This document shows, piece after piece, positions 1-64,000 of a stretch of 64,000 nt of DNA. The DNA is from Aequorivita vladivostokensis. Lineage in GTDB: Bacteria; Bacteroidota; Bacteroidia; Flavobacteriales; Flavobacteriaceae. Position 1 is the first letter of the stretch; each line of letters starts with the position of its first letter. Under the pieces are notes generated by a model, which saw only the letters and a program-made list of their open reading frames with translations, did not search any database and was not told the origin of the DNA. Made by a program: the position numbers and the translations under genes. The stretch lies in assembly GCF_000952855.1 (NCBI RefSeq), contig NZ_JSVU01000009.1, forward strand, positions 62,001 through 126,000. The letters are read 5' to 3'.

Positions 1-764
1 TGAAAGCCGTAATTATTGACGATGACCAGTCGATTCGCGCACTTTTACAGGAAATTTTTGAGCAGTTGGGCATTGCTTCGGAAGCATTTGAAAGTTACGA
101 ACAACTAAAAACCTCAAATTTTGGTTCCCGAGCTGAATCACGTCCCGACTTCATTTTAACCGACATCCAAATGCCAAAAACCGACGGTTTTACAGTTTTG
201 GAAAAACTGAAAAATGGCGAAATAAATTCCTATAAAAATCAGCCCGTAATAGCAATGACAGGAAGTAGGGAGCACAGCCGCGATTTCTACCTCAAAAAAG
301 GGTTTTCTGAAATGCTGCCGAAACCCTTTTCAAAACAGGAACTCGTTGCAGTTTTGGAGCGCATTTTCCCAAACCGCAGGAATTTTTCGGAAGAAAATAT
401 TGTGGATGAAATTTTCAAATCAAATTCCGCAGACAATGAAAAATTCGACCTTTCCCTTTTAAAATCCTTTTTAAATACGCCCGAAGCCTTGGAAGAAGTG
501 CTAAAAGTTTTCAACGCTCAAACCGAAAAAGATCTGCAGCAAATCAAAAATTCAATTGTTGAAAATGACACAAAAACTATTTCTGAAATTGCCCACAGAA
601 TGCTCACGATGTTCCGCCAAATAAGGGCAAAGGAAGTAATTCCCATTCTCGAAAAAATGGAGGATTACACTGCCGAAACAGTTGAACCTGTGGAAATGAA
701 GATGGATTTTGAAAAGCTTATTTTGAACATTCGGGATTTACAAAATGCGCTTTCTAATAGCTGA
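1..764 (+). CDS. Response regulator with REC and HPt domains (first base of start codon lies outside the window)
   Basis: The reading frame is open from base 3, and bases 1-2 (TG) would complete an ATG whose A lies just upstream, giving about 254 residues that begin like a typical receiver domain (MKAVIIDDD). The acidic DDD cluster, the phospho-acceptor Asp55 in LTDIQMPKTDG, Thr87 (AMTGS) and Lys108 (PKPF) complete a REC domain at about residues 1-125. The C-terminal part is helical and carries EIAHRM, with His near residue 199, as expected of an HPt phosphotransfer domain. The arrangement suggests a phosphorelay intermediate that takes phosphate from a hybrid kinase, probably encoded upstream. 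The putative ATGA start could overlap an upstream stop codon. It converges on an NtrC-type regulator, a likely partner. The start is inferred; the frame could instead continue upstream as part of a longer protein. Confidence 0.8.
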   Translation, partial: KAVIIDDDQSIRALLQEIFEQLGIASEAFESYEQLKTSNFGSRAESRPDFILTDIQMPKTDGFTVLEKLKNGEINSYKNQPVIAMTGSREHSRDFYLKKGFSEMLPKPFSKQELVAVLERIFPNRRNFSEENIVDEIFKSNSADNEKFDLSLLKSFLNTPEALEEVLKVFNAQTEKDLQQIKNSIVENDTKTISEIAHRMLTMFRQIRAKEVIPILEKMEDYTAETVEPVEMKMDFEKLILNIRDLQNALSNS

Positions 765-766
765 TT

Positions 767-2128
767 TTACAAATCTATTTGATAATGCTCCAGTTTGTTA
801 TAAAGCGTTTTGCGGGTAATGTTCAGCAGTTTTGCGGCTTTGGTTTTATTGAAATCGGCTTCCTTTAAAGCGTTCAAAATAAGTTGTTTTTCATTGCTTT
901 CCTTTGAAAAATCTACGGTTTCCTTTTTCGTATTTTCAGCAAACAAAACTTCCCGCGGAATCACTTCCAACGGAATCAATCGGGAATTGGTCAACAAAAC
1001 GGAACGCTTGATTACGTTTTTCAATTCACGCAAATTGCCCGGCCAAGCGTAGTTTTTAAAGGCTTCTTTCACTTCTTTCGAAAGTCCGATTACTTCCTTT
1101 CCCAAAGATTTATTTGCTTCATTTAAAAAGTATTCAATAAACAGAAAAAGATCCTCTTTCCGTTCGTGCAGCGATGGAATGTGGATTGAAAATTCATTCA
1201 AACGATGGTACAAATCTTCCCTAAATTTCCCCTCGGAAACGGCTTTCAGCAAATCTTCGTTGGTTGCGGAAAGGATGCGCACATCCACTTCAATTTCGGT
1301 ATTGCTGCCCACGGGTTTTATGCGGCGTTCCTGCAAAGCGCGAAGTAATTGAATTTGATTTTCGTATGAAAGATTACCGACTTCATCCAAAAATAATGTG
1401 CCGCCGTCTGCCGCTTCAAAATGTCCTTTTTTGTCATTTACCGCGCCGGTAAAACTTCCCTTTACGTGGCCGAAAAATTCGCTGGCAGCAATCTCTTTCG
1501 GAATGGCACCGCAGTCCACGGCCACAAAATTTTTATCTTTTCGGGAACTATAATTGTGGATTGCCTTTGCGGCAACTTCCTTTCCAGTTCCGCTTTCACC
1601 TTGAATAAGAACGCACATATCCGTTGGCCCGACCAGCTTTAAATATTCGTTGAATTTTTTGGATGCTTCGCTGATGCCGATGACAAATTTGGGCTTTTCA
1701 GAAGTTGGTTGGGAAGCAGGTTGTTTCGGCTCAACAGTTTCTGAAACGGGCTCTTCCGAAGATTCCGTATTTTGAGAATCCGCTTCAATAATCATCAGCA
1801 ATTCCTCGGGCCGGAACGGTTTCGAAATATAGTCCAAAGCCCCTTTTTTTATGGCTTTTACCGCGGTATCCACTTCGGCATAGCCCGTCATTAAAATCAC
1901 TTTGGTGTTTGGGGAATTTTTTTGGGAAAATTCAAGCAAGTCAAGACCCGAATCGTCCGGCAGCTTTAAATCGGTTATCAGCAAATCGAACTTGTTTTCA
2001 GAAATGATTTTTCGGGCATTTTCGCCTGAAAGCGAAACAGAGACATTAAAACCTTTTCGTTCCAAAAAAGAGGTGAGCATCTTTCCAAAAGCTACATCGT
2101 CTTCAACTATATGTATTTGCTGCGCCAT
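767..2128 (-). CDS. Sigma-54-dependent response regulator (NtrC family)
   Basis: About 453 residues. I chose the ATG at 2128 (MAQQIHIVEDD) because the receiver domain begins there; the 15 upstream residues do not look like part of the family. Domains in order are REC with phospho-acceptor Asp in LITDLKLPDDSG, a Pro/Glu-rich linker, a sigma-54 AAA+ domain with Walker A GESGTGKE and the sigma-54 contact loop written GSFTGA, and a C-terminal Fis-type helix-turn-helix (NKTKAAKLLNITRKTLYNKL). It should activate RpoN-dependent promoters when phosphorylated. Its 3' end is two bases from the stop of the convergent REC-HPt gene, so the two probably belong to one signalling locus whose kinase lies upstream of the window. 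Targets are unknown. Confidence 0.93.
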   Translation of the reverse strand: MAQQIHIVEDDVAFGKMLTSFLERKGFNVSVSLSGENARKIISENKFDLLITDLKLPDDSGLDLLEFSQKNSPNTKVILMTGYAEVDTAVKAIKKGALDYISKPFRPEELLMIIEADSQNTESSEEPVSETVEPKQPASQPTSEKPKFVIGISEASKKFNEYLKLVGPTDMCVLIQGESGTGKEVAAKAIHNYSSRKDKNFVAVDCGAIPKEIAASEFFGHVKGSFTGAVNDKKGHFEAADGGTLFLDEVGNLSYENQIQLLRALQERRIKPVGSNTEIEVDVRILSATNEDLLKAVSEGKFREDLYHRLNEFSIHIPSLHERKEDLFLFIEYFLNEANKSLGKEVIGLSKEVKEAFKNYAWPGNLRELKNVIKRSVLLTNSRLIPLEVIPREVLFAENTKKETVDFSKESNEKQLILNALKEADFNKTKAAKLLNITRKTLYNKLEHYQIDL

Positions 2129-2190
2129 TATATTTTGTGAGACCGTAAAAATAGTGAGTATATGGCTGGGCAAACTTTAAATTTATCATA

Positions 2191-2220
2191 AAAAAAGGCG
2201 CCCAATTTATGGACGCCTTT
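2191..2220 (-). terminator. Rho-independent terminator after the PepSY-like protein gene
   Basis: A stem with one mismatch pairs AAAGGCGCCC with GGACGCCTTT around a short AT-rich loop. On the minus strand the stem is followed by a T-run (complement of the six A at 2191-2196), so it ends transcription of the gene at 2253-2687 before the NtrC-type gene. Confidence 0.75.
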
Positions 2221-2252
2221 CCCAGAAGTATTGAATCTAAAATACCTGCAGC

Positions 2253-2687
2253 TTACTGCTTCTTTAATTCATTTTTAATCCACTCGCCTTTTGCGTTTGC
2301 ATACACCGTTGCTTTTTTGGCATCGGCAGTGGCAAGTTCGATTTTATAGTCTCCCTGTGCATTCACATAAGCCTTAGAAATAGTGGCACCGCTAAAATCC
2401 TTAGCTACGGCATCTTGAACGGTTTGTGGCACTTCAGAAGCCTTTACTTCTTTATAGTCTTGGGCAACATCAGCTGCTGCGATTTCAGCAGTTTCGGCAT
2501 CTGTTGCAACTGTAGCTTCGGTTTCAACAACAGCATCGACATCTTGGGCAGCTTCAATTCTGCTTTCCACTTGCGCTTCAACGGCAGTTTGTTTTTGCTC
2601 GTTCATAGCAGTTGGCTCTTTATCTTGCGCGGTTGCTGCGGTTAAACCTCCCAATACGATTGCTGTGCTTAAAATTAACTTTTTCAT
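2253..2687 (-). CDS. Secreted Ala/Glu-rich protein with a PepSY-like C-terminal domain
   Basis: 144 residues. An N-terminal signal peptide (KKLILSTAIVLGGLTAATAQ) is followed by a low-complexity Ala/Glu/Thr/Val segment to about residue 80. A C-terminal part then begins at VPQTVQDAVAKDFSGATISKA and continues with alternating strands ending WIKNELKKQ. This tail resembles the repeating unit of Bacteroidetes PepSY-like (beta-lactamase-inhibitor-like) periplasmic proteins, in which aromatic and glycine positions mark the strands. The product is probably periplasmic or surface-exposed; no catalytic residues are evident. It has its own terminator and about 215 bases of AT-rich upstream sequence, so it is probably monocistronic. 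The domain call is from pattern only. Confidence 0.6.
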   Translation of the reverse strand: MKKLILSTAIVLGGLTAATAQDKEPTAMNEQKQTAVEAQVESRIEAAQDVDAVVETEATVATDAETAEIAAADVAQDYKEVKASEVPQTVQDAVAKDFSGATISKAYVNAQGDYKIELATADAKKATVYANAKGEWIKNELKKQ

Positions 2688-2901
2688 TGTTTTTTGTTTT
2701 TAAAAAATTATTTATTCGTTTCTAAGTTTGTTTGTTGCCTTGTATATAGAAAAAGTAGTGCCATAGAAAATATGGAACAGAAAAAACCAGCAAATAACTA
2801 CAAAACAGCTGTTTAAGGAATATTCTATTGTTTTGAATTTTAAGAAAAGTGTGTAACGGAAAGAACAGTTGTATAAAAATTACACAGTTTTTGTATAAGC
2901 A

Positions 2902-3306
2902 CTATTCAATTTTTGGTGGTTTGCGATTGGATTTTTTTAAAGCGTTCTCTTTTTTGGATTTCAAACGTCTTTCAATCGCGCCTTTTGAAGGTTTTGTTTT
3001 TTTTCGCGGTTTTGCGACTTTAAGGTTTTTTTGAAGCAATTCAACAAGCCTTTCAATAACGATTGCTTTGTTGCGGTACTGGCTTCGGGTTTTGCCACAT
3101 TGCAGGGTAATTATCCCTTCGGAAGAAATTTTTGTGGAAAGTTTGTTGTGGATTCGTTCCTTTTCAGTTTCCGAAAGTGCTTCGGAAGTTTCCAAATTAA
3201 AGGACACCTCAACTTTTGAAGCCGTTTTGTTCACGTGCTGCCCGCCCGGCCCACTGCTGCGGATGGCTTTAAAGGAAAGTTCAGAAATTAATTGCTCCGT
3301 GTTCAT
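2902..3306 (-). CDS. arfB: Alternative ribosome-rescue factor ArfB (codon-independent peptidyl-tRNA hydrolase)
   Basis: 134 residues. The start at 3306 gives MNTEQLISELSF, matching the family N-terminus, and its ATG overlaps the TGA of the upstream gene (ATGA), which suggests translational coupling. The catalytic GGQ motif of class I release factors is at about residues 21-23 (SGPGGQHVNKT). There are no codon-recognition domains. The Lys/Arg-rich C-terminal tail (from about 100 on) is the part that in ArfB/YaeJ occupies the empty mRNA channel of stalled ribosomes. Function by family: release of peptide from ribosomes stalled on truncated messages. It is the last gene of a minus-strand run that begins at 6376. 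Confidence 0.93.
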   Translation of the reverse strand: MNTEQLISELSFKAIRSSGPGGQHVNKTASKVEVSFNLETSEALSETEKERIHNKLSTKISSEGIITLQCGKTRSQYRNKAIVIERLVELLQKNLKVAKPRKKTKPSKGAIERRLKSKKENALKKSNRKPPKIE

Positions 3307-4847
3307 TGCGGTTGGTGTACAGGGTTCAAAAGGTCGTTTACCGTTTTTACGGGATTGAAGGTGATGAGCGGTATTTCCACGAAAACCGTGTTCCAGTTTG
3401 CCATCGCGCCGTTCCAAAGTCCGGGCAACTCCAGTGCTTTTATGGGTTTGCCATTATAAGATTTATTCGAAATAAAACCCGCATCGGGGTCAGAAAACTG
3501 AAGCAAATCATACTTTTCGCCTTTATAATTTCGCAGGCCGCAGACCAAATCCACCGGATTGAAATGTGTGGCCTTTTCAACCAATTCCCTTTGTTGCGGA
3601 TTATTGGTATCAATCTGGCTCATTTCCACGATTTGATAGGAAAGGTGTCCGTTCTTGTCTTTTATAAGAAATGGGCCGCCGCCGGGAGCACCCGTATTTT
3701 CAACCACACCGCAAACGCGGATGGGCCGTTCGAGGGCTTTTAAAATTTCCTCTTTATATATAGGAGTGTTTTTTATGAAAAGTTCTCGGGAAATAAAGTC
3801 CGAAGCGTTTTTCAAAACTTCTTCCGCCCCGGCGGACAGGTCAGAAGGATTTGCAGCGTGAAGTTTTTCCACAAAACCGAAGATTTTTTGCTGCAATGAA
3901 AGCAATTTTCCGGCGAGCACTTTTTTCTGAAAAGCGATGGTTTCCACATAATTTTGCGAAACCACGTTGTCAATATTTTTTATGAAAACGATGTCGGCAT
4001 CCACTTCATTCAAATTTTCCAAAAGCGCGCCGTGCCCGGACGGACGAAAAACCAAATCGCCATTTTCATCTAAAAAAGGTTTGTTTTCAAGGGTTGCGGC
4101 AACTGTATCGGTTTCCTTTTTCTGAAAGGAATATGAAATATTGAACTTTACGCCTGTTTTATTTTCAATGGTTTCCTGAATTTCATGGTATCGTTTTTTA
4201 AACTTTTCCTCGTGTTCCGCGGAAACCGTAAAATGTAAATTGGCTATACCGTTCGCGCTTGCATAAAATGCTGCTTCATACAATTGCTCGCCAAAAGCGG
4301 TAACATAATTTTCACCGTATTTGTGAAAAGGAACGAGACCTTTGGGCGTGTTGCTGAAATTCAGCCCGTTTTCTTCCAGCATTTCCTTTACAAAGAAATA
4401 GTAGCGTTTTCCTTTTTCGAAATTTTTAAAATCGGGGAATTTCGCTTCCAATTTATCTTTCACCAAAGGAGAAAAAGCAAATTGTTCGATTGAATCAAAA
4501 AAGATTTTTAAGTTCTTGTTTTCTCCCTTTTGAAGAAACGCATCGATGTCTTCATTTTCAAAATCATAAATCTCCAAAAACTGATGCAAAAACTTAAACA
4601 TTCGCGTAGCAGCGCCCGAAGCTGGCACAAATTTCAGCAAATCAAGTTTGTCTTTTTCAGCTTCAAAAAGCGCTACAAAATGGTTTTGTTCCGTTTCTGA
4701 AAATACCGCAATGCCATTATCCGCTGAAGCTGGTTCAACTACATTTGCGAAGGGGATTCCTTCCATAAAAATTTCGAGTTGTCGCGTTACCTTAGCTTCG
4801 GAAAGCCCATGATTCTTTATTTGTTGTATGTTTTTTTCTGTAAACAT
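3303..4847 (-). CDS. DUF4301 family protein with nucleotidyltransferase-like motifs
   Basis: 514 residues, cytosolic, no signal peptide. I recognise it as the DUF4301 family common in Bacteroidetes; the function is not established. Several segments resemble UDP-sugar pyrophosphorylases: VPASGAATRM at about 74-83 (compare the G-x-G-T-R-M nucleotide loop), PKGLVPFHKYG at 168-178 (compare the conserved Lys-Pro loop), RPSGHGALLENLN at 268-280 and FIKNIDNVV at 288-296 (compare the GHG substrate loop and metal-binding DN). These sit in the order expected for that fold. A Gly-rich stretch (ENTGAPGGGPF) lies further on. It overlaps arfB by four bases and follows the NadR-like kinase gene by about 100 bases containing a repeat. 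A palindromic GC-rich segment (3823-3836) lies inside the coding sequence. The enzyme role is inference. Confidence 0.85.
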   Translation of the reverse strand: MFTEKNIQQIKNHGLSEAKVTRQLEIFMEGIPFANVVEPASADNGIAVFSETEQNHFVALFEAEKDKLDLLKFVPASGAATRMFKFLHQFLEIYDFENEDIDAFLQKGENKNLKIFFDSIEQFAFSPLVKDKLEAKFPDFKNFEKGKRYYFFVKEMLEENGLNFSNTPKGLVPFHKYGENYVTAFGEQLYEAAFYASANGIANLHFTVSAEHEEKFKKRYHEIQETIENKTGVKFNISYSFQKKETDTVAATLENKPFLDENGDLVFRPSGHGALLENLNEVDADIVFIKNIDNVVSQNYVETIAFQKKVLAGKLLSLQQKIFGFVEKLHAANPSDLSAGAEEVLKNASDFISRELFIKNTPIYKEEILKALERPIRVCGVVENTGAPGGGPFLIKDKNGHLSYQIVEMSQIDTNNPQQRELVEKATHFNPVDLVCGLRNYKGEKYDLLQFSDPDAGFISNKSYNGKPIKALELPGLWNGAMANWNTVFVEIPLITFNPVKTVNDLLNPVHQPQ

Positions 4848-4866
4848 TTTTGAATCCTAATTTTTT

Positions 4867-4944
4867 CTTTGTGTTCTCTGTGTCCCCGCATGCTGCGGGC
4901 AGGTTTGTGGTGATAAAACCACAGAGGCACAAAGGACACGGAGA
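4867..4944. repeat. Imperfect long inverted repeat of the CTCTGTG family (copy 1)
   Basis: The outer arms at 4875-4885 and 4934-4944 match with one mismatch. Inner arms GTGGT and ACCAC lie near the centre, and a separate perfect hairpin CCCGCA-TGC-TGCGGG sits in the left half at 4885-4899. The right half reads ACCACAGAGGCACAAAGGAC, almost the same as the right halves of copies at 20844-20898 and 45987-46061. It lies between the NadR-like gene and the DUF4301 gene. Confidence 0.75.
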
Positions 4945-4948
4945 TTTT

Positions 4949-5521
4949 CTATCTATCCAATAAAGCGTCAATTATTTGAACTGCTTTTTTAAACCTCTGC
5001 TCCTCGTTTCCCTTTAAAATTTTATACGGGAAACCTTGTTTTTTCAATTCGGCCTCGAAAATACGAAACATTTCCTCGCGGTTGTTTGGACGGTCGCGCA
5101 AAATATCCGGCTCCCAAGGCGTGTCAACATAGGTCAAAAGATAGATGCTGTAATTGGCTTTGGTTGCTTCGGTTTTTATTTCCGAAGGACAAAATCCGTC
5201 GTAATAATATTCCGAATAGACCTTTAGTTCGAGCAAATTCGTATCGCAAATCAGCAGATTTTCAGCCTTTTGCGAAGCTTCTTTTTCAAGTTGCAATTGC
5301 CCTTTTGCAATGGGAATTAAATCTTCCTTTTCAACCAATTTCTTTTCGGAATCCCACTTTTTTTGAAGGTATTCCCGCATATATTCCGGCACCCAAAGCG
5401 TTTTGTAATGCGCCGCCAATTGTTTTGCCAAGGTAGTTTTGCCAGTAGATTCGGGACCGTATAAAACTACTTTAATCAATTCAGCAGACTGGTTTCGGGT
5501 ATGTTTAGGTTTCTTTTCCAC
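4949..5521 (-). CDS. NadR/nicotinamide-riboside-kinase-like P-loop ATPase
   Basis: 190 residues. Walker A is GPESTGKTTLAKQ at about residues 23-35. It is followed by WVPEYMREYL and a DTNLLELKVYSEYYY region, typical of the AAA_28/NadR C-terminal kinase family; there is no nucleotidylyltransferase or HTH domain. In NadR this domain phosphorylates nicotinamide riboside to NMN. The start codon overlaps pnuC by 46 bases, indicating tight coupling between an importer and a kinase that traps the imported vitamin. Because a thiamin-binding-type protein is encoded in the same operon, the true substrate (nicotinamide riboside or a thiamin-related compound) is uncertain. No ATG exists nearer the Walker motif, which supports the chosen start. 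Confidence 0.85.
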   Translation of the reverse strand: MEKKPKHTRNQSAELIKVVLYGPESTGKTTLAKQLAAHYKTLWVPEYMREYLQKKWDSEKKLVEKEDLIPIAKGQLQLEKEASQKAENLLICDTNLLELKVYSEYYYDGFCPSEIKTEATKANYSIYLLTYVDTPWEPDILRDRPNNREEMFRIFEAELKKQGFPYKILKGNEEQRFKKAVQIIDALLDR

Positions 5522-6114
5522 GCGCGGTATCCGTATATTGAAATAACGACAAAAAGCATAAATTGGAAGGACGTAAAAATCAATCCCTTATAAAAATATA
5601 GGGGTATCGAAATTACATTTCCCACCAGTAAAAAAAGCCAATTTTCTAATTTTTTACGAGCCAATAGCCACATTGCCACAAAAAAGAGCGCGGTAGTTAG
5701 CGTGTCCACATAAGCAGTCCAACTGGTCCATTTCTCGAAAATTTCATAAATAATATAAATAAAAAGCAAAGTAGCCACAAAAATCAAAAGGCTGATTTTC
5801 TTTTCTTTTGGAGTTGTAATGGTTATTGGCGTATAATGTTCGGCATCAACTTTTCGGGTCCAGATGTACCAACCGTAAATACTCATTGAAAAGTAGTACG
5901 CATTTATTATCAAATCGCCCAAAAGTCCGTAATAGGCTAATATATAGACAAAAATGGCGGTGCTCAAAATTCCGGTTGGATAAATAAGAATATTGTCCAT
6001 TTTGGAAAACCAAGCACTGGCCAAGGCCAGTATTACCGCAATGATTTCAAGGATTACGATATGCCTTGGCACCGCTTCGTATTGCTGAAATAGCCAATCA
6101 AAAATGGGGCTCAT
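5476..6114 (-). CDS. pnuC: PnuC family vitamin transporter
   Basis: 212 residues with about seven hydrophobic segments. The MSIYGWYIWTRK segment and the C-terminal SIYGYRAWKRNL repeat the aromatic/Trp signature of PnuC transporters, which move nicotinamide riboside by facilitated diffusion and rely on a cytosolic kinase for trapping. PnuT members of the same family carry thiamin. Its start overlaps the upstream thiamin-binding-type gene by 17 bases and its end overlaps the kinase gene by 46, so the three form one operon. I saw no THI-box riboswitch sequence upstream. The family assignment is firm and the substrate is not. Confidence 0.9.
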   Translation of the reverse strand: MSPIFDWLFQQYEAVPRHIVILEIIAVILALASAWFSKMDNILIYPTGILSTAIFVYILAYYGLLGDLIINAYYFSMSIYGWYIWTRKVDAEHYTPITITTPKEKKISLLIFVATLLFIYIIYEIFEKWTSWTAYVDTLTTALFFVAMWLLARKKLENWLFLLVGNVISIPLYFYKGLIFTSFQFMLFVVISIYGYRAWKRNLNIPETSLLN

Positions 6115-6358
6115 AGTCGCTGCGGTCTGATTTTACTATTTTGATGTAAAGCAAACCTCTTTCCACGGCTTCCAATGCGACTTTCATTTCCTTTTGCAGC
6201 AAATTCATCACCGCATCATAATCGCCGTAAACCTGTGTGCTTAGCGGATTTTCCAATACTGTAAGACCAGAGTTTCGAAGGCTTTTTATAAAATTGATTA
6301 TTGCGGGTTCGTAATCGTCCTGTAACGGAGTTAGTGTGAGTTCTACTGAGATTTTCAT
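6098..6358 (-). CDS. Thiamin-binding-type protein (MTH1187/YkoF-like)
   Basis: 86 residues from the ATG at 6358 (MKISVELTLTPL), the usual family start; an in-frame ATG at 6376 would add MKKNEK. The ferredoxin-like alternation, the early SVELTLTPL strand, the LSTQVYGDYDAVM segment and the length of about 90-100 residues match the MTH1187/YkoF thiamin/HMP-binding family. It is cytosolic, with no signal sequence, and is the first gene of a run through pnuC and the NadR-like kinase. A link between vitamin binding and import is therefore likely. Upstream lies the repeat element at 6456-6567, and no TPP riboswitch is visible. Confidence 0.75.
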   Translation of the reverse strand: MKISVELTLTPLQDDYEPAIINFIKSLRNSGLTVLENPLSTQVYGDYDAVMNLLQKEMKVALEAVERGLLYIKIVKSDRSDYEPHF

Positions 6359-6455
6359 TTTTTCATTTTTTTTCAAAACTACGATTTTAAAAAGTTTTCA
6401 GTCGCAGTCACAGTTTGCAGTTTTTGGAATTTGGTTTTTTAAGATTTGGAATTTA

Positions 6456-6567
6456 TTCAAATGCCGTTCCCATCACAATCTCGTGGCTTCGGCTCCGCTC
6501 AGCCACCGAGACCGGTCATTGAGCGGAGTCGAAATGACTTTTTTCAAACGCCGTTCCCATCACAACC
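6456..6567. repeat. REP/BIME-like two-hairpin element with 25-bp flanking direct duplication
   Basis: Two hairpins lie head to head. Stem GTGGCT (6483-6488) pairs with AGCCAC (6501-6506), and stem GTCATT (6515-6520) with AATGAC (6533-6538). Their 12-base loops are reverse complements at 11 of 12 positions (core CTCCGCTC), while the stems differ but stay perfectly paired. The pair is flanked by a 25-base direct repeat (6456-6480 and 6543-6567, two differences). The repeat is the 3' end of the adjacent enzyme gene, so the insertion duplicated its target. Confidence 0.85.
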
Positions 6568-7232
6568 ATATCCGCTCCAGCTTCGTAAGCGGTATTGTTT
6601 TGTGCTTCGGTTTTTATTCCGCCGCCAACTATTAAAGGGATGTTGATAGCTTTTTTTACTTCGGAAATAATTTCGGGTTTTACGGGAAATTTTGCGCCGC
6701 TACCCGCTTCCAAATAAATAATTTTTGCCCCTATAAATTGGCCTGCCAATGCCGTATGCACAATGTTTTCAATATTTTCCTGCGGAAGGGGTTCAGTATT
6801 CGTCACTTTTGAAACTGCCGAACCATTGCCGCCATCAATCAAAATGTAACCTGTGGAAATAATTTCCAATGAACTATTTTTCAATTTTGAAATGGACTTT
6901 ATCTGTTGTCCCACCAAATACTCCGCGTTCCGCCCAGAAAGCAACGTTAAAAACAAAAGCGCATCGGCAAAGTGCGTAATATGCGACCAGTCGCCGGGAA
7001 ATAGAAAGATTGGCAATTTTGTTGCGACTTTCAACGCTTTTACGGTTGCTTCGGTTTCGCCATTTGCAACGGTGCTTCCACCCACAAAAAGATGGGTGGT
7101 TTGCTTCGGTATTTTTTTCAGAAAAGAATCGGTTTCAGAACTATTGAATTTATCTGGGTCAATCAAAATGGCGAGCTGCCTTTCCTTTTCGGCTATCGAT
7201 TTCAGAAGATTTTTATAAAAAATGTCTTCCAT
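6516..7232 (-). CDS. Geranylgeranylglyceryl phosphate synthase family protein
   Basis: 238 residues, TIM-barrel family. ILIDPDKF near residue 22, FVGGST, the SGRNAEYLVG segment, the YLEAGSG phosphate loop and the LIVGGGIKT loop near the C-terminus are the family's landmark motifs. Archaeal members join glycerol-1-phosphate to prenyl diphosphate; bacterial (PcrB-type) members use related substrates. The Bacteroidetes homologues' physiological role is unclear to me. The C-terminus is altered: the last eight residues (KSHFDSAQ) come from an inserted repeat element. The duplicated target at 6456-6480 preserves the probable original ending VMGTAFE followed by TAA. It lies three bases after the phosphopantetheinyl transferase gene, in one transcript. 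Confidence 0.88.
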   Translation of the reverse strand: MEDIFYKNLLKSIAEKERQLAILIDPDKFNSSETDSFLKKIPKQTTHLFVGGSTVANGETEATVKALKVATKLPIFLFPGDWSHITHFADALLFLTLLSGRNAEYLVGQQIKSISKLKNSSLEIISTGYILIDGGNGSAVSKVTNTEPLPQENIENIVHTALAGQFIGAKIIYLEAGSGAKFPVKPEIISEVKKAINIPLIVGGGIKTEAQNNTAYEAGADMVVMGTAFEKSHFDSAQ

Positions 7233-7235
7233 CTG

Positions 7236-7871
7236 CTATTTTTCAGAAATAAGGGCATAGGCACAAGTGAATTCCTCAAACTCCAGAAAATCTACATCGT
7301 ATGTTTGTTCCTTGTCCTCGTAAGTCACCGTAGCAGTGGTTTTGGTGTCATCGAGTCTAAAGTCTTCCACATAAATATGTTCCAAAAAGCTCACGCCTTT
7401 TTCGGCAAAACTTTTATAAAGTGATTCCTTCGCACACCAAACGATTGTCAGTTTTCGCATTAGGGCGTCTTCATTGGCGATGGTTCGGTATTCTTCGATT
7501 GGAGTGAATTTATGCGCTATTTTTAGGATTTTGTTGCGCTGCTTTTCAATGTCTATTCCCACTTCAATATCGCTAATGATTATCGCCGCAAAATTGAAGG
7601 AATGGGTAATGGAAATATGCTTATCGCCCGTTAAATGGGGCTTTCCGTTTTCGTCATAATACAAATCCTGGTCCGTATATCCTTCCAGAGCCATCAAATG
7701 CCGAATGCTCATAAACCCGCGACGGTGCAGGTCGCTTTTCATATTGTTTACTCGGTTTGCACAATTTTGGGTCAATTGGATTCCTTCGGAAAGTGCTTCA
7801 AAAGACTCTTCAATCTTCCAAATGAAGACTTTAGTGTGGGGATTTACTGTTATAGTTTTGTAAAGTGGCAT
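7236..7871 (-). CDS. 4'-phosphopantetheinyl transferase superfamily protein
   Basis: 211 residues. The Mg2+/CoA-binding motif VGIDIE and the downstream WCAKESLYK motif are the two signatures of Sfp/AcpS-type transferases, and the spacing between them fits the Sfp-like half-domain arrangement. A segment ISITHSFNFAAIII precedes the first motif, matching the conserved SLSHS-type region. The enzyme transfers 4'-phosphopantetheine from CoA to carrier proteins; in an organism without visible polyketide genes here, the acyl carrier protein is the simplest target. It begins divergently from ahcY, with about 90 bases between starts, and is followed by the GGGP-synthase-like gene after three bases. Confidence 0.92.
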   Translation of the reverse strand: MPLYKTITVNPHTKVFIWKIEESFEALSEGIQLTQNCANRVNNMKSDLHRRGFMSIRHLMALEGYTDQDLYYDENGKPHLTGDKHISITHSFNFAAIIISDIEVGIDIEKQRNKILKIAHKFTPIEEYRTIANEDALMRKLTIVWCAKESLYKSFAEKGVSFLEHIYVEDFRLDDTKTTATVTYEDKEQTYDVDFLEFEEFTCAYALISEK

Positions 7872-7892
7872 AAACTTTTAAAGGATATTGTG

Positions 7893-7900
7893 TACTTTTG
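7893..7900 (+). promoter_or_regulatory. Candidate -7 box of the ahcY promoter
   Basis: TACTTTTG fits the Bacteroidetes -7 consensus TAnnTTTG and lies 64 bases before the preferred ahcY start. I found no well-placed TTG -33 element, so this is a weak call. Confidence 0.4.
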
Positions 7901-7964
7901 CGGACTGAAAAACAGAAATTATTTTTAACAAATGCCCGCTTTTAAGGGTATAAATATAACAAAT

Positions 7965-9281
7965 ATGTCAACGAAAACTGTGCCTTACACGGCGTTTAAA
8001 GTAAAAGATATTTCCCTGGCAGACTGGGGAAGAAAAGAAATTGAGCTTGCCGAAGCGGAAATGCCGGGGCTTATGAGTTTGCGTGAAGAATACGGAGACG
8101 AGCAGCCTTTGAAAGGTGCGCGCATTGCGGGATGTCTTCACATGACCATTCAAACCGCGGTGCTTATTGAAACTTTAGTTGCATTGGGGGCCGAAGTTAC
8201 TTGGAGCTCCTGCAACATTTTCTCTACACAAGATCACGCTGCCGCTGCAATTGCTGCCGCTGGAATTCCGGTCTATGCTTGGAAAGGGATGACCGAGGAG
8301 GAATTTGACTGGTGCATTGAGCAAACGCTTTTCTTTGGCGAGGACCGCAAGCCGTTGAATATGATTCTTGACGATGGTGGCGATTTAACCAATATGGTCT
8401 TGGACAAATATCCAGAGCTTGCCGCTGGCGTAAAAGGTATTTCTGAAGAAACTACCACCGGTGTTCACCGTCTTTACGAGCGCGTGAAAAAAAGAACCTT
8501 GCCAATGCCGGCTATAAACATTAACGATAGCGTTACCAAAAGTAAATTCGACAACAAATACGGTTGCCGCGAAAGTGCCGTTGATGCCATCCGCCGTGCT
8601 ACTGACATTATGATGGCAGGAAAACGTGTGGTTGTTTGCGGTTATGGCGATGTGGGCAAAGGAACTGCCGCTTCGTTTAAAGGTGCGGGAAGTATCGTTA
8701 CCGTTACCGAAATTGACCCCATTTGTGCGCTACAAGCTGCAATGGACGGATTTGAAGTAAAAAAATTGGAAACCGTTGTTGGCAATGCTGATATTGTAAT
8801 TACGACAACTGGAAACAAAGACATTGTTCGCGGAGAGCATTTTGAAGCGATGAAAGACAAAACCATCGTTTGTAACATTGGGCATTTTGACAATGAGATT
8901 GCTGTAGCTTGGTTGAAGAAAAACCACGGCAACACCCATGTTGAAATTAAGCCACAGGTGGATAAATACACCATCAACGGAAAGGACATTATCCTTCTGG
9001 CCGAGGGCCGTTTGGTAAACCTTGGTTGTGCTACGGGTCACCCAAGTTTTGTGATGAGCAACAGTTTTACCAACCAAACTTTGGCGCAAATCGAGCTTTG
9101 GAAAAATGGCGAAAACTATGAAAACGAAGTTTATATGCTTCCAAAGCATTTGGATGAAAAGGTTGCGAAACTTCACCTTGAGAAAATCGGGGTTGAACTT
9201 ACCGAGCTTACTGAAGAACAAGCCGAATACATTGGCGTTACTGTTGAAGGGCCGTTTAAGCCTGAGTATTATAGATATTAG
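7965..9281 (+). CDS. ahcY: Adenosylhomocysteinase (S-adenosylhomocysteine hydrolase)
   Basis: 438 residues from the ATG at 7965 ([15 protein letters not shown]), which matches the family N-terminus better than the in-frame ATG at 7932. It hydrolyses S-adenosylhomocysteine to adenosine and homocysteine, relieving product inhibition of methyltransferases. Visible motifs: the substrate region [17 protein letters not shown], the [17 protein letters not shown] segment, the NAD-binding [21 protein letters not shown] and the C-terminal [10 protein letters not shown] with its conserved Lys and Tyr. The length is that of bacterial enzymes without the 40-residue insert. A methionine-type aminotransferase and omega-amidase follow downstream, which suggests a loose methionine-metabolism neighbourhood. 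Confidence 0.98.
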
Positions 9282-9306
9282 ACGTTAGATTTTAGACCTT
9301 AGATTG

Positions 9307-9336
9307 AAACCCTTGCAACTGTGTGAGGGTTTTTTT
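9307..9336 (+). terminator. Rho-independent terminator of ahcY
   Basis: AAACCCT and AGGGTTT pair around a loop of about a dozen bases and are followed by a T-run on the plus strand. Just before it, at 9281-9305, is a short direct-repeat tract of TTAGA units. Confidence 0.75.
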
Positions 9337-9388
9337 ATTGAAAAATATTTAACTTTTAAAAAGCCAAGATTATTCATACTTTAAGTGA

Positions 9389-9859
9389 ATGATTTATGAA
9401 GAAGAAAAAATAAAAGTCCCAAGATTCAATGAAGAATCCGGCTTCTACACCACAAAAAAGCGCTCAAAAATGATGGGCAAAATTCGTGGGAAGAATACCA
9501 AGCCGGAACTGCTCTTTAGAAAAGCGCTTTGGAAAAAAGGTATCCGGTATCGCGTGGATAGCAAAATACTGCCAGGAAAACCCGATGTTTCCATCCAAAA
9601 ATACAAACTTGCCATTTTTATTGACGGCGAGTTTTGGCACGGTTACAATTGGCCCGAAAGAAAGGAGACTTTAAAAAGCAACCGCGGTTTTTGGATTCCA
9701 AAAATAGAACGAAATATGCAGCGCGACCGCGAAGTGAACAAACAACTCGAAGAAATGGGCTATACCGTGTTTCGGTTTTGGACCAGCGAAATAAAGAACA
9801 ACCTCAACAAATGCATCAACGATATTTTGGTGTATATAAATACTGGACAAAATGATTAA
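9389..9859 (+). CDS. Vsr-like (very short patch repair) DNA mismatch endonuclease without zinc ligands
   Basis: 156 residues, the same length as E. coli Vsr, and alignable along most of it: KRSKMMGKIRGKNTKPE, LPGKPDVS, AIFIDGEFWHG, FWIPKIERNMQRDRE and a final VFRFWTSEI strand. Candidate catalytic residues Glu40, Asp66, His84 and Asp113 are present. The structural zinc site of E. coli Vsr (Cys66, His71, Cys73, Cys117) is absent, since the equivalent segment reads EFWHGYNW and the last Cys is Ser. Vsr nicks T:G mismatches produced by deamination of 5-methylcytosine and normally accompanies a cytosine methylase, but none is encoded in this window. It overlaps the aminotransferase gene by eight bases and sits between metabolic genes, suggesting acquisition. 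It could instead be a DUF559-type nuclease; I favour Vsr. Confidence 0.82.
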   Translation: MIYEEEKIKVPRFNEESGFYTTKKRSKMMGKIRGKNTKPELLFRKALWKKGIRYRVDSKILPGKPDVSIQKYKLAIFIDGEFWHGYNWPERKETLKSNRGFWIPKIERNMQRDREVNKQLEEMGYTVFRFWTSEIKNNLNKCINDILVYINTGQND

Positions 9860-10991
9860 CTCAAAATTACCCAATATTGAAACCTCCATCTTCGCCAAAA
9901 TGAGCAAAATGGCGGCAGACCACAACGCCTTAAACCTCTCGCAGGGATTTCCAAATTTCCCCAGCGACCCCGCTTTAAATGCCCTGGTGGACCAAGCGAT
10001 GAGCGACGGTTATAACCAATATGCCCCAATGCCCGGAGATTTTGGGCTGCGGATGGAAATTTCAAAGAAAATCGAAACTCTCCACGACCGTTTTTATAAT
10101 CCCGAAACCGAAATCACGATTACTGCGGGAGCCACACAGGCTATTTTCACAATAATCGCGGCTACAATTAGCAAGGGGGATGAAGTGATTATTTTCACCC
10201 CAGCTTATGATTGTTACGCGCCAACAGTGGAATTGTTCGGCGGAAAGATTGTCCCAATTCAACTTAAACCTCCTTTTTATAGTGTGGATTGGCAGCAAGT
10301 TGCGGATATGATTTCTTCCAAAACGAAAATGATTATCATCAACTCGCCACACAATCCAAGTGGGATGCTGTTTTCAAAAGAAGATATGCTCGAATTACAA
10401 GATTTGGCAGAAAAAAATGATTTGTTGGTTTTAAGCGATGAAGTTTACGAACACATCATTTTCGATGGCAATGTGCATCAAAGTGCATCGAAATTTGAAG
10501 CTTTGGCGGAGCGAAGTTTTGTAACGGCTTCCTTCGGAAAAACATTCCACAATACGGGCTGGAAAATGGGCTATTGCGCCGCTCCTGAAAACTTGATGAA
10601 GGAATTTCAAAAAGTGCATCAATTCGTAGTTTTCTGCGTAAACCACCCCATCCAAAAAGCATTGGCAACTTACTTAAAAGACGAAAATCATTATTTGAAA
10701 CTTTCGAATTTCTATCAGCAAAAGCGCGATTTTTTTCTGCATTTAATGGAAGGTTCCAATTTCAAAATTGTTCCTTCAAAAGGCACGTATTTCCAAATGC
10801 TCGATTTTTCGGAAATTTCAACTGAAAACGATATCGCTTTCGCGGAAAGACTTACGAAAAAACACAAGATTGCGACCATTCCCACTTCTGTTTTCAACGA
10901 AGGCAGAAAAGATTTTAAACAGATTCGGGTTTGCTTTGCCAAAACCGATGAAACGCTTGCGGAAGCTGCAAAAATCCTTCGCGAATTATAG
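9852..10991 (+). CDS. Methionine-type aminotransferase (PLP class I/II, YbdL/kynurenine aminotransferase-like)
   Basis: 379 residues, fold type I. The N-terminal NALNLSQGFPNFPSDP segment, the substrate region YNQYAPMPGDFGLR, NSPHNPSGM, SDEVYEHI and the PLP lysine in SFGKTFHNTGWKMGY match the YbdL and kynurenine aminotransferase/glutamine transaminase K group. These enzymes pass the amino group of methionine or glutamine to keto acids such as the methionine-salvage product. A YafV-type omega-amidase follows after about 50 bases, the usual partner that hydrolyses the ketoglutaramate or ketosuccinamate formed. The start overlaps the Vsr-like gene by eight bases, so translation may be coupled. 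Confidence 0.92.
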   Translation: MINSKLPNIETSIFAKMSKMAADHNALNLSQGFPNFPSDPALNALVDQAMSDGYNQYAPMPGDFGLRMEISKKIETLHDRFYNPETEITITAGATQAIFTIIAATISKGDEVIIFTPAYDCYAPTVELFGGKIVPIQLKPPFYSVDWQQVADMISSKTKMIIINSPHNPSGMLFSKEDMLELQDLAEKNDLLVLSDEVYEHIIFDGNVHQSASKFEALAERSFVTASFGKTFHNTGWKMGYCAAPENLMKEFQKVHQFVVFCVNHPIQKALATYLKDENHYLKLSNFYQQKRDFFLHLMEGSNFKIVPSKGTYFQMLDFSEISTENDIAFAERLTKKHKIATIPTSVFNEGRKDFKQIRVCFAKTDETLAEAAKILREL

Positions 10992-11043
10992 GATTATTTT
11001 GTATGTTGGTATTAAAAGGAAACCGTACTTTTAAAAGAAAAAA

Positions 11044-11820
11044 ATGAAAACCGATTTAAAAATAACGCTTGTTCAAAGTGAACTAATTTGGGAAAACGCA
11101 TCGGCCAACAGGGAATTGTTTTCAAAAAAATTCCAAACCTTTGAAGGGGAAACGGATTTGATAGTCCTGCCCGAAATGTTCACTACCGGATTTTCGATGA
11201 ATGCCAAAAAACTTGCCGAACCCAATGACGGCGAGAGTTTAAACTGGATGATTTCCGAAGCCCGGAAACACAACTGCGCCATTACCGGCAGCGTGATTAT
11301 TTCAGAAAATGACAAATTCTATAATCGCCTCTTTTTCGTTTTGCCCGATGGCACTTATGAAAAATACGACAAAAAGCACACCTTCACCTTGGCGAAGGAA
11401 AATGAAACATACACCGCAGGTAACGAGCGTTTAATCGTAAATTTCAAAGGCTGGAAAATCTGCCCGCTTATTTGTTACGACCTGCGTTTTCCCGTGTGGT
11501 CCAGAAATACTGAGGATTATGACGTTTTAATTTATGTAGCCAACTGGCCAAAAGTGCGTACCGTTGCTTGGGATACGCTGCTTCGCGCACGCGCCATTGA
11601 AAATATGAGCTACTGCGTGGGCGTAAACCGCGTGGGTTTTGACGGCAATGATCACGAATATGTGGGCCATTCGGCGGTTTATGATGTTTTGGGAAAACAG
11701 GTTTCCCCTTCCGCTTTTGATGAGTTTATTGAAACCGTAACTTTATCCAAGGAGCACATTGAGAGCAACCGGAAGCATTTACAGTTTTTGAATGATCGCG
11801 ATAAATTTACTTTAACCTAA
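11044..11820 (+). CDS. Omega-amidase YafV-like nitrilase-superfamily hydrolase
   Basis: 258 residues. The nitrilase triad is visible: Glu in VLPEMFTTGF, Lys in KKHTF and the nucleophilic Cys in LICYDLRFPVW. GVNRVGFDGN and YVGHSAVYD near the end are also typical of YafV. Omega-amidases convert 2-oxoglutaramate or 2-oxosuccinamate to the keto acid and ammonia, pulling forward the transamination by the upstream aminotransferase. The ATG follows an A-rich leader (AGAAAAAA) typical of the phylum. Its 3' end overlaps the convergent Ig-like lipoprotein gene by 14 bases. Confidence 0.92.
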   Translation: MKTDLKITLVQSELIWENASANRELFSKKFQTFEGETDLIVLPEMFTTGFSMNAKKLAEPNDGESLNWMISEARKHNCAITGSVIISENDKFYNRLFFVLPDGTYEKYDKKHTFTLAKENETYTAGNERLIVNFKGWKICPLICYDLRFPVWSRNTEDYDVLIYVANWPKVRTVAWDTLLRARAIENMSYCVGVNRVGFDGNDHEYVGHSAVYDVLGKQVSPSAFDEFIETVTLSKEHIESNRKHLQFLNDRDKFTLT

Positions 11821-13411
11821 AAGTTTCATTCAAGCTCCAATTGGCACGTATTTCGAGTTGCGTAGGGTAATAGATAATTCGCTCGGGCTCCCTGCGGTTT
11901 AGGAAGCTGCCGGGGTCCCACCTCCCGTTTTCATTGGTATCGTAAATAATTCTGAGGAAATATTTATTCGGCGAAAGCGCTTCGAAAAACACCTCCCTAT
12001 TTTCCGAAAGATATTCTGAGGTTACCAAATTGTATTTGGCATCCAATAACTGCACAATTACGGGAAACCGTTCCACATTTTGCAAGCTAAGGTTCAAGGT
12101 GCCGTAATCGCTTTCCAATCGGGTGTTTACGTTAAAAGTGAGGGTGTCATTCGTCTTCTCAAAAAAATCTGTCAGCGCTCCTGGAAAGAGTTTTATCAGA
12201 TAGCTTTGGTCTTCGGTTTTTGGAAAAGATACTTCGGCCCAGTTGTACTTTTTATTTAGTTTAACAGTCGTTTCAACAAAAGAAGAATCTTTCGCCATTA
12301 CTTGAAATTGTTCGGCATCAAAGGTTACAAGCGGCGTATTGGCGCGCAGTTTAAAAGTATCCTTCAATTTTAAGGTTCCGGTTTTCAATGCAGAAATAGT
12401 CAATGAATCTTTAAATAGCTCGCGCATTCGCACGGTAGCGGTATCAATAAAACTTCCGTTAGTCACTTTAAAAATCAGTGAATCTGTTTCAATGGCAGGC
12501 TTAAACCAATAATGCAATGTGTCCTTTTTTTCATCTTTAAAAACTGCGGAAGTATACTCTTCTTGCATTTCAGAAAGCATTTCAATATTTAAAGTGTCCG
12601 CACGACCCTCATACCCGAAAACGATATGGTTTTTACCTACTTGGCTTGCCCTTCCAAACTTATATTCGGGTGTTTCCTTAAAAAGTGTGAGCGTATAAGT
12701 TGAATCTGTGGGGAGAGTAATCAGTTCTCTCTCAAAACCTATTTTGTCGTTTTGCGGCTGAAAGATATAATCGTTGTTCTTTTCCTTCAATGCCAAAAGC
12801 AGGTATTTTCCTTCCTTTAAATTGGTGAGTTCAAAAACTCCCGTACTGTCTTTGGTAACGGTTATGTAAGTTGGTTTTTCAGAATAAATAATGGAGTCGG
12901 TAAAAGTTTCATTTACTTCATAAAGCATTACAGTGGTTGGAATTTCCGGGGCAATAAACTCTGCATCCCTCACCCGTCCCGAAAGTTTTAGACTGTCAAT
13001 ATAACTCCCCGTGGAAAAAATGTATTTGTAGTAATCAAACTTGTTCTCCTCATTATTGTCCACAATACTGTTTCCAAAGTTGAAGGAATAGGTAGTGTTC
13101 GGCTTTAGCGTATCAAGTATCTTAATCTTTAGGGTTTTTGAGGTGCTCAGCGGCGTGATGATGGGCGCATACTTCATCGGTGGCGAAATGATGAGCTCTT
13201 TGTTTACATCCTTCAGTTTTATGTATTCATCAAACCTGATTTCTATTTCGTCGCCCGTAAAATTAGTGGTGTAATTCTCTGGACTGCTCCTTACAATTAC
13301 TGGGGGAATGGTATCCCGCGGCCCGCCCGATGGAGATCCTTTTTTTGCACAGTCAACGAATGACAAAATCATCAAAAAAGCTATGGGAATGTAAAGCAGG
13401 CGGTGTTTCAC
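11807..13411 (-). CDS. Ig-like domain (Big_5 type) lipoprotein
   Basis: 534 residues. A lipoprotein signal (LLYIPIAFLMILSFVDC, lipidated Cys near residue 21) is followed by KKGSPSGGPRDTIPPV, the usual beginning of a Bacteroidetes lipoprotein family with an N-terminal SbsA/Big_5 Ig-like domain (about 30-135: PPVIVRSSPENYTTNFTGDE to KYIFSTG). The remainder consists of predicted beta-sandwich repeats without catalytic motifs that I can recognise. It ends with ENGRWDPGSFLNRREPERI, which resembles the calcium-binding NGxxD loop seen in the family. Expected location is the outer membrane, facing the periplasm or the surface. Function unknown. It converges with the omega-amidase gene and lies downstream of comF. 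Confidence 0.85.
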   Translation of the reverse strand: MKHRLLYIPIAFLMILSFVDCAKKGSPSGGPRDTIPPVIVRSSPENYTTNFTGDEIEIRFDEYIKLKDVNKELIISPPMKYAPIITPLSTSKTLKIKILDTLKPNTTYSFNFGNSIVDNNEENKFDYYKYIFSTGSYIDSLKLSGRVRDAEFIAPEIPTTVMLYEVNETFTDSIIYSEKPTYITVTKDSTGVFELTNLKEGKYLLLALKEKNNDYIFQPQNDKIGFERELITLPTDSTYTLTLFKETPEYKFGRASQVGKNHIVFGYEGRADTLNIEMLSEMQEEYTSAVFKDEKKDTLHYWFKPAIETDSLIFKVTNGSFIDTATVRMRELFKDSLTISALKTGTLKLKDTFKLRANTPLVTFDAEQFQVMAKDSSFVETTVKLNKKYNWAEVSFPKTEDQSYLIKLFPGALTDFFEKTNDTLTFNVNTRLESDYGTLNLSLQNVERFPVIVQLLDAKYNLVTSEYLSENREVFFEALSPNKYFLRIIYDTNENGRWDPGSFLNRREPERIIYYPTQLEIRANWSLNETFRLK

Positions 13412-13490
13412 TTAGTATTCTTTAAAATTTTGTGGCGCTGCGGCGCGGGTTCAAAATTAAACAATATGTAGCAACAATTTACAAATAACT

Positions 13491-14153
13491 TTAGGCTACT
13501 GCAATTGTGGCGATGCTTATACTTACATTTTCACCTTTCAGCAGTTGGAGCGCGCATTTTTCCAGTGTGGCGCCCGTGGTTATTATATCGTCAACCAATA
13601 AAACGTGCTTGTTATTTATTGCTTCCAGATTTTGGATTGAAAAAACCTCTTCGGCCTCAAAACGCAGTATTCGGGTTTTGAAAACCTGTGAGCCCGATTT
13701 TGAAATTTTTATCAAAACATCGTCGCGGTAGGGAACATCCAAGGCTTTTGCTATTTCATTTCCAAAACCTTCCACTTGGTTAAACCCACGCTTTTTCAAT
13801 TTCTGTTTGTGGAGCGGGACCGGAATCACCAGATCTATTTCTTTATAGCAATCAATTTCAGATAATTCTGCTCCTAACCATTTTCCGAAGAAATAACTTA
13901 TTTCCTTTCTGCCCCTGTATTTTAGGTTGTGCAGCAATTGCTGTGTCAAACCCCTTTTCTGAAAATACGCCAAGGCCGTGGCATTTTGCACCAGAAATCT
14001 TCCGTAGAATTTATCTTTTAGGCCGGAGTTTCCTGTTTTGTGAAATGAAGCGATGGGCAGCGAATGGACACATTCAGTACATAATACATCTTCCTGTTTC
14101 AGCAATTGTTGCTTACAGCCTGCGCAAACCTTCGGAAACAGTAGATTTAACAT
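13491..14153 (-). CDS. comF: ComF family phosphoribosyltransferase-like protein
   Basis: 220 residues. An N-terminal zinc finger (CAGCKQQ, then LCTECVHSL) is followed by a phosphoribosyltransferase fold with the conserved IPVPLHKQKLKKRGFNQ segment and the PRPP loop VLLVDDIITTGATLEKC. ComF proteins are needed for natural DNA uptake in several bacteria, probably at the inner membrane with a helicase, though the family is widespread and its biochemical role is unsettled. The length and both domains are normal. It is divergent from the coiled-coil membrane protein gene at 14237; both starts lie within an 83-base gap. Confidence 0.93.
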   Translation of the reverse strand: MLNLLFPKVCAGCKQQLLKQEDVLCTECVHSLPIASFHKTGNSGLKDKFYGRFLVQNATALAYFQKRGLTQQLLHNLKYRGRKEISYFFGKWLGAELSEIDCYKEIDLVIPVPLHKQKLKKRGFNQVEGFGNEIAKALDVPYRDDVLIKISKSGSQVFKTRILRFEAEEVFSIQNLEAINNKHVLLVDDIITTGATLEKCALQLLKGENVSISIATIAVA

Positions 14154-14236
14154 ATTTTAAGAATTTTTACCATTTTGTAAACGTTTGTTAAAGAAATACC
14201 TACCTACTTTTACCACCTAAACTTAACTTATTAATT

Positions 14237-15124
14237 ATGAGTACTGAAAACGAAAACAATAGTGGCAAATTCAAGATTCTGATTGGGGTTCTTTCAGTCT
14301 TGCTTATTGCGCTGGCCGTCTATACTGTTACCCTCTTTAACGATAGTAAAAATACGGTATCAAATCTAGAGATGCAAAAGGCAGACATTGAGCAGGAACT
14401 TGAAGGACTGATTGCCAATTATGATGAAGTTATCAAGGATAATGAATTGAAAGATAAAGACCTATTGGCTGCCCGAGAGCGAATTACCATTCTATTAGAT
14501 TCAGTGAAAGATGCCCAAGCCAATGTGGCCCTTATTGCGAGATACAAAGCTGAAGTGGGAAGACTTAAGCAGGAACGTGCCATGCTTTTTAAACGTGCCG
14601 ATAGTTTGATTGCCGCAAACCAACGACTGGCTATGGAACGCGACAGCACCTCGACCGAGCTTCAAAACACACGAATGGTGGTAGATTCGGTAAGCCAAGA
14701 AAATATGGCCATGAACGAAACCATTAAAAAAGGATCTATCGTAAAAGCAACCGACCTTCGCGGAGAAGCGGTAATCATTAGAAACAGCGGAAAAGTGGTT
14801 GATACCAAACGCGCCAGCCGAGCCGATAAGATTAGAGCCTGCTTTACTTTGGCGCCCAACGCAATCGCACAAAAAGGTGATAGAACTTTATATGTTCAGG
14901 TTATAAACCCCCGCAATAAAATGATGGGCGATGATGCTGTAAAGCAATTTGAAGAAAAAAACATCAACTATAGCAGCTCCACGAACGTATTTTATGAAAA
15001 TGATGAACTGGACGTATGCATTTTGGTAAATTCCAAGGAATCCGATCTTATAGAAGGACGCTACACCATCAATCTTTTTGACGGTCCAAATTTAGTTGGA
15101 ACCACTACCATGGAGCTTAAATAA
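14237..15124 (+). CDS. Membrane-anchored coiled-coil protein, Bacteroidetes-specific
   Basis: 295 residues. A short polar N-terminus precedes one transmembrane helix (about 13-33, ILIGVLSVLLIALAVYTVTL). A long heptad-like coiled coil follows from about 38 to 170, rich in Glu, Lys, Leu and Gln, and then a compact C-terminal domain of about 120 residues (KATDLRGEAVIIRNSG to TTTMELK) with a beta-rich pattern. The anchor orientation suggests that the bulk lies in the periplasm. I recognise it only as a conserved hypothetical protein of this phylum; no enzymatic motif is visible. It lies between comF (divergent) and glyQS (same strand, separated by a terminator). Confidence 0.75.
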   Translation: MSTENENNSGKFKILIGVLSVLLIALAVYTVTLFNDSKNTVSNLEMQKADIEQELEGLIANYDEVIKDNELKDKDLLAARERITILLDSVKDAQANVALIARYKAEVGRLKQERAMLFKRADSLIAANQRLAMERDSTSTELQNTRMVVDSVSQENMAMNETIKKGSIVKATDLRGEAVIIRNSGKVVDTKRASRADKIRACFTLAPNAIAQKGDRTLYVQVINPRNKMMGDDAVKQFEEKNINYSSSTNVFYENDELDVCILVNSKESDLIEGRYTINLFDGPNLVGTTTMELK

Positions 15125-15174
15125 AGGCTCGTTAATTTCCTTGAATAAGGAAGTTGATTTCAGAAATAGACTTT

Positions 15175-15205
15175 AAAACCATTGCTTTATGGGCAATGGT
15201 TTTTT
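15175..15205 (+). terminator. Rho-independent terminator
   Basis: AAAACCATTGC pairs with GCAATGGTTTT around TTTATGG and runs into a T-tract, ending the transcript of the coiled-coil protein gene before glyQS. Confidence 0.85.
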
Positions 15206-15265
15206 CTTTGTAAAAAAACACGTTCCCATCTTCGGGAGTTAAGGGGCATTTCCTATTTTTGCGCT

Positions 15266-16804
15266 ATGGCAAACAACGACGATCAATTTAAGAAAGTAGT
15301 CTCCCACGCAAAGGAATATGGCTATATTTTTGCATCCAGCGAAATCTACGACGGCCTCAGCGCGGTATATGATTATGCCCAAAATGGTGTAGAACTCAAG
15401 AAAAACATTCGCGAATACTGGTGGCGAAGCATGGTCTATATGCACCAGAATATTGTGGGAATTGATTCCGCAATCCTGATGCACCCCACAACCTGGAAGG
15501 CTTCCGGCCACGTTGATGCTTTCAACGACCCGTTGATTGACAACAAGGATTCCAAAAAACGCTACCGAGCCGATGTGCTTATTGAAGATTACGCCGAAAA
15601 GCTGAACCAAAAAGCCCAAAAGGAAATTGAAAAAGCCAAAGGCCGTTTTGGCGATAGCTTTGACGAAGCGCAATTTGTAGCTACAAATCCACGTGTTGTA
15701 AGATATCTTGAAGAACAGCGCACCGTTTTGGAACGCATGGCCCGTTCGCTTGAAAAGGAAGACTTGGCAGATGTAAAGGCTTTGATCGAAGAACTTGGAA
15801 TTGCCGATCCCGAAACCGGTTCAAAAAACTGGACAGAGGTGCGACAGTTCAATTTAATGTTTGGCACCAAACTGGGCGCTTCCGCCGAAAACGCCATGGA
15901 TCTTTACCTCCGCCCGGAAACCGCCCAAGGTATTTTCGTGAACTTTCTGAACGTGCAAAAAAGCGGAAGGATGAAAATTCCTTTCGGAATCGCACAAACG
16001 GGGAAAGCCTTCCGCAACGAAATTGTTGCGCGACAGTTTATCTTCCGTATGCGCGAGTTTGAACAGATGGAAATGCAATTTTTTGTACGCCCGGGCGAAG
16101 AGCTGAAATGGTATGAATACTGGAAAGAAACCCGATTAAAGTGGCACCTTTCGTTAGGTATGGGTGAAGAAAACTATCGTTTCCACGATCACGAAAAATT
16201 GGCGCATTACGCGAATGCCGCGGCAGATATTGAATTCAACTTTCCTTTCGGTTTCAAAGAATTGGAGGGAATCCATTCCCGCACCGATTTCGATTTAAAG
16301 GCACACGAAAAATTCTCTGGAAAAAAACTCCAATTCTTCGATCCGGAACTCAATGAAAGCTACGTACCCTACGTGGTTGAAACCTCAATAGGCCTTGACA
16401 GAATGTTCCTTGCCGTTTTGAGCAATTCGCTACAGGATGAAACTTTGGAGGATGGAAGCGTGAGAACCGTTTTGAAACTTCCGGCTATTTTGGCACCCGT
16501 AAAAGCTGCGGTTTTACCTTTGGTGAAAAAAGACGGTCTGCCCGAAATTGCCCAAGAAATAATTGACGAACTTCAGTGGGATTACAACGTAATCTATGAC
16601 GAAAAAGATGCCGTGGGAAGACGCTACCGTCGCCAAGACGCAGCTGGAACGCCATTCTGCATTACCGTGGACCATCAAACTATTGAAGACAATACCGTAA
16701 CGATTCGTTATCGCGACACTATGGAACAGGAACGAATCTCTATTGCAGAGATTTCAGAAAAAATGAAGGAAACCATTTCGTATAAAAACTGGCTTTCCGA
16801 ATAA
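15266..16804 (+). CDS. glyQS: Glycine-tRNA ligase (homodimeric class II type)
   Basis: 512 residues from the ATG at 15266 (MANNDDQFKKVVSHAKEYGY), the usual family start; the frame is open further upstream, but those residues do not fit. It charges tRNA-Gly with glycine. Visible features are the N-terminal SSEIYDGLSAVYDYAQNG segment, class II motif 1/2 regions including LRPETAQGIFVNF and AFRNEI-type FRMREFEQMEMQFF, motif 3 VVETSIGLDRMFLAVL, and a C-terminal anticodon-binding domain starting at LPAILAPVKAAVLPL. This is the alpha2 enzyme, unlike the alpha2beta2 GlyQ/GlyS of proteobacteria. A TATTTTTG box ends only four bases before the ATG, so the message could have a very short leader. Confidence 0.97.
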   Translation: MANNDDQFKKVVSHAKEYGYIFASSEIYDGLSAVYDYAQNGVELKKNIREYWWRSMVYMHQNIVGIDSAILMHPTTWKASGHVDAFNDPLIDNKDSKKRYRADVLIEDYAEKLNQKAQKEIEKAKGRFGDSFDEAQFVATNPRVVRYLEEQRTVLERMARSLEKEDLADVKALIEELGIADPETGSKNWTEVRQFNLMFGTKLGASAENAMDLYLRPETAQGIFVNFLNVQKSGRMKIPFGIAQTGKAFRNEIVARQFIFRMREFEQMEMQFFVRPGEELKWYEYWKETRLKWHLSLGMGEENYRFHDHEKLAHYANAAADIEFNFPFGFKELEGIHSRTDFDLKAHEKFSGKKLQFFDPELNESYVPYVVETSIGLDRMFLAVLSNSLQDETLEDGSVRTVLKLPAILAPVKAAVLPLVKKDGLPEIAQEIIDELQWDYNVIYDEKDAVGRRYRRQDAAGTPFCITVDHQTIEDNTVTIRYRDTMEQERISIAEISEKMKETISYKNWLSE

Positions 16805-16837
16805 TTTTTTTAAGTGGTTAATTCTATATTTTGAAGG

Positions 16838-16867
16838 AGGAGGATATTTGGTTATCCTCCTTTTTTT
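16838..16867 (+). terminator. Rho-independent terminator of glyQS, overlapping the convergent gene's 3' end
   Basis: Nine-base arms AGGAGGATA and TATCCTCCT flank a six-base loop and are followed by a T-run. The right arm encodes the last codons and stop (16852-16854) of the lipoprotein gene on the other strand. Confidence 0.85.
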
Positions 16868-17220
16868 ATGTCAACTATTTCTGCGGGGGTTGCTTTATCA
16901 CATCGGTTCATTCTTCGTAAGCCGTTAAATTTTATCCATACTTTCTGTCCGTCCACTTTAAATTTTTCCTCCAAATTGATGGGATCCAAATAGTAAAATT
17001 CCATTTTATCGCCCGGCATCTGTATCGTGTACGGGCAGTCGCCTTCCTTGTCGGAATATACAATTGTCCCCAACATATAACCCTCCTCTATTAATTTTTG
17101 TGGATCAACAGTTTCTTCCGTGGAAGTTGTTTCCTCTGTTGAAGTATTCTGGGTTTGCTTTTTCGTGGAACCACAGGAAAGAATTATTGTCGAAAAGAAT
17201 ACAAGAATCGTTTTTAACAT
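16852..17220 (-). CDS. Small hypothetical lipoprotein
   Basis: 122 residues from the ATG at 17220 (MLKTILVFFSTIILSCGSTKK). That gives a clean lipoprotein signal with the lipidated Cys in ILSCGS; an ATG 33 bases further upstream would spoil it. After a Thr/Glu/Ser-rich linker (about 22-45) there is a small beta-rich domain with MLGTIVYSDKEGDCPYTIQM and two further Cys (GDCPY and NRCDK) that could form a disulfide. I recognise it only as a conserved Bacteroidetes periplasmic lipoprotein of unknown role. It lies about 37 bases downstream of the large outer-membrane protein gene and is probably cotranscribed with it. Confidence 0.75.
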   Translation of the reverse strand: MLKTILVFFSTIILSCGSTKKQTQNTSTEETTSTEETVDPQKLIEEGYMLGTIVYSDKEGDCPYTIQMPGDKMEFYYLDPINLEEKFKVDGQKVWIKFNGLRRMNRCDKATPAEIVDIKKGG

Positions 17221-17256
17221 AAAATCGCTTTTAAATGATTTATGAAGATACAAAAA

Positions 17257-20200
17257 TTAAAAATACGCCCGCAACTGAATACTGCCCGTATGGATCGTTT
17301 TGGTAGTTTCGCTTTTTCTGCCAAAATAGGAAAGATTGGCATCCAAATATTTCGTGATCCGTTTTTGAAAAAGCAAACGCCATGTAAAATTGGTGCCGGG
17401 TTGCAAGCCTTCCAACATTTGGTAGGCCACTGGCGAAAATGGACTGCCCTCAAACTTATTGGCGATATAATTGAATTCCCCATTTATCGAAATTTTTTCG
17501 GCATTGGTATATGCGAAAGAAAAACCTAATGTTTGCTGGTTCAACTTTTCCATCTCGCCCAATTGGTTGTCTTGGTTTGCAAATTCATAAAAAACATCAA
17601 ATCGCGTTTGTTGGCTCAATAAATAGGAAATTTTTGGATTGAATTCATAGGAATCGAGACGGTAATTTCTATTCGCAAAATTTTCCGAAAGGCTTTCATT
17701 GCTGCCCGTTGCGCCCTTTAAATTCAACAGCCAGCTTTCCCAAAATTTATGGTTGAAGTTGAGTTGGTGACTTTTCAGATTATTTCGTTGTAAACCCACA
17801 GCGAGCAGATTATCTGCCGAAGTAGATATAAAAGTATAACTCGTAGTGAAATGCTGTTTTCCGCGGTTAAAAAATAGCGCATTTCGAAAATTAAGCGTCA
17901 ATCCCAGTTGGTCATCGCCGCCATCTTCAAACGGATTGATGTTGAAACCGTCGTTTTTCCGCTTCACTTTTCGGTCCAAAACATAGGAAGTCTGATTGTA
18001 AAAATGTGAAAGTACCTTTTTGAACCCTTCTTTATTCGACCAGTTTTGCGGATTCAGCGTAAGGATTTGACTGAACTTATTCTGCCGGATTTTTATAAAA
18101 ACCTGATTGGGAAGCAACACCCGAATATATTCGGCTTGGTCCTGAAACTGCGCCACTTCAAATTCCTCCAATTCCTGAATGCCGTTGTTGTTGTAATCAA
18201 TCCAAGTGTAAACGCCCTGCCCCGGCTCGGTTTTTACATAGGTAAATTCCTGCTGCGGAATCACTCCGTTGTTGGACTCCAATGCGGTATTTAAACGAAT
18301 TCCGCCGTCAAACAGTGCTTGGTTGTAAATAATGCGCGAGTTGAGCGAACGTTCGGTCTCCCGCTTGTCGATGGTTACGGGCAGCGTATCGTTTGGGTCA
18401 ATACCCGTTCCCGAATTGGGTTCGTATTTCAGCGTTCTGTAATTTGCAAAGGCCGAAAGCTGCGTGTTTTCAGTATTTATTAGTCGCGATTTTAAATAAT
18501 AGGTGTTCGATGAATTTACCTTTTGCAGCATATTGTTCCGAACGCTGTCATTCACCCGAAACTGATAGCCCGCCTCAACAAAAACCTTCGTACTGTCGCC
18601 AATGCCAGAAAAAGCCTCGAATGCCGCGAATTTCTGGCTGATGGGCGAAATGCTATCGCGGGAAACATCCTTAATCTGGTTGTCTTCCATAGCCACTTTG
18701 CCGCCCACCCATGCCTTTTCAAAAGAATAGGTAGTCGTGTTGTTCAGTCTGATAAATTTGGAGGAAATGGAATCGGCTTTGCTGTTCAGAAAACTGCCGT
18801 AGGTCTGCAATCGCAAGTTTTTAAGTTTTATTGCTGAAGAAATCACGTGCCGCGTACCGTTGAAATTTTCAGAATAATTCAAATTTTGGAATTCATAGCG
18901 CCCGCCGCCGATTTTCGGGTGTGAGACCTCCACGCCCGATATTACAAAACTTTGATTGCCCATCGGGTTGATAAGGTTCCAATCGCGGTTGAATTCAATA
19001 TTATATAATCTTTCGATGGTCCTAAAGTCTTTTTGAACAAAATCCAACGAGCCGAAACCGTCAATTTTTAAAGTATCGGCCGTGGTCAACAAACGCTGTT
19101 TAAATGCCAACCTTCCCGCGAAACCATCATTATTGTTGTCGTCAATATCACTAAAAAGGTTGAGGTCGTTTTGGCTGCCCGCAACCTCAAAATCGATACG
19201 CGTCTTTTCCGAAGGGTGAAAGCTTCCGTTCACACCGCCCACCTGCAATTTTACGGGAGCGTTCAGCCGAATAACCGGCGCATAATTGCCCTGCGGAATA
19301 CCGTTTTCAGGCGCTACATATTCAAAAATTCGGCTGATGGCGTTAGTCTCACTAATCACATAATCGCCGTTATTGGGTCCTACTAATGAAAACCGCACGC
19401 TGAAAAGTTCATCTTCGGGATTGCTTGAAAACACGAAAACTTCCTCTCCATTGATGATTTCCTTTTTATAGAGAATTTTGTTTTCGGAATACGTATCGGG
19501 CACGGCCGACGGGGCTGTCATCAAATCCTTATCATCGCCCGCGGCCTGTAAAATAGCCACCTGTTCTTCGGTGAGATTTTGTTGCAAAGGTTGGTTTTTT
19601 GCGTCGTTTTCAGAATAAACATATACGCCCAAATCAAGGTTTTCACTGGTATAATTCCCCCCGCCGTAGCCAATAAAACGCGTATAACTTCTATCAGTAT
19701 ATTGATATTCCACAGAAATGCGCATATTGCTGGTTATGGGATAGGTTGGGTTGAATTTTATCTCGCCCGCGTTGTAATCTATTACGTAATCCTCGTTTTC
19801 GCCGCGTTTCAAAAGGAGACCGTTCACATAAACCCTTTCACTACCAGAAACCACCAAAATGTAGAGTTCGCCATTGGGACCGACCAATTTGTACGGCCCT
19901 TGGTTTCCCTCTTGCCCAATAAATTCACTTTTCGCAAAAACACCGCGCACCAAGGCCCCGGAAGCATAGGCCGAGATTTTTGAACCATCTTCATTATTGA
20001 ACGTTCCGCCAAGAGATATGCCCTGTACTTTTTTGGTAAATCTGCCGAAATAGCTATTGCTGTTCTGCAGATCGATATCGCCTGCGCGGATGTTCCAATT
20101 ATCGCCAAAAAGTTCGATGAATATCTGGTCAAATTCATTCAGACTTTGGGAGTAGCCGCCTTCCTGCGTAGGAATATTGGCATCCTGAATCGATGCCCGA

Positions 20201-20721
20201 ATGGAAACTTTCTCGCTCAACTTTCCTGTAATCTGAAGGTCAAGTTCGCTGTTCACCACTGCGTTTTGATTGTTCCCAATGGTAATGCCGCGCGAAATAC
20301 TCCCCGAAGTATTCAACCCATCAAAAGGGGTAAATGTGCTTTTATTGGTGCTTTCGTCGAGCGAATACAACTTATCGATTTGCCCCGTGTTTTCAACAAT
20401 AATTTTTGGGTCGATGGCGAAATATTCCCGCGTTAAAAATTCCGGATACTGCAAATATTGAATGGTAAGCGAATCCTGCTGTTGCTGCAATTCTTCGGTA
20501 AAAATTATGATTCCTTTTTTGAAGTCTATTCTATAACTGAAAGGGCTTGGCGAATTTCCATCTTTGTCAAGTATTGCGAACCGTTTCGGATTAATGCCCA
20601 AGCTGTCCAAAACCACGGTATCTTTCACCGCAACCTTCTTCTCTTTATAATTTGAAGTAATGTCCTGCGCATAGCCAGCGGCTATAAGAAAAAAGAAAAA
20701 GACTAACGGGTATAACTTCAT
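17257..20721 (-). CDS. Large outer-membrane beta-barrel protein, conserved hypothetical
   Basis: 1154 residues from the ATG at 20721 (MKLYPLVFFFFLIAAGYAQ), a signal peptide cut after YAQ. The first part (20-140) is soluble. From about 140 (SGSISRGITIGNNQNAVVNSELDLQITGKLSEKVSIRASI) there are amphipathic strands, and from about 780 to the end long alternating strands with aromatic girdles finish in a C-terminal aromatic residue (LRAYF), as in outer-membrane barrels. A YNNNGIQELEEFEVAQF segment near residue 860 looks like an EF-hand-like or dockerin-like Asp/Asn loop. The family is widespread in Bacteroidetes and the function is not known to me. A small lipoprotein gene follows. Confidence 0.8.
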   Translation of the reverse strand: MKLYPLVFFFFLIAAGYAQDITSNYKEKKVAVKDTVVLDSLGINPKRFAILDKDGNSPSPFSYRIDFKKGIIIFTEELQQQQDSLTIQYLQYPEFLTREYFAIDPKIIVENTGQIDKLYSLDESTNKSTFTPFDGLNTSGSISRGITIGNNQNAVVNSELDLQITGKLSEKVSIRASIQDANIPTQEGGYSQSLNEFDQIFIELFGDNWNIRAGDIDLQNSNSYFGRFTKKVQGISLGGTFNNEDGSKISAYASGALVRGVFAKSEFIGQEGNQGPYKLVGPNGELYILVVSGSERVYVNGLLLKRGENEDYVIDYNAGEIKFNPTYPITSNMRISVEYQYTDRSYTRFIGYGGGNYTSENLDLGVYVYSENDAKNQPLQQNLTEEQVAILQAAGDDKDLMTAPSAVPDTYSENKILYKKEIINGEEVFVFSSNPEDELFSVRFSLVGPNNGDYVISETNAISRIFEYVAPENGIPQGNYAPVIRLNAPVKLQVGGVNGSFHPSEKTRIDFEVAGSQNDLNLFSDIDDNNNDGFAGRLAFKQRLLTTADTLKIDGFGSLDFVQKDFRTIERLYNIEFNRDWNLINPMGNQSFVISGVEVSHPKIGGGRYEFQNLNYSENFNGTRHVISSAIKLKNLRLQTYGSFLNSKADSISSKFIRLNNTTTYSFEKAWVGGKVAMEDNQIKDVSRDSISPISQKFAAFEAFSGIGDSTKVFVEAGYQFRVNDSVRNNMLQKVNSSNTYYLKSRLINTENTQLSAFANYRTLKYEPNSGTGIDPNDTLPVTIDKRETERSLNSRIIYNQALFDGGIRLNTALESNNGVIPQQEFTYVKTEPGQGVYTWIDYNNNGIQELEEFEVAQFQDQAEYIRVLLPNQVFIKIRQNKFSQILTLNPQNWSNKEGFKKVLSHFYNQTSYVLDRKVKRKNDGFNINPFEDGGDDQLGLTLNFRNALFFNRGKQHFTTSYTFISTSADNLLAVGLQRNNLKSHQLNFNHKFWESWLLNLKGATGSNESLSENFANRNYRLDSYEFNPKISYLLSQQTRFDVFYEFANQDNQLGEMEKLNQQTLGFSFAYTNAEKISINGEFNYIANKFEGSPFSPVAYQMLEGLQPGTNFTWRLLFQKRITKYLDANLSYFGRKSETTKTIHTGSIQLRAYF

Positions 20722-20843
20722 CAACTATAAAACTAAACACTTGGGTTTTTATTTTGTCGGATATTTTTTGATAACCTTTTTGGAAATGGTTAGCGTAAAA
20801 ATACAATCTTATTTACTTTAGCTACTCATATTATCTCGGTGTA

Positions 20844-20898
20844 CTCTGTGCCTCTGTGGTAAAAATATTCCAACCACAAAGGCACAAAGAGCACAGAG
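20844..20898. repeat. Imperfect inverted repeat of the CTCTGTG family (copy 2)
   Basis: The left half CTCTGTGCCTCTGTGGT (20844-20860) is approximately the reverse complement of the right half beginning ACCACAAAGGCACAAAGAGC (20873 on). The centre is AT-rich. It lies in the gap between the divergent outer-membrane protein and exonuclease III genes. Copies 1 and 3 are at 4867-4944 and 45987-46061. Confidence 0.8.
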
Positions 20899-20915
20899 AA
20901 TTAATTCTTTAAGAT

Positions 20916-21719
20916 TTGAAAATCATTTCATACAACGTAAACGGAATCCGCGCCGCGATGCGCAAAGGCTTTATCGATTGGTTGAAAGCCGCAAACCCGG
21001 ATGTTATCTGCCTTCAGGAAACAAAAGCCAATTTCGACCAAGTGGAAATCGAGGAAATTGAAAAAGCAGGTTACCCCTATCATTATTGGTACAGTGCCAT
21101 AAAAAAGGGTTACAGTGGAGTGGCGATCCTTTCAAAAATAAAACCGAACCATATAGAATACGGCACCGGCATTGAATATATGGACGCCGAAGGAAGAAAC
21201 ATCCGCGTAGATTTTGACGATGTTTCGGTGATGAGCCTGTATTTGCCAAGCGGCACAAATATTGACCGTTTGGAGCACAAACTTACCTATATGGCCGATT
21301 TTCAGAAATATATTGACAAGCTGAAAAAGGAAATTCCAAACTTGGTAATCTGTGGCGATTACAACATTTGCCACGAAGCGATTGATATTCACGATCCCGT
21401 CAGAAATAAAAATGTTTCCGGTTTTTTACCCGTTGAACGGAAATGGCTGGACGGATTTATGAAAAGTGGATTTATTGATAGTTTTCGTCATTTCAACAAA
21501 GAACCGCATAATTACACCTGGTGGAGCTACCGTGCCAACGCCAGAAACAACAACAAGGGTTGGCGAATAGATTACAATTTGGTCTCGAAACCGTTATTGG
21601 ATAACCTAAAACGAGCCGTAATCCTGCCCGATGCAATGCACAGCGACCATTGCCCGCATTTGGTGGAACTCGAATTCCCGCGAAGGCGGGAATCCCGTGA
21701 ACCAGAACTAAAAGATTAA
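20916..21719 (+). CDS. xth: Exodeoxyribonuclease III (AP endonuclease)
   Basis: 267 residues with a TTG start at 20916; the N-terminal MKIISYNVNGIRAAMRKG matches the family exactly at that codon, and no ATG is available. The endonuclease/exonuclease/phosphatase fold is marked by LQETKA (catalytic Glu), LVICGDYNICH (Asp, Asn), WWSYRANARNNNKGWRIDY and a final DAMHSDHCPHLVELE (catalytic His). It cleaves DNA at abasic sites and removes 3' blocking groups. The last residues (PRRRESREPELKD) are not family-like: the DNA encoding PRRRES is a palindromic repeat (21675-21692), so the gene appears to have been extended by a repeat. Confidence 0.95.
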   Translation: MKIISYNVNGIRAAMRKGFIDWLKAANPDVICLQETKANFDQVEIEEIEKAGYPYHYWYSAIKKGYSGVAILSKIKPNHIEYGTGIEYMDAEGRNIRVDFDDVSVMSLYLPSGTNIDRLEHKLTYMADFQKYIDKLKKEIPNLVICGDYNICHEAIDIHDPVRNKNVSGFLPVERKWLDGFMKSGFIDSFRHFNKEPHNYTWWSYRANARNNNKGWRIDYNLVSKPLLDNLKRAVILPDAMHSDHCPHLVELEFPRRRESREPELKD

Positions 21720-21762
21720 CCTTTTTACCAAATAAAAAGATTCCCGCCTGCGCGAGAAATGC
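21675..21762. repeat. Pair of inverted TTCCCGC palindromic repeats at the 3' end of xth
   Basis: The first unit (21675-21692) is a perfect hairpin, TTCCCGC-GAAG-GCGGGAA. The second (21739-21762) reads GATTCCCGCCTGCGCGAGAA and resembles the reverse complement of the first with a few changes. The first lies inside the xth reading frame; the second lies just before the aldo/keto reductase start. Confidence 0.75.
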
Positions 21763-21763
21763 T

Positions 21764-22801
21764 ATGAAATACACAACCCTCCCAAATACAGATTTAAAAA
21801 TTAGCAAACTCTGCCTTGGCACCATGACTTGGGGCCAGCAAAATACCGAAGCCGAAGCCCACGAACAGTTGGATTTCGCCATTGAAAAAGGCATCAATTT
21901 TATTGACTGTGCCGAAATGTATCCCGTGCCCGCAAATCCAAAAACACAGGGAAGAACGGAAACTTACATCGGCAATTGGTTTGCGAAACGGAAAAATAGG
22001 GAAGAGCTGGTTTTGGCCACCAAAATTGCAGGCCCGAGCCGTTCGATGGACCACATTCGCCAACCGTTGGATTTCAGCAAAAAATCTTTGGAGGATGCCA
22101 TTAATAAAAGTCTGAAACGTTTGCAAACAGATTATATCGATTTGTACCAGTTGCATTGGCCGGAGCGCAACACCAATTATTTTGGGCAGCGTGATTATAA
22201 CCATAAGGATGATGAAAGTTGGAGCGATAATTTTGCTGAAGTTTTAAATGATTTGGAAAGTTTTGTAAAAACGGGAAAAATCCGCCACATCGGACTTTCA
22301 AACGAAACGCCATTCGGTGTAATGCGTTGCCTGGAAGAATCTCGAAAAGGAAAGTTGAAAATTGTTTCAGTTCAAAATCCTTATAATTTGGTGAATCGGA
22401 AAGATGAAATAGGTTTGAGTGAAATACTTCAGCGGGAAAATATTGGTTATCTACCCTATTCGCCCTTAGGCTTTGGAACGCTCAGCGGAAAATATTTAAA
22501 CGGAACCGCTGATGAAAATTCGCGTATAAATCAGTTTAAACAATATACCCGTTACAGCAGCAAACCCGCATTGGAGGCCACTGAAAAATATTATGAAATC
22601 GCCAAAAAACATAATTTGAGTTTTGCACAGATGGCGTTGGCTTTTATTCTTCAGATGAAATTTGTGACCGCGCCAATTATTGGCGCCACTTCCATCGAGC
22701 AACTTTCAGAAAATATTGGAAGCATCAACGTTTCGCTTTCCAAAGAAATTTTAAAGGAGATTGATGCCGTTCACAACCAAATTCCTAATCCGGCACCTTA
22801 G
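21764..22801 (+). CDS. Aldo/keto reductase (Tas-like)
   Basis: 345 residues. The N-terminal strand KISKLCLGTMTWG, the catalytic Asp/Tyr region NFIDCAEMYPVP, the Lys in LATKIAGPS, the His in LYQLHWPERNTN and the NADP-binding C-terminal segment APIIGATSIEQLSENIGS are all present. The PVPANPKTQGRTETYIG insertion and overall length are those of E. coli Tas and its relatives, NADPH-dependent reductases of uncertain natural substrate. It follows xth after 44 bases containing a repeat unit and may share its transcript. Its stop codon is the first part of a GC-rich repeat (22800 on). Confidence 0.93.
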   Translation: MKYTTLPNTDLKISKLCLGTMTWGQQNTEAEAHEQLDFAIEKGINFIDCAEMYPVPANPKTQGRTETYIGNWFAKRKNREELVLATKIAGPSRSMDHIRQPLDFSKKSLEDAINKSLKRLQTDYIDLYQLHWPERNTNYFGQRDYNHKDDESWSDNFAEVLNDLESFVKTGKIRHIGLSNETPFGVMRCLEESRKGKLKIVSVQNPYNLVNRKDEIGLSEILQRENIGYLPYSPLGFGTLSGKYLNGTADENSRINQFKQYTRYSSKPALEATEKYYEIAKKHNLSFAQMALAFILQMKFVTAPIIGATSIEQLSENIGSINVSLSKEILKEIDAVHNQIPNPAP

Positions 22802-22866
22802 TCCCCCTGCCCCCCTAAGGGGGAACTCTTGCACTACTCCTCCCCTTCGGGGAGGTCGGGAGGGGC
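22800..22866. repeat. GC-rich repeat (AGTCCCCC...GGGGGAACTCTTGC...GGGAGGGG), copy 1
   Basis: Two nested hairpins: CCCCCTAAGGGGG on the left and CTCCCCTTCGGGGAG on the right, joined by AACTCTTGC, with outer ends AGTCCCC and GGGGCT. A second copy in the same orientation is at 25456-25525. It lies at the convergent junction of the aldo/keto reductase and acyl-CoA dehydrogenase genes and could act as a terminator. Confidence 0.85.
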
Positions 22867-22870
22867 TTTT

Positions 22871-24235
22871 TTACACAAACGCACTATAACCAGTAATTGC
22901 TCGACCCACAATCAACGAATTGATTTCCTTGGTTCCCTCGTAACTGTAAATAGCTTCGGCATCGGCTACAAAACGGGCAACGTCATATTCCAAAAGTATT
23001 CCGTTGCCGCCCATAACTTCACGGGCCTGGCTTACCACATCACGGGTTCGCATACTGCAGAATACTTTAGCCAAGGATGCATGTTCATCGGTAAGTAATC
23101 CTTCATCCTGCAATTCTGAAAGACGGAAACACAGGGTCTGCATTGCCGTGAGATTGGAAACCATTTCCACTAAATGATTTTGCACCAATTGATAGGAGGC
23201 AATCGGTTTTCCGAACTGTTCACGTTTTTTTGTGTATTTCAGCGCGGCTTCATAAGCACCTCTTGCGCAGCCCACGGCCTGCCAAGCTACTCCGGCCCGC
23301 GTCATTCGCAATACTTTGGCCGTATCTTTAAAAGAATCGCATTTTTGAAGTCGGTCGCTCTCGGGAATTCGGCAATCCGTCATTGTAATCAAAGCGTTTT
23401 GCACCGTGCGGAGCGCCATTTTGTTTTCAATCTTTTCGGCCTTAAAACCCGGATTTCCTTTTCGAACCAAAAACCCTTTTACTTGGTCGGAAGCTTCGTC
23501 ACGCGCCCAAATTATTGTAACGTCTGCGAATGTTGCATTGCCAATCCATTTTTTTTGTCCGTTTAAAACCCATTCATCGCCTTCTTTTCTGCAAGTAGTC
23601 CCCAGACCGCCTGCAACTGCGGAACCAACTTCGGGTTCCGTAAGTCCAAAAGCGCCAATAAGTTCCATTTTTGCCATTTTCGGGAGCCATTCCTGTTTTT
23701 GCTCCTCGCTGCCGCAGATGTAGATGGAACCCATAGCCAAACCACTGTGCACGCCAAAAAAGGTAGAAATGGAAACATCCACCCGCGCCAATTCCATTGC
23801 AATAATTCCTTCCATAACGTAGGTTTCATAAGGCGTTCCGTAGCCATCATAGGTAAGTCCGCAAATGTTCAATTCAGCCATTTTCGGAATAATCTGAAAA
23901 GGAAATTCGGCTTTGTTCCAATATTCATTGGCAATCGGCTTTATTTCATCCTCCATAAAATTGCGCACTTTTATTTGAAGTTCGCGCTGTTTAGGTGTGA
24001 GTTTTAGCGCCATATCATAAAAATCGCCATCGATGGGCGGCAATTTGTGCTGCCCTTTTTTTCCGCCTTTATGTTTCAACATTTTCATCAATCCCGCCAA
24101 TTGACGATCATCGAGTTCACCGACGGTTTTCATAATTTCTGAAAGATCTACTTTTTGCGAAAGTTTCCCCAACGCGTCAAGATCAATTTCTTTCATTAAA
24201 TGGAGGGTCTGTTTTATTTTCGAAAAGATGGACAT
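22871..24235 (-). CDS. Acyl-CoA dehydrogenase (glutaryl-CoA dehydrogenase-like)
   Basis: 454 residues. FAD-binding acyl-CoA dehydrogenase motifs are clear: GAFGLTEPEVGSAV, KKWIGNATFADV, the helical KYTKKREQFGKPIASYQLVQ, and the C-terminal MGGNGILLEYDVARF followed by YSYEGTKEINSLIVGRAITG, in which the Glu of YEGT is the catalytic base. The pattern is closest to the glutaryl-CoA dehydrogenase branch. About 65 extra N-terminal residues (to about KGGKKGQHKLPPIDGDF) precede the normal start of the fold and lack recognisable motifs. The enzyme introduces an alpha,beta double bond in acyl-CoA esters and passes electrons to electron transfer flavoprotein. It stands alone between two repeat elements and other unrelated genes. 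Confidence 0.93.
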   Translation of the reverse strand: MSIFSKIKQTLHLMKEIDLDALGKLSQKVDLSEIMKTVGELDDRQLAGLMKMLKHKGGKKGQHKLPPIDGDFYDMALKLTPKQRELQIKVRNFMEDEIKPIANEYWNKAEFPFQIIPKMAELNICGLTYDGYGTPYETYVMEGIIAMELARVDVSISTFFGVHSGLAMGSIYICGSEEQKQEWLPKMAKMELIGAFGLTEPEVGSAVAGGLGTTCRKEGDEWVLNGQKKWIGNATFADVTIIWARDEASDQVKGFLVRKGNPGFKAEKIENKMALRTVQNALITMTDCRIPESDRLQKCDSFKDTAKVLRMTRAGVAWQAVGCARGAYEAALKYTKKREQFGKPIASYQLVQNHLVEMVSNLTAMQTLCFRLSELQDEGLLTDEHASLAKVFCSMRTRDVVSQAREVMGGNGILLEYDVARFVADAEAIYSYEGTKEINSLIVGRAITGYSAFV

Positions 24236-24301
24236 AATGGTTTTTTTGAGAATTGAATTCTAAAGATACCATTATGCGGTTTTCTTAAGGCTAAAAAAAA
24301 G

Positions 24302-25435
24302 TTAATTTGGAGGAAGCGGTGTTATCACGGTTTCGTTTACATAGCCTTTTAGGCTATCTGCAGTTTGAATGTGAAACCATTTTTGGTTTTTCCCCAAAAC
24401 AATTATGGTGTCGTTCTTTTTCAGGCTTCCGAATTGTTTAAAAACCGAAGCAGGTCCTTTTCGAACGTCAGCTCTATTTTTTAATGTAATGGCTTTTGTT
24501 ATTGCTGAGGGCATCTCGCTGGTTTGAATCTCTGTTTTTTTAATAAAGGAAAGCGGATTTATTGCACCTTTAGTTTTATAAATCCCGAAATGAAGATGCG
24601 GTTCGGTGGTTTTTGCATTGCCCGTATTACCTACAAAGCCAAGGGTATCCCCCATTTTCACCTTTTTTCCTTCGACAACGGCGATGCTATCCAGATGTGC
24701 ATAATATATAGTTTTTCCAAAAAGGCCGTCTTTCAACCAAACTTGTTTTCCTCCCAAACCTCGTTCACCAGTGGAAGAAATTATTCCGTCACTTACAGCA
24801 ATTACAGGTGTTCCTCGGTCTGCAAAAATATCTACTCCTTCATGGGAACGACTACCGGTATCGCGCGGATCTGCCCAAAAACTTTGAATGCTTTTATTAT
24901 TTGCGCCGCTCACTGGAAACGCATAGATAGGTTCCGTATAAATTTTTAGCACGAAAGGGAATTGCAGTTTCATTTGTGGCTGGACAATAACTTTATAAAA
25001 ACCCGAAGTTTCAATTTCCTGTGAGAGAAATGCTTTTTTGTCTTCGGAAGATTTCAAAAGTTTGAAAGATTTCAGGGAATCGGTTTTCGCCTTAAAAAGA
25101 TCTACAAAGACCAAAGCGGAATCGGGCTGTTTCTCAACCTCAACTACAATCCGTTCACCTTCTTTCAACTGAATGTTATAGCTGTAAACGTTGAAATTTT
25201 CTTCGGAAAAAACGCCGCTTTCGGAATAGGGCAAGGTGATTTGAATACTGTCGCGTTTTGCGGTTTCAAAAGCATTTTTCCACCGAAGCAATAGCGAATC
25301 ATTTTTTGAAAAGTTGCGTTCGTAGACCTCGCGGGCCGTGGGTTGCACGATTACATCGGCAGCTTTGCGCACTTGCTTGCAGCCAATGAATACCGTCCCG
25401 AAAAGGAATATGATAAAATAAATTCTCAAATTCAT
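24302..25435 (-). CDS. M23 family metallopeptidase lipoprotein with C-terminal SH3-like domain
   Basis: 377 residues from the ATG at 25435 (MNLRIYFIIFLFGTVFIGC), which gives a clean lipoprotein signal with the lipidated Cys near residue 19. A beta-rich N-terminal domain (about 40-180) precedes the LytM/M23 domain, where zinc ligands appear as SHEGVDIF (His, Asp) and EPHLHFGIY (His-x-His). A C-terminal SH3b-like domain (about 310-375: KNRADVRKGPASVFKQFGSL to VNETVITP) probably binds peptidoglycan. Expected activity is cleavage of peptide cross-links in the cell wall. All catalytic residues seem to be present. It lies downstream of radA, separated by the second copy of a GC-rich repeat. Confidence 0.92.
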   Translation of the reverse strand: MNLRIYFIIFLFGTVFIGCKQVRKAADVIVQPTAREVYERNFSKNDSLLLRWKNAFETAKRDSIQITLPYSESGVFSEENFNVYSYNIQLKEGERIVVEVEKQPDSALVFVDLFKAKTDSLKSFKLLKSSEDKKAFLSQEIETSGFYKVIVQPQMKLQFPFVLKIYTEPIYAFPVSGANNKSIQSFWADPRDTGSRSHEGVDIFADRGTPVIAVSDGIISSTGERGLGGKQVWLKDGLFGKTIYYAHLDSIAVVEGKKVKMGDTLGFVGNTGNAKTTEPHLHFGIYKTKGAINPLSFIKKTEIQTSEMPSAITKAITLKNRADVRKGPASVFKQFGSLKKNDTIIVLGKNQKWFHIQTADSLKGYVNETVITPLPPN

Positions 25436-25455
25436 AGCGAAACTAAAATACTTAA

Positions 25456-25525
25456 AGTCCCCCAAACCCCCAAAGGGGGAACTCTTGCGTTAACCCCTCC
25501 CCATAGGGGAGGCTGGGAGGGGACT
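25456..25525. repeat. GC-rich repeat (AGTCCCCC...GGGGACT), copy 2
   Basis: The layout is the same as at 22800-22866: CCCCCAAAGGGGG hairpin, AACTCTTGC spacer, CTCCCCATAGGGGAG hairpin, outer inverted ends AGTCCCC and GGGGACT. It lies between radA and the M23 peptidase gene. Confidence 0.85.
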
Positions 25526-25546
25526 TTCTCTCTTCGGATTAAAAAG

Positions 25547-26908
25547 TTACCCAAAAAGATGGTGCACCACGTCGTGCACTTTTGCTACTTTAATGATATT
25601 TATGTGAAAATTTTGCTTCGGGATTTTGCAATATTTTGAAATAACGATGGAAGTAAACCCAAGTTTTTCGGCTTCCAAAATGCGTTGCTCCACACGGGTA
25701 ACGGGGCGCACTTCGCCTGCGAGACCTACCTCAGCGGCAAAGCACAGGCGCTTGTCGATAGCAATGTCAATATTTGAGGAGAGTACCGCGGCAACTATCG
25801 CCAAATCTATTGCGGGATCGTCAACGGTTATTCCTCCGGTTACGTTCAAAAAAACATCTTTTGCGCCAAGTTTGAAACCTGCCCGTTTTTCCAAAACGGC
25901 GAGAATCATATTCAACCGTTTGGCGTTGTAACCTGTGGCGCTTCGCTGTGGCGTACCGTAAACGGCGCTGCTCACCAGGGCTTGAATTTCTATCATCAAC
26001 GGGCGCATGCCTTCCAAAGTCGCGGAGATTGCCGTACCGCTTAAATCTTCGTCATTTTTTGAAATCAAAATTTCCGAAGGGTTTGAAACTTCTCTTAAAC
26101 CGCTGCCCTGCATTTCGTAAATTCCCAATTCGTTGGTACTTCCAAAACGGTTTTTATTGGCACGGAGGATTCTGTAAATATGGTTTCGGTCGCCTTCAAA
26201 CTGCAAAACCGTATCAACCATATGTTCCAAAATTTTTGGGCCGGCGATGTTTCCATCCTTGGTGATGTGGCCGATTAAAATTACTGGCGTTGCGGTTTCC
26301 TTTGCAAATTTTATAAGCTCGGCGGTAGTTTCACGAATTTGCGAAATGCTTCCGGCAGTGCTTTCAATATAATCTGTATGCAGGGTTTGGATGGAATCGA
26401 TCACCACAATATCCGGTTCAATTTCTTCAATATTTCTGAAAATATTTTGTGTTTTTGTTTCGGTTAAAATGAAACAGTTTTCAGAAATAGGCTGGATTCG
26501 TTCTGCCCGCATTTTAATTTGCTGGGCACTTTCTTCCCCGGAAACATACAGCGTTTTATAGGGCAACTGAAGCGCAATTTGAAGCATCAAAGTACTCTTC
26601 CCAATTCCGGGTTCGCCGCCCAAAAGCGTTAATGAGCCGGGAACCAATCCGCCGCCTAACACGCGGTTCAGTTCGTTGTTTTTTGTATTCAACCGAGCTT
26701 CCGCTTGGGTTGAGATTTCAGAAATACGCTGTGGTTTTGCAACTCTTTTGGAAGTACCTTCGGAAGCTTTCCAACTCACCTTTTCGGCTTTTTGGATTAC
26801 TTCCTCGGCAATAGTGTTCCATTCCTTGCAGGAATTGCACTGCCCCTGCCATTTGGCATATTGCGCGCCGCAGTTTTGGCAGAAAAATGTTGTCTTTGTT
26901 TTGGCCAT
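25547..26908 (-). CDS. radA: DNA repair protein RadA (Sms)
   Basis: 453 residues, full length. The N-terminal zinc finger (FCQNCGAQ with QCNSCKEW) is followed by a RecA-like ATPase with Walker A GGEPGIGKSTLML, the RadA-specific KNRFGSTNE motif, and a C-terminal Lon-protease-like domain without the catalytic serine-lysine pair. RadA processes recombination intermediates and acts as a branch-migration helicase. It is divergent from the sensor kinase gene at 26956 with 47 bases between the starts. All diagnostic motifs are present. Confidence 0.97.
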   Translation of the reverse strand: MAKTKTTFFCQNCGAQYAKWQGQCNSCKEWNTIAEEVIQKAEKVSWKASEGTSKRVAKPQRISEISTQAEARLNTKNNELNRVLGGGLVPGSLTLLGGEPGIGKSTLMLQIALQLPYKTLYVSGEESAQQIKMRAERIQPISENCFILTETKTQNIFRNIEEIEPDIVVIDSIQTLHTDYIESTAGSISQIRETTAELIKFAKETATPVILIGHITKDGNIAGPKILEHMVDTVLQFEGDRNHIYRILRANKNRFGSTNELGIYEMQGSGLREVSNPSEILISKNDEDLSGTAISATLEGMRPLMIEIQALVSSAVYGTPQRSATGYNAKRLNMILAVLEKRAGFKLGAKDVFLNVTGGITVDDPAIDLAIVAAVLSSNIDIAIDKRLCFAAEVGLAGEVRPVTRVEQRILEAEKLGFTSIVISKYCKIPKQNFHINIIKVAKVHDVVHHLFG

Positions 26909-26955
26909 AATAGTTTCGCTAAAATAAATATATTTACGCTACAAACCTTCGCTAA

Positions 26956-29817
26956 ATGAAATGCTTCTTTGCCACATTATTTTTTTTGTGCGTTTGTTCT
27001 TTTTCGGTTACTGCCCAACGCTATCAATTTAAAAAATATAAAACGGAGGAAGGGCTGGTCAACAATGAAACTTTCGCCATAATACAAGATAGCCAGAACA
27101 GAATTTGGGTTAGCACCACGGGGGGAATAAGTTGCTTCAATGGAAGGACATTCAAGAATTATACTACGGAAGATGGGCTCGCGTCCAATATTGTTTTCAG
27201 TCTTTTTGAGGATTCCAGAGAGCGTATTTGGGCCGGAACACTGGATAACGGAGTTAGTATTATTGAAAACGGCAACATCACAAACCCGGCAGGAATAGAT
27301 TTTGATCTGTTGGGTAGTATCACCCATATTCTGGAAGGAAGGGATGGAACAGTCTATCTCATTTTTGTAAAAGGAGTAGCCACTTACAAAAACGGAAAAC
27401 TAGACTATTTAATTAAGGACAGTCCAGAAAATCCTATTTCAGGGCTCCAACAAGCGGCTTGGTACAATAGCAATACACTCTTTATAGCTTCTTCAAGACG
27501 TGGAATCTTTAAACTTACCTTAAATCCTTTAAAGCTTGAGAACATTTACAACGAGAGTGACGGTGTGAATAACATTTGTTATTCGGTTTTGGTGGATGCA
27601 GAAAAAAACATTTGGGTAGGCGCTTATGGCGAATTATATAAAATTTATAACGGGGAACTAACCAAATACAGATTTAAGGAGGAAGATTTTGATAAAAACC
27701 GGGTGTATGGGATTTTGGCAAATAGTGAAGGCGAACTGTATTTAACTTTGGAAGGAAACGGTTTTGGAATTTTCAATAAACAAACGGGCGATTTAAAAAT
27801 CATTAATGAGGCCCAAGGCCTGCCGACTCCTTATCTCTATAGGATGATAAAGGATACAGAGGGCAATTACTGGATGACCAGCTATGGGGAAGGAATTATC
27901 CGATTTCGGGATAATGCCTTTAAAATTTATGATGAAACCCAAGGGCTCCTTTCGGTAAATGATGTAGCGGAATGGGACGGCAACTTGATAATAGCCACAA
28001 ATGAAGGGGCGAAGATTTTGGAAAACAGCGAACATATTCGTCCTATGGGGGAGGCCGTTCCTATAAAGAATCTGTTTGTCACTCCTGAAGAAAACCTGCT
28101 TTATACTACCAATACGGCAGTTTTTGAATTTTCCAAAACAGGCGTCAGTCCCAAACTTATTGATGAAGGATACTATAATTTATTGTTTAGGCAAGAGGAT
28201 AAAACATTTCTATTTGGCACCGATAAAATAAAAGTGGTGGCCCCGGATTCTACCTACTTTATAAATTCACATAGATCCATAGCAATACAGCCCATTGCGG
28301 ACCGGTTCATTTTGTGCAAAATAAGTGGCCTCTTTCAAATGGATGACTCAAAAATAGACACCATTCCCGGGCTACATCCAAAATCACATAATGATTTCAG
28401 AAGCCTGGATGCCATAAACAAAAACGAAGTGCTGGCGGGCAGCGAGAAGAAACTCTACCACATAAAACTTGTGAACAATGAATTTAAGGTAAAGACCTTT
28501 GATATGAAACGATTTCCATCGCTTACCCAGTTTCGGGCGTTGAAGGTTGATGGCAACAATCTTTGGTTGGCAGGGCGAGATATGCTTCTGAAGGTTAATC
28601 TTAAGCTTTTACTCGAGAAAGATACCATCATTGCCAAAAAATTCAGTACCGTGGCCCATTTTCTGGAAAATGATATTGACTTCAATTCGCTCATAATCCG
28701 GAATGACAAATCCATTTTTGTAACCTCATTAAGCGGAATTTTAGCTTTTAACGAAAAGGAGTACCTTCCTAACACACAGCCTCCGAAGTTGGGAATCTCT
28801 GAAATCCTTTTGTTTTCGGAACCTTTGGATGATAGTCTTTACAAAACTGAAACAGGAACCGTACTTCCCTATCAAAAAAACTATTTGAGTTTTTCTATGG
28901 AAGCCATAACGTTCACCAATCCTGAAAACGTAAAATATCAATACAGAATGAAGGGCCTTCGTGATGGTGACGCATGGTCGCAACCCACCAAAGACCCCAA
29001 TGTGGTCTTTTCTTACCTGCCTCCGGGCGAATACACTTTTGAATTTATTGCGGATAATGGGGATGGGGTATGGCAGGACCAACCTTATCGATATTCGTTT
29101 GTGATAACCGTTCCGTTTTGGAAAACTTGGTTCTTTTGGGTCTCACTTTTATCGATTGCTTCCGTTAGCATATTCATTTTTTATTATTATAAAACCAAGG
29201 CGGAAAAGAAAAGAAATGAAGCCTATACCCACAATTTGATAAAAGCCCAGGAAGCGGAGCGCACGCGCGTAGCCCGCGAACTTCACGACAGCGTGGGGCA
29301 GAAATTGATGCTTCTTACCAAAAAAACAAAAACCAATGGTAATCTGGAAATGGAATCGTTGGCAAACAATACCTTGCAAGAACTGCGTGCCATTTCAAGG
29401 GGTCTGCATCCCGCGATCTTGGAACGCCTGGGTCCTACTGCCGCTATCCGAAATATGGTGGATGAGGTAGATTCCAATACCGATATTTTCTTTACCCATG
29501 AAATTGATGACATAGATGCTTTGTTAAGCAGGGAAGCATCCTTACATTTGTATAGAATTATTCAGGAAGTGTTGAACAATATGGTGAAACATGCCGATGC
29601 CAAAGCCGCTTCCGTAATAATAGAAAAGAAAGAAAGCACCATTGAAACCACGATTGCCGATAACGGAAAAGGTTTTGAAATGTCCGAGAAAATAAAATCC
29701 GGCACTAGCCTTGGAATGAAAACCCTCTTGGAGCGTGCAAAAATTTTGCACTCAAAGATTGATATAAAGAGCCAACCCAATAAAGGCACCACCATAACAC
29801 TAACCATCCCTATATAA
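26956..29817 (+). CDS. Two-component sensor kinase with beta-propeller sensor (LytS/HisKA_3 type)
   Basis: 953 residues. A signal peptide (FFATLFFLCVCSFSVTAQ) leads to about 600 residues of two-component-propeller repeats, each with a motif such as NRIWVSTTGGISCFNG or KNIWVGAYGELYKIYNG. A Y_Y_Y domain follows (KYQYRMKGLRDGDAWSQ), then one transmembrane helix near 722-745. The HisKA_3 dimerisation domain has the phospho-acceptor in ARELHDSVGQK (about residue 776), and a HATPase domain ends the protein with NNMVKHADAKAAS and DNGKGFEM. It should sense a periplasmic signal and phosphorylate the LuxR-type regulator whose start overlaps its stop by one base. Unlike the HTCS hybrids of this phylum, the output domain is on a separate protein. 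The signal is unknown. Confidence 0.94.
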   Translation: MKCFFATLFFLCVCSFSVTAQRYQFKKYKTEEGLVNNETFAIIQDSQNRIWVSTTGGISCFNGRTFKNYTTEDGLASNIVFSLFEDSRERIWAGTLDNGVSIIENGNITNPAGIDFDLLGSITHILEGRDGTVYLIFVKGVATYKNGKLDYLIKDSPENPISGLQQAAWYNSNTLFIASSRRGIFKLTLNPLKLENIYNESDGVNNICYSVLVDAEKNIWVGAYGELYKIYNGELTKYRFKEEDFDKNRVYGILANSEGELYLTLEGNGFGIFNKQTGDLKIINEAQGLPTPYLYRMIKDTEGNYWMTSYGEGIIRFRDNAFKIYDETQGLLSVNDVAEWDGNLIIATNEGAKILENSEHIRPMGEAVPIKNLFVTPEENLLYTTNTAVFEFSKTGVSPKLIDEGYYNLLFRQEDKTFLFGTDKIKVVAPDSTYFINSHRSIAIQPIADRFILCKISGLFQMDDSKIDTIPGLHPKSHNDFRSLDAINKNEVLAGSEKKLYHIKLVNNEFKVKTFDMKRFPSLTQFRALKVDGNNLWLAGRDMLLKVNLKLLLEKDTIIAKKFSTVAHFLENDIDFNSLIIRNDKSIFVTSLSGILAFNEKEYLPNTQPPKLGISEILLFSEPLDDSLYKTETGTVLPYQKNYLSFSMEAITFTNPENVKYQYRMKGLRDGDAWSQPTKDPNVVFSYLPPGEYTFEFIADNGDGVWQDQPYRYSFVITVPFWKTWFFWVSLLSIASVSIFIFYYYKTKAEKKRNEAYTHNLIKAQEAERTRVARELHDSVGQKLMLLTKKTKTNGNLEMESLANNTLQELRAISRGLHPAILERLGPTAAIRNMVDEVDSNTDIFFTHEIDDIDALLSREASLHLYRIIQEVLNNMVKHADAKAASVIIEKKESTIETTIADNGKGFEMSEKIKSGTSLGMKTLLERAKILHSKIDIKSQPNKGTTITLTIPI

Positions 29818-30470
29818 TGTTTGATAAAAAAGACATTTCCATTGTTATTGCGGATGACCATCCTATGATCCTTAAAGGATTGCACGATGAGCTGAAGGCA
29901 CACAATTATAATGTTTTGGGACAGGCCGCCAATGGCATGCAGGCATTGGAGCTTATTTTAACGCACAATCCCACCCTTGCATTATTAGATATTGATATGC
30001 CTCTCCTCACTGGTTTTGAGGTCATAAAAATGGCCAAGCAAAAAAAGGTGGATACTAAATTTATAATATTATCCTTCCACAAAGAAAATGATTATCTCAT
30101 TCAGGCAAAGGCCCTTCAAATCAATGGTTATCTTTTAAAGGAAGACTCGTTTCTCGAAATTGAAAATTGTATTGAAAGTGTAATGAACGGTGAAATATGC
30201 TTTAGCAGTTCGTTCGCAGCTTCATCATTGGCGACGGTTTCCGAAGAAATGAAACGCATCAAACTATTAACCCCTTCAGAAAAAACCATTTTAAAATTGG
30301 TAGCAGAACAAACCAGTAGTAGTGAAATTGCCGAAAAACTTTTCATATCAATCCGAACCGTGGAAAAGCACAGAAGTAACATCATCATGAAATTGGAAAT
30401 TGAGAACACCACCTCAAACGCCCTGACCAACTGGGCATATTTGCACAAAAACCTGATTATGGAACTTTAG
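29817..30470 (+). CDS. LuxR/NarL-type response regulator
   Basis: 217 residues. A REC domain (IADDHPM, phospho-acceptor Asp in LALLDIDMPLLTG, Lys in YLLKED) and a C-terminal GerE/LuxR helix-turn-helix (LTPSEKTILKLVAEQTSSSEIAEKL, then TVEKHRSNIIMKL). The start ATG shares a base with the kinase stop (TAATG), so translation is coupled, and the kinase is its cognate partner. It is probably a transcription factor dimerising on phosphorylation. Target promoters cannot be seen from the sequence; the following gene converges from the opposite strand. Confidence 0.95.
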   Translation: MFDKKDISIVIADDHPMILKGLHDELKAHNYNVLGQAANGMQALELILTHNPTLALLDIDMPLLTGFEVIKMAKQKKVDTKFIILSFHKENDYLIQAKALQINGYLLKEDSFLEIENCIESVMNGEICFSSSFAASSLATVSEEMKRIKLLTPSEKTILKLVAEQTSSSEIAEKLFISIRTVEKHRSNIIMKLEIENTTSNALTNWAYLHKNLIMEL

Positions 30471-30472
30471 GC

Positions 30473-31621
30473 TTAATAGCCAAAGTCGGTTTTAATCTTA
30501 TCTGCACGGTCCAGTAACTTATCAATGGTTATAAAATCCACCTCTTCTTTATCGTAGGCGCCTTGAAAGATTTTCATCGCTTTTTTTGGTTCGCCCGTTT
30601 CTTCGTAGTAACGCCCCAAATAATAATCGCCCAGCACCGTGTCTGGGTACTGTTTTTTGGCAAGAGTTGCTATTTCACGCAAGGATTCCCATTGTTTTCG
30701 TTTTTCTGAAGCGGTCGCCGTGGCTATAAAATCATTCACACGGATATTATTTGTTATCCCGAAAAGGTCCTCGATCACCTTATATTTATCCAGCAAATAC
30801 TGGCTAATAGGCGTATCCATTTTCAACAATACCTCAGAAAATTCCTTTTTGCTGATGGGTCTATAGACCGAAAATATCTTTTCCAGCGCATTCGGAATGC
30901 CACGTCCGCCAAGGGAGTAATGCGTCGCGCCCTCAAAATTGTCGTAATAATAATTAAAAGACTTACTCTTTAGCCCGCTCAGTTGACTATTAAGATCTTC
31001 GGAAGCCTCCATCAGCCCTTTAATGTCATCGGTGCCCGTAGCCAAATAATAAAAAAGTTTGCCTGGTATTTGGGGAATCCGCTCCACCAGTCGCTCTTCC
31101 ATCATTGGAGCCATATCCGGACTTAGGTTAATGTAACCATTTAGCAGCGGTGGATCCTTGAACAAATAGTAGTTCAAAAAGTTCGCGGTAAAATCATGGC
31201 CCACACCTATAATGAATTTTGCGGTGCGATATTTTTTGTCAATGTATGGAATCAGTTCCAGACCGATAAATTCAAAAAACTGTGCGCCCTTATCGCTGGG
31301 CATAAAGGTATTGTCGTCATATGAGCAGTCTTCATAGCGCGAATTGCCCTGCATTACGCCCACCACAATAGATTCGGGCATATCTTCCCAATAGCTGAAA
31401 TAATCTACATTTCCAGCCACGGGCTCAAAAAGATAATCGGCATCCAGCACCAAGACAATCGGATATTTCTTCTCAATATTGGCGTCATAATTTCTTGGAA
31501 GCTGAATCTTCAACCTTCGCGACTCGCCGAGTCTGGTAGAATTGAACTCTTCGTAAATGGTTTGGGAAAAGGAAGCGAAATTAATGAATACGCAGATAGC
31601 GAAAAGTAGGTGTTTCTTCAT
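30473..31621 (-). CDS. Esterase-fold (alpha/beta hydrolase) protein with altered nucleophile and C-terminal TPR region
   Basis: 382 residues. The signal peptide (HLLFAICVFINFASFSQ) is followed by an esterase D-like fold: RLKIQLPRNYDANIEKKYPI, VLVLDADYLF, VVGVMQGNSRYEDCSY. At the nucleophile elbow, where the family has a GHSxGG-type motif, this protein reads VGHDFTANF (Asp at about residue 143), so the catalytic Ser is absent. A His in THYSLGGRG remains. The last 90 residues (LREIATLAKKQYPDTVLGDYYLGRYYEETGEPKKAMKIFQ) look like a tetratricopeptide repeat. It may be a non-enzymatic binding protein or use different chemistry. It starts next to the flippase-like gene and ends opposite the LuxR regulator. 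Confidence 0.75.
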   Translation of the reverse strand: MKKHLLFAICVFINFASFSQTIYEEFNSTRLGESRRLKIQLPRNYDANIEKKYPIVLVLDADYLFEPVAGNVDYFSYWEDMPESIVVGVMQGNSRYEDCSYDDNTFMPSDKGAQFFEFIGLELIPYIDKKYRTAKFIIGVGHDFTANFLNYYLFKDPPLLNGYINLSPDMAPMMEERLVERIPQIPGKLFYYLATGTDDIKGLMEASEDLNSQLSGLKSKSFNYYYDNFEGATHYSLGGRGIPNALEKIFSVYRPISKKEFSEVLLKMDTPISQYLLDKYKVIEDLFGITNNIRVNDFIATATASEKRKQWESLREIATLAKKQYPDTVLGDYYLGRYYEETGEPKKAMKIFQGAYDKEEVDFITIDKLLDRADKIKTDFGY

Positions 31622-31699
31622 TGGTAGATTTTTTTAGCTGCGGAAAGATAACAAATTTTGAATTTGTGGTTTTTTCCAAAGAAAAATAAATCAGAAAAA

Positions 31700-32671
31700 T
31701 TACAACTTTAAACGTTTTCTGTTGTAAAGCGGCAGTAATAGCAAAGAAAGCACGCCAAAGAAAACAATGGAAGAAATGTTTGAAATCCAAACTATCCACC
31801 CAAAAGCAACACCCACAGTTTTGGCAACGCCGAACACGGTTAAAATTCCAGCGACGGCAGCGGGATAAGTTCCGAAGCCACTATTTGTAAAAGCAAAGGT
31901 GAAACTTCCCACTACGAATGTAATTATTATCGTGCCAAAAGAGATATGGGTAGTATCGGGCAGGGCGTGCAACGCGGTATAAAACGAAAGTAAATAAAGG
32001 CCCCAAATTATCACGGTGTGCACGAGAAAAGCGGCTTTCCGTCGCATTTTCAAAATGCTGAAAATCCCTTCCTTTAAACCGATCACAAAATTTTTCAGCT
32101 TCTTGTTGATGTTTGATTTTGAAAATTTTATGTAAAGTGGAATACTTATTCCAACGAAAACAATTCCAAAAATAATTACATATAAAAGGGATGGTGGAAT
32201 GCTTTGAACAACGTATTCATATAAAACATCAAACTTTATTGCCAGTGCCAAAACCGTGAAAAAGAGAAGGAAAATTAGATCGACCACCCTTTCAGAAATT
32301 ATAGTGCCGAAGCCCTTTTGAAAAGGAACTCCTTCATATTTATCCAAGATAATACCTCGAGATACCTCGCCGCTTTTCGGAATAAAAATATTCATCAAAT
32401 AAGCCACCGAGATTGCCATAAAATTATTGGCCAATTTGGTTTTATAGCCTAAAGGCTCCAGCATAAAACTCCAGCGATACGATCTAGAGAGGTGGCTCAA
32501 TACGCTCAATGCCACTGAGAGCAATACAAAGCCATAATCGGCATCGGCAAAATATTTTTTCGTTTCCTCCAACTGCTGCGGCGTGAAGGATTGATAGATA
32601 TACCAAATCAGGAAAACTCCCAATCCCAACGGAATTGCAATCTGCAAAAATTTTGAAAGGGAGCGGCTCAA
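31700..32671 (-). CDS. Lysylphosphatidylglycerol synthase-type flippase-like integral membrane protein
   Basis: 323 residues with about eight transmembrane segments. The RSYRWSFMLEPLGYKTKLANNF segment after the second helix and the NIFIPKSGEVSRGIIL motif are landmarks of the UPF0104/LPG synthase transmembrane-domain family. The start is TTG at 32671, because the upstream in-frame sequence hits the panD stop immediately (TAA then ATTG). It lies one base after panD, so it is translated in the pantothenate operon. Family members move lipids or lipid-linked sugars across membranes, or form the flippase part of MprF; there is no synthase domain here. Precise substrate unknown. Confidence 0.82.
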   Translation of the reverse strand: MSRSLSKFLQIAIPLGLGVFLIWYIYQSFTPQQLEETKKYFADADYGFVLLSVALSVLSHLSRSYRWSFMLEPLGYKTKLANNFMAISVAYLMNIFIPKSGEVSRGIILDKYEGVPFQKGFGTIISERVVDLIFLLFFTVLALAIKFDVLYEYVVQSIPPSLLYVIIFGIVFVGISIPLYIKFSKSNINKKLKNFVIGLKEGIFSILKMRRKAAFLVHTVIIWGLYLLSFYTALHALPDTTHISFGTIIITFVVGSFTFAFTNSGFGTYPAAVAGILTVFGVAKTVGVAFGWIVWISNISSIVFFGVLSLLLLPLYNRKRLKL

Positions 32672-32672
32672 T

Positions 32673-33023
32673 TTAGCGGAGTAGGTTTGTTTCCTCGTTT
32701 GGGAAAACCAAGGCAGGTTTAAAGGCTTTTGCCTCTTCCACTTCCATCAAAGCGTATGTGATAAGTATAAGCACATCGCCAGGAGCAACGCGTCTGGCGG
32801 CGGCACCGTTTAGGGTTATTTCGCCACTTTTGCGTGGGCCGGGAATGGCATAGGTTTCAAGGCGTTCGCCGTTGTTGTTGTTTACTATTTGGACTTTTTC
32901 GCCTTCAATAATGTTGGCGGCATCCATTAAATCTTCGTCAATAGTGATGCTACCGATGTAATTTAGATCGGCGCCGGTAACTTTTACCCTATGGATTTTA
33001 GATTTTACTACGTGTATTTGCAT
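32673..33023 (-). CDS. panD: Aspartate 1-decarboxylase
   Basis: 116 residues. The N-terminal [23 protein letters not shown] contains the Gly-Ser self-cleavage site (YIGS) that makes the pyruvoyl cofactor; [15 protein letters not shown] and [17 protein letters not shown] are also conserved. It converts aspartate to beta-alanine for pantothenate and CoA synthesis. It sits directly downstream of panC (12 bases), the enzyme that uses beta-alanine, and upstream of the flippase-like gene. Normal length for the proenzyme. Confidence 0.98.
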
Positions 33024-33035
33024 GGTGCAAAGGTA

Positions 33036-33881
33036 TTAATTTAAAGGCATATTGTCTATTAGCCGAACATCGCCCGCAAATGCCGCGATAAAAGCCCTGT
33101 ATTTTGAGTCTTTGTTTTTTCGGATTGCGGTTTTGAGCGTTTTTTCGTTGGCTATTTCAAAATATTCCAATTTCAAATTCGGGTTTTGCAAAAACCGTTC
33201 CGTAACCAATGCGTTCAACCCTACAAGGGATGTAGAACTGAATTTTTCCCGAACTTCCTTTAATGTTTTATAAATTGTTGATGCTTCCTCAAATTGCTTT
33301 GCGTTTAGTCGCTTGTTTCGCGAACTCATTGCAAGTCCATTCGCTTCACGTAAAATGGGACAACCCACAATTTCTACGGGAAGTTTTTCAAGTGCGACCA
33401 ATTTTTTAACAATCTGCAATTGCTGGAAATCCTTTTCACCGAAATATGCCGTGTCAGGTTTCACGATCTTTAAGAGCTTACTGACAATGGTCCCCACTCC
33501 GTCAAAATGTCCTTTCCGGTGCTTGCCCTCCATTTCGTTCTCAAGATTTCCAAAATTGTATTTTTTTGCCGCAACCGTACCATCATACAGATCTGAAACC
33601 TCTGGTAAATACACAATTACTTCTCCTTTTAACTTATTTAAAAGAGAAATATCCTCTTCGGGTGTTCGGGGGTATTTTTCAAGATCTACCGTATTGTTGA
33701 ATTGGGTGGGATTTACGAAAATACTCACCACAACCACCGTATTTTCACTTAAAGCCCTCTCAACCAAAGATATATGCCCCTCGTGCAGCGCTCCCATTGT
33801 TGGAACAAAACCTATTTTGTCGTTTTTTGATACGGAAGACAAGGTTTGCACCAAGGTTTCTTTCTGGGTATGTATCACCAT
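33036..33881 (-). CDS. panC: Pantothenate synthetase
   Basis: 281 residues. It joins pantoate and beta-alanine with ATP. The family signature is plain: GFVPTMGALHEGHISLVERA, VVVSIFVNPTQFN, EGKHRKGHFDGVGTIVSKLL, TAYFGEKDFQQL and the KMSKS-like MSSRNKRL. It is the first gene of a panC-panD-flippase run and is divergent from the starch-synthase-like gene (130 bases between starts). No panB is in the window. Confidence 0.98.
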   Translation of the reverse strand: MVIHTQKETLVQTLSSVSKNDKIGFVPTMGALHEGHISLVERALSENTVVVVSIFVNPTQFNNTVDLEKYPRTPEEDISLLNKLKGEVIVYLPEVSDLYDGTVAAKKYNFGNLENEMEGKHRKGHFDGVGTIVSKLLKIVKPDTAYFGEKDFQQLQIVKKLVALEKLPVEIVGCPILREANGLAMSSRNKRLNAKQFEEASTIYKTLKEVREKFSSTSLVGLNALVTERFLQNPNLKLEYFEIANEKTLKTAIRKNKDSKYRAFIAAFAGDVRLIDNMPLN

Positions 33882-33940
33882 AAATTTGCGTTAAGAGCGG
33901 GCAAAATTAATATATTAAAGACAATCTACATAAATTTTCG

Positions 33941-33948
33941 TAATTTTG
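33941..33948 (+). promoter_or_regulatory. Candidate -7 box upstream of the starch-synthase-like gene
   Basis: TAATTTTG matches TAnnTTTG and lies 63 bases before the ATG at 34011. No convincing TTG -33 box was found. Confidence 0.35.
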
Positions 33949-34010
33949 CGTGTTTTTAAGCGCCTCGAGACATTGGGGCCCATTGCACTAATTCCTAAAA
34001 AACCCAATAG

Positions 34011-34820
34011 ATGAAAGATAAAAGAGTCTTGTATGTGTCTTCCGAAGTTATACCCTATCTTCCCGAGACCGAGATTTCTTCAATGTCGTTTGAAGCTCCG
34101 CGAATGATCAACAACAATGGCGGCCAAATTAGAATCTTCATGCCACGCTATGGCAATATTAACGAAAGAAGGCACCAACTGCACGAAGTAATACGCCTTT
34201 CTGGAATGAACCTGGTAATAAATGATCTCGATATGCCCCTTATAATAAAGGTGGCCTCTATCCCCAAGGAGCGCATCCAGGTTTATTTTATTGATAATGA
34301 AGATTATTTTAAAAGAAAAGCTACTTATGCCGATGAAGACGGCAATTTTTATAAAGACAATGATGAACGCGCCATTTTCTTTGCCAAGGGAGTCATTGAA
34401 ACCGTGAAAAAATTGAACTGGGCGCCAGATATTATTCACGTGCACGGTTGGCTGGCTTCTTTTTTGCCCTTGTACCTGCGGAATTACTACGGAAACGAAC
34501 CTTTGTTCGAAAACAGTAAAATTGTTACCTCGGTGTACAATCAAGGTTTTGAAGGAACGTTAGCTAAAAACACTATAGATAAAGTAAGGTTTGACGCTAT
34601 AGATGATGGAGCAATCACGGAACTTGAGGAACCCAATTATGTAAACCTGATGAAAATAGCCGTCAAGAATTCTGATGCCGTAATTATCGGTTCGGCCGAA
34701 ATACCTAAGGAGCTCGAGGATTTCATTAACACTTTGGATAAACCCGTGTTAAAATATCATAATATGGAAAATTTTTCCCAAGCATATTTAGATTTTTACA
34801 GCGCGAAAGTTCTAAAATAA
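34011..34820 (+). CDS. Starch/glycogen synthase N-terminal (GT5) domain protein
   Basis: 269 residues. RVLYVSSEVIPYLPETEISS, MPRYGNINERRH, the YFKRKATYADEDGNFYKDNDERAIFFAKG segment and IIHVHGWLASFLPLYLRNYY correspond to the N-terminal Rossmann domain of GT5 glycogen synthases. The usual KTGGLA loop is replaced by LPETEISSMS, and the C-terminal nucleotide-sugar-binding domain (about 220 residues) is missing altogether. A complete enzyme of this family is near 480 residues, so catalysis of glucan elongation is unlikely. The sequence is intact and not visibly frameshifted. It precedes DUF4270 and glmS, an arrangement I recall from other Flavobacteriaceae, so it may have an envelope or regulatory role. 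Confidence 0.82.
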   Translation: MKDKRVLYVSSEVIPYLPETEISSMSFEAPRMINNNGGQIRIFMPRYGNINERRHQLHEVIRLSGMNLVINDLDMPLIIKVASIPKERIQVYFIDNEDYFKRKATYADEDGNFYKDNDERAIFFAKGVIETVKKLNWAPDIIHVHGWLASFLPLYLRNYYGNEPLFENSKIVTSVYNQGFEGTLAKNTIDKVRFDAIDDGAITELEEPNYVNLMKIAVKNSDAVIIGSAEIPKELEDFINTLDKPVLKYHNMENFSQAYLDFYSAKVLK

Positions 34821-34996
34821 ATTCTTCAAAAATCTGTTGAAATATTCGCGGAACATTTCACTCCTAAAATAATTAATATAAAGTGATTAAAAGCCCTCCA
34901 CCAAATATCATTCAAAAAAAGGATGCATAATCTCGAGGCTTCATTACTTTGCAGATTGCAGTCAAAATATACTGCATTATCAAATATGTTATCTCT

Positions 34997-36541
34997 ATGA
35001 AAATAAAAAATTTGTTGCCCGTTGCAGGTGCTATTTTCTTTTTAATAATTGCATTCTCTTCTTGCCAAGAGGATATTTCAACAATAGGCTCTGAAGTATT
35101 GGGAGAGGAAACCCCCAATGGTATCCTCGATGAATCGCAAACCGTAATTTCGTATAGCCGAAAACTCGGTCCCGTACAAAGCAACAGGCTGCCGGCATAT
35201 CAATTTGGGGTTTATAATGATCCCGTTTATGGTAAATCTACGGTAAATCTTTTGTCGCAGCTTACCCTTTCTTCAAACGATCCAAAATTTGGAGAAAACC
35301 CGAAAGTGGATAGCGTGTTTGTGTATCTGCCCTATTTCAGTACCGGCACTACCGTAGATAGCGTTACCACTTATGAACTGGATTCCATCTATGGCAGTTC
35401 GCCCATTAATGTTTCCGTATTTGAATCAAAATACTTTTTAAGGGAATATGATCCAAACACAGGATTTGAGGAATTTCAAAATTATTATACCAATCAAGGC
35501 GAAACCTTTGAAGACTTTTTGGGTGAGCAATTGGGGAGCGTAGAGAATTTCATTCCTACCAGAAATGGCTATGTTATTTATGATGGGGAGGACAGGGAAG
35601 AACAAATTGCACCAGGCCTACGGATAAAGCTTGATACCACCTTCTTTAGAACGAATATTATCGAAAAGGAAGGAAGTCCAGAATTGCGCAATAGCAATAA
35701 CTTTAAAAACTTCTTAAGAGGGCTTTACTTTAAGGTAAATTCCTCCACGGACGATGGCAGTTTATTCATCTTTGATGCAAAAAAAGCTTATGTATCCATC
35801 TTTTACAGTTATGATAGCGAAACCGACGCTGGACAACGTGAGGATAAAGTGTATAAGTTAAACTTTAATGGGGGTATCAGCGTCAACACCTTTACCAACC
35901 AACTGCCCGGTCCGATACAGACAGCACTCGAGAATCCGAATATACAAACCGGTGAAGAAAACCTTTACCTTAGAGGGGGCGATGGAATTATATCGGTGGT
36001 GGAGCTTTTTGGAAAGGACAATGACAATAATGGCGTTGCGGACGAACTCCAAACACTTCGCGATAAAAAATGGCTTATCAATGAAGCAAACCTCATTTTT
36101 TATGTGAATCAGGATTTAATGATAGGCGGAGCTACCGAACCAGAAAGAATATTGATTTATGACCTGAAGAACAGTAATGTTTTGGCAGATTACAATCTGG
36201 ACCCGACAAATGGTCTTGAACCTGTAAATGCCTTGGCAAACCATTTCGGGAAGTTGCAGAGAGGAAGCGATGGCAATGGTGAATACTACAAGCTGAAAAT
36301 AACCGCCCACGTGAGTAATTTGATAAACAAGGATAGTACAAACGTACCTTTAGGAATTGTAGTTTCGCAAAATGTATTGACCAGAACAACGCAAAAACTC
36401 CAAAATCCTATGGAGCCCAATATTAAAGAAGTTCCATCAAGTATGGTAGTTTCACCCGAGGGCACCATTTTGTACGGTAATGCTACCTCTAATCAAGACA
36501 AAAGACTCAAGCTCCAAATTTATTATACTGAACCAAATTAA
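34997..36541 (+). CDS. DUF4270 family lipoprotein
   Basis: 514 residues from the ATG at 34997 (MKIKNLLPVAGAIFFLIIAFSSC), giving a lipoprotein signal with the lipidated Cys near residue 23. The next segment, QEDISTIGSEVLGEETPNG, and the repeated beta-rich blocks (for example VDSVFVYLPYFSTG and DSIYGSSPINVSVFESKYFLREYDP) are typical of the DUF4270 family found across Bacteroidetes. Expected position is the outer membrane. The function is not known; some members lie near polysaccharide or envelope genes. Here glmS starts ten bases after its stop, and the GT5-like gene precedes it, so the three may be cotranscribed. Confidence 0.88.
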   Translation: MKIKNLLPVAGAIFFLIIAFSSCQEDISTIGSEVLGEETPNGILDESQTVISYSRKLGPVQSNRLPAYQFGVYNDPVYGKSTVNLLSQLTLSSNDPKFGENPKVDSVFVYLPYFSTGTTVDSVTTYELDSIYGSSPINVSVFESKYFLREYDPNTGFEEFQNYYTNQGETFEDFLGEQLGSVENFIPTRNGYVIYDGEDREEQIAPGLRIKLDTTFFRTNIIEKEGSPELRNSNNFKNFLRGLYFKVNSSTDDGSLFIFDAKKAYVSIFYSYDSETDAGQREDKVYKLNFNGGISVNTFTNQLPGPIQTALENPNIQTGEENLYLRGGDGIISVVELFGKDNDNNGVADELQTLRDKKWLINEANLIFYVNQDLMIGGATEPERILIYDLKNSNVLADYNLDPTNGLEPVNALANHFGKLQRGSDGNGEYYKLKITAHVSNLINKDSTNVPLGIVVSQNVLTRTTQKLQNPMEPNIKEVPSSMVVSPEGTILYGNATSNQDKRLKLQIYYTEPN

Positions 36542-36550
36542 AACCTAGTT

Positions 36551-38398
36551 ATGTGTGGAATTGTAGGCTATATCGGCAAAAGAGAAGCATATCCCATTAT
36601 CCTCAACGGTCTGAAACGTTTAGAATATCGAGGATATGACAGTGCGGGAATTGCCCTTTTCGATGGTACTGATATTCAACTTTGCAAAACAAAAGGTAAG
36701 GTTGCAGATCTTGAGGCAAAGGCAGGACGCGAAATTACCTTAAAAGGAAATCTCGGCATTGGCCACACCCGTTGGGCAACCCATGGAGTTCCCAACGATG
36801 TGAATAGCCACCCTCACTATTCCAACAGCGGCGATCTGGTAATTATCCACAATGGTATTATTGAGAATTACGATTCCCTTAAAAAGGAATTGAAAAAAAG
36901 AGGATACACTTTCACCTCAGATACCGATACCGAAGTATTGGTAAATCTTATTGAGGATATTCAGATAAACGAAAAAGTAAAACTGGGAAAGGCTGTCCAA
37001 ATTGCGTTAAACCAAGTGGTAGGCGCTTATGCCATCGCGCTTTTCGATAGAAAAAAACCAGATGAAATTGTAGTTGCCAAATTAGGAAGTCCTTTGGCAA
37101 TCGGTATTGGCGAAGACGAATTTTTTGTGGCAAGCGATGCTTCGCCTTTTATTGAATTCACAAATAACGCCATCTATCTTGAGGATGAAGAAATGGCAAT
37201 AATACGTCTGGGCCGCGATGTAAAAGTGAGAAAAATTAAGGGCGATAAATTGGTTGCGCCTTACGTACAAGAACTCCAGCTGAACCTTGAACAGATTGAA
37301 AAAGGCGGCTACGACCATTTTATGCTAAAAGAAATCCACGAACAACCCGCGGTGATTAAGGACACCTATCGCGGCCGATTGCTGGCGGAAAAGGGCATCG
37401 TTAGGCTTGGCGGACTTGAGGATTACATAGAAAAGTTCATCAATGCGGATCGTATTGTCATCGTGGCTTGTGGAACGTCTTGGCATGCGGGATTAGTGGC
37501 TGAATATATTTTTGAGGATTTGGTGCGCATACCCGTAGAGGTAGAATACGCTTCCGAATTCCGGTACAGAAACCCAATAATTTCAGAAAACGATGTTGTC
37601 ATCGCCATTTCACAAAGTGGGGAAACCGCAGATACCCTTGCCGCAATAAAACTTGCAAAGTCAAAGGGCGCATTTGTTTATGGAATTTGTAATGTAGTCG
37701 GCTCTACCATTTCCAGGGAAACACATAGCGGTACCTATACGCACGCCGGACCAGAGATTGGGGTTGCGTCAACTAAGGCGTTTACTACGCAGATTACCGT
37801 TTTGGCAATGATTGCGCTTCGTTTGGCCAAAGCCAAGGGCACAATAAGCCAAACCGATTTTATGCTTTATTTGCGCGAATTGGAGCTTATTCCAAACCAC
37901 GTAGATGAAGCCCTGAAAACTGAAGATAAAATCAAGGAAATTTCAGCCGTCTTTAAGGATGCACGCAATTTTCTTTACTTGGGAAGAGGTTACAACTTCC
38001 CGGTAGCTTTGGAAGGGGCGCTGAAACTAAAGGAAATTTCATACATACACGCAGAAGGCTACCCCGCAGCAGAAATGAAGCACGGGCCAATTGCGCTGAT
38101 TGATGAACATATGCCAGTGGTAGTGATTGCCATCAAGAGCGACCACTATGATAAGGTAGTTAGCAACATTCAGGAAATCAAGGCGCGCAAAGGTAAGATT
38201 ATAGCTGTAGTTTCCGAAGGCGATACCGCCGTAAGGGAAATGGCTGATTATGTAATGGAAGTGCCGCACACCCCCGAAGCTCTGTCGCCATTGGTTACCA
38301 CCATTCCGCTGCAATTGCTTTCATACCACATTGCCGTAATGCTTGGCCGTAATGTGGACCAACCGCGTAATTTGGCGAAAAGTGTTACCGTGGAATAG
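36551..38398 (+). CDS. glmS: Glutamine-fructose-6-phosphate aminotransferase (isomerizing)
   Basis: 615 residues. The N-terminal nucleophile Cys2 (MCGIVGYIG) and GIGHTRWATHG define the glutaminase domain. Two SIS domains follow (ACGTSWHAGLVAEY and SQSGETADTLAAI; EISYIHAEGYPAAEMKHGPIALI), and the protein ends LAKSVTVE. It makes glucosamine-6-phosphate, the first step to UDP-GlcNAc for peptidoglycan and lipid A. No ribozyme-like leader is evident, since only nine bases separate it from the DUF4270 gene, with which it is probably cotranscribed. Confidence 0.98.
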   Translation: MCGIVGYIGKREAYPIILNGLKRLEYRGYDSAGIALFDGTDIQLCKTKGKVADLEAKAGREITLKGNLGIGHTRWATHGVPNDVNSHPHYSNSGDLVIIHNGIIENYDSLKKELKKRGYTFTSDTDTEVLVNLIEDIQINEKVKLGKAVQIALNQVVGAYAIALFDRKKPDEIVVAKLGSPLAIGIGEDEFFVASDASPFIEFTNNAIYLEDEEMAIIRLGRDVKVRKIKGDKLVAPYVQELQLNLEQIEKGGYDHFMLKEIHEQPAVIKDTYRGRLLAEKGIVRLGGLEDYIEKFINADRIVIVACGTSWHAGLVAEYIFEDLVRIPVEVEYASEFRYRNPIISENDVVIAISQSGETADTLAAIKLAKSKGAFVYGICNVVGSTISRETHSGTYTHAGPEIGVASTKAFTTQITVLAMIALRLAKAKGTISQTDFMLYLRELELIPNHVDEALKTEDKIKEISAVFKDARNFLYLGRGYNFPVALEGALKLKEISYIHAEGYPAAEMKHGPIALIDEHMPVVVIAIKSDHYDKVVSNIQEIKARKGKIIAVVSEGDTAVREMADYVMEVPHTPEALSPLVTTIPLQLLSYHIAVMLGRNVDQPRNLAKSVTVE

Positions 38399-38428
38399 TA
38401 ATGGTTGCAAATTTCACTTTTTAAGTTG

Positions 38429-39001
38429 ATGAAATTTCAAAGGCCATCCTTCTCTTTTCCGAAAAGTATTGTTTTAGCATTTCTGGCATTGTTCACCTTT
38501 TCCTGCATCCCGCTACAAATAGCCCCTAACATTGATGGTGCAAAAATTTATAAAGGAAAAAAATTCAAAAAACAGCTTCCGAAACAGCATGTTTACGTGT
38601 TTGAAGACCCGAAAGACACCAATGAATTTTATACTTATATCAACGCAAAGTTTGATATTGATTATGACATAGGAGGTGGAAACGTACCCATAACCATAAA
38701 TAACAAAAAACATTATCTTACTTTCTACGAAGTGGAACGGAACACCAAAACCGTAAATTTGGTTCCCATTGCCGTAGATCTGGCGAACGAGAGTAAAGGC
38801 AACGAACCTGTTTTTGAAGCTATATACACCTCTCGATCCGGCTCGTGGTATATTGCTTTAACAGTTACAGATGATGCCTTCAACGACAATTTGAAAGAAA
38901 CCGATCCTTCCCATAAAAGTATTTTAAGATATCTTGATAATCTTCGGCTTGAGTATCTTTCCACCGCAAATTATATGGAAATATACTTTAAGAATCATTA
39001 G
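38429..39001 (+). CDS. Hypothetical lipoprotein
   Basis: 190 residues from the ATG at 38429 (MKFQRPSFSFPKSIVLAFLALFTFSC), giving a lipoprotein signal with the lipidated Cys in TFSCIPLQIAP. The rest is a mixed alpha/beta domain with segments PKQHVYVFEDPKDTNEFYTY and RSGSWYIALTVTDDAFNDN and no enzymatic motif I recognise. It is 30 bases after glmS on the same strand and may share its transcript. It looks intact and family-like for Bacteroidetes, but I cannot name a function. Confidence 0.7.
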   Translation: MKFQRPSFSFPKSIVLAFLALFTFSCIPLQIAPNIDGAKIYKGKKFKKQLPKQHVYVFEDPKDTNEFYTYINAKFDIDYDIGGGNVPITINNKKHYLTFYEVERNTKTVNLVPIAVDLANESKGNEPVFEAIYTSRSGSWYIALTVTDDAFNDNLKETDPSHKSILRYLDNLRLEYLSTANYMEIYFKNH

Positions 39002-39117
39002 CCTAAAAGACTTGGAAATTTCTGGTTAAATCTTCCCAAAGCCACTGGAAGGTTATTATTCTAGGTGTTTAACTTTTCCAAATTGGATTCCTCTTTACCC
39101 ATTAGGCGTTTTAAATT

Positions 39118-39294
39118 TCAACATTTTTCCTTCTTTCCCTTTGCGAAATTTGCGAGAAGGGTGTGTATAACCGAATAAGCAATTAAAATCCCGAAAAACG
39201 AATATTCCACATTGTCGTGGCCTTTAAATAATATAGCCGTACTAAGCAAGAACGCGGCCCAGATAAGTGCGTTTATTAAAATAATTTTCTTCAT
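39118..39294 (-). CDS. Small two-helix membrane protein (58 residues)
   Basis: A 58-codon frame with ATG at 39294 and stop at 39118. It reads MKKIILINALIWAAFLLSTA, then a polar FKGHDNVEYS turn, a second hydrophobic segment FFGILIAYSVIHTLLA and a basic tail NFAKGKKEKC. The two predicted transmembrane helices, Lys-rich ends and placement alone in an otherwise empty 430-base gap argue that it is real. It resembles small uncharacterised inner-membrane proteins of Flavobacteriaceae. I do not recognise a function. The remainder of the gap (39002-39117 and 39295-39432) shows nothing else. Confidence 0.6.
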   Translation of the reverse strand: MKKIILINALIWAAFLLSTAILFKGHDNVEYSFFGILIAYSVIHTLLANFAKGKKEKC

Positions 39295-39432
39295 TTCCTA
39301 AAATATTTATTGGAATGGCTTGATTATAAACTTTCGGTTGGTGCCAAATTGTTCGTTGCCATTCTATAGCTTATATGTAAATCTTTTCACCAAATTGTTA
39401 CAAAATTCTTTTCAGTAGTTTATTTTTAAGCT

Positions 39433-40149
39433 ATGAAAGTCATCAACCTCATCTCCGGTCCCCGAAATCTTTCAACGGCGCTAATGTACTCTTTCGCACA
39501 ACGTGAGGATATGACGGTTTTGGACGAACCTTTTTACGGCTATTACCTTCAAAATGCTTCCTTGGAAATCGAGCATCCCTCCCAAAAGGAAATCCTTCAA
39601 ACGATGGAACTGAACGAAGAAAAAGTAATTGAAAACATCAATTCACTTCGAAAGCAGAAAAATGTTTTCGTAAAAGGAATGGCGCACCATTATTTGACCG
39701 ATTCGCCAAATTTTATTTTGAATTGGGAAAATGTGATTCTAATTAGACATCCAAAAAAACTGATTGCCTCTTTTTCAAAAGTAATCCATACGCCTACCCT
39801 AAATGACATCGGCATCAAAAAAGCTTCGGAACTATTTTTATTTCTGAAGAAAAACGGAAAAACACCCATTGTGATTGACAGCGATGAACTCTTGAAAAAT
39901 CCAAGAAACTATCTGAAAAAACTCTGCAATTTATTGGAAATACCTTTTTCGGAAAAAATGCTTCGATGGAAAAAAGGCGGCATTCCCGAAGACGGCGTTT
40001 GGGCGAAACATTGGTATAAAAATGTGCACAATTCCGAAGGTTTCGCTGTGCAAAAAAGCAGCTCACAACCTTTGCCAAATCATTTGGAACCGTTGCTGGA
40101 AGAGGCTTTGCCTTATTACGAAATTTTAAAAAGCAATATTTTAATTTAA
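39433..40149 (+). CDS. Sulfotransferase-like P-loop protein
   Basis: 238 residues. The N-terminal LISGPRNLSTALMYSFAQR aligns with the 5'-phosphosulfate-binding loop of sulfotransferases, and NVILIRHPKKLIASFSK with the 3'-phosphate-binding motif (Arg and Ser conserved), so PAPS or a similar nucleotide could bind. The overall length is near that of small bacterial sulfotransferases. It precedes a class IV aminotransferase gene by 57 bases on the same strand, and the same two domains occur fused in some plant proteins, which suggests a joint function. The substrate is unknown, and I would not claim actual sulfation. Confidence 0.75.
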   Translation: MKVINLISGPRNLSTALMYSFAQREDMTVLDEPFYGYYLQNASLEIEHPSQKEILQTMELNEEKVIENINSLRKQKNVFVKGMAHHYLTDSPNFILNWENVILIRHPKKLIASFSKVIHTPTLNDIGIKKASELFLFLKKNGKTPIVIDSDELLKNPRNYLKKLCNLLEIPFSEKMLRWKKGGIPEDGVWAKHWYKNVHNSEGFAVQKSSSQPLPNHLEPLLEEALPYYEILKSNILI

Positions 40150-40206
40150 AACATAAACCACCTTCAACGCATAACCCTTAACACTTAACTCTCAACTTCA
40201 AAAAAA

Positions 40207-41103
40207 ATGCTTCAAAAATCCAATCCCAAAAACGACAACATCCAAGTATTTATAAAAGACAAACTCTATCCCCGCAGTGAAGCAAAAGTTTCGGTTTTCG
40301 ACAGCTCCGTTCAAGGCGGCGATGCCGTTTGGGAAGGCTTACGCGTATATCCCGAAGGCGTAGTCTGCTTAGACAAACACTTGACCCGTTTGCAAGAATC
40401 CGCAAAAACACTGGCGTTTGTGGATATTCCTTCCAAGAAATTCATCAAAAAAGCAATAAAACAAACCCTCGACGCCAACGGCATGAATGACGATACGCAC
40501 ATCCGCCTGACGTTGACCCGGGGCGAAAAAATAACCAGTGGCATGGACCCGCGGCTCAACCAAAGCGGTTCCTGTTTAATCGTTTTGGCAGAATGGAAAC
40601 CGTTGGTTTATGATAACGATCACGGCATAAAAGTAATAAGCACCAGCCAACGCCGAAACTCGCCTCAGTTTTTGGACAGTAAAATACATCATAATAATTT
40701 GCTCAATAATATTATCGCAAAAATACAGGCAAACGTTGCCGGAAAAGACGCCGGATTGATGCTGGACGACCGCGGCTTTATAGCGGAACTTAACGGCAGC
40801 AACCTTTTTATGGTGAAAAATGAAAAGGTTGTTACGCCTTTTGCACACGCCTGTCTTCCCGGAATAACACGGAATTCAGTTATAGAAATGTGTAAAAAGC
40901 ACGATATTGAAATTTCCGAAGCAGATATTACCCTATCCCAATTCTACAATGCCGACGGCGTTTTCGCAACGGGAACGATGGGCGAGCTTACCCCCGTTGT
41001 TGAAATTGATGGACGCAGCATTTCCAAAGATGATTCACTTCAGAAAAAAATAATTTCACTTTTCAAAAAAGAGGTTCGTGGATTATGTGAGAAGCTCGAT
41101 TAA
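40207..41103 (+). CDS. Class IV PLP aminotransferase (D-amino acid/branched-chain/aminodeoxychorismate lyase-like)
   Basis: 298 residues, fold type IV. SVFDSSVQGGDAVWEGLRVY at the start, a PLP Lys in FLDSKIHHNNLLN, GLMLDDRGFIAELNGSNLF and VFATGTMGELTPVVEIDGR are the landmarks shared by branched-chain, D-amino acid and aminodeoxychorismate enzymes. The FATGTMGELTPV segment resembles branched-chain enzymes, but the length and N-terminus are closer to the D-amino acid/lyase group, so I leave the substrate open. It pairs with the preceding sulfotransferase-like gene. Downstream are two palindromes before atpD. Confidence 0.88.
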   Translation: MLQKSNPKNDNIQVFIKDKLYPRSEAKVSVFDSSVQGGDAVWEGLRVYPEGVVCLDKHLTRLQESAKTLAFVDIPSKKFIKKAIKQTLDANGMNDDTHIRLTLTRGEKITSGMDPRLNQSGSCLIVLAEWKPLVYDNDHGIKVISTSQRRNSPQFLDSKIHHNNLLNNIIAKIQANVAGKDAGLMLDDRGFIAELNGSNLFMVKNEKVVTPFAHACLPGITRNSVIEMCKKHDIEISEADITLSQFYNADGVFATGTMGELTPVVEIDGRSISKDDSLQKKIISLFKKEVRGLCEKLD

Positions 41104-41132
41104 CTTTGACAAAGTTTAAAACTTTGTCAAAG
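41104..41132. repeat. Perfect 14-bp-arm palindrome after the aminotransferase gene
   Basis: CTTTGACAAAGTTT is followed after one base by its exact reverse complement AAACTTTGTCAAAG, starting at the aminotransferase stop codon. It could form a terminator hairpin, though no T-run follows. Confidence 0.75.
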
Positions 41133-41182
41133 ATGATTTCACGAAGGAAACTAAAGAATAGTGCGTAAAGCTTGGATTTTAC

Positions 41183-41217
41183 AAGACCTGACAGGTTTTT
41201 GAAACCTGTTGGGTCTT
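41183..41217. repeat. Inverted repeat AAGACCTGACAGGTTT...AAACCTGTTGGGTCTT
   Basis: Arms of 16 bases with two mismatches around a three-base centre. I recognise the ACCTGACAGGTTT motif as a dispersed intergenic repeat of Bacteroidetes genomes. It lies 36 bases before the atpD -33 box. Confidence 0.7.
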
Positions 41218-41252
41218 TCCAGCATAGTCCCCAAATTTTTTAAACATTTCCA

Positions 41253-41284
41253 TTGCAAATTTCATTCAGAAAAAACTATCTTTG
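41253..41284 (+). promoter_or_regulatory. Bacteroidetes-type promoter of atpD
   Basis: TTG at 41253-41255, 21 bases, then TATCTTTG at 41277-41284, matching the phylum's -33/-7 consensus. Predicted start of transcription is near 41290, leaving a leader of about 55 bases before the ATG at 41346. Confidence 0.7.
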
Positions 41285-41324
41285 CACCGTTCAAAACAGG
41301 GGTGGTTTTTTTGCCCTTAGATAA

Positions 41325-42851
<1,527 letters not shown>

Positions 42852-42852
42852 T

Positions 42853-42916
42853 TAGATATTAGACTTGAGACATGGGATATTAGATATTTTCTCACGTCTC
42901 ATATCTCACATCTCAA
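42853..42916. repeat. AT-rich direct/inverted repeat tract between atpD and atpC
   Basis: TAGATATTAGA occurs near the left and again in the middle (GATATTAGATATT), and the two halves GAGACATGGGATA and CTCACGTCTCATATCTCACA are partly complementary. It fills most of the 76 bases between the two genes. Confidence 0.55.
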
Positions 42917-42927
42917 TACTAAAAAAT

Positions 42928-43203
42928 ATGTACTTAGAAATAGTAACCCCCGAAGCATCCTTAGTTGCCGGTGAAGTAGAAAGCGTAACCGTTCCTGGCG
43001 TGGATGGCGAATTCCAAATGCTGAACAACCACGCTCCTATTGTTTCCGTTTTGCAGGCAGGGAAAGTGAAATTTAAAGGAAATCCAACCATTGCAGAAGG
43101 TTTTCAAAAGAAATTCACTCAAGAGGACGGAAAATGGGTACTGCAAATTTCTGGCGGCACTGTTGAATGTAACAACAATCGTGTGATGGTTTTGGCAGAT
43201 TAG
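42928..43203 (+). CDS. atpC: ATP synthase F1 subunit epsilon (short form)
   Basis: 91 residues from the ATG at 42928 (MYLEIVTPEASLVAGEVESV), the standard start of the family. It contains only the N-terminal beta-sandwich domain (GVDGEFQMLNNHAPIVSVLQ) and ends after NNRVMVLAD; the C-terminal helical hairpin that inhibits the enzyme in E. coli (about 45 residues) is absent. As far as I know this short form is usual in Bacteroidetes. Epsilon links F1 to the c-ring in the central stalk. It follows atpD after a repeat-filled 76-base gap and has a strong terminator. Confidence 0.95.
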   Translation: MYLEIVTPEASLVAGEVESVTVPGVDGEFQMLNNHAPIVSVLQAGKVKFKGNPTIAEGFQKKFTQEDGKWVLQISGGTVECNNNRVMVLAD

Positions 43204-43226
43204 GCTGAAGCCAGTTCCAAAAAATT

Positions 43227-43286
43227 AAATCCCAAATTCCATTGCGAGCATTATGCGGCAATCTGGAGTTTGGGATTTTTGTTTTC
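43227..43286 (+). terminator. Long-stem terminator after atpC
   Basis: AAATCCCAAATTCCA pairs with TGGAGTTTGGGATTT (15 bases, one G-U pair) and is followed by TTGTTTT. The loop itself contains a second small stem (ATTGC/GCAAT and GCAT/ATGC). Confidence 0.8.
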
Positions 43287-43297
43287 GTAAAGGGTCT

Positions 43298-43606
43298 TTA
43301 TTCAAAATAATCCTTTACGTTTTGACTTTGGTGCAAAACCCTGATAATTAGAATGGCATTTTTAGTAACTGAATAAAATACGAGATGTGAGCCGAAAGGG
43401 ATACTTCGTATATTATGGCCAATATCATCTCTCAAAATTCCTTCAAATGGGAAAGTAGTCAATTGCTCAAAAAGTGATTCTAACCCAAGAAAATATTCAA
43501 GCGCTTGATCTAGTCCAAACCGACCTTCACCATAATCGAATATTTCATCAATATCAATTTTTGCATCGTAGGTAAGGGAATACAAATCTTTGCGTGAATC
43601 AGCCAT
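43298..43606 (-). CDS. ParE/RelE-family toxin of a type II toxin-antitoxin module
   Basis: 102 residues. The N-terminal YDAKIDIDEIFDYGEGRFGLDQALEYFLGL helices and the C-terminal strands NIRSIPFGSHLVFYSVTKNAILIIRVLHQSQNV match the ParE/RelE fold; the HQSQN end is typical of ParE. ParE toxins poison DNA gyrase. It is encoded downstream of a ParD-like antitoxin gene with an eight-base overlap, the normal order and arrangement. Lies on the strand opposite to atpC. Confidence 0.88.
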   Translation of the reverse strand: MADSRKDLYSLTYDAKIDIDEIFDYGEGRFGLDQALEYFLGLESLFEQLTTFPFEGILRDDIGHNIRSIPFGSHLVFYSVTKNAILIIRVLHQSQNVKDYFE

Positions 43607-43835
43607 TTATATTGTATTTCCGTTTCTTTTCCTCTAAAATATCTTTCATAGAATACGGGCTAATCCCACTATCAATACCTTTTTGTATTTCTTTACGCAG
43701 GTTTTCAAGCTTTTGATGGTTTATTTCATGAAGGCGCAACGCTTCCCGTACCACTTCGCTGGCATTCATATAATCGCCGGACGCTACCTTGTCATCAATA
43801 TATTTTCGTTGTTTTTCTGTTAAGCTTACATTCAT
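43599..43835 (-). CDS. ParD-family antitoxin
   Basis: 78 residues. The N-terminal part (MNVSLTEKQRKYIDDKVASGDYMNASEVVREALRLHE, cited here as the segment around DYMNASEVVREAL) is a ribbon-helix-helix DNA-binding domain, and the Lys/Glu-rich C-terminal tail would wrap the toxin. It should repress its own promoter together with ParE. Its start is 163 bases from the divergent cupin-like gene, and the AT-rich stretch between the two is the likely promoter/operator region. Confidence 0.88.
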   Translation of the reverse strand: MNVSLTEKQRKYIDDKVASGDYMNASEVVREALRLHEINHQKLENLRKEIQKGIDSGISPYSMKDILEEKKRKYNING

Positions 43836-43973
43836 GATTTCCTGTTTTTAAATATATCCAAATGTACGATTTATGTCTAAAATTGACAAATATGGACATT
43901 CGAAATAAAGTCACCTAGATTAATTTTACTTAAAGTTATATTAACATCAGGCTTAAAATCTATACAGGATTTG

Positions 43974-43981
43974 TAAATTTG
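43974..43981 (+). promoter_or_regulatory. Candidate -7 box of the JmjC/cupin gene
   Basis: TAAATTTG fits TAnnTTTG and lies 16 bases before the ATG at 43998, giving a short leader. No clear -33 TTG. Confidence 0.35.
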
Positions 43982-43997
43982 AAGGTCGAAAATAATT

Positions 43998-44852
43998 ATG
44001 CAGCTACAACAAATAGACAGGGTAAAAACCATTACCAAGGAAGACTTTCTACAAAACTATTTTAAGCCCCAAAAACCTGTTGTTATTGAACGGTTTATTG
44101 AGGACTGGCCTGCATATACCAAATGGAATTTGGATTATATGGCCGATGTTGCGGGCGATAAAATGGTACCACTCTACGACAACCGCCCAGTGAGCCACAA
44201 GGATGGTTTCAACGAACCGCACGCAAGGATGAAAATGCGGGAGTATGTGGAATTACTTAAAAAAGAACCCACCAAATACCGCATCTTTCTGTGGAATATT
44301 TTAAAGGAAGTGCCTCAACTTCAAAAGGATTTCAAATATCCCGATTTTGGATTGAAATTGATGAAAGGCCTGCCCATGCTTTTCTTTGGAGGAAAGGATT
44401 CCTATACATTTATGCATTACGATATCGATCTGGCAAACATCTTCCATTTCCATTTCCAAGGTAAAAAGGAAGTGATTCTTTTTGACCAAAAGCAAAACGA
44501 TTACCTCTATAAAATCCCGCATTCACTAATTACCAGGGAAGACATAGATTTCCACGACCCCGATTATGAAAAATGGCCTGCGCTGAAAAAAGCCAAAGGC
44601 TATATTGCCAACTTGGAGCACGGCAACGTTCTCTATATGCCCGAAGGCTACTGGCACTATATGCGCTACATAACTCCAGGGTTTTCCATGAGCCTGCGCG
44701 CCATACCACGAAACCCCAAAAACTTGGCAAAAGCGGTTTACAACATTGCCTTTATGCGCTATTTTGACCAATTGATGCGAAAGCTGAAAGGCCAAAAATG
44801 GATTGATTGGAAAAACGAACAAGCCATCGTTCGCACTCATAAAGCGTTATAA
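43998..44852 (+). CDS. Cupin-like/JmjC domain protein (putative Fe(II)/2-oxoglutarate oxygenase)
   Basis: 284 residues. The KPVVIERFIEDWPAYTKW beginning and cupin_8/JmjC core with iron ligands in FMHYDIDLANIFH (His140, Asp142) and PEGYWHYM (His220) suggest a 2-oxoglutarate-dependent dioxygenase, such as a protein hydroxylase. The length is normal. Substrate unknown. It is followed 38 bases later by a small outer-membrane barrel gene on the same strand, and divergent from the ParDE module. All three metal ligands appear to be present, so it should be active. Confidence 0.87.
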   Translation: MQLQQIDRVKTITKEDFLQNYFKPQKPVVIERFIEDWPAYTKWNLDYMADVAGDKMVPLYDNRPVSHKDGFNEPHARMKMREYVELLKKEPTKYRIFLWNILKEVPQLQKDFKYPDFGLKLMKGLPMLFFGGKDSYTFMHYDIDLANIFHFHFQGKKEVILFDQKQNDYLYKIPHSLITREDIDFHDPDYEKWPALKKAKGYIANLEHGNVLYMPEGYWHYMRYITPGFSMSLRAIPRNPKNLAKAVYNIAFMRYFDQLMRKLKGQKWIDWKNEQAIVRTHKAL

Positions 44853-44890
44853 TTACTGAAGAAATCACTACCTTTCCTTTAAATTTTTTG

Positions 44891-45409
44891 ATGATGAAGT
44901 TATTTTCAACCATTTTCGCACTTCTTATCGTCCAACTCACCTTTGCGCAGGCCTATTCAGGTACGGGCGATGTGAAATTTCAGTTGGGCGCCAATTTTCA
45001 AAACAACGGTACCGGAATTATGGGCAGTTTGGATTTTGGCGTGGGTGAGAACATTTCCCTGGGCATTGCATCCGCTTATCTTTTAGGGATTGATAAAGTA
45101 AGCGATTTGGACGGCAATGAAAAACCCTTTGCGGAATTTAAAGACCGTTTCGATTTCCGGGGTCGCTTCAATGCAAACCTGGGCAATGTTATAAATGTGG
45201 ACCCGAATTTTGATGTGTATCCCGGACTTTACGTGAGTTTAAAAAACTTTGGTGGGCATTTGGGCGCGCGGTATTTCTTCACCAGCGGTTTTGGGGTTTT
45301 TACGGAGTTTAGCGCCCCCTTTGCAAAATTTAACACAGATACCTTAACCCCTGCTGAAAAGCTTCACAACCAATTCGCCGTAAATTTGGGGGCTTCGTTC
45401 AATATTTAA
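44891..45409 (+). CDS. Small outer-membrane beta-barrel protein
   Basis: 172 residues. Signal peptide (KLFSTIFALLIVQLTFAQ) then alternating strands such as DVKFQLGANFQNNGTGIMGSL, YPGLYVSLKNFGGHLGARYF and GFGVFTEFSAPFAKF, ending in the aromatic-terminated NLGASFNI-like strand. The start could be the ATG at 44891 or 44894. The shape suggests an eight-stranded OmpX/OmpA-type barrel; I recognise it as a Flavobacteriaceae conserved hypothetical protein only. It follows the cupin-like gene, with which it may be cotranscribed. Confidence 0.75.
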   Translation: MMKLFSTIFALLIVQLTFAQAYSGTGDVKFQLGANFQNNGTGIMGSLDFGVGENISLGIASAYLLGIDKVSDLDGNEKPFAEFKDRFDFRGRFNANLGNVINVDPNFDVYPGLYVSLKNFGGHLGARYFFTSGFGVFTEFSAPFAKFNTDTLTPAEKLHNQFAVNLGASFNI

Positions 45410-45475
45410 ATTTTTGCTATTTACAATTTTTATTGCCGCTGGGGCAAATTTTCAACTCGTGCCCAAGCAAAATTC

Positions 45476-45952
45476 TTATTTAGAAATCTCTCCAACCTTC
45501 CCATAAACCAACTCCGGCTCCCACCCGCGATAAAAAAGATAATCCGCCAGTTTTTTCCGCCTTTTTTGAAGGTCCTTTTCCAAAGCCAATTGCCGCAAAC
45601 GCTTTTCCGCAAGGGCTTCAAAGGTTTTGTAGTATTCGGAATCGGGTATCTCCTTTAGGGCGATCTGAATATTGTATTTTGAGATTTCGCGCCGCTTCAA
45701 TTCGTTTACAATTCTGCTTCTTCCCCATTGCTTCGTTCTGAACTTTCCACGTGCAAAGGCCTGTGCAAAGCGGGTTTCATTTAAAAAATTGTGCCGCAGT
45801 AAATGATCAATTATTTGATCTACCGCTTCAGGGATCATCCGCATTTCATACAGTTTTTGATGCACTTCCTTATGGCAACGCTCTTGGTATGCGCAGTAGC
45901 GCTCCATTCGCTTGGTAGCTTCATCAACGGTGTATGTTTTGTGGGTGTTCAA
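45476..45952 (-). CDS. recX: Regulatory protein RecX
   Basis: 158 residues with a TTG start at 45952 (MNTHKTYTVDEATKRMERYC). The helical triplet repeats CAYQERCHKEVHQKL, LLRHNFLNETRFAQAFARGKF and the QWGRSRIVNELKRREIS segment match RecX, which limits RecA filament growth. It is not next to recA here. A repeat of the CTCTGTG family lies just upstream (45987-46061). Confidence 0.93.
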   Translation of the reverse strand: MNTHKTYTVDEATKRMERYCAYQERCHKEVHQKLYEMRMIPEAVDQIIDHLLRHNFLNETRFAQAFARGKFRTKQWGRSRIVNELKRREISKYNIQIALKEIPDSEYYKTFEALAEKRLRQLALEKDLQKRRKKLADYLFYRGWEPELVYGKVGEISK

Positions 45953-45986
45953 TTCTTTAAAAAATAGTTCGTTACTCCTATGTGTG

Positions 45987-46061
45987 CTTTGTGTTTTCTT
46001 GGTGCGCTATGTGGTAAAATTAACCACAAAGGACGCAAAGTTTTTCACAAAGAGCACAAAG
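45987..46061. repeat. Imperfect inverted repeat of the CTCTGTG family (copy 3)
   Basis: The left half ends with GTGGT (46011-46015) and the right half begins AACCACAAAGGACGCAAAG and later CACAAAGAGCACAAAG. It is a diverged copy of the elements at 4867-4944 and 20844-20898, with an extra internal CACAAAG unit. It lies between recX and the RNase G gene. Confidence 0.7.
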
Positions 46062-46120
46062 AAAATTTTATAATTGGGACAAAAGTTGCGAAACTATCTC
46101 AGTAAAAAGACTGGGCACAA

Positions 46121-46158
46121 AAAAACCCCTTCCGAAGTAAGTCTTCAAAAGGGGTTTT
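46121..46158 (-). terminator. Rho-independent terminator of the RNase G gene
   Basis: AAAACCCCTT pairs with AAGGGGTTTT, with an inner GAAG/CTTC stem. On the minus strand a T-run follows (complement of the A-run at 46119-46125). Confidence 0.85.
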
Positions 46159-46160
46159 GG

Positions 46161-47705
46161 TTATTTTATCAATTCACCATCTTTATCGTGAAAGTGATAT
46201 TCAAGATACGTATATGCATCCCGAGGCTGGATTTTTACCCATTTCTTGTGCTCCAAAAACCATTTGGTGCGCACACTTGGGAAACCTTTGGTTAAAAAGG
46301 CCGCTATAAAAGGATGCGTGTTTAAAGTTATCTTTTTATAGTCTTTTTTAAAGAGACGTTTTACCTCTTCGTTTATTCTATTTACAACAATGATGGGCGC
46401 TTCAATTTCTCCATCAATAACGTTGCTGGGATCTTCCTCGCGCGTTTTGATGTTCATCTCAGGCCTAACGCGTTGGCGGGTTATCTGTATCAACCCAAAT
46501 TTGCTCGGCGGGAGAATTTTATGCTTTGCCCTATCGTCCTTCATTTCTTCGCGAAGGTGGTTGTAGAGTTGTTTGCGGTGATTGGCATTTGCCAAATCAA
46601 TAAAATCTACTACAATAATTCCTCCCATATCGCGCAACCTTAGCTGTCTTGCCACCTCGGTGGCTGCAATCAAATTCACCTCCAGCGCTGTGCCTTCCTG
46701 CGTTTTCTGCTTGTTGCTTCGATTACCGCTGTTCACGTCTATTACGTGCATGGCTTCGGTATGTTCTATTACCAGATAAGCACCTTTGCTGCCTGATACT
46801 GTTTTTCCGAAGGAAGTTTTGATCTGTCTTTCTATTCCGAATTTCTCAAACATCGGAACATTGCTGTCATAAAACTTTACGATATTTTCTTTTTTCGGTG
46901 CAATTTCCTGCACATAATCTTTTATTTGCAAGTAAAGGGTTTCATCGTCAATATGTATTGCGGAGAATGAATCGTTAAACATATCGCGGATGATGGATGC
47001 TCCCCTGTTTAGCTCGCTCAGCACTTTTGAAGGGTGGTGCGCCCCTTGTAGCTTCTTACACATCGCCGTCCAGCGATCCATAAGGTTCTGTAAATCTTTG
47101 TCCAGTTCTGCTACTTTTTTGCCCTCGGCAACGGTTCTGATAATTACGCCAAATCCTTTTGGTTTTATGCTTGTTATCAAGCGTTTTAACCTGTCTTTTT
47201 CTTCATTGCTCTCTATTTTTTGTGAAACGGAGACGCGATCTGAAAACGGGACCAGTACAATATATCTTCCGGCTATGGAAAGCTCGGAACTTATACGTGG
47301 CCCTTTGGTGGAAATGGGTTCTTTTACAATTTGAACCAATATGGATTGATTGCTCTTTAAGGCATCGTTTAGGTTGCCGTGCTTATCAATCTCTTTTTCG
47401 AATGGAAAATTATTTAAGGTATAATCCTTTAACTTACCGGAGCTCACGCTTTTCACAAATTTCAATTGCGAAAGTACTTTTGGCCCGAGATCGTGATAGT
47501 GTAAAAAACCATCTTTCTCATAGCCCACGTTTACAAAGGCGGCGTTTAAGCCAGGGACCGTTTTACGTATTTTGGCAAGAAATATGTCGCCAACCGTAAA
47601 ATTGTTGTCCTCTTCCTCTTTGTGGAGCTCTATAAGCTTTCCATCCTTTAAAAGGGCAAAATCAACTTCTTGTGAACCGGACCTAATAAATAATTCGTAG
47701 TTCAC
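46161..47705 (-). CDS. rng: Ribonuclease E/G family endoribonuclease
   Basis: 514 residues with a GTG start at 47705 (MNYELFIRSGSQEVDFALL). An S1 RNA-binding domain near 35-130 (VGDIFLAKIRKTVPGLNAAFVNVGYEKDGFLHYHDL region) precedes the catalytic domain, with metal-binding Asp residues in HVIDVNSG and GIIVVDFIDLAN. The length and lack of a C-terminal extension are those of RNase G rather than RNase E. It processes rRNA and mRNA 5' ends. HU and a 30-residue basic protein gene lie upstream on the same strand. Confidence 0.95.
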   Translation of the reverse strand: MNYELFIRSGSQEVDFALLKDGKLIELHKEEEDNNFTVGDIFLAKIRKTVPGLNAAFVNVGYEKDGFLHYHDLGPKVLSQLKFVKSVSSGKLKDYTLNNFPFEKEIDKHGNLNDALKSNQSILVQIVKEPISTKGPRISSELSIAGRYIVLVPFSDRVSVSQKIESNEEKDRLKRLITSIKPKGFGVIIRTVAEGKKVAELDKDLQNLMDRWTAMCKKLQGAHHPSKVLSELNRGASIIRDMFNDSFSAIHIDDETLYLQIKDYVQEIAPKKENIVKFYDSNVPMFEKFGIERQIKTSFGKTVSGSKGAYLVIEHTEAMHVIDVNSGNRSNKQKTQEGTALEVNLIAATEVARQLRLRDMGGIIVVDFIDLANANHRKQLYNHLREEMKDDRAKHKILPPSKFGLIQITRQRVRPEMNIKTREEDPSNVIDGEIEAPIIVVNRINEEVKRLFKKDYKKITLNTHPFIAAFLTKGFPSVRTKWFLEHKKWVKIQPRDAYTYLEYHFHDKDGELIK

Positions 47706-47902
47706 GTTACATTAATTTTGTTGCCCCGAATTCACTTCGGGACTAATTAAACAATATTTTTCACAGATTTATATAAAATCCGGCGAAACTGCACCCAAAC
47801 CAAAAGCCGGTTGCTGCAATCTCATTTTCAAAGAACGATTTTTCGTTTGATTTATTCGGAAATAGCGCCAAAAAGGCAAAATTTCCAAAACACTTTTAAA
47901 AC

Positions 47903-47932
47903 AGAAAAAGTAGTTTAGAAACTACTTTTTCT
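47903..47932 (-). terminator. Palindrome/terminator overlapping the stop of the 30-residue basic protein gene
   Basis: AGAAAAAGTAGTTT and AAACTACTTTTTCT form a perfect 14-base stem with a two-base centre. The stop codon and final Lys codons of the small gene lie within it. Confidence 0.65.
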
Positions 47933-48014
47933 TTTTGTGGCGGTTAGCGCGACGACGCTTTTTACGCTTGTGGGTCGCTACCTTATGTCTTTTTCTTTTT
48001 TTACCACTTGGCAT
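47922..48014 (-). CDS. 30-residue highly basic protein, candidate Bacteroidetes-specific ribosomal protein
   Basis: ATG at 48014, stop at 47922. The product starts MPSGKKRKRHKVATHKRKKR and ends in four Lys; of 30 residues about 20 are Lys, Arg or His. Such composition, the run-on MPSG start and placement 46 bases after HU and before RNase G fit a tiny ribosomal protein; I recall that a Bacteroidetes-specific one called bL38 was described from Flavobacterium ribosomes, and this may be it, but I cannot compare sequences here. A palindrome overlaps its stop codon. It is too short for many gene finders. Confidence 0.65.
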   Translation of the reverse strand: MPSGKKRKRHKVATHKRKKRRRANRHKKKK

Positions 48015-48059
48015 ACTAAAGTCTTTTTTAATGCTCCACCAAAGTGGAACGGGTTAGAA

Positions 48060-48350
48060 TTATTTTACGTCCACGTTGGTCTTTACACCCTCAACAAAAA
48101 CTTTTGCTGGTTTAAAGGCCGGAATATTGTGAGCTGGTATTTTGATTGTTGTGTTTTTTGAAATATTTCTTCCAGTTTTTTCAGCTCTTGTTTTGATGAT
48201 AAAACTTCCAAAACCTCTTAAATACACGTTGTCTCCACCCTCCAAAGAATTCTTGACTTCTTCCATAAAGGTTTCAACTGTAGCTTGTACTTCATTCTTT
48301 TCCATTCCTAGCTTTTCTGAAATCTTCGCTACGATATCTGCTTTCGTCAT
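48060..48350 (-). CDS. HU family DNA-binding protein
   Basis: 96 residues. MTKADIVAKISEKLGMEKNEVQATVETFM, the VYLRGFGSFIIKTRAEKTGRN arm base, then the flexible-arm segment TIKIPAHNIPAFKPAK with the intercalating Pro. This is the HU/IHF fold at full length; it bends DNA and helps compact the nucleoid. Divergent from mutY, with 129 bases between starts. The 30-residue basic protein gene follows on the same strand. Confidence 0.96.
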   Translation of the reverse strand: MTKADIVAKISEKLGMEKNEVQATVETFMEEVKNSLEGGDNVYLRGFGSFIIKTRAEKTGRNISKNTTIKIPAHNIPAFKPAKVFVEGVKTNVDVK

Positions 48351-48479
48351 TACTTATTAATTTTAATTATTATTCTTTTACTAGATTTTTTTTAGAGACC
48401 GCAAATATACATATTTTAAAATCAATAATTCAAACCTTAATCCTTTAAAATTTAAAGGGATATAGATTAATTTTACCCA

Positions 48480-49544
48480 ATGCCCAAAATAGCTCCATAT
48501 TTCTCCAAAAAACTCATTGTGTGGTATTTACAGAACAAACGCAATCTACCCTGGCGCAATACAAATAACCCATACCACATTTGGCTTTCAGAAATTATGC
48601 TGCAGCAAACGCGTGTTTTGCAAGGTCTGCCCTACTATTTAAAATTTATTGAAGCCTATCCAAAAGTTGAAGATCTGGCCAGCGCTCCCGAAGATGAAGT
48701 TTTAAAACTATGGCAAGGCTTGGGTTATTACTCCCGTGCAAGAAACCTGCACGCAACAGCAAAAAGGGTTGCCAATGAAATGGAAGGTATTTTTCCTAAC
48801 AATTACAAGGATTTGCTGAAGCTGAAAGGCGTGGGCGATTATACCGCCAGCGCCATTGCAAGTATTTCCTTTAACCAGCCCGAGGCCGTGGTCGATGGCA
48901 ATGTGTATCGCGTGCTTTCCCGGTTTTTTGGAATTTCCACTCCCATAAATTCCACCGCCGGACAAAAGGAATTTAAACAACTCGCGCAAGAGCTGATAGT
49001 CAAAGAACAGCCGGGCACCTTCAATCAGGCCATTATGGAGTTTGGCGCGCGTTACTGCGTGCCGCAAAATCCCGATTGCGAAAACTGCATTTTCAATGAC
49101 AGCTGTGTAGCCTTTCAGCAGAAAAAGGTGGCGCAACTTCCCGTAAAGATTAAATCGAAGCCTGTAAAGCAACGGTTTTTCAACTACCTGGTAATACTTT
49201 CGGAAAACGAGCGGACCGTTTTGCAACAGCGCAACGGGAAAGGAATTTGGCATAAACTGTATGAGTTTCCGCTGATTGAAACTTCAAAAGAAATTGAGGT
49301 TTCAGAATTGCAAAAACTTCCACAGTTCCAAGATTTTTCCGACAAAATAAACATTCGGAACATTTCACTTTATAATGAAGAAGCCGTGGTGCACAAACTT
49401 TCGCACCAGCATCTCAACACACGTTTTTGGATTATTGAGACTCTTGACGAAACCGAAAGCTCCGTCGCCATTTCAGAAATAGAAAGCTATGCCGTGCCCG
49501 TGTTGATTGCAAATTTTGTTTCGGAGTTTTTTGAAAACTACTGA
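48480..49544 (+). CDS. mutY: A/G-specific adenine glycosylase
   Basis: 354 residues. The helix-hairpin-helix LLKLKGVGDYTASAIAS, catalytic Asp in AVVDGNVYRVLSRFFG, the [4Fe-4S] cysteines (CVPQNPDCENCIFNDSC) and a C-terminal NUDIX-like domain (from about 230) are all present. MutY removes adenine mispaired with 8-oxoguanine. It begins a plus-strand run through the zinc-ribbon protein, ssb, gldE and gldD. The mutY-ssb-gldE-gldD order is known from gliding Flavobacteriaceae. Confidence 0.97.
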   Translation: MPKIAPYFSKKLIVWYLQNKRNLPWRNTNNPYHIWLSEIMLQQTRVLQGLPYYLKFIEAYPKVEDLASAPEDEVLKLWQGLGYYSRARNLHATAKRVANEMEGIFPNNYKDLLKLKGVGDYTASAIASISFNQPEAVVDGNVYRVLSRFFGISTPINSTAGQKEFKQLAQELIVKEQPGTFNQAIMEFGARYCVPQNPDCENCIFNDSCVAFQQKKVAQLPVKIKSKPVKQRFFNYLVILSENERTVLQQRNGKGIWHKLYEFPLIETSKEIEVSELQKLPQFQDFSDKINIRNISLYNEEAVVHKLSHQHLNTRFWIIETLDETESSVAISEIESYAVPVLIANFVSEFFENY

Positions 49545-49603
49545 CTCGATTTAAACCGCAAAAATCTACATTATAATGTATCTTTAACTTTTCTGAAAAA
49601 GCT

Positions 49604-50563
49604 ATGGAACTATTAAATAGAATTCAATGCCCCGCCTGCGGAGCAACCTCATCGTACTCTGAGACCGAGCCAGGGCATTACAAATGCGGCTACTGCCTTT
49701 CCAATTGGGAACAGCTAAGCATTCTTCCGGAGAAAAGCAACGAGCAGCAATTTTTAGAAAAATGCGAGGCGATTTTTGATGAACAGCAAAAGCTGACCCC
49801 GGACCGACCAAAATATTTTGAACGTTCCTTTGCCAACATCACTACCTTTTATTCGTTCTTTTCTGAAATAAAAACCCCCGCATATCGGGAACAACTTTTG
49901 CCGAAATTCAACACATTGGTGGACAAACAGATTGAAGAATTTGCCAAACAAAAAATTGACGCAGCCGTGGATCGGGATAAAATATTCTCCAGCTACCCCG
50001 ATAAATTTGTTTTGATAATTTATCTCGCGGAACTAAACTATATGTCCGCCAAGGCAATGGCCCTGACTTTTAATGAAAAGGACAAGCTGGAAGAAGCCGT
50101 CCTAAAATTAACCAAGGCCCAAAATCTCTTCGGCCCCTCAATAAATGAGTGGCAGCCAAAAATATCAAAGGCCATAGTGGGCATATTGCAGCGTTTGGGG
50201 GAGCAGGAAAGAACTTTTGACTACATCCATTCGTTATTTAAAAATCAAAGCATTCCTGCCTTCAAAGCTTATCATCACAAAAGCAGCGGGTTTTTGCCAG
50301 ATGAAGAGGATATTGCCCATTTCAGGGAAGACCGCAAAGCATATTCCGATGATGTAAAATATCTTTTTGAGGACATTATTTTCTCAGAGGAATACATAAA
50401 TTGGGAAAGCAAGATTATGAAGGAAGCGGAAACTAAATCCAATATGGAGAAACCTACCGAGATTTCAGAGGAAGATATTGAAACCGCACCTGAAGTTTCC
50501 GTCAAAACGGATGAAACGGCAATTCCCAAAAAACCTTCCTTTTGGCAAAAACTGTTTGGTTAG
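49604..50563 (+). CDS. Hypothetical protein with N-terminal zinc ribbon
   Basis: 319 residues. The N-terminus reads IQCPACGATSSYSETEPGHYKCGYC, two CxxC pairs 16 bases apart in the protein (Cys near 9, 12, 28 and 31), a zinc ribbon. The rest is mostly helical and acidic, with YFERSFANITTFYSFFSEI, LEEAVLKLTKAQNLFG and a Glu/Thr/Pro-rich tail (PTEISEEDIETAPEVSV) ending FWQKLFG. No catalytic motif is apparent. I do not recognise a family. It lies between mutY and ssb on the same strand, where most gliding relatives, as I recall, have the two genes adjacent. Role unknown; the zinc ribbon hints at nucleic-acid or protein binding. Confidence 0.7.
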   Translation: MELLNRIQCPACGATSSYSETEPGHYKCGYCLSNWEQLSILPEKSNEQQFLEKCEAIFDEQQKLTPDRPKYFERSFANITTFYSFFSEIKTPAYREQLLPKFNTLVDKQIEEFAKQKIDAAVDRDKIFSSYPDKFVLIIYLAELNYMSAKAMALTFNEKDKLEEAVLKLTKAQNLFGPSINEWQPKISKAIVGILQRLGEQERTFDYIHSLFKNQSIPAFKAYHHKSSGFLPDEEDIAHFREDRKAYSDDVKYLFEDIIFSEEYINWESKIMKEAETKSNMEKPTEISEEDIETAPEVSVKTDETAIPKKPSFWQKLFG

Positions 50564-50637
50564 CATTGAAAATGAAGTGAATCTATAATTTCCGCGATTT
50601 AAAATCTTAAATTTCCTTATATTTAAAACGCAAAATC

Positions 50638-50645
50638 TACCTTTG
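50638..50645 (+). promoter_or_regulatory. Candidate -7 box of ssb
   Basis: TACCTTTG fits TAnnTTTG and is 22 bases before the ssb ATG. The -33 region has no clear TTG. Confidence 0.4.
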
Positions 50646-50667
50646 CACAAATAGAAAAATTACAATT

Positions 50668-51123
50668 ATGAGTGGAACATTGAACAAAGTAATGTTGATT
50701 GGGCATACCGGCGATGATGTGAAAATGCATTATTTTGAAGGCGGAAACAGTTTGGGCCGTTTTCCGCTGGCAACCAATGAAACCTATACAAACAAAACCA
50801 CAAACGAACGTGTAACCAATACGGAATGGCACAATATTGTGGTACGCAACAAAGCTGCGGAAATCTGCGAGAAATATTTGAAAAAAGGCGACATGGTCTA
50901 TATTGAGGGTCGTCTAAAAACCCGTAAATGGCAGGACGATAAAGGAATGGATAGGTACAGCACAGAAATACACTGTACAGATTTCACATTTTTGAGTCCA
51001 AAAGGCGAAAGCAGCAGTGCTGCCAATAACAACGCAGGACAAAATACGCAAAGACCGCAGCCTTCTTCGGGACCACAAAACAACAATCCAGTTTCGGAAG
51101 AAGAGGATGATCTTCCTTTTTAA
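50668..51123 (+). CDS. ssb: Single-stranded DNA-binding protein
   Basis: 151 residues. The OB-fold runs from MSGTLNKVMLIGHTGDDVKM to about 110, with TEWHNIVVRNKAAEICEKYLKKGDMVYIEGRL. The tail is Gln/Asn/Pro/Ser-rich and ends SEEEDDLPF, the acidic tip that recruits partner proteins. It binds single-stranded DNA in replication and repair. gldE starts 21 bases after it. Confidence 0.97.
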   Translation: MSGTLNKVMLIGHTGDDVKMHYFEGGNSLGRFPLATNETYTNKTTNERVTNTEWHNIVVRNKAAEICEKYLKKGDMVYIEGRLKTRKWQDDKGMDRYSTEIHCTDFTFLSPKGESSSAANNNAGQNTQRPQPSSGPQNNNPVSEEEDDLPF

Positions 51124-51144
51124 CGTTTAACTAAAACCATCAAC

Positions 51145-52467
51145 TTGGACACGGAACCCCCTGGTTTACTTTTCTTTTTTGACGTTTTGGATATTACCCA
51201 AATTACAAGTGGCGTAATGCTGATTGCCCTTTTGGCTTGTTCGGCCCTTATTTCGGGTGCCGAAGTAGCTTTCTTTTCCTTGACACCTTCTGATTTTGAA
51301 ACCAACGAAGAAAAAGGGATCGCAAAAAAACTGGGAATCGTACAGCGATTGCTTGCAAGGCCAAAAAAGTTGCTGGCCACCATATTGGTTGCCAACAACT
51401 TCATAAATATTGCTATCGTACTCCTCTTCGATTCCTTAAGCGATGATTTGTTTTCAGGAATAGAATCAAATTTTTATGGGATTGACGTGCGCTTCATAGT
51501 AGAAGTGGGCGTTGTAACCTTCTTTATTTTGCTATTCGGCGAGATTCTTCCGAAGATATACGCCAACCGCAACCGCATTTCGTTCGCGGTTTTCATGGCG
51601 CAACCGTTGAACGTTTTGGACACTTTACTATCGCCTATTAGTTTACCGATGCGTTCGGCCACTATTTATCTTCACGACCGCTACGGAAAACAGAAATCAA
51701 ACATCAGCGTAGATCATTTATCGCAAGCGCTCGAGCTTTCAAACCAAGACACCACTTTTGAGGAGCAGAAAATCCTACAGGGCATTGTAACCTTCGGAAA
51801 TACAGACACCAAGCAGGTAATGAAAAACCGGATGGATATTTTCGCGCTGAACGAGGAACAGCCTTTCAAAGAAATTCTTCCGGAAATTATCCAGCACGGT
51901 TACTCACGTATTCCCGTCTATAAGGATAGCATGGACAACATTACAGGAATTCTGTATGTGAAGGATTTAATTCCCTATACCGATCGAAAAATTTTGGATT
52001 GGAAAACCCTGAAACGCGAAGCATACTTTGTACCTGAAAACAAAAAATTGGACGATCTGCTCAACGAATTTAAGGAGATGAAAATGCACCTCGCTATTGT
52101 TGTAGACGAGTATGGCGGCACGAGCGGACTGATTTCATTGGAAGATATTATCGAGGAAATCGTAGGCGAAATTAGCGATGAGTTTGACGATGAAGACTTG
52201 ATTTTTTCAAAGCTTGATGACAATACGTTCGTTTTTGAAGGAAAAACTCCGTTGAAAGATTTTTACAAGGTAATAAAACCAAAGGATCCCGAAACATTTG
52301 AAGATGAAAAGGGCGAGGCGGAAACGCTTGCGGGTTTCCTTTTGGAAATTTCAAAAGGCTTTCCAAAAAAGAACGAAGTAATATCCTTCCACAATTATGC
52401 GTTTACAATTGAAGCGTTTGAAGGCAAGCGCATCAAACAAATAAAACTTACCATTGAAAATCAATAA
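51145..52467 (+). CDS. gldE: Gliding motility-associated protein GldE (CBS-domain/CNNM-like membrane protein)
   Basis: 440 residues with a TTG start (MDTEPPGLLFFFDVLDITQI). An N-terminal DUF21/CNNM transmembrane domain with about four helices (ALLACSALISGAEVAFFSLTP, VATFFILLFGEILPKIYANR-type segment) is followed by two CBS domains (RMDIFALNEEQPFKEILPEI; FKEMKMHLAIVVDEYGGTSG) and a CorC/HlyC C-terminal domain. In Flavobacterium johnsoniae GldE is linked to gliding and type IX secretion, with gldD downstream, which is the arrangement here. The 3' end overlaps gldD by 14 bases. Confidence 0.95.
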   Translation: MDTEPPGLLFFFDVLDITQITSGVMLIALLACSALISGAEVAFFSLTPSDFETNEEKGIAKKLGIVQRLLARPKKLLATILVANNFINIAIVLLFDSLSDDLFSGIESNFYGIDVRFIVEVGVVTFFILLFGEILPKIYANRNRISFAVFMAQPLNVLDTLLSPISLPMRSATIYLHDRYGKQKSNISVDHLSQALELSNQDTTFEEQKILQGIVTFGNTDTKQVMKNRMDIFALNEEQPFKEILPEIIQHGYSRIPVYKDSMDNITGILYVKDLIPYTDRKILDWKTLKREAYFVPENKKLDDLLNEFKEMKMHLAIVVDEYGGTSGLISLEDIIEEIVGEISDEFDDEDLIFSKLDDNTFVFEGKTPLKDFYKVIKPKDPETFEDEKGEAETLAGFLLEISKGFPKKNEVISFHNYAFTIEAFEGKRIKQIKLTIENQ

Positions 52468-53017
52468 GCTCGTTTTTTATATACTCTCAAGCCTCTTTAT
52501 CCTTGCTTCCTGCGAGGACGATGTTTTGGTGAAACCCTCGGCTATGCTGCGATTGGACTATCCCACTCCTTCTTATCGCACAATTAACACGGACTGTCCT
52601 TATTCCTTTTCAGTGAATAGCATTACCAACGTTATTGGGAAAAAAAACTGCGGTGTAAATATAAGCTACCCAAATATGAAGGCCACCTTGTATATAACCT
52701 ATCAAAACGTACGCGACAACAATCTCGATTCCTTGTTACAGGACGCTCAAAAACTAGCTTATGATCACACTATAAAGGCAAATAGCATCCCCGAGCAACC
52801 CTATGTGAATCCAGATAAAAAAGTGTACGGAATGTTTTATATGATAAATGGCAACGCCGCTACCCAAGCCGAATTTTATGCCACGGACAGCATCAATCAC
52901 TTCTTGAATGGGGCGCTGTATTTTGATGCGAAACCAAACTTCGATTCTGTTTATCCCGCAGTGGTTTATCTTCGCGAAGACATCCGTAAATTGATGGAAA
53001 CCATTACTTGGAAATAA
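52454..53017 (+). CDS. gldD: Gliding motility lipoprotein GldD
   Basis: 187 residues with a TTG start at 52454 inside the end of gldE. The signal KLVFYILSSLFILASC gives a lipoprotein with the lipidated Cys near residue 20, then EDDVLVKPSAMLRLDYPTPSYR, the family's start, and a globular domain to the end. GldD is needed for gliding and associated secretion in Flavobacterium johnsoniae; its biochemical role is unclear. Co-translation with gldE is implied by the 14-base overlap. Confidence 0.95.
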   Translation: MKINKLVFYILSSLFILASCEDDVLVKPSAMLRLDYPTPSYRTINTDCPYSFSVNSITNVIGKKNCGVNISYPNMKATLYITYQNVRDNNLDSLLQDAQKLAYDHTIKANSIPEQPYVNPDKKVYGMFYMINGNAATQAEFYATDSINHFLNGALYFDAKPNFDSVYPAVVYLREDIRKLMETITWK

Positions 53018-53108
53018 CCCAATTTAAACTGAGCTTCCAAAAAGTTAACAAACCCTTTGCAAAAGGTTCGTCAAGTTTTTGTAACTTTTGACTGTAAAAC
53101 CATTGATT

Positions 53109-53564
53109 ATGTTCAAAGTATATTCCAGTTACGGTGTTTGGGTTGCAATTGTTCTTATTGCATATTTTCTTCTCTTAAAATTAATTGGCCTTCACCAATA
53201 TCCGGTATTGAGCGCTGTAAACGGAATTATTTTTGGCATTGGAATTTATATGGCATTGAAGAAATATGCTTCCCGAAAAAATAAATTTCAATATGAAAAA
53301 GGATTTGAAGTAGGTTTGCTTTGTGGTGGAATAGCCTCTATAATATTTACTATTTTTATGGCAATCTATATGTATCAAATAGACACCGAATTTGCGGCCA
53401 ATATTATGGAAGTGTGGAACCTAGAATATGATATGGGTACGCTGATGCTCGTTTTATCAATCTTGATAATGGGCTTTTCTACCACTTTGGTTTTAACGCT
53501 TGCTTTTATGCAACTTCTCAAAAATTCCTGGAATACGCAGGATGGAAACCGAAATACACTTTAA
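53109..53564 (+). CDS. DUF4199 family membrane protein
   Basis: 151 residues from the ATG at 53109 (MFKVYSSYGVWVAIVLIAYF). Four predicted transmembrane helices (two near the N-terminus, IASIIFTIFMAIYM, and LMLVLSILIMGFSTTLVLTL) and the QYEKGFEVGLLCGG loop fit DUF4199. Function unknown; members are common in Bacteroidetes. It follows gldD after 91 bases, which hold a short inverted repeat of the AAAAGTTA/TAACTTTT type (53039-53088). Confidence 0.75.
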   Translation: MFKVYSSYGVWVAIVLIAYFLLLKLIGLHQYPVLSAVNGIIFGIGIYMALKKYASRKNKFQYEKGFEVGLLCGGIASIIFTIFMAIYMYQIDTEFAANIMEVWNLEYDMGTLMLVLSILIMGFSTTLVLTLAFMQLLKNSWNTQDGNRNTL

Positions 53565-53663
53565 ATAAAATACCAGTTTTGATATCTTTTCAAGGTAATT
53601 TAAAAAACCAAAACCAATAGAATATCCGAGAGGATTGGTTTTTAAAAGATTAAATAAAAATAC

Positions 53664-53694
53664 TTTGTTGTTTCCTTTTTAAAAATTATATTTG
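53664..53694 (+). promoter_or_regulatory. Promoter of the rplU-rpmA operon
   Basis: TTTG at 53664-53667, 19 bases, then TATATTTG at 53687-53694, matching the TTTG-N~20-TAnnTTTG consensus of the phylum. Predicted transcription start near 53700, leader about 55 bases. Confidence 0.75.
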
Positions 53695-53753
53695 CACCCG
53701 CTTTTACTGGACGGTAGAAGCATTTTGTTTAACTAATTTATAAACGATTCGCT

Positions 53754-54458
53754 ATGTACGCAATTGTAGAGATAGCAGGGCAGCAAGTAAAAGTTGCGAA
53801 AGACCAAAAGGTTTTTGTTAATCGTTTGCCAGTAGAAGAAGGAAAAAAAGTGTCTTTTGACAATGTACTTCTTATTGGTGACGGAGACAATATTACCATT
53901 GGCGCCCCGGCTATAAACGGCGCTCAAATAGGAGCAAAAGTCGTAAAGCACCTTAAGGGTGACAAGGTTATAGTATTTAAAAAGAAAAGAAGAAAAGGTT
54001 TCCGTAAGAAAAACGGTCACCGTCAGTATCTTTCTGAAATCGTAATCGAGAGCATTGTAGCTTCAGGAGCTACACCTGCCAAAAAGGAAGAAGCTAAAAA
54101 AGCTGAACCAAAAAAAGAAACTAAAGCTAAGGCTGCTGCCCCTAAAGCAAAAGCCGAAACTAAAGCACCCGCTAAAAAAGCAGCTCCTAAAAAAGCAGCT
54201 AAAGCAGACGATCTTAAAAAGATTGAAGGTGTTGGACCAAAAGCCGCAGAGGCTATGGTTGCCGCTGGACTGGACACTTTTGCAAAAGTTGCAAAAGCAA
54301 AACCAGAAGCTATCGCAACTATTCTTTCTGAAGCGAGTTCAAATTTAGCACACTTAGTTACCGACACTTGGCCAAAACAAGCAAAATTGGCAGCTGACGG
54401 TAAGTGGGATGAACTTAAAGAATTACAAGACAAATTAGACGGTGGGATTGAAAAATAA
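53754..54458 (+). CDS. rplU: 50S ribosomal protein bL21 fused to a Lys/Ala linker and a helix-hairpin-helix domain
   Basis: 234 residues against about 103 for a normal bL21. Residues 1-104 are bL21 (MYAIVEIAGQQVKV to LSEIVIESIV), residues about 108-151 are a Lys/Ala/Pro/Glu linker resembling histone-like tails, and residues about 152-200 (DDLKKIEGVGPKAAEAMVAA) form a helix-hairpin-helix similar to those in DNA/RNA-binding proteins, followed by a helical end. The linker and domain are in frame without a break. rpmA follows directly, as in most bacteria. The extension probably contacts nucleic acid; its role is not known to me. Confidence 0.95.
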   Translation: MYAIVEIAGQQVKVAKDQKVFVNRLPVEEGKKVSFDNVLLIGDGDNITIGAPAINGAQIGAKVVKHLKGDKVIVFKKKRRKGFRKKNGHRQYLSEIVIESIVASGATPAKKEEAKKAEPKKETKAKAAAPKAKAETKAPAKKAAPKKAAKADDLKKIEGVGPKAAEAMVAAGLDTFAKVAKAKPEAIATILSEASSNLAHLVTDTWPKQAKLAADGKWDELKELQDKLDGGIEK

Positions 54459-54493
54459 TCCTGCTAAAGTATAATATTTAAAACCGAAACAAA

Positions 54494-54757
54494 ATGGCTC
54501 ACAAAAAAGGAGTTGGTAGTTCCAAAAACGGTCGCGAATCAGAATCGAAACGTCTTGGCGTTAAGATTTTCGGAGGGCAGGCCGCCATTGCTGGAAATAT
54601 CATTGTAAGACAAAGAGGTTATACGCATCACCCAGGTGAAAACGTATACGGTGGTAAAGACCATACCCTTCACGCACAAGTGGATGGTGTTGTGAAATTT
54701 ACCAAAAAGAAAGATAACAAGAGCTACGTTTCAATCGTTCCAAACGCTGAGGCTTAA
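54494..54757 (+). CDS. rpmA: 50S ribosomal protein bL27
   Basis: 87 residues. [42 protein letters not shown] and the C-terminal end are the family's standard sequence. The N-terminal tail reaches the peptidyl transferase centre. It is downstream of rplU by 35 bases and is followed by a strong terminator. Confidence 0.98.
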
Positions 54758-54781
54758 TAGTACCTTGTTTTTATAAAAATG

Positions 54782-54816
54782 AAAAACCTCCACAGCTGTG
54801 GAGGTTTTTGTTTTTT
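54782..54816 (+). terminator. Strong terminator of the rplU-rpmA operon
   Basis: AAAAACCTCCACAG and CTGTGGAGGTTTTT form a perfect 14-base stem followed by a T-run. It can also work for the convergent DUF1028 gene. Confidence 0.9.
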
Positions 54817-54841
54817 AAAGGTTTAAATTAATAATGACTTT

Positions 54842-55828
54842 TTACTCCTCGCCAAGCAGGAGCATTAGATTTTCTTCCGAAACATTCAGTAAACCCACCT
54901 TGGGCAAACGCCGCGTAAGTTCCCGCCAGTTTTTATCTTGCGCATAGATTCCCTGTAGCATTTCCGATGCCTTTTCAATCTGCTTATCATTGGCCAAGGT
55001 CACAGCCGTCCAATATTGCATCTCCAGATTTTTTGGAAACATTCTCATAGCAGCGTTATACGCTTCCATAGCCCGTTTCATATCATTTTTTTCCACATAT
55101 AAATCGCCTTGGTTCATATAGTCATAGGCCCTATAAACCTTCAGAAGTCTATCTATTTCCTTTATGGGATTATCCGAATCATCCACCCGAAGATCTATTA
55201 ATTTATCGTTCCATGGCTCCGTAGTGGCCTCAGCCGCAAATACCACTAACGCCGCCGATTGCTTTCCGCGGATATCGCCTCCGGTATTTTCTGCAGCTCG
55301 CAACACTGCGATCATTCTTTCGGCCAATGGCAACCCATCAAATTCATTCCACGCTTTTTCCATGGCGGGTACTACTTCGTCATTCAGCATCATATTAGCC
55401 TGTACCGAAAAGTTTTCGCCATTTGCGTGCCCCGCATAATCAATACAGCTTTTGCCCGTATGCGTTGCCACCCTACCCGCTTTGTCAAGGATTGCCACCT
55501 GCCTGAATTCGCGACCATCATCTTCAGCCAATAATATATCCAGCGCTTGCTGCGGCGTTTTTCCTTGTTTCAACAGATCGAGACCACGGATGCCAAATGA
55601 TTTGTTTACAAAACTTTGGGTTGCCACAACCCCCACGCCCGCCTCGCCCCACGGAACGGCGGTCCCTACACTGAACCAGTGGCTCTGAACGGCAACTGCC
55701 ATTTGGCCCGTTTTAGCATCTCGAGCTACTATGGAATAGGTATGTGCCAAGGGATCATTGGGTTTAATTGATTGTGCGACTGACATAAAACTTGATATTA
55801 CGGCAAGCATTAAAATAAGGGATTTCAT
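54842..55828 (-). CDS. DUF1028 (Ntn-hydrolase-like) secreted protein
   Basis: 328 residues. Signal peptide (KSLILMLAVISSFMSVAQ) then HTYSIVARDAKTGQMAVAVQ and SFVNKSFGIRGLDLLKQG, the DUF1028 landmarks. This fold resembles Ntn-hydrolases. The C-terminal 110 residues hold a helical repeat (KVYRAYDYMNQGDLYVEKNDMKRAMEAYNAAMRMFP), TPR-like. Secreted or periplasmic. The reaction is not known; I saw no defect in the sequence. It lies alone between the rpmA terminator and the hybrid kinase gene, from which it diverges. Confidence 0.85.
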   Translation of the reverse strand: MKSLILMLAVISSFMSVAQSIKPNDPLAHTYSIVARDAKTGQMAVAVQSHWFSVGTAVPWGEAGVGVVATQSFVNKSFGIRGLDLLKQGKTPQQALDILLAEDDGREFRQVAILDKAGRVATHTGKSCIDYAGHANGENFSVQANMMLNDEVVPAMEKAWNEFDGLPLAERMIAVLRAAENTGGDIRGKQSAALVVFAAEATTEPWNDKLIDLRVDDSDNPIKEIDRLLKVYRAYDYMNQGDLYVEKNDMKRAMEAYNAAMRMFPKNLEMQYWTAVTLANDKQIEKASEMLQGIYAQDKNWRELTRRLPKVGLLNVSEENLMLLLGEE

Positions 55829-56033
55829 ATTTTTTGGATTTAATATCTAAAGATAATTTTTTATTGGAAGAATACGAAAACTTTAATCTTCATTGCTATC
55901 CGGAACATCACTTTCTTCCGCCATGGGTCGAGGAGAATTTTTTTTAAGACCGCAATAGGCGTTTTTAGTGCTTGAATTTCATTATAATATGCTATTTTAG
56001 TGCTCTTAAAATCCCTTTTTGTCTTTTTAAATT

Positions 56034-58280
56034 TTGAAGTATTTACGCCTCATTCTACTTTTAACTTCCTTTGCAGGGATTGCACAAAATAGCCCAGATA
56101 CTATTTCTTCGCTAAAAAATATTTCCTTTGAAGCTATAAAGGACTCCCTGGACTTAATGCAGGACAGAACGGATAAACGATTTTTTGAAGGGAAATATGA
56201 TTCCGTGATATTGACTTCTATTGATAATATCCGTTTTGCCGAACAAATTGGCGATACGGAAGCAGCCTATTATTCCCGATATATGATGGGGGCGGCTTTT
56301 ATTTACCTGAAGGATTTTAAGAATGCCCACGAGTATGCAGACGCCTATCTGGAATATGCCGAAAAAACCAAGAACGAATTTAACATAGCCCGGGGATACA
56401 ATCTTATAGGGGCGTTATACCTCACCGAGAAAAAATATGACTCTGCCCTACCATTTTTAAAAAAAGCACTTCCCCTGTCCTTAAAAAGAAAAGACACCTT
56501 AGAGGCTTCGATGGTTTATTACAATCTCTCAGAATCCTACCTTAATAAAGGCGAAAAGAAAAAAGCACAATTGTATTTCAACAAAGCTGAGGAAGGGATA
56601 GATGCACTCAAATTTAAAGGCTTCACTACCGAAATGAACCTTTTGGCAGGCAAGCTGAAACTAGCCTCGAACCAACCGATGGAGGCTATCGAAAATTTCA
56701 GGGAAGCAATCTCCTTTGCAGAAGAAGGGAAATATATAGACGATAATTTAATTGAAGCGTATAAGGAATACAGTATCGCACTATTTGAAGTTGGCGATTT
56801 TAAAGAGGCCTTTCTGGTTCGCAAAAAATTTGATAGCCTCACCCAAATCCAGTTCGAAAAAGAAAAGTTGATAGCCATCCAGAACGCCGCCGCACAATTT
56901 AGCGTAAACGAATATAAAAAACAGGCCCGCCAGGCAGAACTGGAAAAAAAACTGCTTTCGGAAAAGGCATTATTGAGTAATATATTACTCGCTTTTTTTA
57001 TAGGCGCCGCTATTTTGATGGGAATATTTCTGGTAATCCTATATATCTCACACCGCGGCAGAAAAAAACTTACCCTCACCCTCAAGGAAAAAAATCAGCA
57101 ATATCTAAAAGCCAAACAGAAATCTGAAAAATTAGCACTGGCCAAAAGCAAATTCTTTTCAACGGTAAGCCACGAATTACGCACCCCTCTTTATGGAGTT
57201 ATTGGGTTAAGCTCCGTTTTATTGGAAGACGAATCACTCAAAAGTCACCGGGCAGATTTAAAAAATCTCAAATTTTCGGCAGACTATCTCTTAGCGCTAA
57301 TAAACGACGTGCTCCAAATAAGCAAACTGGAATCAAATACCCTGGAGGAAATGCGAGTTCCTTTTGATTTAAGGGAGTTAACCCAGTCCATTGTTTCCTC
57401 CTTTCAATATGCGCTTGTACAAAATAAGAATACGCTCCACGTGAATATTTCAGATAATATTCCCAATACTATAATTGGAGATCGCGTCCGGCTATCGCAA
57501 ATTTTAATGAATTTGGTGGGCAATGCCATCAAATTTACCACCAATGGCAATATTTATATAACGGCCCAGGAAAAATCGATTTCTGAAAATGGGGTCGATA
57601 TCCAATTTAGTATTGAAGACAACGGAATAGGCATTCCAAAAGGCAAACAGAAGGCTATTTTTGAAGAATTTCAGCAAGTAGATTCAGAAAATTTTAAAAT
57701 ACAGGGTACGGGGCTGGGGTTAACCATTGTGAAAAAATTGCTGGAAGCATCTAATTCATCCATAAAACTCAAAAGTGAACCAGGAAAGGGATCTACCTTT
57801 AGTTTTACGTTGAAATTTGAAATTATGAAGCATCTTCTTCAAGACAAAGTTCTAGGGGACAACAACATACTTACCGGAAAAAGAATACTTGTAGTTGATG
57901 ACAACCGTATAAACCAAATTGTTACCAAGAAAATTTTAGAAAACAATGGTATGATAGCAGTTATCGCTGAAAACGGCGATACCGCTATTGCCAAACTACA
58001 AACCGAAATATTTGACCTTGTGCTGATGGATATCAACATGCCGGGCAAGGACGGTATAGAAACTACCCAAGAAATAAGAAAGTTTGATCAAATTACACCT
58101 ATCGTGGCCCTTACCGCTATTGAAGTGGAGGAAATGAGAACCAGAATTGAGACATCGGGAATGAACGATATCATTGTTAAACCCTATGATACCGATAAGT
58201 TTTTGAAGATTATACTAAGCAATTTGGTTGATGAGGAAGATCTGGTTTTTGGTGGGGAACATACATCAGCAGGGCAATAA
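56034..58280 (+). CDS. Hybrid histidine kinase with N-terminal TPR sensor
   Basis: 748 residues with a TTG start. The signal MKYLRLILLLTSFAGIAQ is followed by about 270 residues of TPR repeats (YDSALPFLKKALPLSLKRKD and similar), a coiled coil (QARQAELEKKLLSEKAL) and one transmembrane helix near 315-337. The HisKA domain has its His in FFSTVSHELRTPLYGV (near 379), a HATPase domain has NLVGNAIKFT (near 494), and a REC domain (ILVVDDN near 619) has its phospho-acceptor in LMDINMPGKDG. The next partner is not encoded nearby. Such TPR kinases are common in Bacteroidetes; the stimulus is unknown. Confidence 0.93.
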   Translation: MKYLRLILLLTSFAGIAQNSPDTISSLKNISFEAIKDSLDLMQDRTDKRFFEGKYDSVILTSIDNIRFAEQIGDTEAAYYSRYMMGAAFIYLKDFKNAHEYADAYLEYAEKTKNEFNIARGYNLIGALYLTEKKYDSALPFLKKALPLSLKRKDTLEASMVYYNLSESYLNKGEKKKAQLYFNKAEEGIDALKFKGFTTEMNLLAGKLKLASNQPMEAIENFREAISFAEEGKYIDDNLIEAYKEYSIALFEVGDFKEAFLVRKKFDSLTQIQFEKEKLIAIQNAAAQFSVNEYKKQARQAELEKKLLSEKALLSNILLAFFIGAAILMGIFLVILYISHRGRKKLTLTLKEKNQQYLKAKQKSEKLALAKSKFFSTVSHELRTPLYGVIGLSSVLLEDESLKSHRADLKNLKFSADYLLALINDVLQISKLESNTLEEMRVPFDLRELTQSIVSSFQYALVQNKNTLHVNISDNIPNTIIGDRVRLSQILMNLVGNAIKFTTNGNIYITAQEKSISENGVDIQFSIEDNGIGIPKGKQKAIFEEFQQVDSENFKIQGTGLGLTIVKKLLEASNSSIKLKSEPGKGSTFSFTLKFEIMKHLLQDKVLGDNNILTGKRILVVDDNRINQIVTKKILENNGMIAVIAENGDTAIAKLQTEIFDLVLMDINMPGKDGIETTQEIRKFDQITPIVALTAIEVEEMRTRIETSGMNDIIVKPYDTDKFLKIILSNLVDEEDLVFGGEHTSAGQ

Positions 58281-58308
58281 AAAATCCAAGCCTTGGATGA
58301 CTTGGATT
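58278..58308 (-). terminator. Terminator of the succinate dehydrogenase operon
   Basis: AATCCAAG pairs with CTTGGATT around a ten-base loop. On the minus strand the stem is followed by a T-rich run (complement of AATAAAAAA). It sits at the convergent junction of sdhB and the hybrid kinase gene. Confidence 0.7.
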
Positions 58309-58338
58309 GTTAAAGGTATATTTTAAGTTTCTAATTTT

Positions 58339-59085
58339 CTAACCCTTTAGGCTCGCGCTTAAATATTCGCGGTTCATACGCGCGATGTTTTCTAAGGAAA
58401 TCCCTTTTGGGCACTCAATTTCGCAGGCTCCGGTGTTGCTACAGTTTCCAAAACCTTCCTTATCCATTTGTGCAACCATATTCAATACGCGTTCAGTGGC
58501 TTCAATTCTTCCCTGAGGAAGCAAAGCAAACTGGCTCACCTTTGCGGAAGTGAAAAGCATTGCGCTGGCATTTTTACAAGCTGCCACACAAGCGCCACAA
58601 CCAATACAGGTTGCCGCATTGAAGGACTCATCGGCATCGTGCTTGTTCACGGGAATGGTATTGGCATCTATGGTATTTCCAGAGGTATTCACAGAGATAT
58701 ACCCTCCCGCTTGTTGAATTCTATCAAAGGCGCTTCTATCTACCACCAAATCCTTTATAACCGGAAATGCCTTGGCTCGGAAAGGTTCAATCACGATAGT
58801 ATCGCCATCGTTGAACATACGCATATGCAATTGGCAGGTTGTAACCAATCGATCTGGGCCGTGGGGTTCGCCGTTTATTTGCAGAGAACAACTTCCGCAG
58901 ATACCTTCGCGACAGTCGTGGTCAAAAACCACAGGCTCCTCGCCTTTGTTAATTAAACCTTCGTTGAGAACGTCGAGCATTTCAAGAAATGACATATCTC
59001 CCTCAATACCGTCGATGGGATAGGTTTTCAATTCACCCTTTGCTTTATTATTTTTCTGTCTCCAGATTTTTAGTGTAAGTTTCAT
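58339..59085 (-). CDS. sdhB: Succinate dehydrogenase/fumarate reductase iron-sulfur subunit
   Basis: 248 residues. The N-terminal [2Fe-2S] ferredoxin domain has [19 protein letters not shown] and a later Cys (TCQLHM); the C-terminal domain has [15 protein letters not shown] and CEIECPKGI clusters for [4Fe-4S] and [3Fe-4S]. It passes electrons from the flavoprotein to the quinone site. The third gene of the sdhCAB set. It is separated from sdhA by a 497-base stretch that contains an inserted four-helix-bundle gene. Confidence 0.96.
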
Positions 59086-59141
59086 AATTTTCTATATTAT
59101 GTAACCCATTGTTGGGTTTGAATATTTTCTGTTTAAAAAAA

Positions 59142-59582
59142 GTTATTGAGTTATTAGGTTATGGGTTATTAAGCTATTTAGTGTTTACGGTTTTGAAGGT
59201 ACTTTATGTAACCATTTAAAATCAATAAGGTTTTATCGTGAATAATTGTAAGCTCTTTTAGTTTCCCTTCAGAAATATAATCTTCATCTAAAGCAATTAT
59301 TCCGTGATCAAGCATTTCATTCAAAGATCCTCTGGCCATTCTGCAAAATTGAATATTCTCTTGAAAATGAAACCTGCCAAAACCTTCTGCAATATTATTT
59401 CCGACTGAGCGGGATGACCTTCTTATTTGCGAAGTCAAACCAAACCTTTCAAAAGATGGGAAATCTGGAATAACTGAATCCTTCACAAAATTCCGAAAAA
59501 CTCTCGCTTCTTTCCAGCAAGCCAATTCTTCAAAGGATTGAAAACCTCCCATAATAACTCAATAACATAATAACTCAATAAC
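59142..59582. mobile_element. Cassette bounded by inverted GTTATTGAGTTATTA repeats within the sdh operon
   Basis: GTTATTGAGTTATTA at 59142-59156 is inverted as TAATAACTCAATAAC twice in tandem at 59552-59566 and 59568-59582, the last copy ending one base before the sdhA stop codon. Between them lies a complete four-helix-bundle protein gene. There is no transposase. The boundaries and insertion into an operon suggest a passive mobile cassette; this interpretation is inference. Confidence 0.55.
59178..59552 (-). CDS. Four-helix-bundle protein (S23/IVP family)
   Basis: 124 residues. FEELACWKEARVFRNFVKDS, SSRSVGNNIAEGFGRF, FCRMARGSLNEMLDHGIIALD and IHDKTLLILNGYIKYLQ are the standard helices of the S23 ribosomal-intervening-sequence (four helix bundle, TIGR02436-type) family. 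In other bacteria it is encoded in 23S rRNA intervening sequences or beside diversity-generating retroelements (as the Avd relative); neither is in sight here. The gene is in the sdh transcript, between sdhA and sdhB, with inverted repeats at both ends. Its start codon overlaps a repeat copy. Function unknown. Confidence 0.87.
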   Translation of the reverse strand: MGGFQSFEELACWKEARVFRNFVKDSVIPDFPSFERFGLTSQIRRSSRSVGNNIAEGFGRFHFQENIQFCRMARGSLNEMLDHGIIALDEDYISEGKLKELTIIHDKTLLILNGYIKYLQNRKH

Positions 59583-61586
59583 CTACTTATAGCTCCGCGA
59601 CTTCACCTCAATATTCTCATACTCCAGTTCTTCCTTGTGAAGCACTTCGTTTCCGGGGTCTCCGGTGTATTCCCAAGCCGCGACGTACATAAAGTTTTCG
59701 TCATCGCGCAGGGCTTCTCCCTCCTCGGTTTGGTATTCCTCACGGAAGTGGCCGCCGGCAGATTCATTTCTATTTAAAGCATCTTTTGCAAACAATTCGC
59801 CCAATTCAAGGAAATCTGCTACACGGGTTGCTTTTTCAAGTTCGCTGTTCAATTCGTTCATACCGCCGGGAACTTTTACATCTCGCCAAAATTCTTCGCG
59901 AAGGGCTCTAATTTCAGTCATTGCTTCTTTCAGTCCTTCGGCATTCCGCGCCATACCGCATTTGTTCCACATAATGTGACCCAATTTTTTATGGAAATGA
60001 TCTACAGAGTGGGTTCCTTTATTGTTTATCAATTTTTCCAACAAATCACGGACGTTTTTTTCGGCTTCGTCAAATTCCTTTGTATCTGTCGGTATTTTTC
60101 CCGTTTTAATGTCCTGCGCCAAATAATCGCCAATGGTGTAAGGCAATACAAAGTATCCATCCGCCAAACCTTGCATCAACGCCGAAGCGCCCAAACGGTT
60201 TGCGCCGTGGTCACTAAAGTTGGCCTCGCCTGTAACATAGCAACCCGGAATGGTGGATTGCAAATTGTAATCTACCCAAATGCCGCCCATAGTGTAATGC
60301 ACCGCAGGGTAGATCATCATTGGGGTTTCATACGGGTTTTCATCAACAATCTTTTCATACATCTGGAAGAGATTGCCGTACTTATTTTCGATTACCTGTT
60401 TTCCAAGTTTTGTAATTTCTTCTTTGCTAGGGTTGTGGTTTCCGTGGATTGCTGCCTGCTCTTTTCCGTAGCGTTCAATGGCAGAGGCAAAGTCCAAAAA
60501 TACCGCCTGCCCGGTTTTGTTTACGCCAAAACCAGCATCGCAACGCTCTTTTGCGGCGCGCGACGCCACATCACGCGGCACAAGATTTCCGAAGGAAGGA
60601 TATCTTCTTTCCAAATAATAATCACGCTCTTCTGCAGAAAGGTCGTTCGGTTTTTTCTTGCCGTGGCGGATAGCCTCGGCATCTTCCTTTTTCTTTGGCA
60701 CCCAAATTCTTCCGTCGTTCCGAAGGGATTCAGACATCAAAGTCAGCTTGCTTTGGTGGTCTCCCGAAACGGGAATACAAGTGGGGTGAATCTGTGTATA
60801 GCAAGGATTCGCAAAATAAGCGCCTCTTTTATGGATTTTCCACGAAGCGGTAACGTTGCTTCCCATAGCATTTGTAGAAAGGTAGAAAACGTTTCCATAG
60901 CCACCAGAAGCAATAACCACCGCGTGTGCGGAATGTCTTTCAATTTCTCCCGAAACCAGATCGCGGGCTATGATTCCCCGTGCTTTCCCGTCGATTATTA
61001 CCAAATCGAGCATTTCGTGACGGTTGTAGGGCGTTATTTTTCCCCGGTTTATCTGGCGGTTCATTGCCGAATATGCGCCCAAGAGCAATTGTTGCCCTGT
61101 TTGCCCTTTCGCATAAAATGTACGCGATACCAATACGCCCCCGAAGGAACGGTTGTCCAAAAAGCCTCCGTATTCACGGGCAAAGGGAACACCCTGAGCC
61201 ACACATTGGTCAATAATATTTGCTGAAACCTCAGCCAGACGGTACACGTTTGCCTCGCGCGAACGGTAATCGCCTCCTTTTATGGTGTCATAAAATAATC
61301 TGTAATTTGAATCGCCATCGCCCTGATAGTTCTTGGCGGCGTTGATACCTCCTTGCGCTGCAATGGAATGCGCACGACGGGGAGAATCTTGATAGCAAAA
61401 GGTTTTTACGTTATAGCCCAATTCGGCAAGGGTTGCGGCGGCACTTCCACCGGCAAGCCCGGTACCTACCACAATAATGTCTATATTCCGTTTGTTGGCA
61501 GGGTTAACGAGGTTTATATCGTTTTTATGTTTTGTCCACTTATCGGCTAAGGGTCCTTTTGGGATTTTTGAATCTAATACTGACAT
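59583..61586 (-). CDS. sdhA: Succinate dehydrogenase/fumarate reductase flavoprotein subunit
   Basis: 667 residues from the ATG at 61586 ([20 protein letters not shown]), the family start; the frame is open upstream but runs into sdh[22 protein letters not shown] binds FAD, the [20 protein letters not shown] segment is next to the covalent flavin site, and [20 protein letters not shown] and [17 protein letters not shown] are substrate-side motifs. The long size (about 670) is that of the Bacillus/Wolinella-like fumarate reductase/succinate dehydrogenase group with a single cytochrome subunit. It precedes the inserted cassette. Confidence 0.97.
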
Positions 61587-61603
61587 AGCGTTGCGTTTCG
61601 TGG

Positions 61604-62260
61604 TTATTGTATAAAGTGAAGGTAAAGAGCAATGAAAATAAATCCTAAGGGAATAGCTATTGCATAAACTTGGGTAAACCCTCTTAAACCTTTTGAGTAT
61701 TTGTTGTTCCAGCCCATACTTTGGAAAGACGATGAAAAGCCGTGCCAAAGATGGACCGCCAATAGCACAAAAGCCAAACAGTACAAGCCTGTGCGCACCG
61801 GACTTTCAAATTTATGAAGCAAATCGGGATAATAACGCGTGCCATCCAGCGGATTGCTCTCTACGTATTTGTGAACTATCTCAGGAAACCAAAAATCGTA
61901 AAAGTGCAGTCCCAAAAATGCCAAGATAACAGCGCCGCTAATTATCATGTTTCGCGATGCCCAAGTAGAGTTTTTGTTTCCTTTAAAGGATTTGTAGCTG
62001 ATCTGTCTTGCGTTGTTGTTTCTTATTTCGAGCACGATTCCCATAATAAAGTGGAAAACCACCCCAAAGATCAAAATAGGCTGGAGAACGAACTGCACCA
62101 GAATATTGTGCCCCATAAAGTGCGACCAGCTATTGAAAGTATCCGGATCTATAACCGAAGTAACATTGATGGTAAAGTGTTGTGCCAAAAACAGCACGAG
62201 AAATAAGCCGGAAAGCGCCATAGCAACTTTTCGTGCAATTGAAGAGGATAGTATTGCCAT
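61604..62260 (-). CDS. sdhC: Succinate dehydrogenase cytochrome b subunit
   Basis: 218 residues with five transmembrane segments, typical of the single-subunit type B anchor. [49 protein letters not shown] and [18 protein letters not shown] provide the expected heme-ligand His residues. It anchors SdhAB to the membrane and carries two b hemes and the quinone site. First gene of the operon, 17 bases upstream of sdhA. It has a recognisable promoter. Confidence 0.95.
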
Positions 62261-62287
62261 TATGGTTTTATTTCAAGAATTCGGAAT

Positions 62288-62319
62288 ACAAAAATACACC
62301 ACCCTGCTACCATTGCCAA
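62288..62319 (-). promoter_or_regulatory. Promoter of the sdhCAB operon
   Basis: On the minus strand, TTTG (62316-62319), 20 bases, then TATTTTTG (62288-62295), matching the Bacteroidetes consensus. Predicted start of transcription near 62281, about 20 bases before the sdhC ATG. Confidence 0.65.
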
Positions 62320-62534
62320 AAAAATATGGCTTCAACTTGCTTATTTAGACTTGATATAACCTGTATTTTAGTGTAGCAAAGCAACCGGTTTCAATTCCTA
62401 TATCGTAAAAAACTGTTATAATTTTTTTAATTTGAGGTTAATTAATTAATTGTTAACTACTTATGGAGATATTTGATTGTAATTTCTATTGCATAAGATA
62501 ATATATGTTGAAAATTAAAATAAAAAAGAAAACT

Positions 62535-63131
62535 ATGAAATCATTAAGAACACTATTAATTGCTACCTTTTCCGTAGCACTCTTTTCCTGCGGAAATACG
62601 CAAACGGCATCTACAACAGTAGAAAATACACCAGATACCAAAGGAACCATTAGAGAGGTTGCCGATCGCGACGACAATTCTTGGGATAGAAATTCAGATC
62701 AAGATGTTGCAATCAACACAAGAAATACCTCTACAGATACCAGAACTAGTTCCACAGGCCGTGCTATGACAGATACCGATAATTCGAATAGGATGGACCA
62801 AAAGAACAAAATGGAGCAAAACCAAAATATGGATGCTTCTACATCCAGGACGTTAAATGACAATGAAATTGATATTTACTGGATTAGTTTGAAAAAAGTG
62901 GATATGGCCTCTATGTACGATTACGTAAATATGAGCGAAGACCAAATTCTAAAATATCAACGTGGTTATGCTGATTATATAGATAGAATGCAGAACCAAA
63001 ATAGACGTTTGACTATTGATCAAAAGGATTTATTAAAGCAACGGGACGGAATTCTATACGATATTCTAAAACCCGCCCAATATGATAAATACCAAGAATG
63101 GAAAAAGATGAATCCAAATTCCGGAATGTAA
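62535..63131 (+). CDS. Hypothetical lipoprotein with Thr/Ser/Asn/Asp-rich linker
   Basis: 198 residues from the ATG at 62535 (MKSLRTLLIATFSVALFSC), a clean lipoprotein signal. Residues about 20-115 are low-complexity and polar (for example DTRTSSTGRAMTDTDNSNRM), and the last 85 form a charged helical domain (WISLKKVDMASMYDYVNMSED to LKPAQYDKYQEWKKMNPNSGM). I recognise no family. It is preceded by 275 bases of AT-rich sequence with no other gene, and followed by a bidirectional terminator. It is probably surface-exposed or periplasmic. Confidence 0.7.
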   Translation: MKSLRTLLIATFSVALFSCGNTQTASTTVENTPDTKGTIREVADRDDNSWDRNSDQDVAINTRNTSTDTRTSSTGRAMTDTDNSNRMDQKNKMEQNQNMDASTSRTLNDNEIDIYWISLKKVDMASMYDYVNMSEDQILKYQRGYADYIDRMQNQNRRLTIDQKDLLKQRDGILYDILKPAQYDKYQEWKKMNPNSGM

Positions 63132-63150
63132 TCTTTAACCACTCGATTTA

Positions 63151-63178
63151 AAAAAAAGAGGCAGCTGCCTCTTTTTTT
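63151..63178. terminator. Bidirectional terminator
   Basis: A perfect palindrome, seven A, GAGGCAG, CTGCCTC and seven T, lies between the convergent lipoprotein and VPS10/BNR-repeat genes and serves both strands. Confidence 0.9.
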
Positions 63179-64000
63179 ATTTTATCTCAAAAGGCATATC
63201 CGCGGCTTTGCCCTCAATAGTAACAGTTAGTTTATACTTTCCTTTCGGAGGATAGAACTTTCCGTTCTCCGCATGTTTCAATTTGGTGTCGCCGTTTTCC
63301 AAAACTCTTTTTCCTTTTCCTGCCCGTTCGGCAGGCGGGTCAGAAATGGCAAGATCATACTCCAAAACGTTCACGCCTTTATTTGCCTCCATTGAAATAT
63401 TCCGCAGCTCTTTCCCTTCTTCATTTTTAATGGAAATATTTGCCCTTCCAGCTTGCGGACTGTAAAATTGGATTCTCGCTTTTGGTTCATACACCTCGCC
63501 CCAAGTGCTGAATTTGCTTCCCCAGCGGGGTGAAAAGTTTATAGGTTCCATTTCCGCGACTACCACTTCATCCATCGTTTTTGGATTCAATTTTTGAAGC
63601 AATGAAATATCGGCAATATAAAGCGACCGCCCGTGCGTGCCCAAAACCAAATGTTTCGCCTCGGGCTGGATTACCAAATCGTGTACCGCAACATTGGGCA
63701 ATTCCTTTGAGAAAACCTCCCAGCTCTCGCCGCGGTCAAAGGAAACGTAGGCGCCGTTATCGGTTCCCAGATACAGCAAGTCTTCATTTACCGGATCTTC
63801 CTTTATTACGTTTACCGGCGAAGTTGGCAAATTACTGCCAATGTTCTTCCAAGTAGCGCCATAGTTATCGCTCACATATACATAGGGTTTAAAATCGTCC
63901 CAACGGTAGCCGTTCAGTGAAACATAAACCCTTTCCGTTTTATGTGAAGAAGCAATCACGCGGCTCACCCATAAATCTTTTGGGAAGCTATCCGAAACCT
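63177..64000 (-). CDS. VPS10/BNR-repeat (sortilin-like) secreted protein, C-terminal part
   Basis: The frame is open to the right edge of the window, so the gene continues beyond it; the visible 274 residues are the C-terminal part. VYVSDNYGATWKNIGSNLP, VYLGTDNGAYVSFDRGESWEVF and LVLGTHGRSLYIADISLLQ are Asp-box (BNR) propeller blades, and the last 100 residues form a beta-sandwich ending in the usual KGKYKLTVTIEGK. Such proteins resemble sortilin N-terminal domains and are secreted or cell-surface in Bacteroidetes. An in-frame palindromic repeat (63319-63335) encodes part of DPPAERAGKGK. Function unknown. Confidence 0.85.
   Translation of the reverse strand, partial: VSDSFPKDLWVSRVIASSHKTERVYVSLNGYRWDDFKPYVYVSDNYGATWKNIGSNLPTSPVNVIKEDPVNEDLLYLGTDNGAYVSFDRGESWEVFSKELPNVAVHDLVIQPEAKHLVLGTHGRSLYIADISLLQKLNPKTMDEVVVAEMEPINFSPRWGSKFSTWGEVYEPKARIQFYSPQAGRANISIKNEEGKELRNISMEANKGVNVLEYDLAISDPPAERAGKGKRVLENGDTKLKHAENGKFYPPKGKYKLTVTIEGKAADMPFEIK
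63316..63341. repeat. In-frame palindromic repeat CCTGCC-CGTTC-GGCAGG
   Basis: A six-base-pair hairpin inside the VPS10/BNR gene encodes the segment PPAERAGK. Related GC-rich palindromes occur in the DUF4301 gene (TCCGCC...GGCGGA at 3823-3836) and in the intergenic repeat at 4885-4899. Confidence 0.6.

Follow-up and report, generated by a model that had tools for sequence, protein, structure and literature searches.

The window analysed here is the whole 64,000-nt stretch of Aequorivita vladivostokensis DNA. The element under study lies in it between two co-directional genes of the minus strand: a gene of the geranylgeranylglyceryl phosphate (GGGP) synthase family (PcrB; 6516..7232; NCBIfam match of 267 bits) and, downstream, a gene of the thiamine-binding protein family (6098..6376). 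It is a doublet of two inverted hairpins. Hairpin 1 (6483..6506) has the stem GTGGCT/AGCCAC and a 12-nt loop, TCGGCTCCGCTC, which is the class C1 loop read on the minus strand; hairpin 2 (6515..6538) has the stem GTCATT/AATGAC and the loop GAGCGGAGTCGA (class C1, GAGCGNAGYCGA); an 8-nt spacer, CGAGACCG (6507..6514), separates them. The stems are perfect and different and the loops near-identical (6483-6538), as described in the original prediction; once one loop is inverted the two differ at a single base. The 64-nt strand with the doublet folds with a z of -4.8, the opposite strand with a z of -3.5. As a single strand the doublet folds best into one long hairpin, since its loops are nearly reverse complements of each other; reading the doublet as two putative hairpins rests on the comparison with other copies. 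No GTAG-like tag of the kind expected of RAYT-associated REPs stands beside the hairpins (sequence 6475-6545), the doublet has neither a CGTC/TGTC tag, an AT-starting stem of 8-9 bp nor a loop of 4-5 nt, and PADLOC gave no match.

The doublet is flanked by a direct repeat whose outer (6452..6478) and inner (6539..6565) copies are alike at 25 of 27 bases; a longer alignment pairs 6449-6478 with 6536-6565, 87 apart, at 27 of 30. On the minus strand the outer copy reads VMGTAFE-TAA, the ending that the GGGP-synthase gene originally had. After the inner copy now comes the element, and the reading frame continues into hairpin 2, so that the protein ends with an element-encoded KSHFDSAQ and the stop falls inside that hairpin. 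Both the proposed duplication of the gene end, about 25 bases long, and the changed C-terminus are therefore confirmed.

We compared this gene end in 23 loci, i.e. 22 same-genus relatives and the window’s own genome. Three relatives (G005, G018 and G017; loci L091, L092 and L093) have an empty site: the gene ends VMGTAFE-stop and is directly followed by the sequence found 3’ of the window’s outer copy. This supports VMGTAFE-stop as the ancestral ending, as had been supposed, and KSHFDSAQ is not common to all relatives. In G012, the nearest relative (97%), and likewise in G020, G003 and G006, the gene end is occupied by palindromic inserts of another kind; at L090, L094, L096 and L100 the inserts are of the CCCCTAACCCCCAAAGGGGG type in three cases and of the CCCTCCCTTCGAAGGGAGGG type in L090. 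Short palindromes seem to have a hot spot at the 3’ end of this gene. G022 (L097) carries a similar doublet, partly degraded, with a similar but more diverged duplication of 23-24 bp. In the GGGP-synthase gene tree, empty-site branches separate the window copy from that of G022; at least two changes are thereby forced, and we reject a simple shared insertion in the two lineages. The gene end was hit more than once, possibly by two insertions at one site, or the insert was lost repeatedly, possibly as one old insertion removed through the direct repeat.

The duplication itself is exceptional. A flanking direct repeat (score of at least 10) occurs in one of 22 isolated doublets, the window copy alone; the same outcome was obtained with the window and six other places of its genome, two of them array ends. 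The G022 copy has its duplication but is not singled out among the 22. The large target duplication first noted is thus real in these two copies but atypical of the element; insertion need not make a duplication of fixed length, and the constant-length duplication expected of a MITE or a simple, classical transposon is absent.

The doublet belongs to a multi-copy repeat, as its description as a REP-like element inserted at a gene end had implied. In the genome of 3.27 Mb the loop pattern TCGRCTNCGCTC is matched exactly 45 times, the reversed pattern not once; 37 of the 45 have a perfect inner 4-bp stem, with 10 different stems, so that the repeat is a dispersed short palindrome like REPs. The nine next-best genome matches of the window’s element (78-90% identical) all lie at 566698-568250 of contig C1 of this genome (G000), and the tenth on contig C4. 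The former segment is a tandem array of doublets which contains, on the minus strand (L060:2860-3171 and 3833-4144), two copies of a GIY-YIG ORF of 103 aa each, 98% identical (the P0001 pair). P0001 matches the Pfam GIY-YIG model with 70.8 bits (cut-off 22.6) and PDB 1zg2 with an E of 4.8e-14. Residues Y6, Y16, G18, R26, H30 and E63 are invariant in 16 aligned GIY-YIG proteins; the two tyrosines, the arginine and the glutamate are presumably catalytic. Both nuclease genes of the array are bracketed by the class C1 repeat on both sides. No C1 copy was found within 1.5 kb of the other GIY-YIG matches of this genome (L082-L088), one of which, L084, is flanked on either side by a copy of CCGCGAAGGCGGGAAT; of the seven genome matches to the pattern CCGCGNAGGCGGGAAT, three surround L084.

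The association extends beyond this genome. Searching 119 genomes of the order with P0001 gave 106 places in 40 genomes, of which 101 were used (four were left out and one is the second fragment of a gene already counted). The C1 loop stands within 600 bp at 20 of these and on both sides at 16, in 12 genomes. The 77 counts correspond to 64 distinct copies against 1.07 expected from each genome’s own density; this expectation ignores the intergenic share and, should nearly all repeats be intergenic, could be several times higher, still well under 64. Copies near a nuclease gene include tandem arrays, so that such counts overstate the independent events. At 77 of 99 GIY-YIG loci a repeat of more than 30 bits is common to the two flanks of the gene, as against 0 of 30 GGGP-synthase loci.

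Three loop classes, counted by loop alone, were followed over 208 distinct GIY-YIG places: C1, C2 (GAGCYTGYCGA) and C3 (GAGGYNCTCGA). At least one lies within 500 bp at 129 places, and the three reversed patterns at 0, 0 and 0. C1 is found at 96 places, at 65 of them on both sides of the gene, with 376 copies in all; the corresponding figures are 24, 14 and 83 for C2 and 18, 9 and 82 for C3. More than one class is nearby at 6 places, and when each place is given its best class the figures are 96, 19 and 14, with 79 places left without class. Among places scoring at least 125 bits, 86 of 89 carry a class. A nuclease gene bracketed on both sides, the layout of REPtrons, is hence seen with C1 in the window’s own genome and at the 65 places just mentioned. 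GGGP-synthase loci counted likewise as a control gave 1 of 30, the window’s own; 11 of the 30 also hold, at the same place each and more than 500 bp from the gene, a C2 loop lacking a notable stem, which indicates that the loop alone can match coding DNA.

A wider scan of one genome per species, over 84,980 species, gave at least 553 relatives, whose best 80 loci were kept and lean towards the C1 branch. Among these best 80 of at least 553, most are from Bacteroidota and many are MAGs, as are most of the outsiders: Calditrichota, Spirochaetaceae, Cloacimonadota, Ignavibacteriales, Kuenenia, Desulfobacterales, a Deltaproteobacterium, a Gammaproteobacterium and Dojkabacteria. In this set 59 of 81 places have, no more than 500 bp away, a hairpin with a stem of at least 4 bp and a GAG-N5-6-YCGA loop; since L120 overlaps L162, two genes of G071 enter this count twice. 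Of the others, 16 of the 22 remaining places have one of two other loops, one of them as a near-variant.

The predicted covariation of the stem with conservation of the loop is borne out. When each distinct place contributed a single, randomly picked C1 hairpin, chosen by its loop only (n=96), the inner four stem pairs were Watson-Crick in 353 of 384 cells; the mean after shuffling was 189 and the maximum of 2000 shuffles 216. For 61 hairpins from the named loci (best 80 of at least 553) the pairs number 221 of 244, against a shuffled mean of 142. Recognition of a folded strand would leave just such a pattern, in which the loop stays constant and the stem varies but remains paired. On a nuclease tree of 120 rows the loop classes need 17 changes, the shuffled mean being 29.4 and none of 200 shuffles as low; the tree is built on few columns, with 54 of its 117 inner forks open, and relatedness alone can make class labels cluster on it. 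The loop class clusters on the tree, but either several switches between classes or some misplacement has to be assumed.

Part of the class-less places carry another repeat. At 32 of the 79, a CGTC/TGTC-tagged hairpin (AT-starting stem of at least 5) lies within 500 bp, on both sides at 18; the elements number 78, against 3 with a scrambled tag. In the controls such hairpins occur at 8 of 98 C1 places, 0 of 30 GGGP-synthase loci and 1 of 30 Y1_Tnp loci, the last with 6 scrambled-tag elements. A few of the 32 places may be chance; by eye at least L084 and L153 look so. At 47 places there is no loop class and no CGTC-tagged hairpin either; the close homologues L126, L211, L213, L272, L313 and L315 are among them. 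TGTC also precedes some C1 hairpins in other GIY-YIG loci, e.g. L216 and L221. On plasmids, 33 records have a homologue; among 16 loci taken from them, several of which are close relatives of each other, 9 have CGTC-tagged hairpins, 8 on both sides (30 elements, 1 with a scrambled tag), and the 7 others belong, as judged by eye, to two different sequence subgroups. The tagged hairpins include CGTC repeats that end in CCA tails, beside plasmid GIY-YIG genes of Rhizobium, Shinella, Neorhizobium and Azospirillum lipoferum; on plasmid AZO_p3 of the latter (L358:686-979) the bracketed gene sits between sufB and sufC.

CGTC-tagged REPs have been described in Bacteroidetes and elsewhere, as HH dimers and including dRS3 of Neisseria and RPE-4/6 of Rickettsia; in that survey (Di Nocera et al. 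2013, PMC3733652) they show no transposase association and are judged to lack a dedicated transposase. A search for the term GIY-YIG listed no occurrence in this paper or in the 2025 RepRanger paper (PMC12306157), and our search of the open-access literature, with preprints and subscription papers outside its scope, found no paper linking the stand-alone GIY-YIG family to REP-type repeats. From the hairpins adjoining their genes, we propose these nucleases as the candidate missing mobilising enzyme of the CGTC REPs.

For the window itself, the reading we favour, and hold to be probable, is that the element is a non-autonomous REP-type doublet whose gene-carrying form is the hairpin-bracketed GIY-YIG nuclease gene, the nuclease spreading the repeats. 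The unit would be a kind of REPtron in which GIY-YIG replaces RAYT, i.e. a small stand-alone nuclease gene bracketed by its own hairpins. The nuclease would recognise the hairpin as a folded strand, extruded or single-stranded, through the conserved loop and with any complementary stem; it would nick at or beside the hairpin, and repair or replication would then copy the hairpin or the doublet to new sites. The nuclease gene with its flanking hairpins would move likewise. Branches of the nuclease are bracketed by different loops (C1, C2, C3) and the more distant nucleases by CGTC/TGTC-tagged REPs. In this lineage one doublet inserted into the GGGP-synthase gene at its 3’ end, and the 23-27 bp of target were probably duplicated by staggered nicks or template switching. 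Several observations count against this reading: the repeated switches of loop class on the tree with its open forks, the 6 places with more than one class, the 47 places with neither kind of hairpin, and the lack of a constant target duplication.

The most serious alternative, which we regard as rather unlikely, makes the nuclease gene a passenger, a homing-type parasite that cuts or lands at hairpins while the repeats spread by replication slippage or a host enzyme. The distribution over genomes bears on it in both directions. Of the 119 genomes, 26 have at least 7 C1 copies, and 25 of these hold a P0001 homologue, the exception being G072 with 17 copies; among the other 93, with fewer than 7 copies, 15 hold one. 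Repeats spreading independently of the nuclease should produce neither this match nor the clustering of loop classes with nuclease branches. Four of the 28 genomes of the genus (G018, G008, G003 and G007, the last only 69% complete) nevertheless keep 7-32 copies of the repeat and gave no P0001 homologue at E <= 1e-5. On the reading we favour, the copies in these genomes and in G072 would have to be remnants or have another partner. Another point in favour of a passenger is that the family uses other palindromes as sites too, since the genes of a third GIY-YIG group are located at duplicated 3’ ends of tRNAs. C1 copies away from the nuclease are more numerous in genomes with a C1-bracketed nuclease (16 vs 24 genomes, Mann-Whitney p = 0.001), a test to which we give little weight, the genomes being related and the copies between neighbouring genes being subtracted twice for G000 and G071; some genomes without a bracketed nuclease are copy-rich (G119 with 53, G041 with 45).

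That the hairpins are mainly RNA elements, terminators or mRNA stabilisers, which flank nuclease genes by chance, seems to us very unlikely. Their perfect stems, and their position here between two co-directional genes, would suit such a role. Against it, the 12-nt loop is conserved across phyla while the stems vary, no Rfam family matches the element at the gathering score, and the genome-wide dispersal, the growth of arrays and the insertion into an empty site point to a mobile repeat. They may still have a secondary role in RNA.

We give still less credit to a REP/BIME element moved by a RAYT transposase, the enzyme first thought to recognise these hairpins. The search for a RAYT/TnpA-REP gene did find one RAYT-like gene, the sole Y1_Tnp gene of the genome (54 bits with NCBIfam REP_Tyr_transpos, below the cut-off of 80), and the inverted-doublet layout of the window’s element resembles that of REPINs. 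However, this gene lies between copies of an unrelated palindrome, ACCTCACAGGTCTT..AAGACCTGTGAGGT (L061:1948-1976 and 2555-2585, contig C7), and there is no C1 loop within 1.5 kb of it: RAYT-type and GIY-YIG-type units coexist in this genome with separate repeats. Any of the three loop classes was found at 2 of 31 Y1_Tnp loci, examined up to 1.5 kb on each side, compared with 129 of 208 GIY-YIG places; the 31 were drawn from 90 matches in 33 of the 119 genomes, some are cut by contig ends, and as a control they are broader than RAYT, covering IS200-type transposases as well. Moreover a Y1_Tnp match is present in 18 of the 26 repeat-rich genomes and absent from 8, one of which has 139 copies. 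On these grounds RAYT is rejected as the mobiliser.

Least credible of all is that the 25-bp duplication alone matters, as a product of local template slippage with incidental hairpins: slippage is plausible for that part, the duplication being exceptional among isolated doublets, but as the source of the hairpin core it is refuted, since the core is missing from the empty-site relatives and is 78-90% identical to the array units of contig C1, and so came from elsewhere.

The GIY-YIG nuclease is thus left as the best candidate mobiliser of the window’s repeat and of other repeats to which no mobiliser is assigned, judging from the arrangement of the genes. Like the GTAG-type REPs, BIMEs and REPINs with RAYT (TnpA-REP), the present repeats are short covarying palindromes, dispersed, arranged in inverted doublets and bracketing a small nuclease gene; they differ in having no GTAG tag and in bracketing a GIY-YIG gene, not an HUH/Y1 enzyme. 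With the CGTC-tagged REPs (PMC3733652) they share the palindromic structure, the dimeric (HH) arrangement, the occurrence in Bacteroidetes and elsewhere and the missing transposase association, and repeats of that type bracket more distant GIY-YIG genes; unlike these, the window’s doublet has no outer tag, stems of 6 and not 8-9 bp and loops of 12 and not 4-5 nt. The nuclease itself is of the stand-alone UPF0213 type (PDB 1zg2, BH0048; 1ywl, EF2693), as P0001 matches the domain and 1zg2.

GIY-YIG homing endonucleases are mobile genes with the same catalytic domain; in contrast, the nucleases described here have about 100 aa, little more than that domain, and are bracketed by multi-copy hairpins. 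More generally, we would put at about even the chance that stand-alone GIY-YIG nucleases are hairpin-guided mobilisers, unrelated to HUH/Y1, which read the loop in folded DNA and spread C1-C3 and CGTC REPs across many phyla, as a second, independent origin of REPs and REPtrons. With a GIY-YIG partner, and with classes clustering on the nuclease tree, the missing enzyme of the CGTC REPs becomes open to direct biochemical test. A widespread family whose annotation goes no further than “GIY-YIG nuclease family protein” or “excinuclease ABC subunit C” would thereby gain a function, and a small nuclease would become available with a hairpin target that could be predicted from the DNA adjoining its gene. 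Odd C-terminal peptides, like HFDSAQ here, would also find an explanation.

Some further observations concern the GIY-YIG genes and their surroundings. In the window’s genome, L066, L070, L076 and L079 are single C1 hairpins with CACT/AGTG stems and may be orphans of a lost nuclease; the L066 hairpin has GACA after it, which reads TGTC on the opposite strand, and is similar to those found beside a different GIY-YIG branch. The third stand-alone GIY-YIG group stands directly after tRNA-like 3’ ends, at L082:1400-2170 and at loci in G063, G025, G041 and G103, the tRNA identity being judged by eye; there the tRNA end with a terminator-like palindrome is repeated on both sides of the gene, sometimes in tandem (356-bp spacing in L082). 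Elsewhere in the window, 9389-9859 of the plus strand holds an ORF of 156 aa which, from its motif, we take to resemble a very-short-patch-repair (Vsr) endonuclease.
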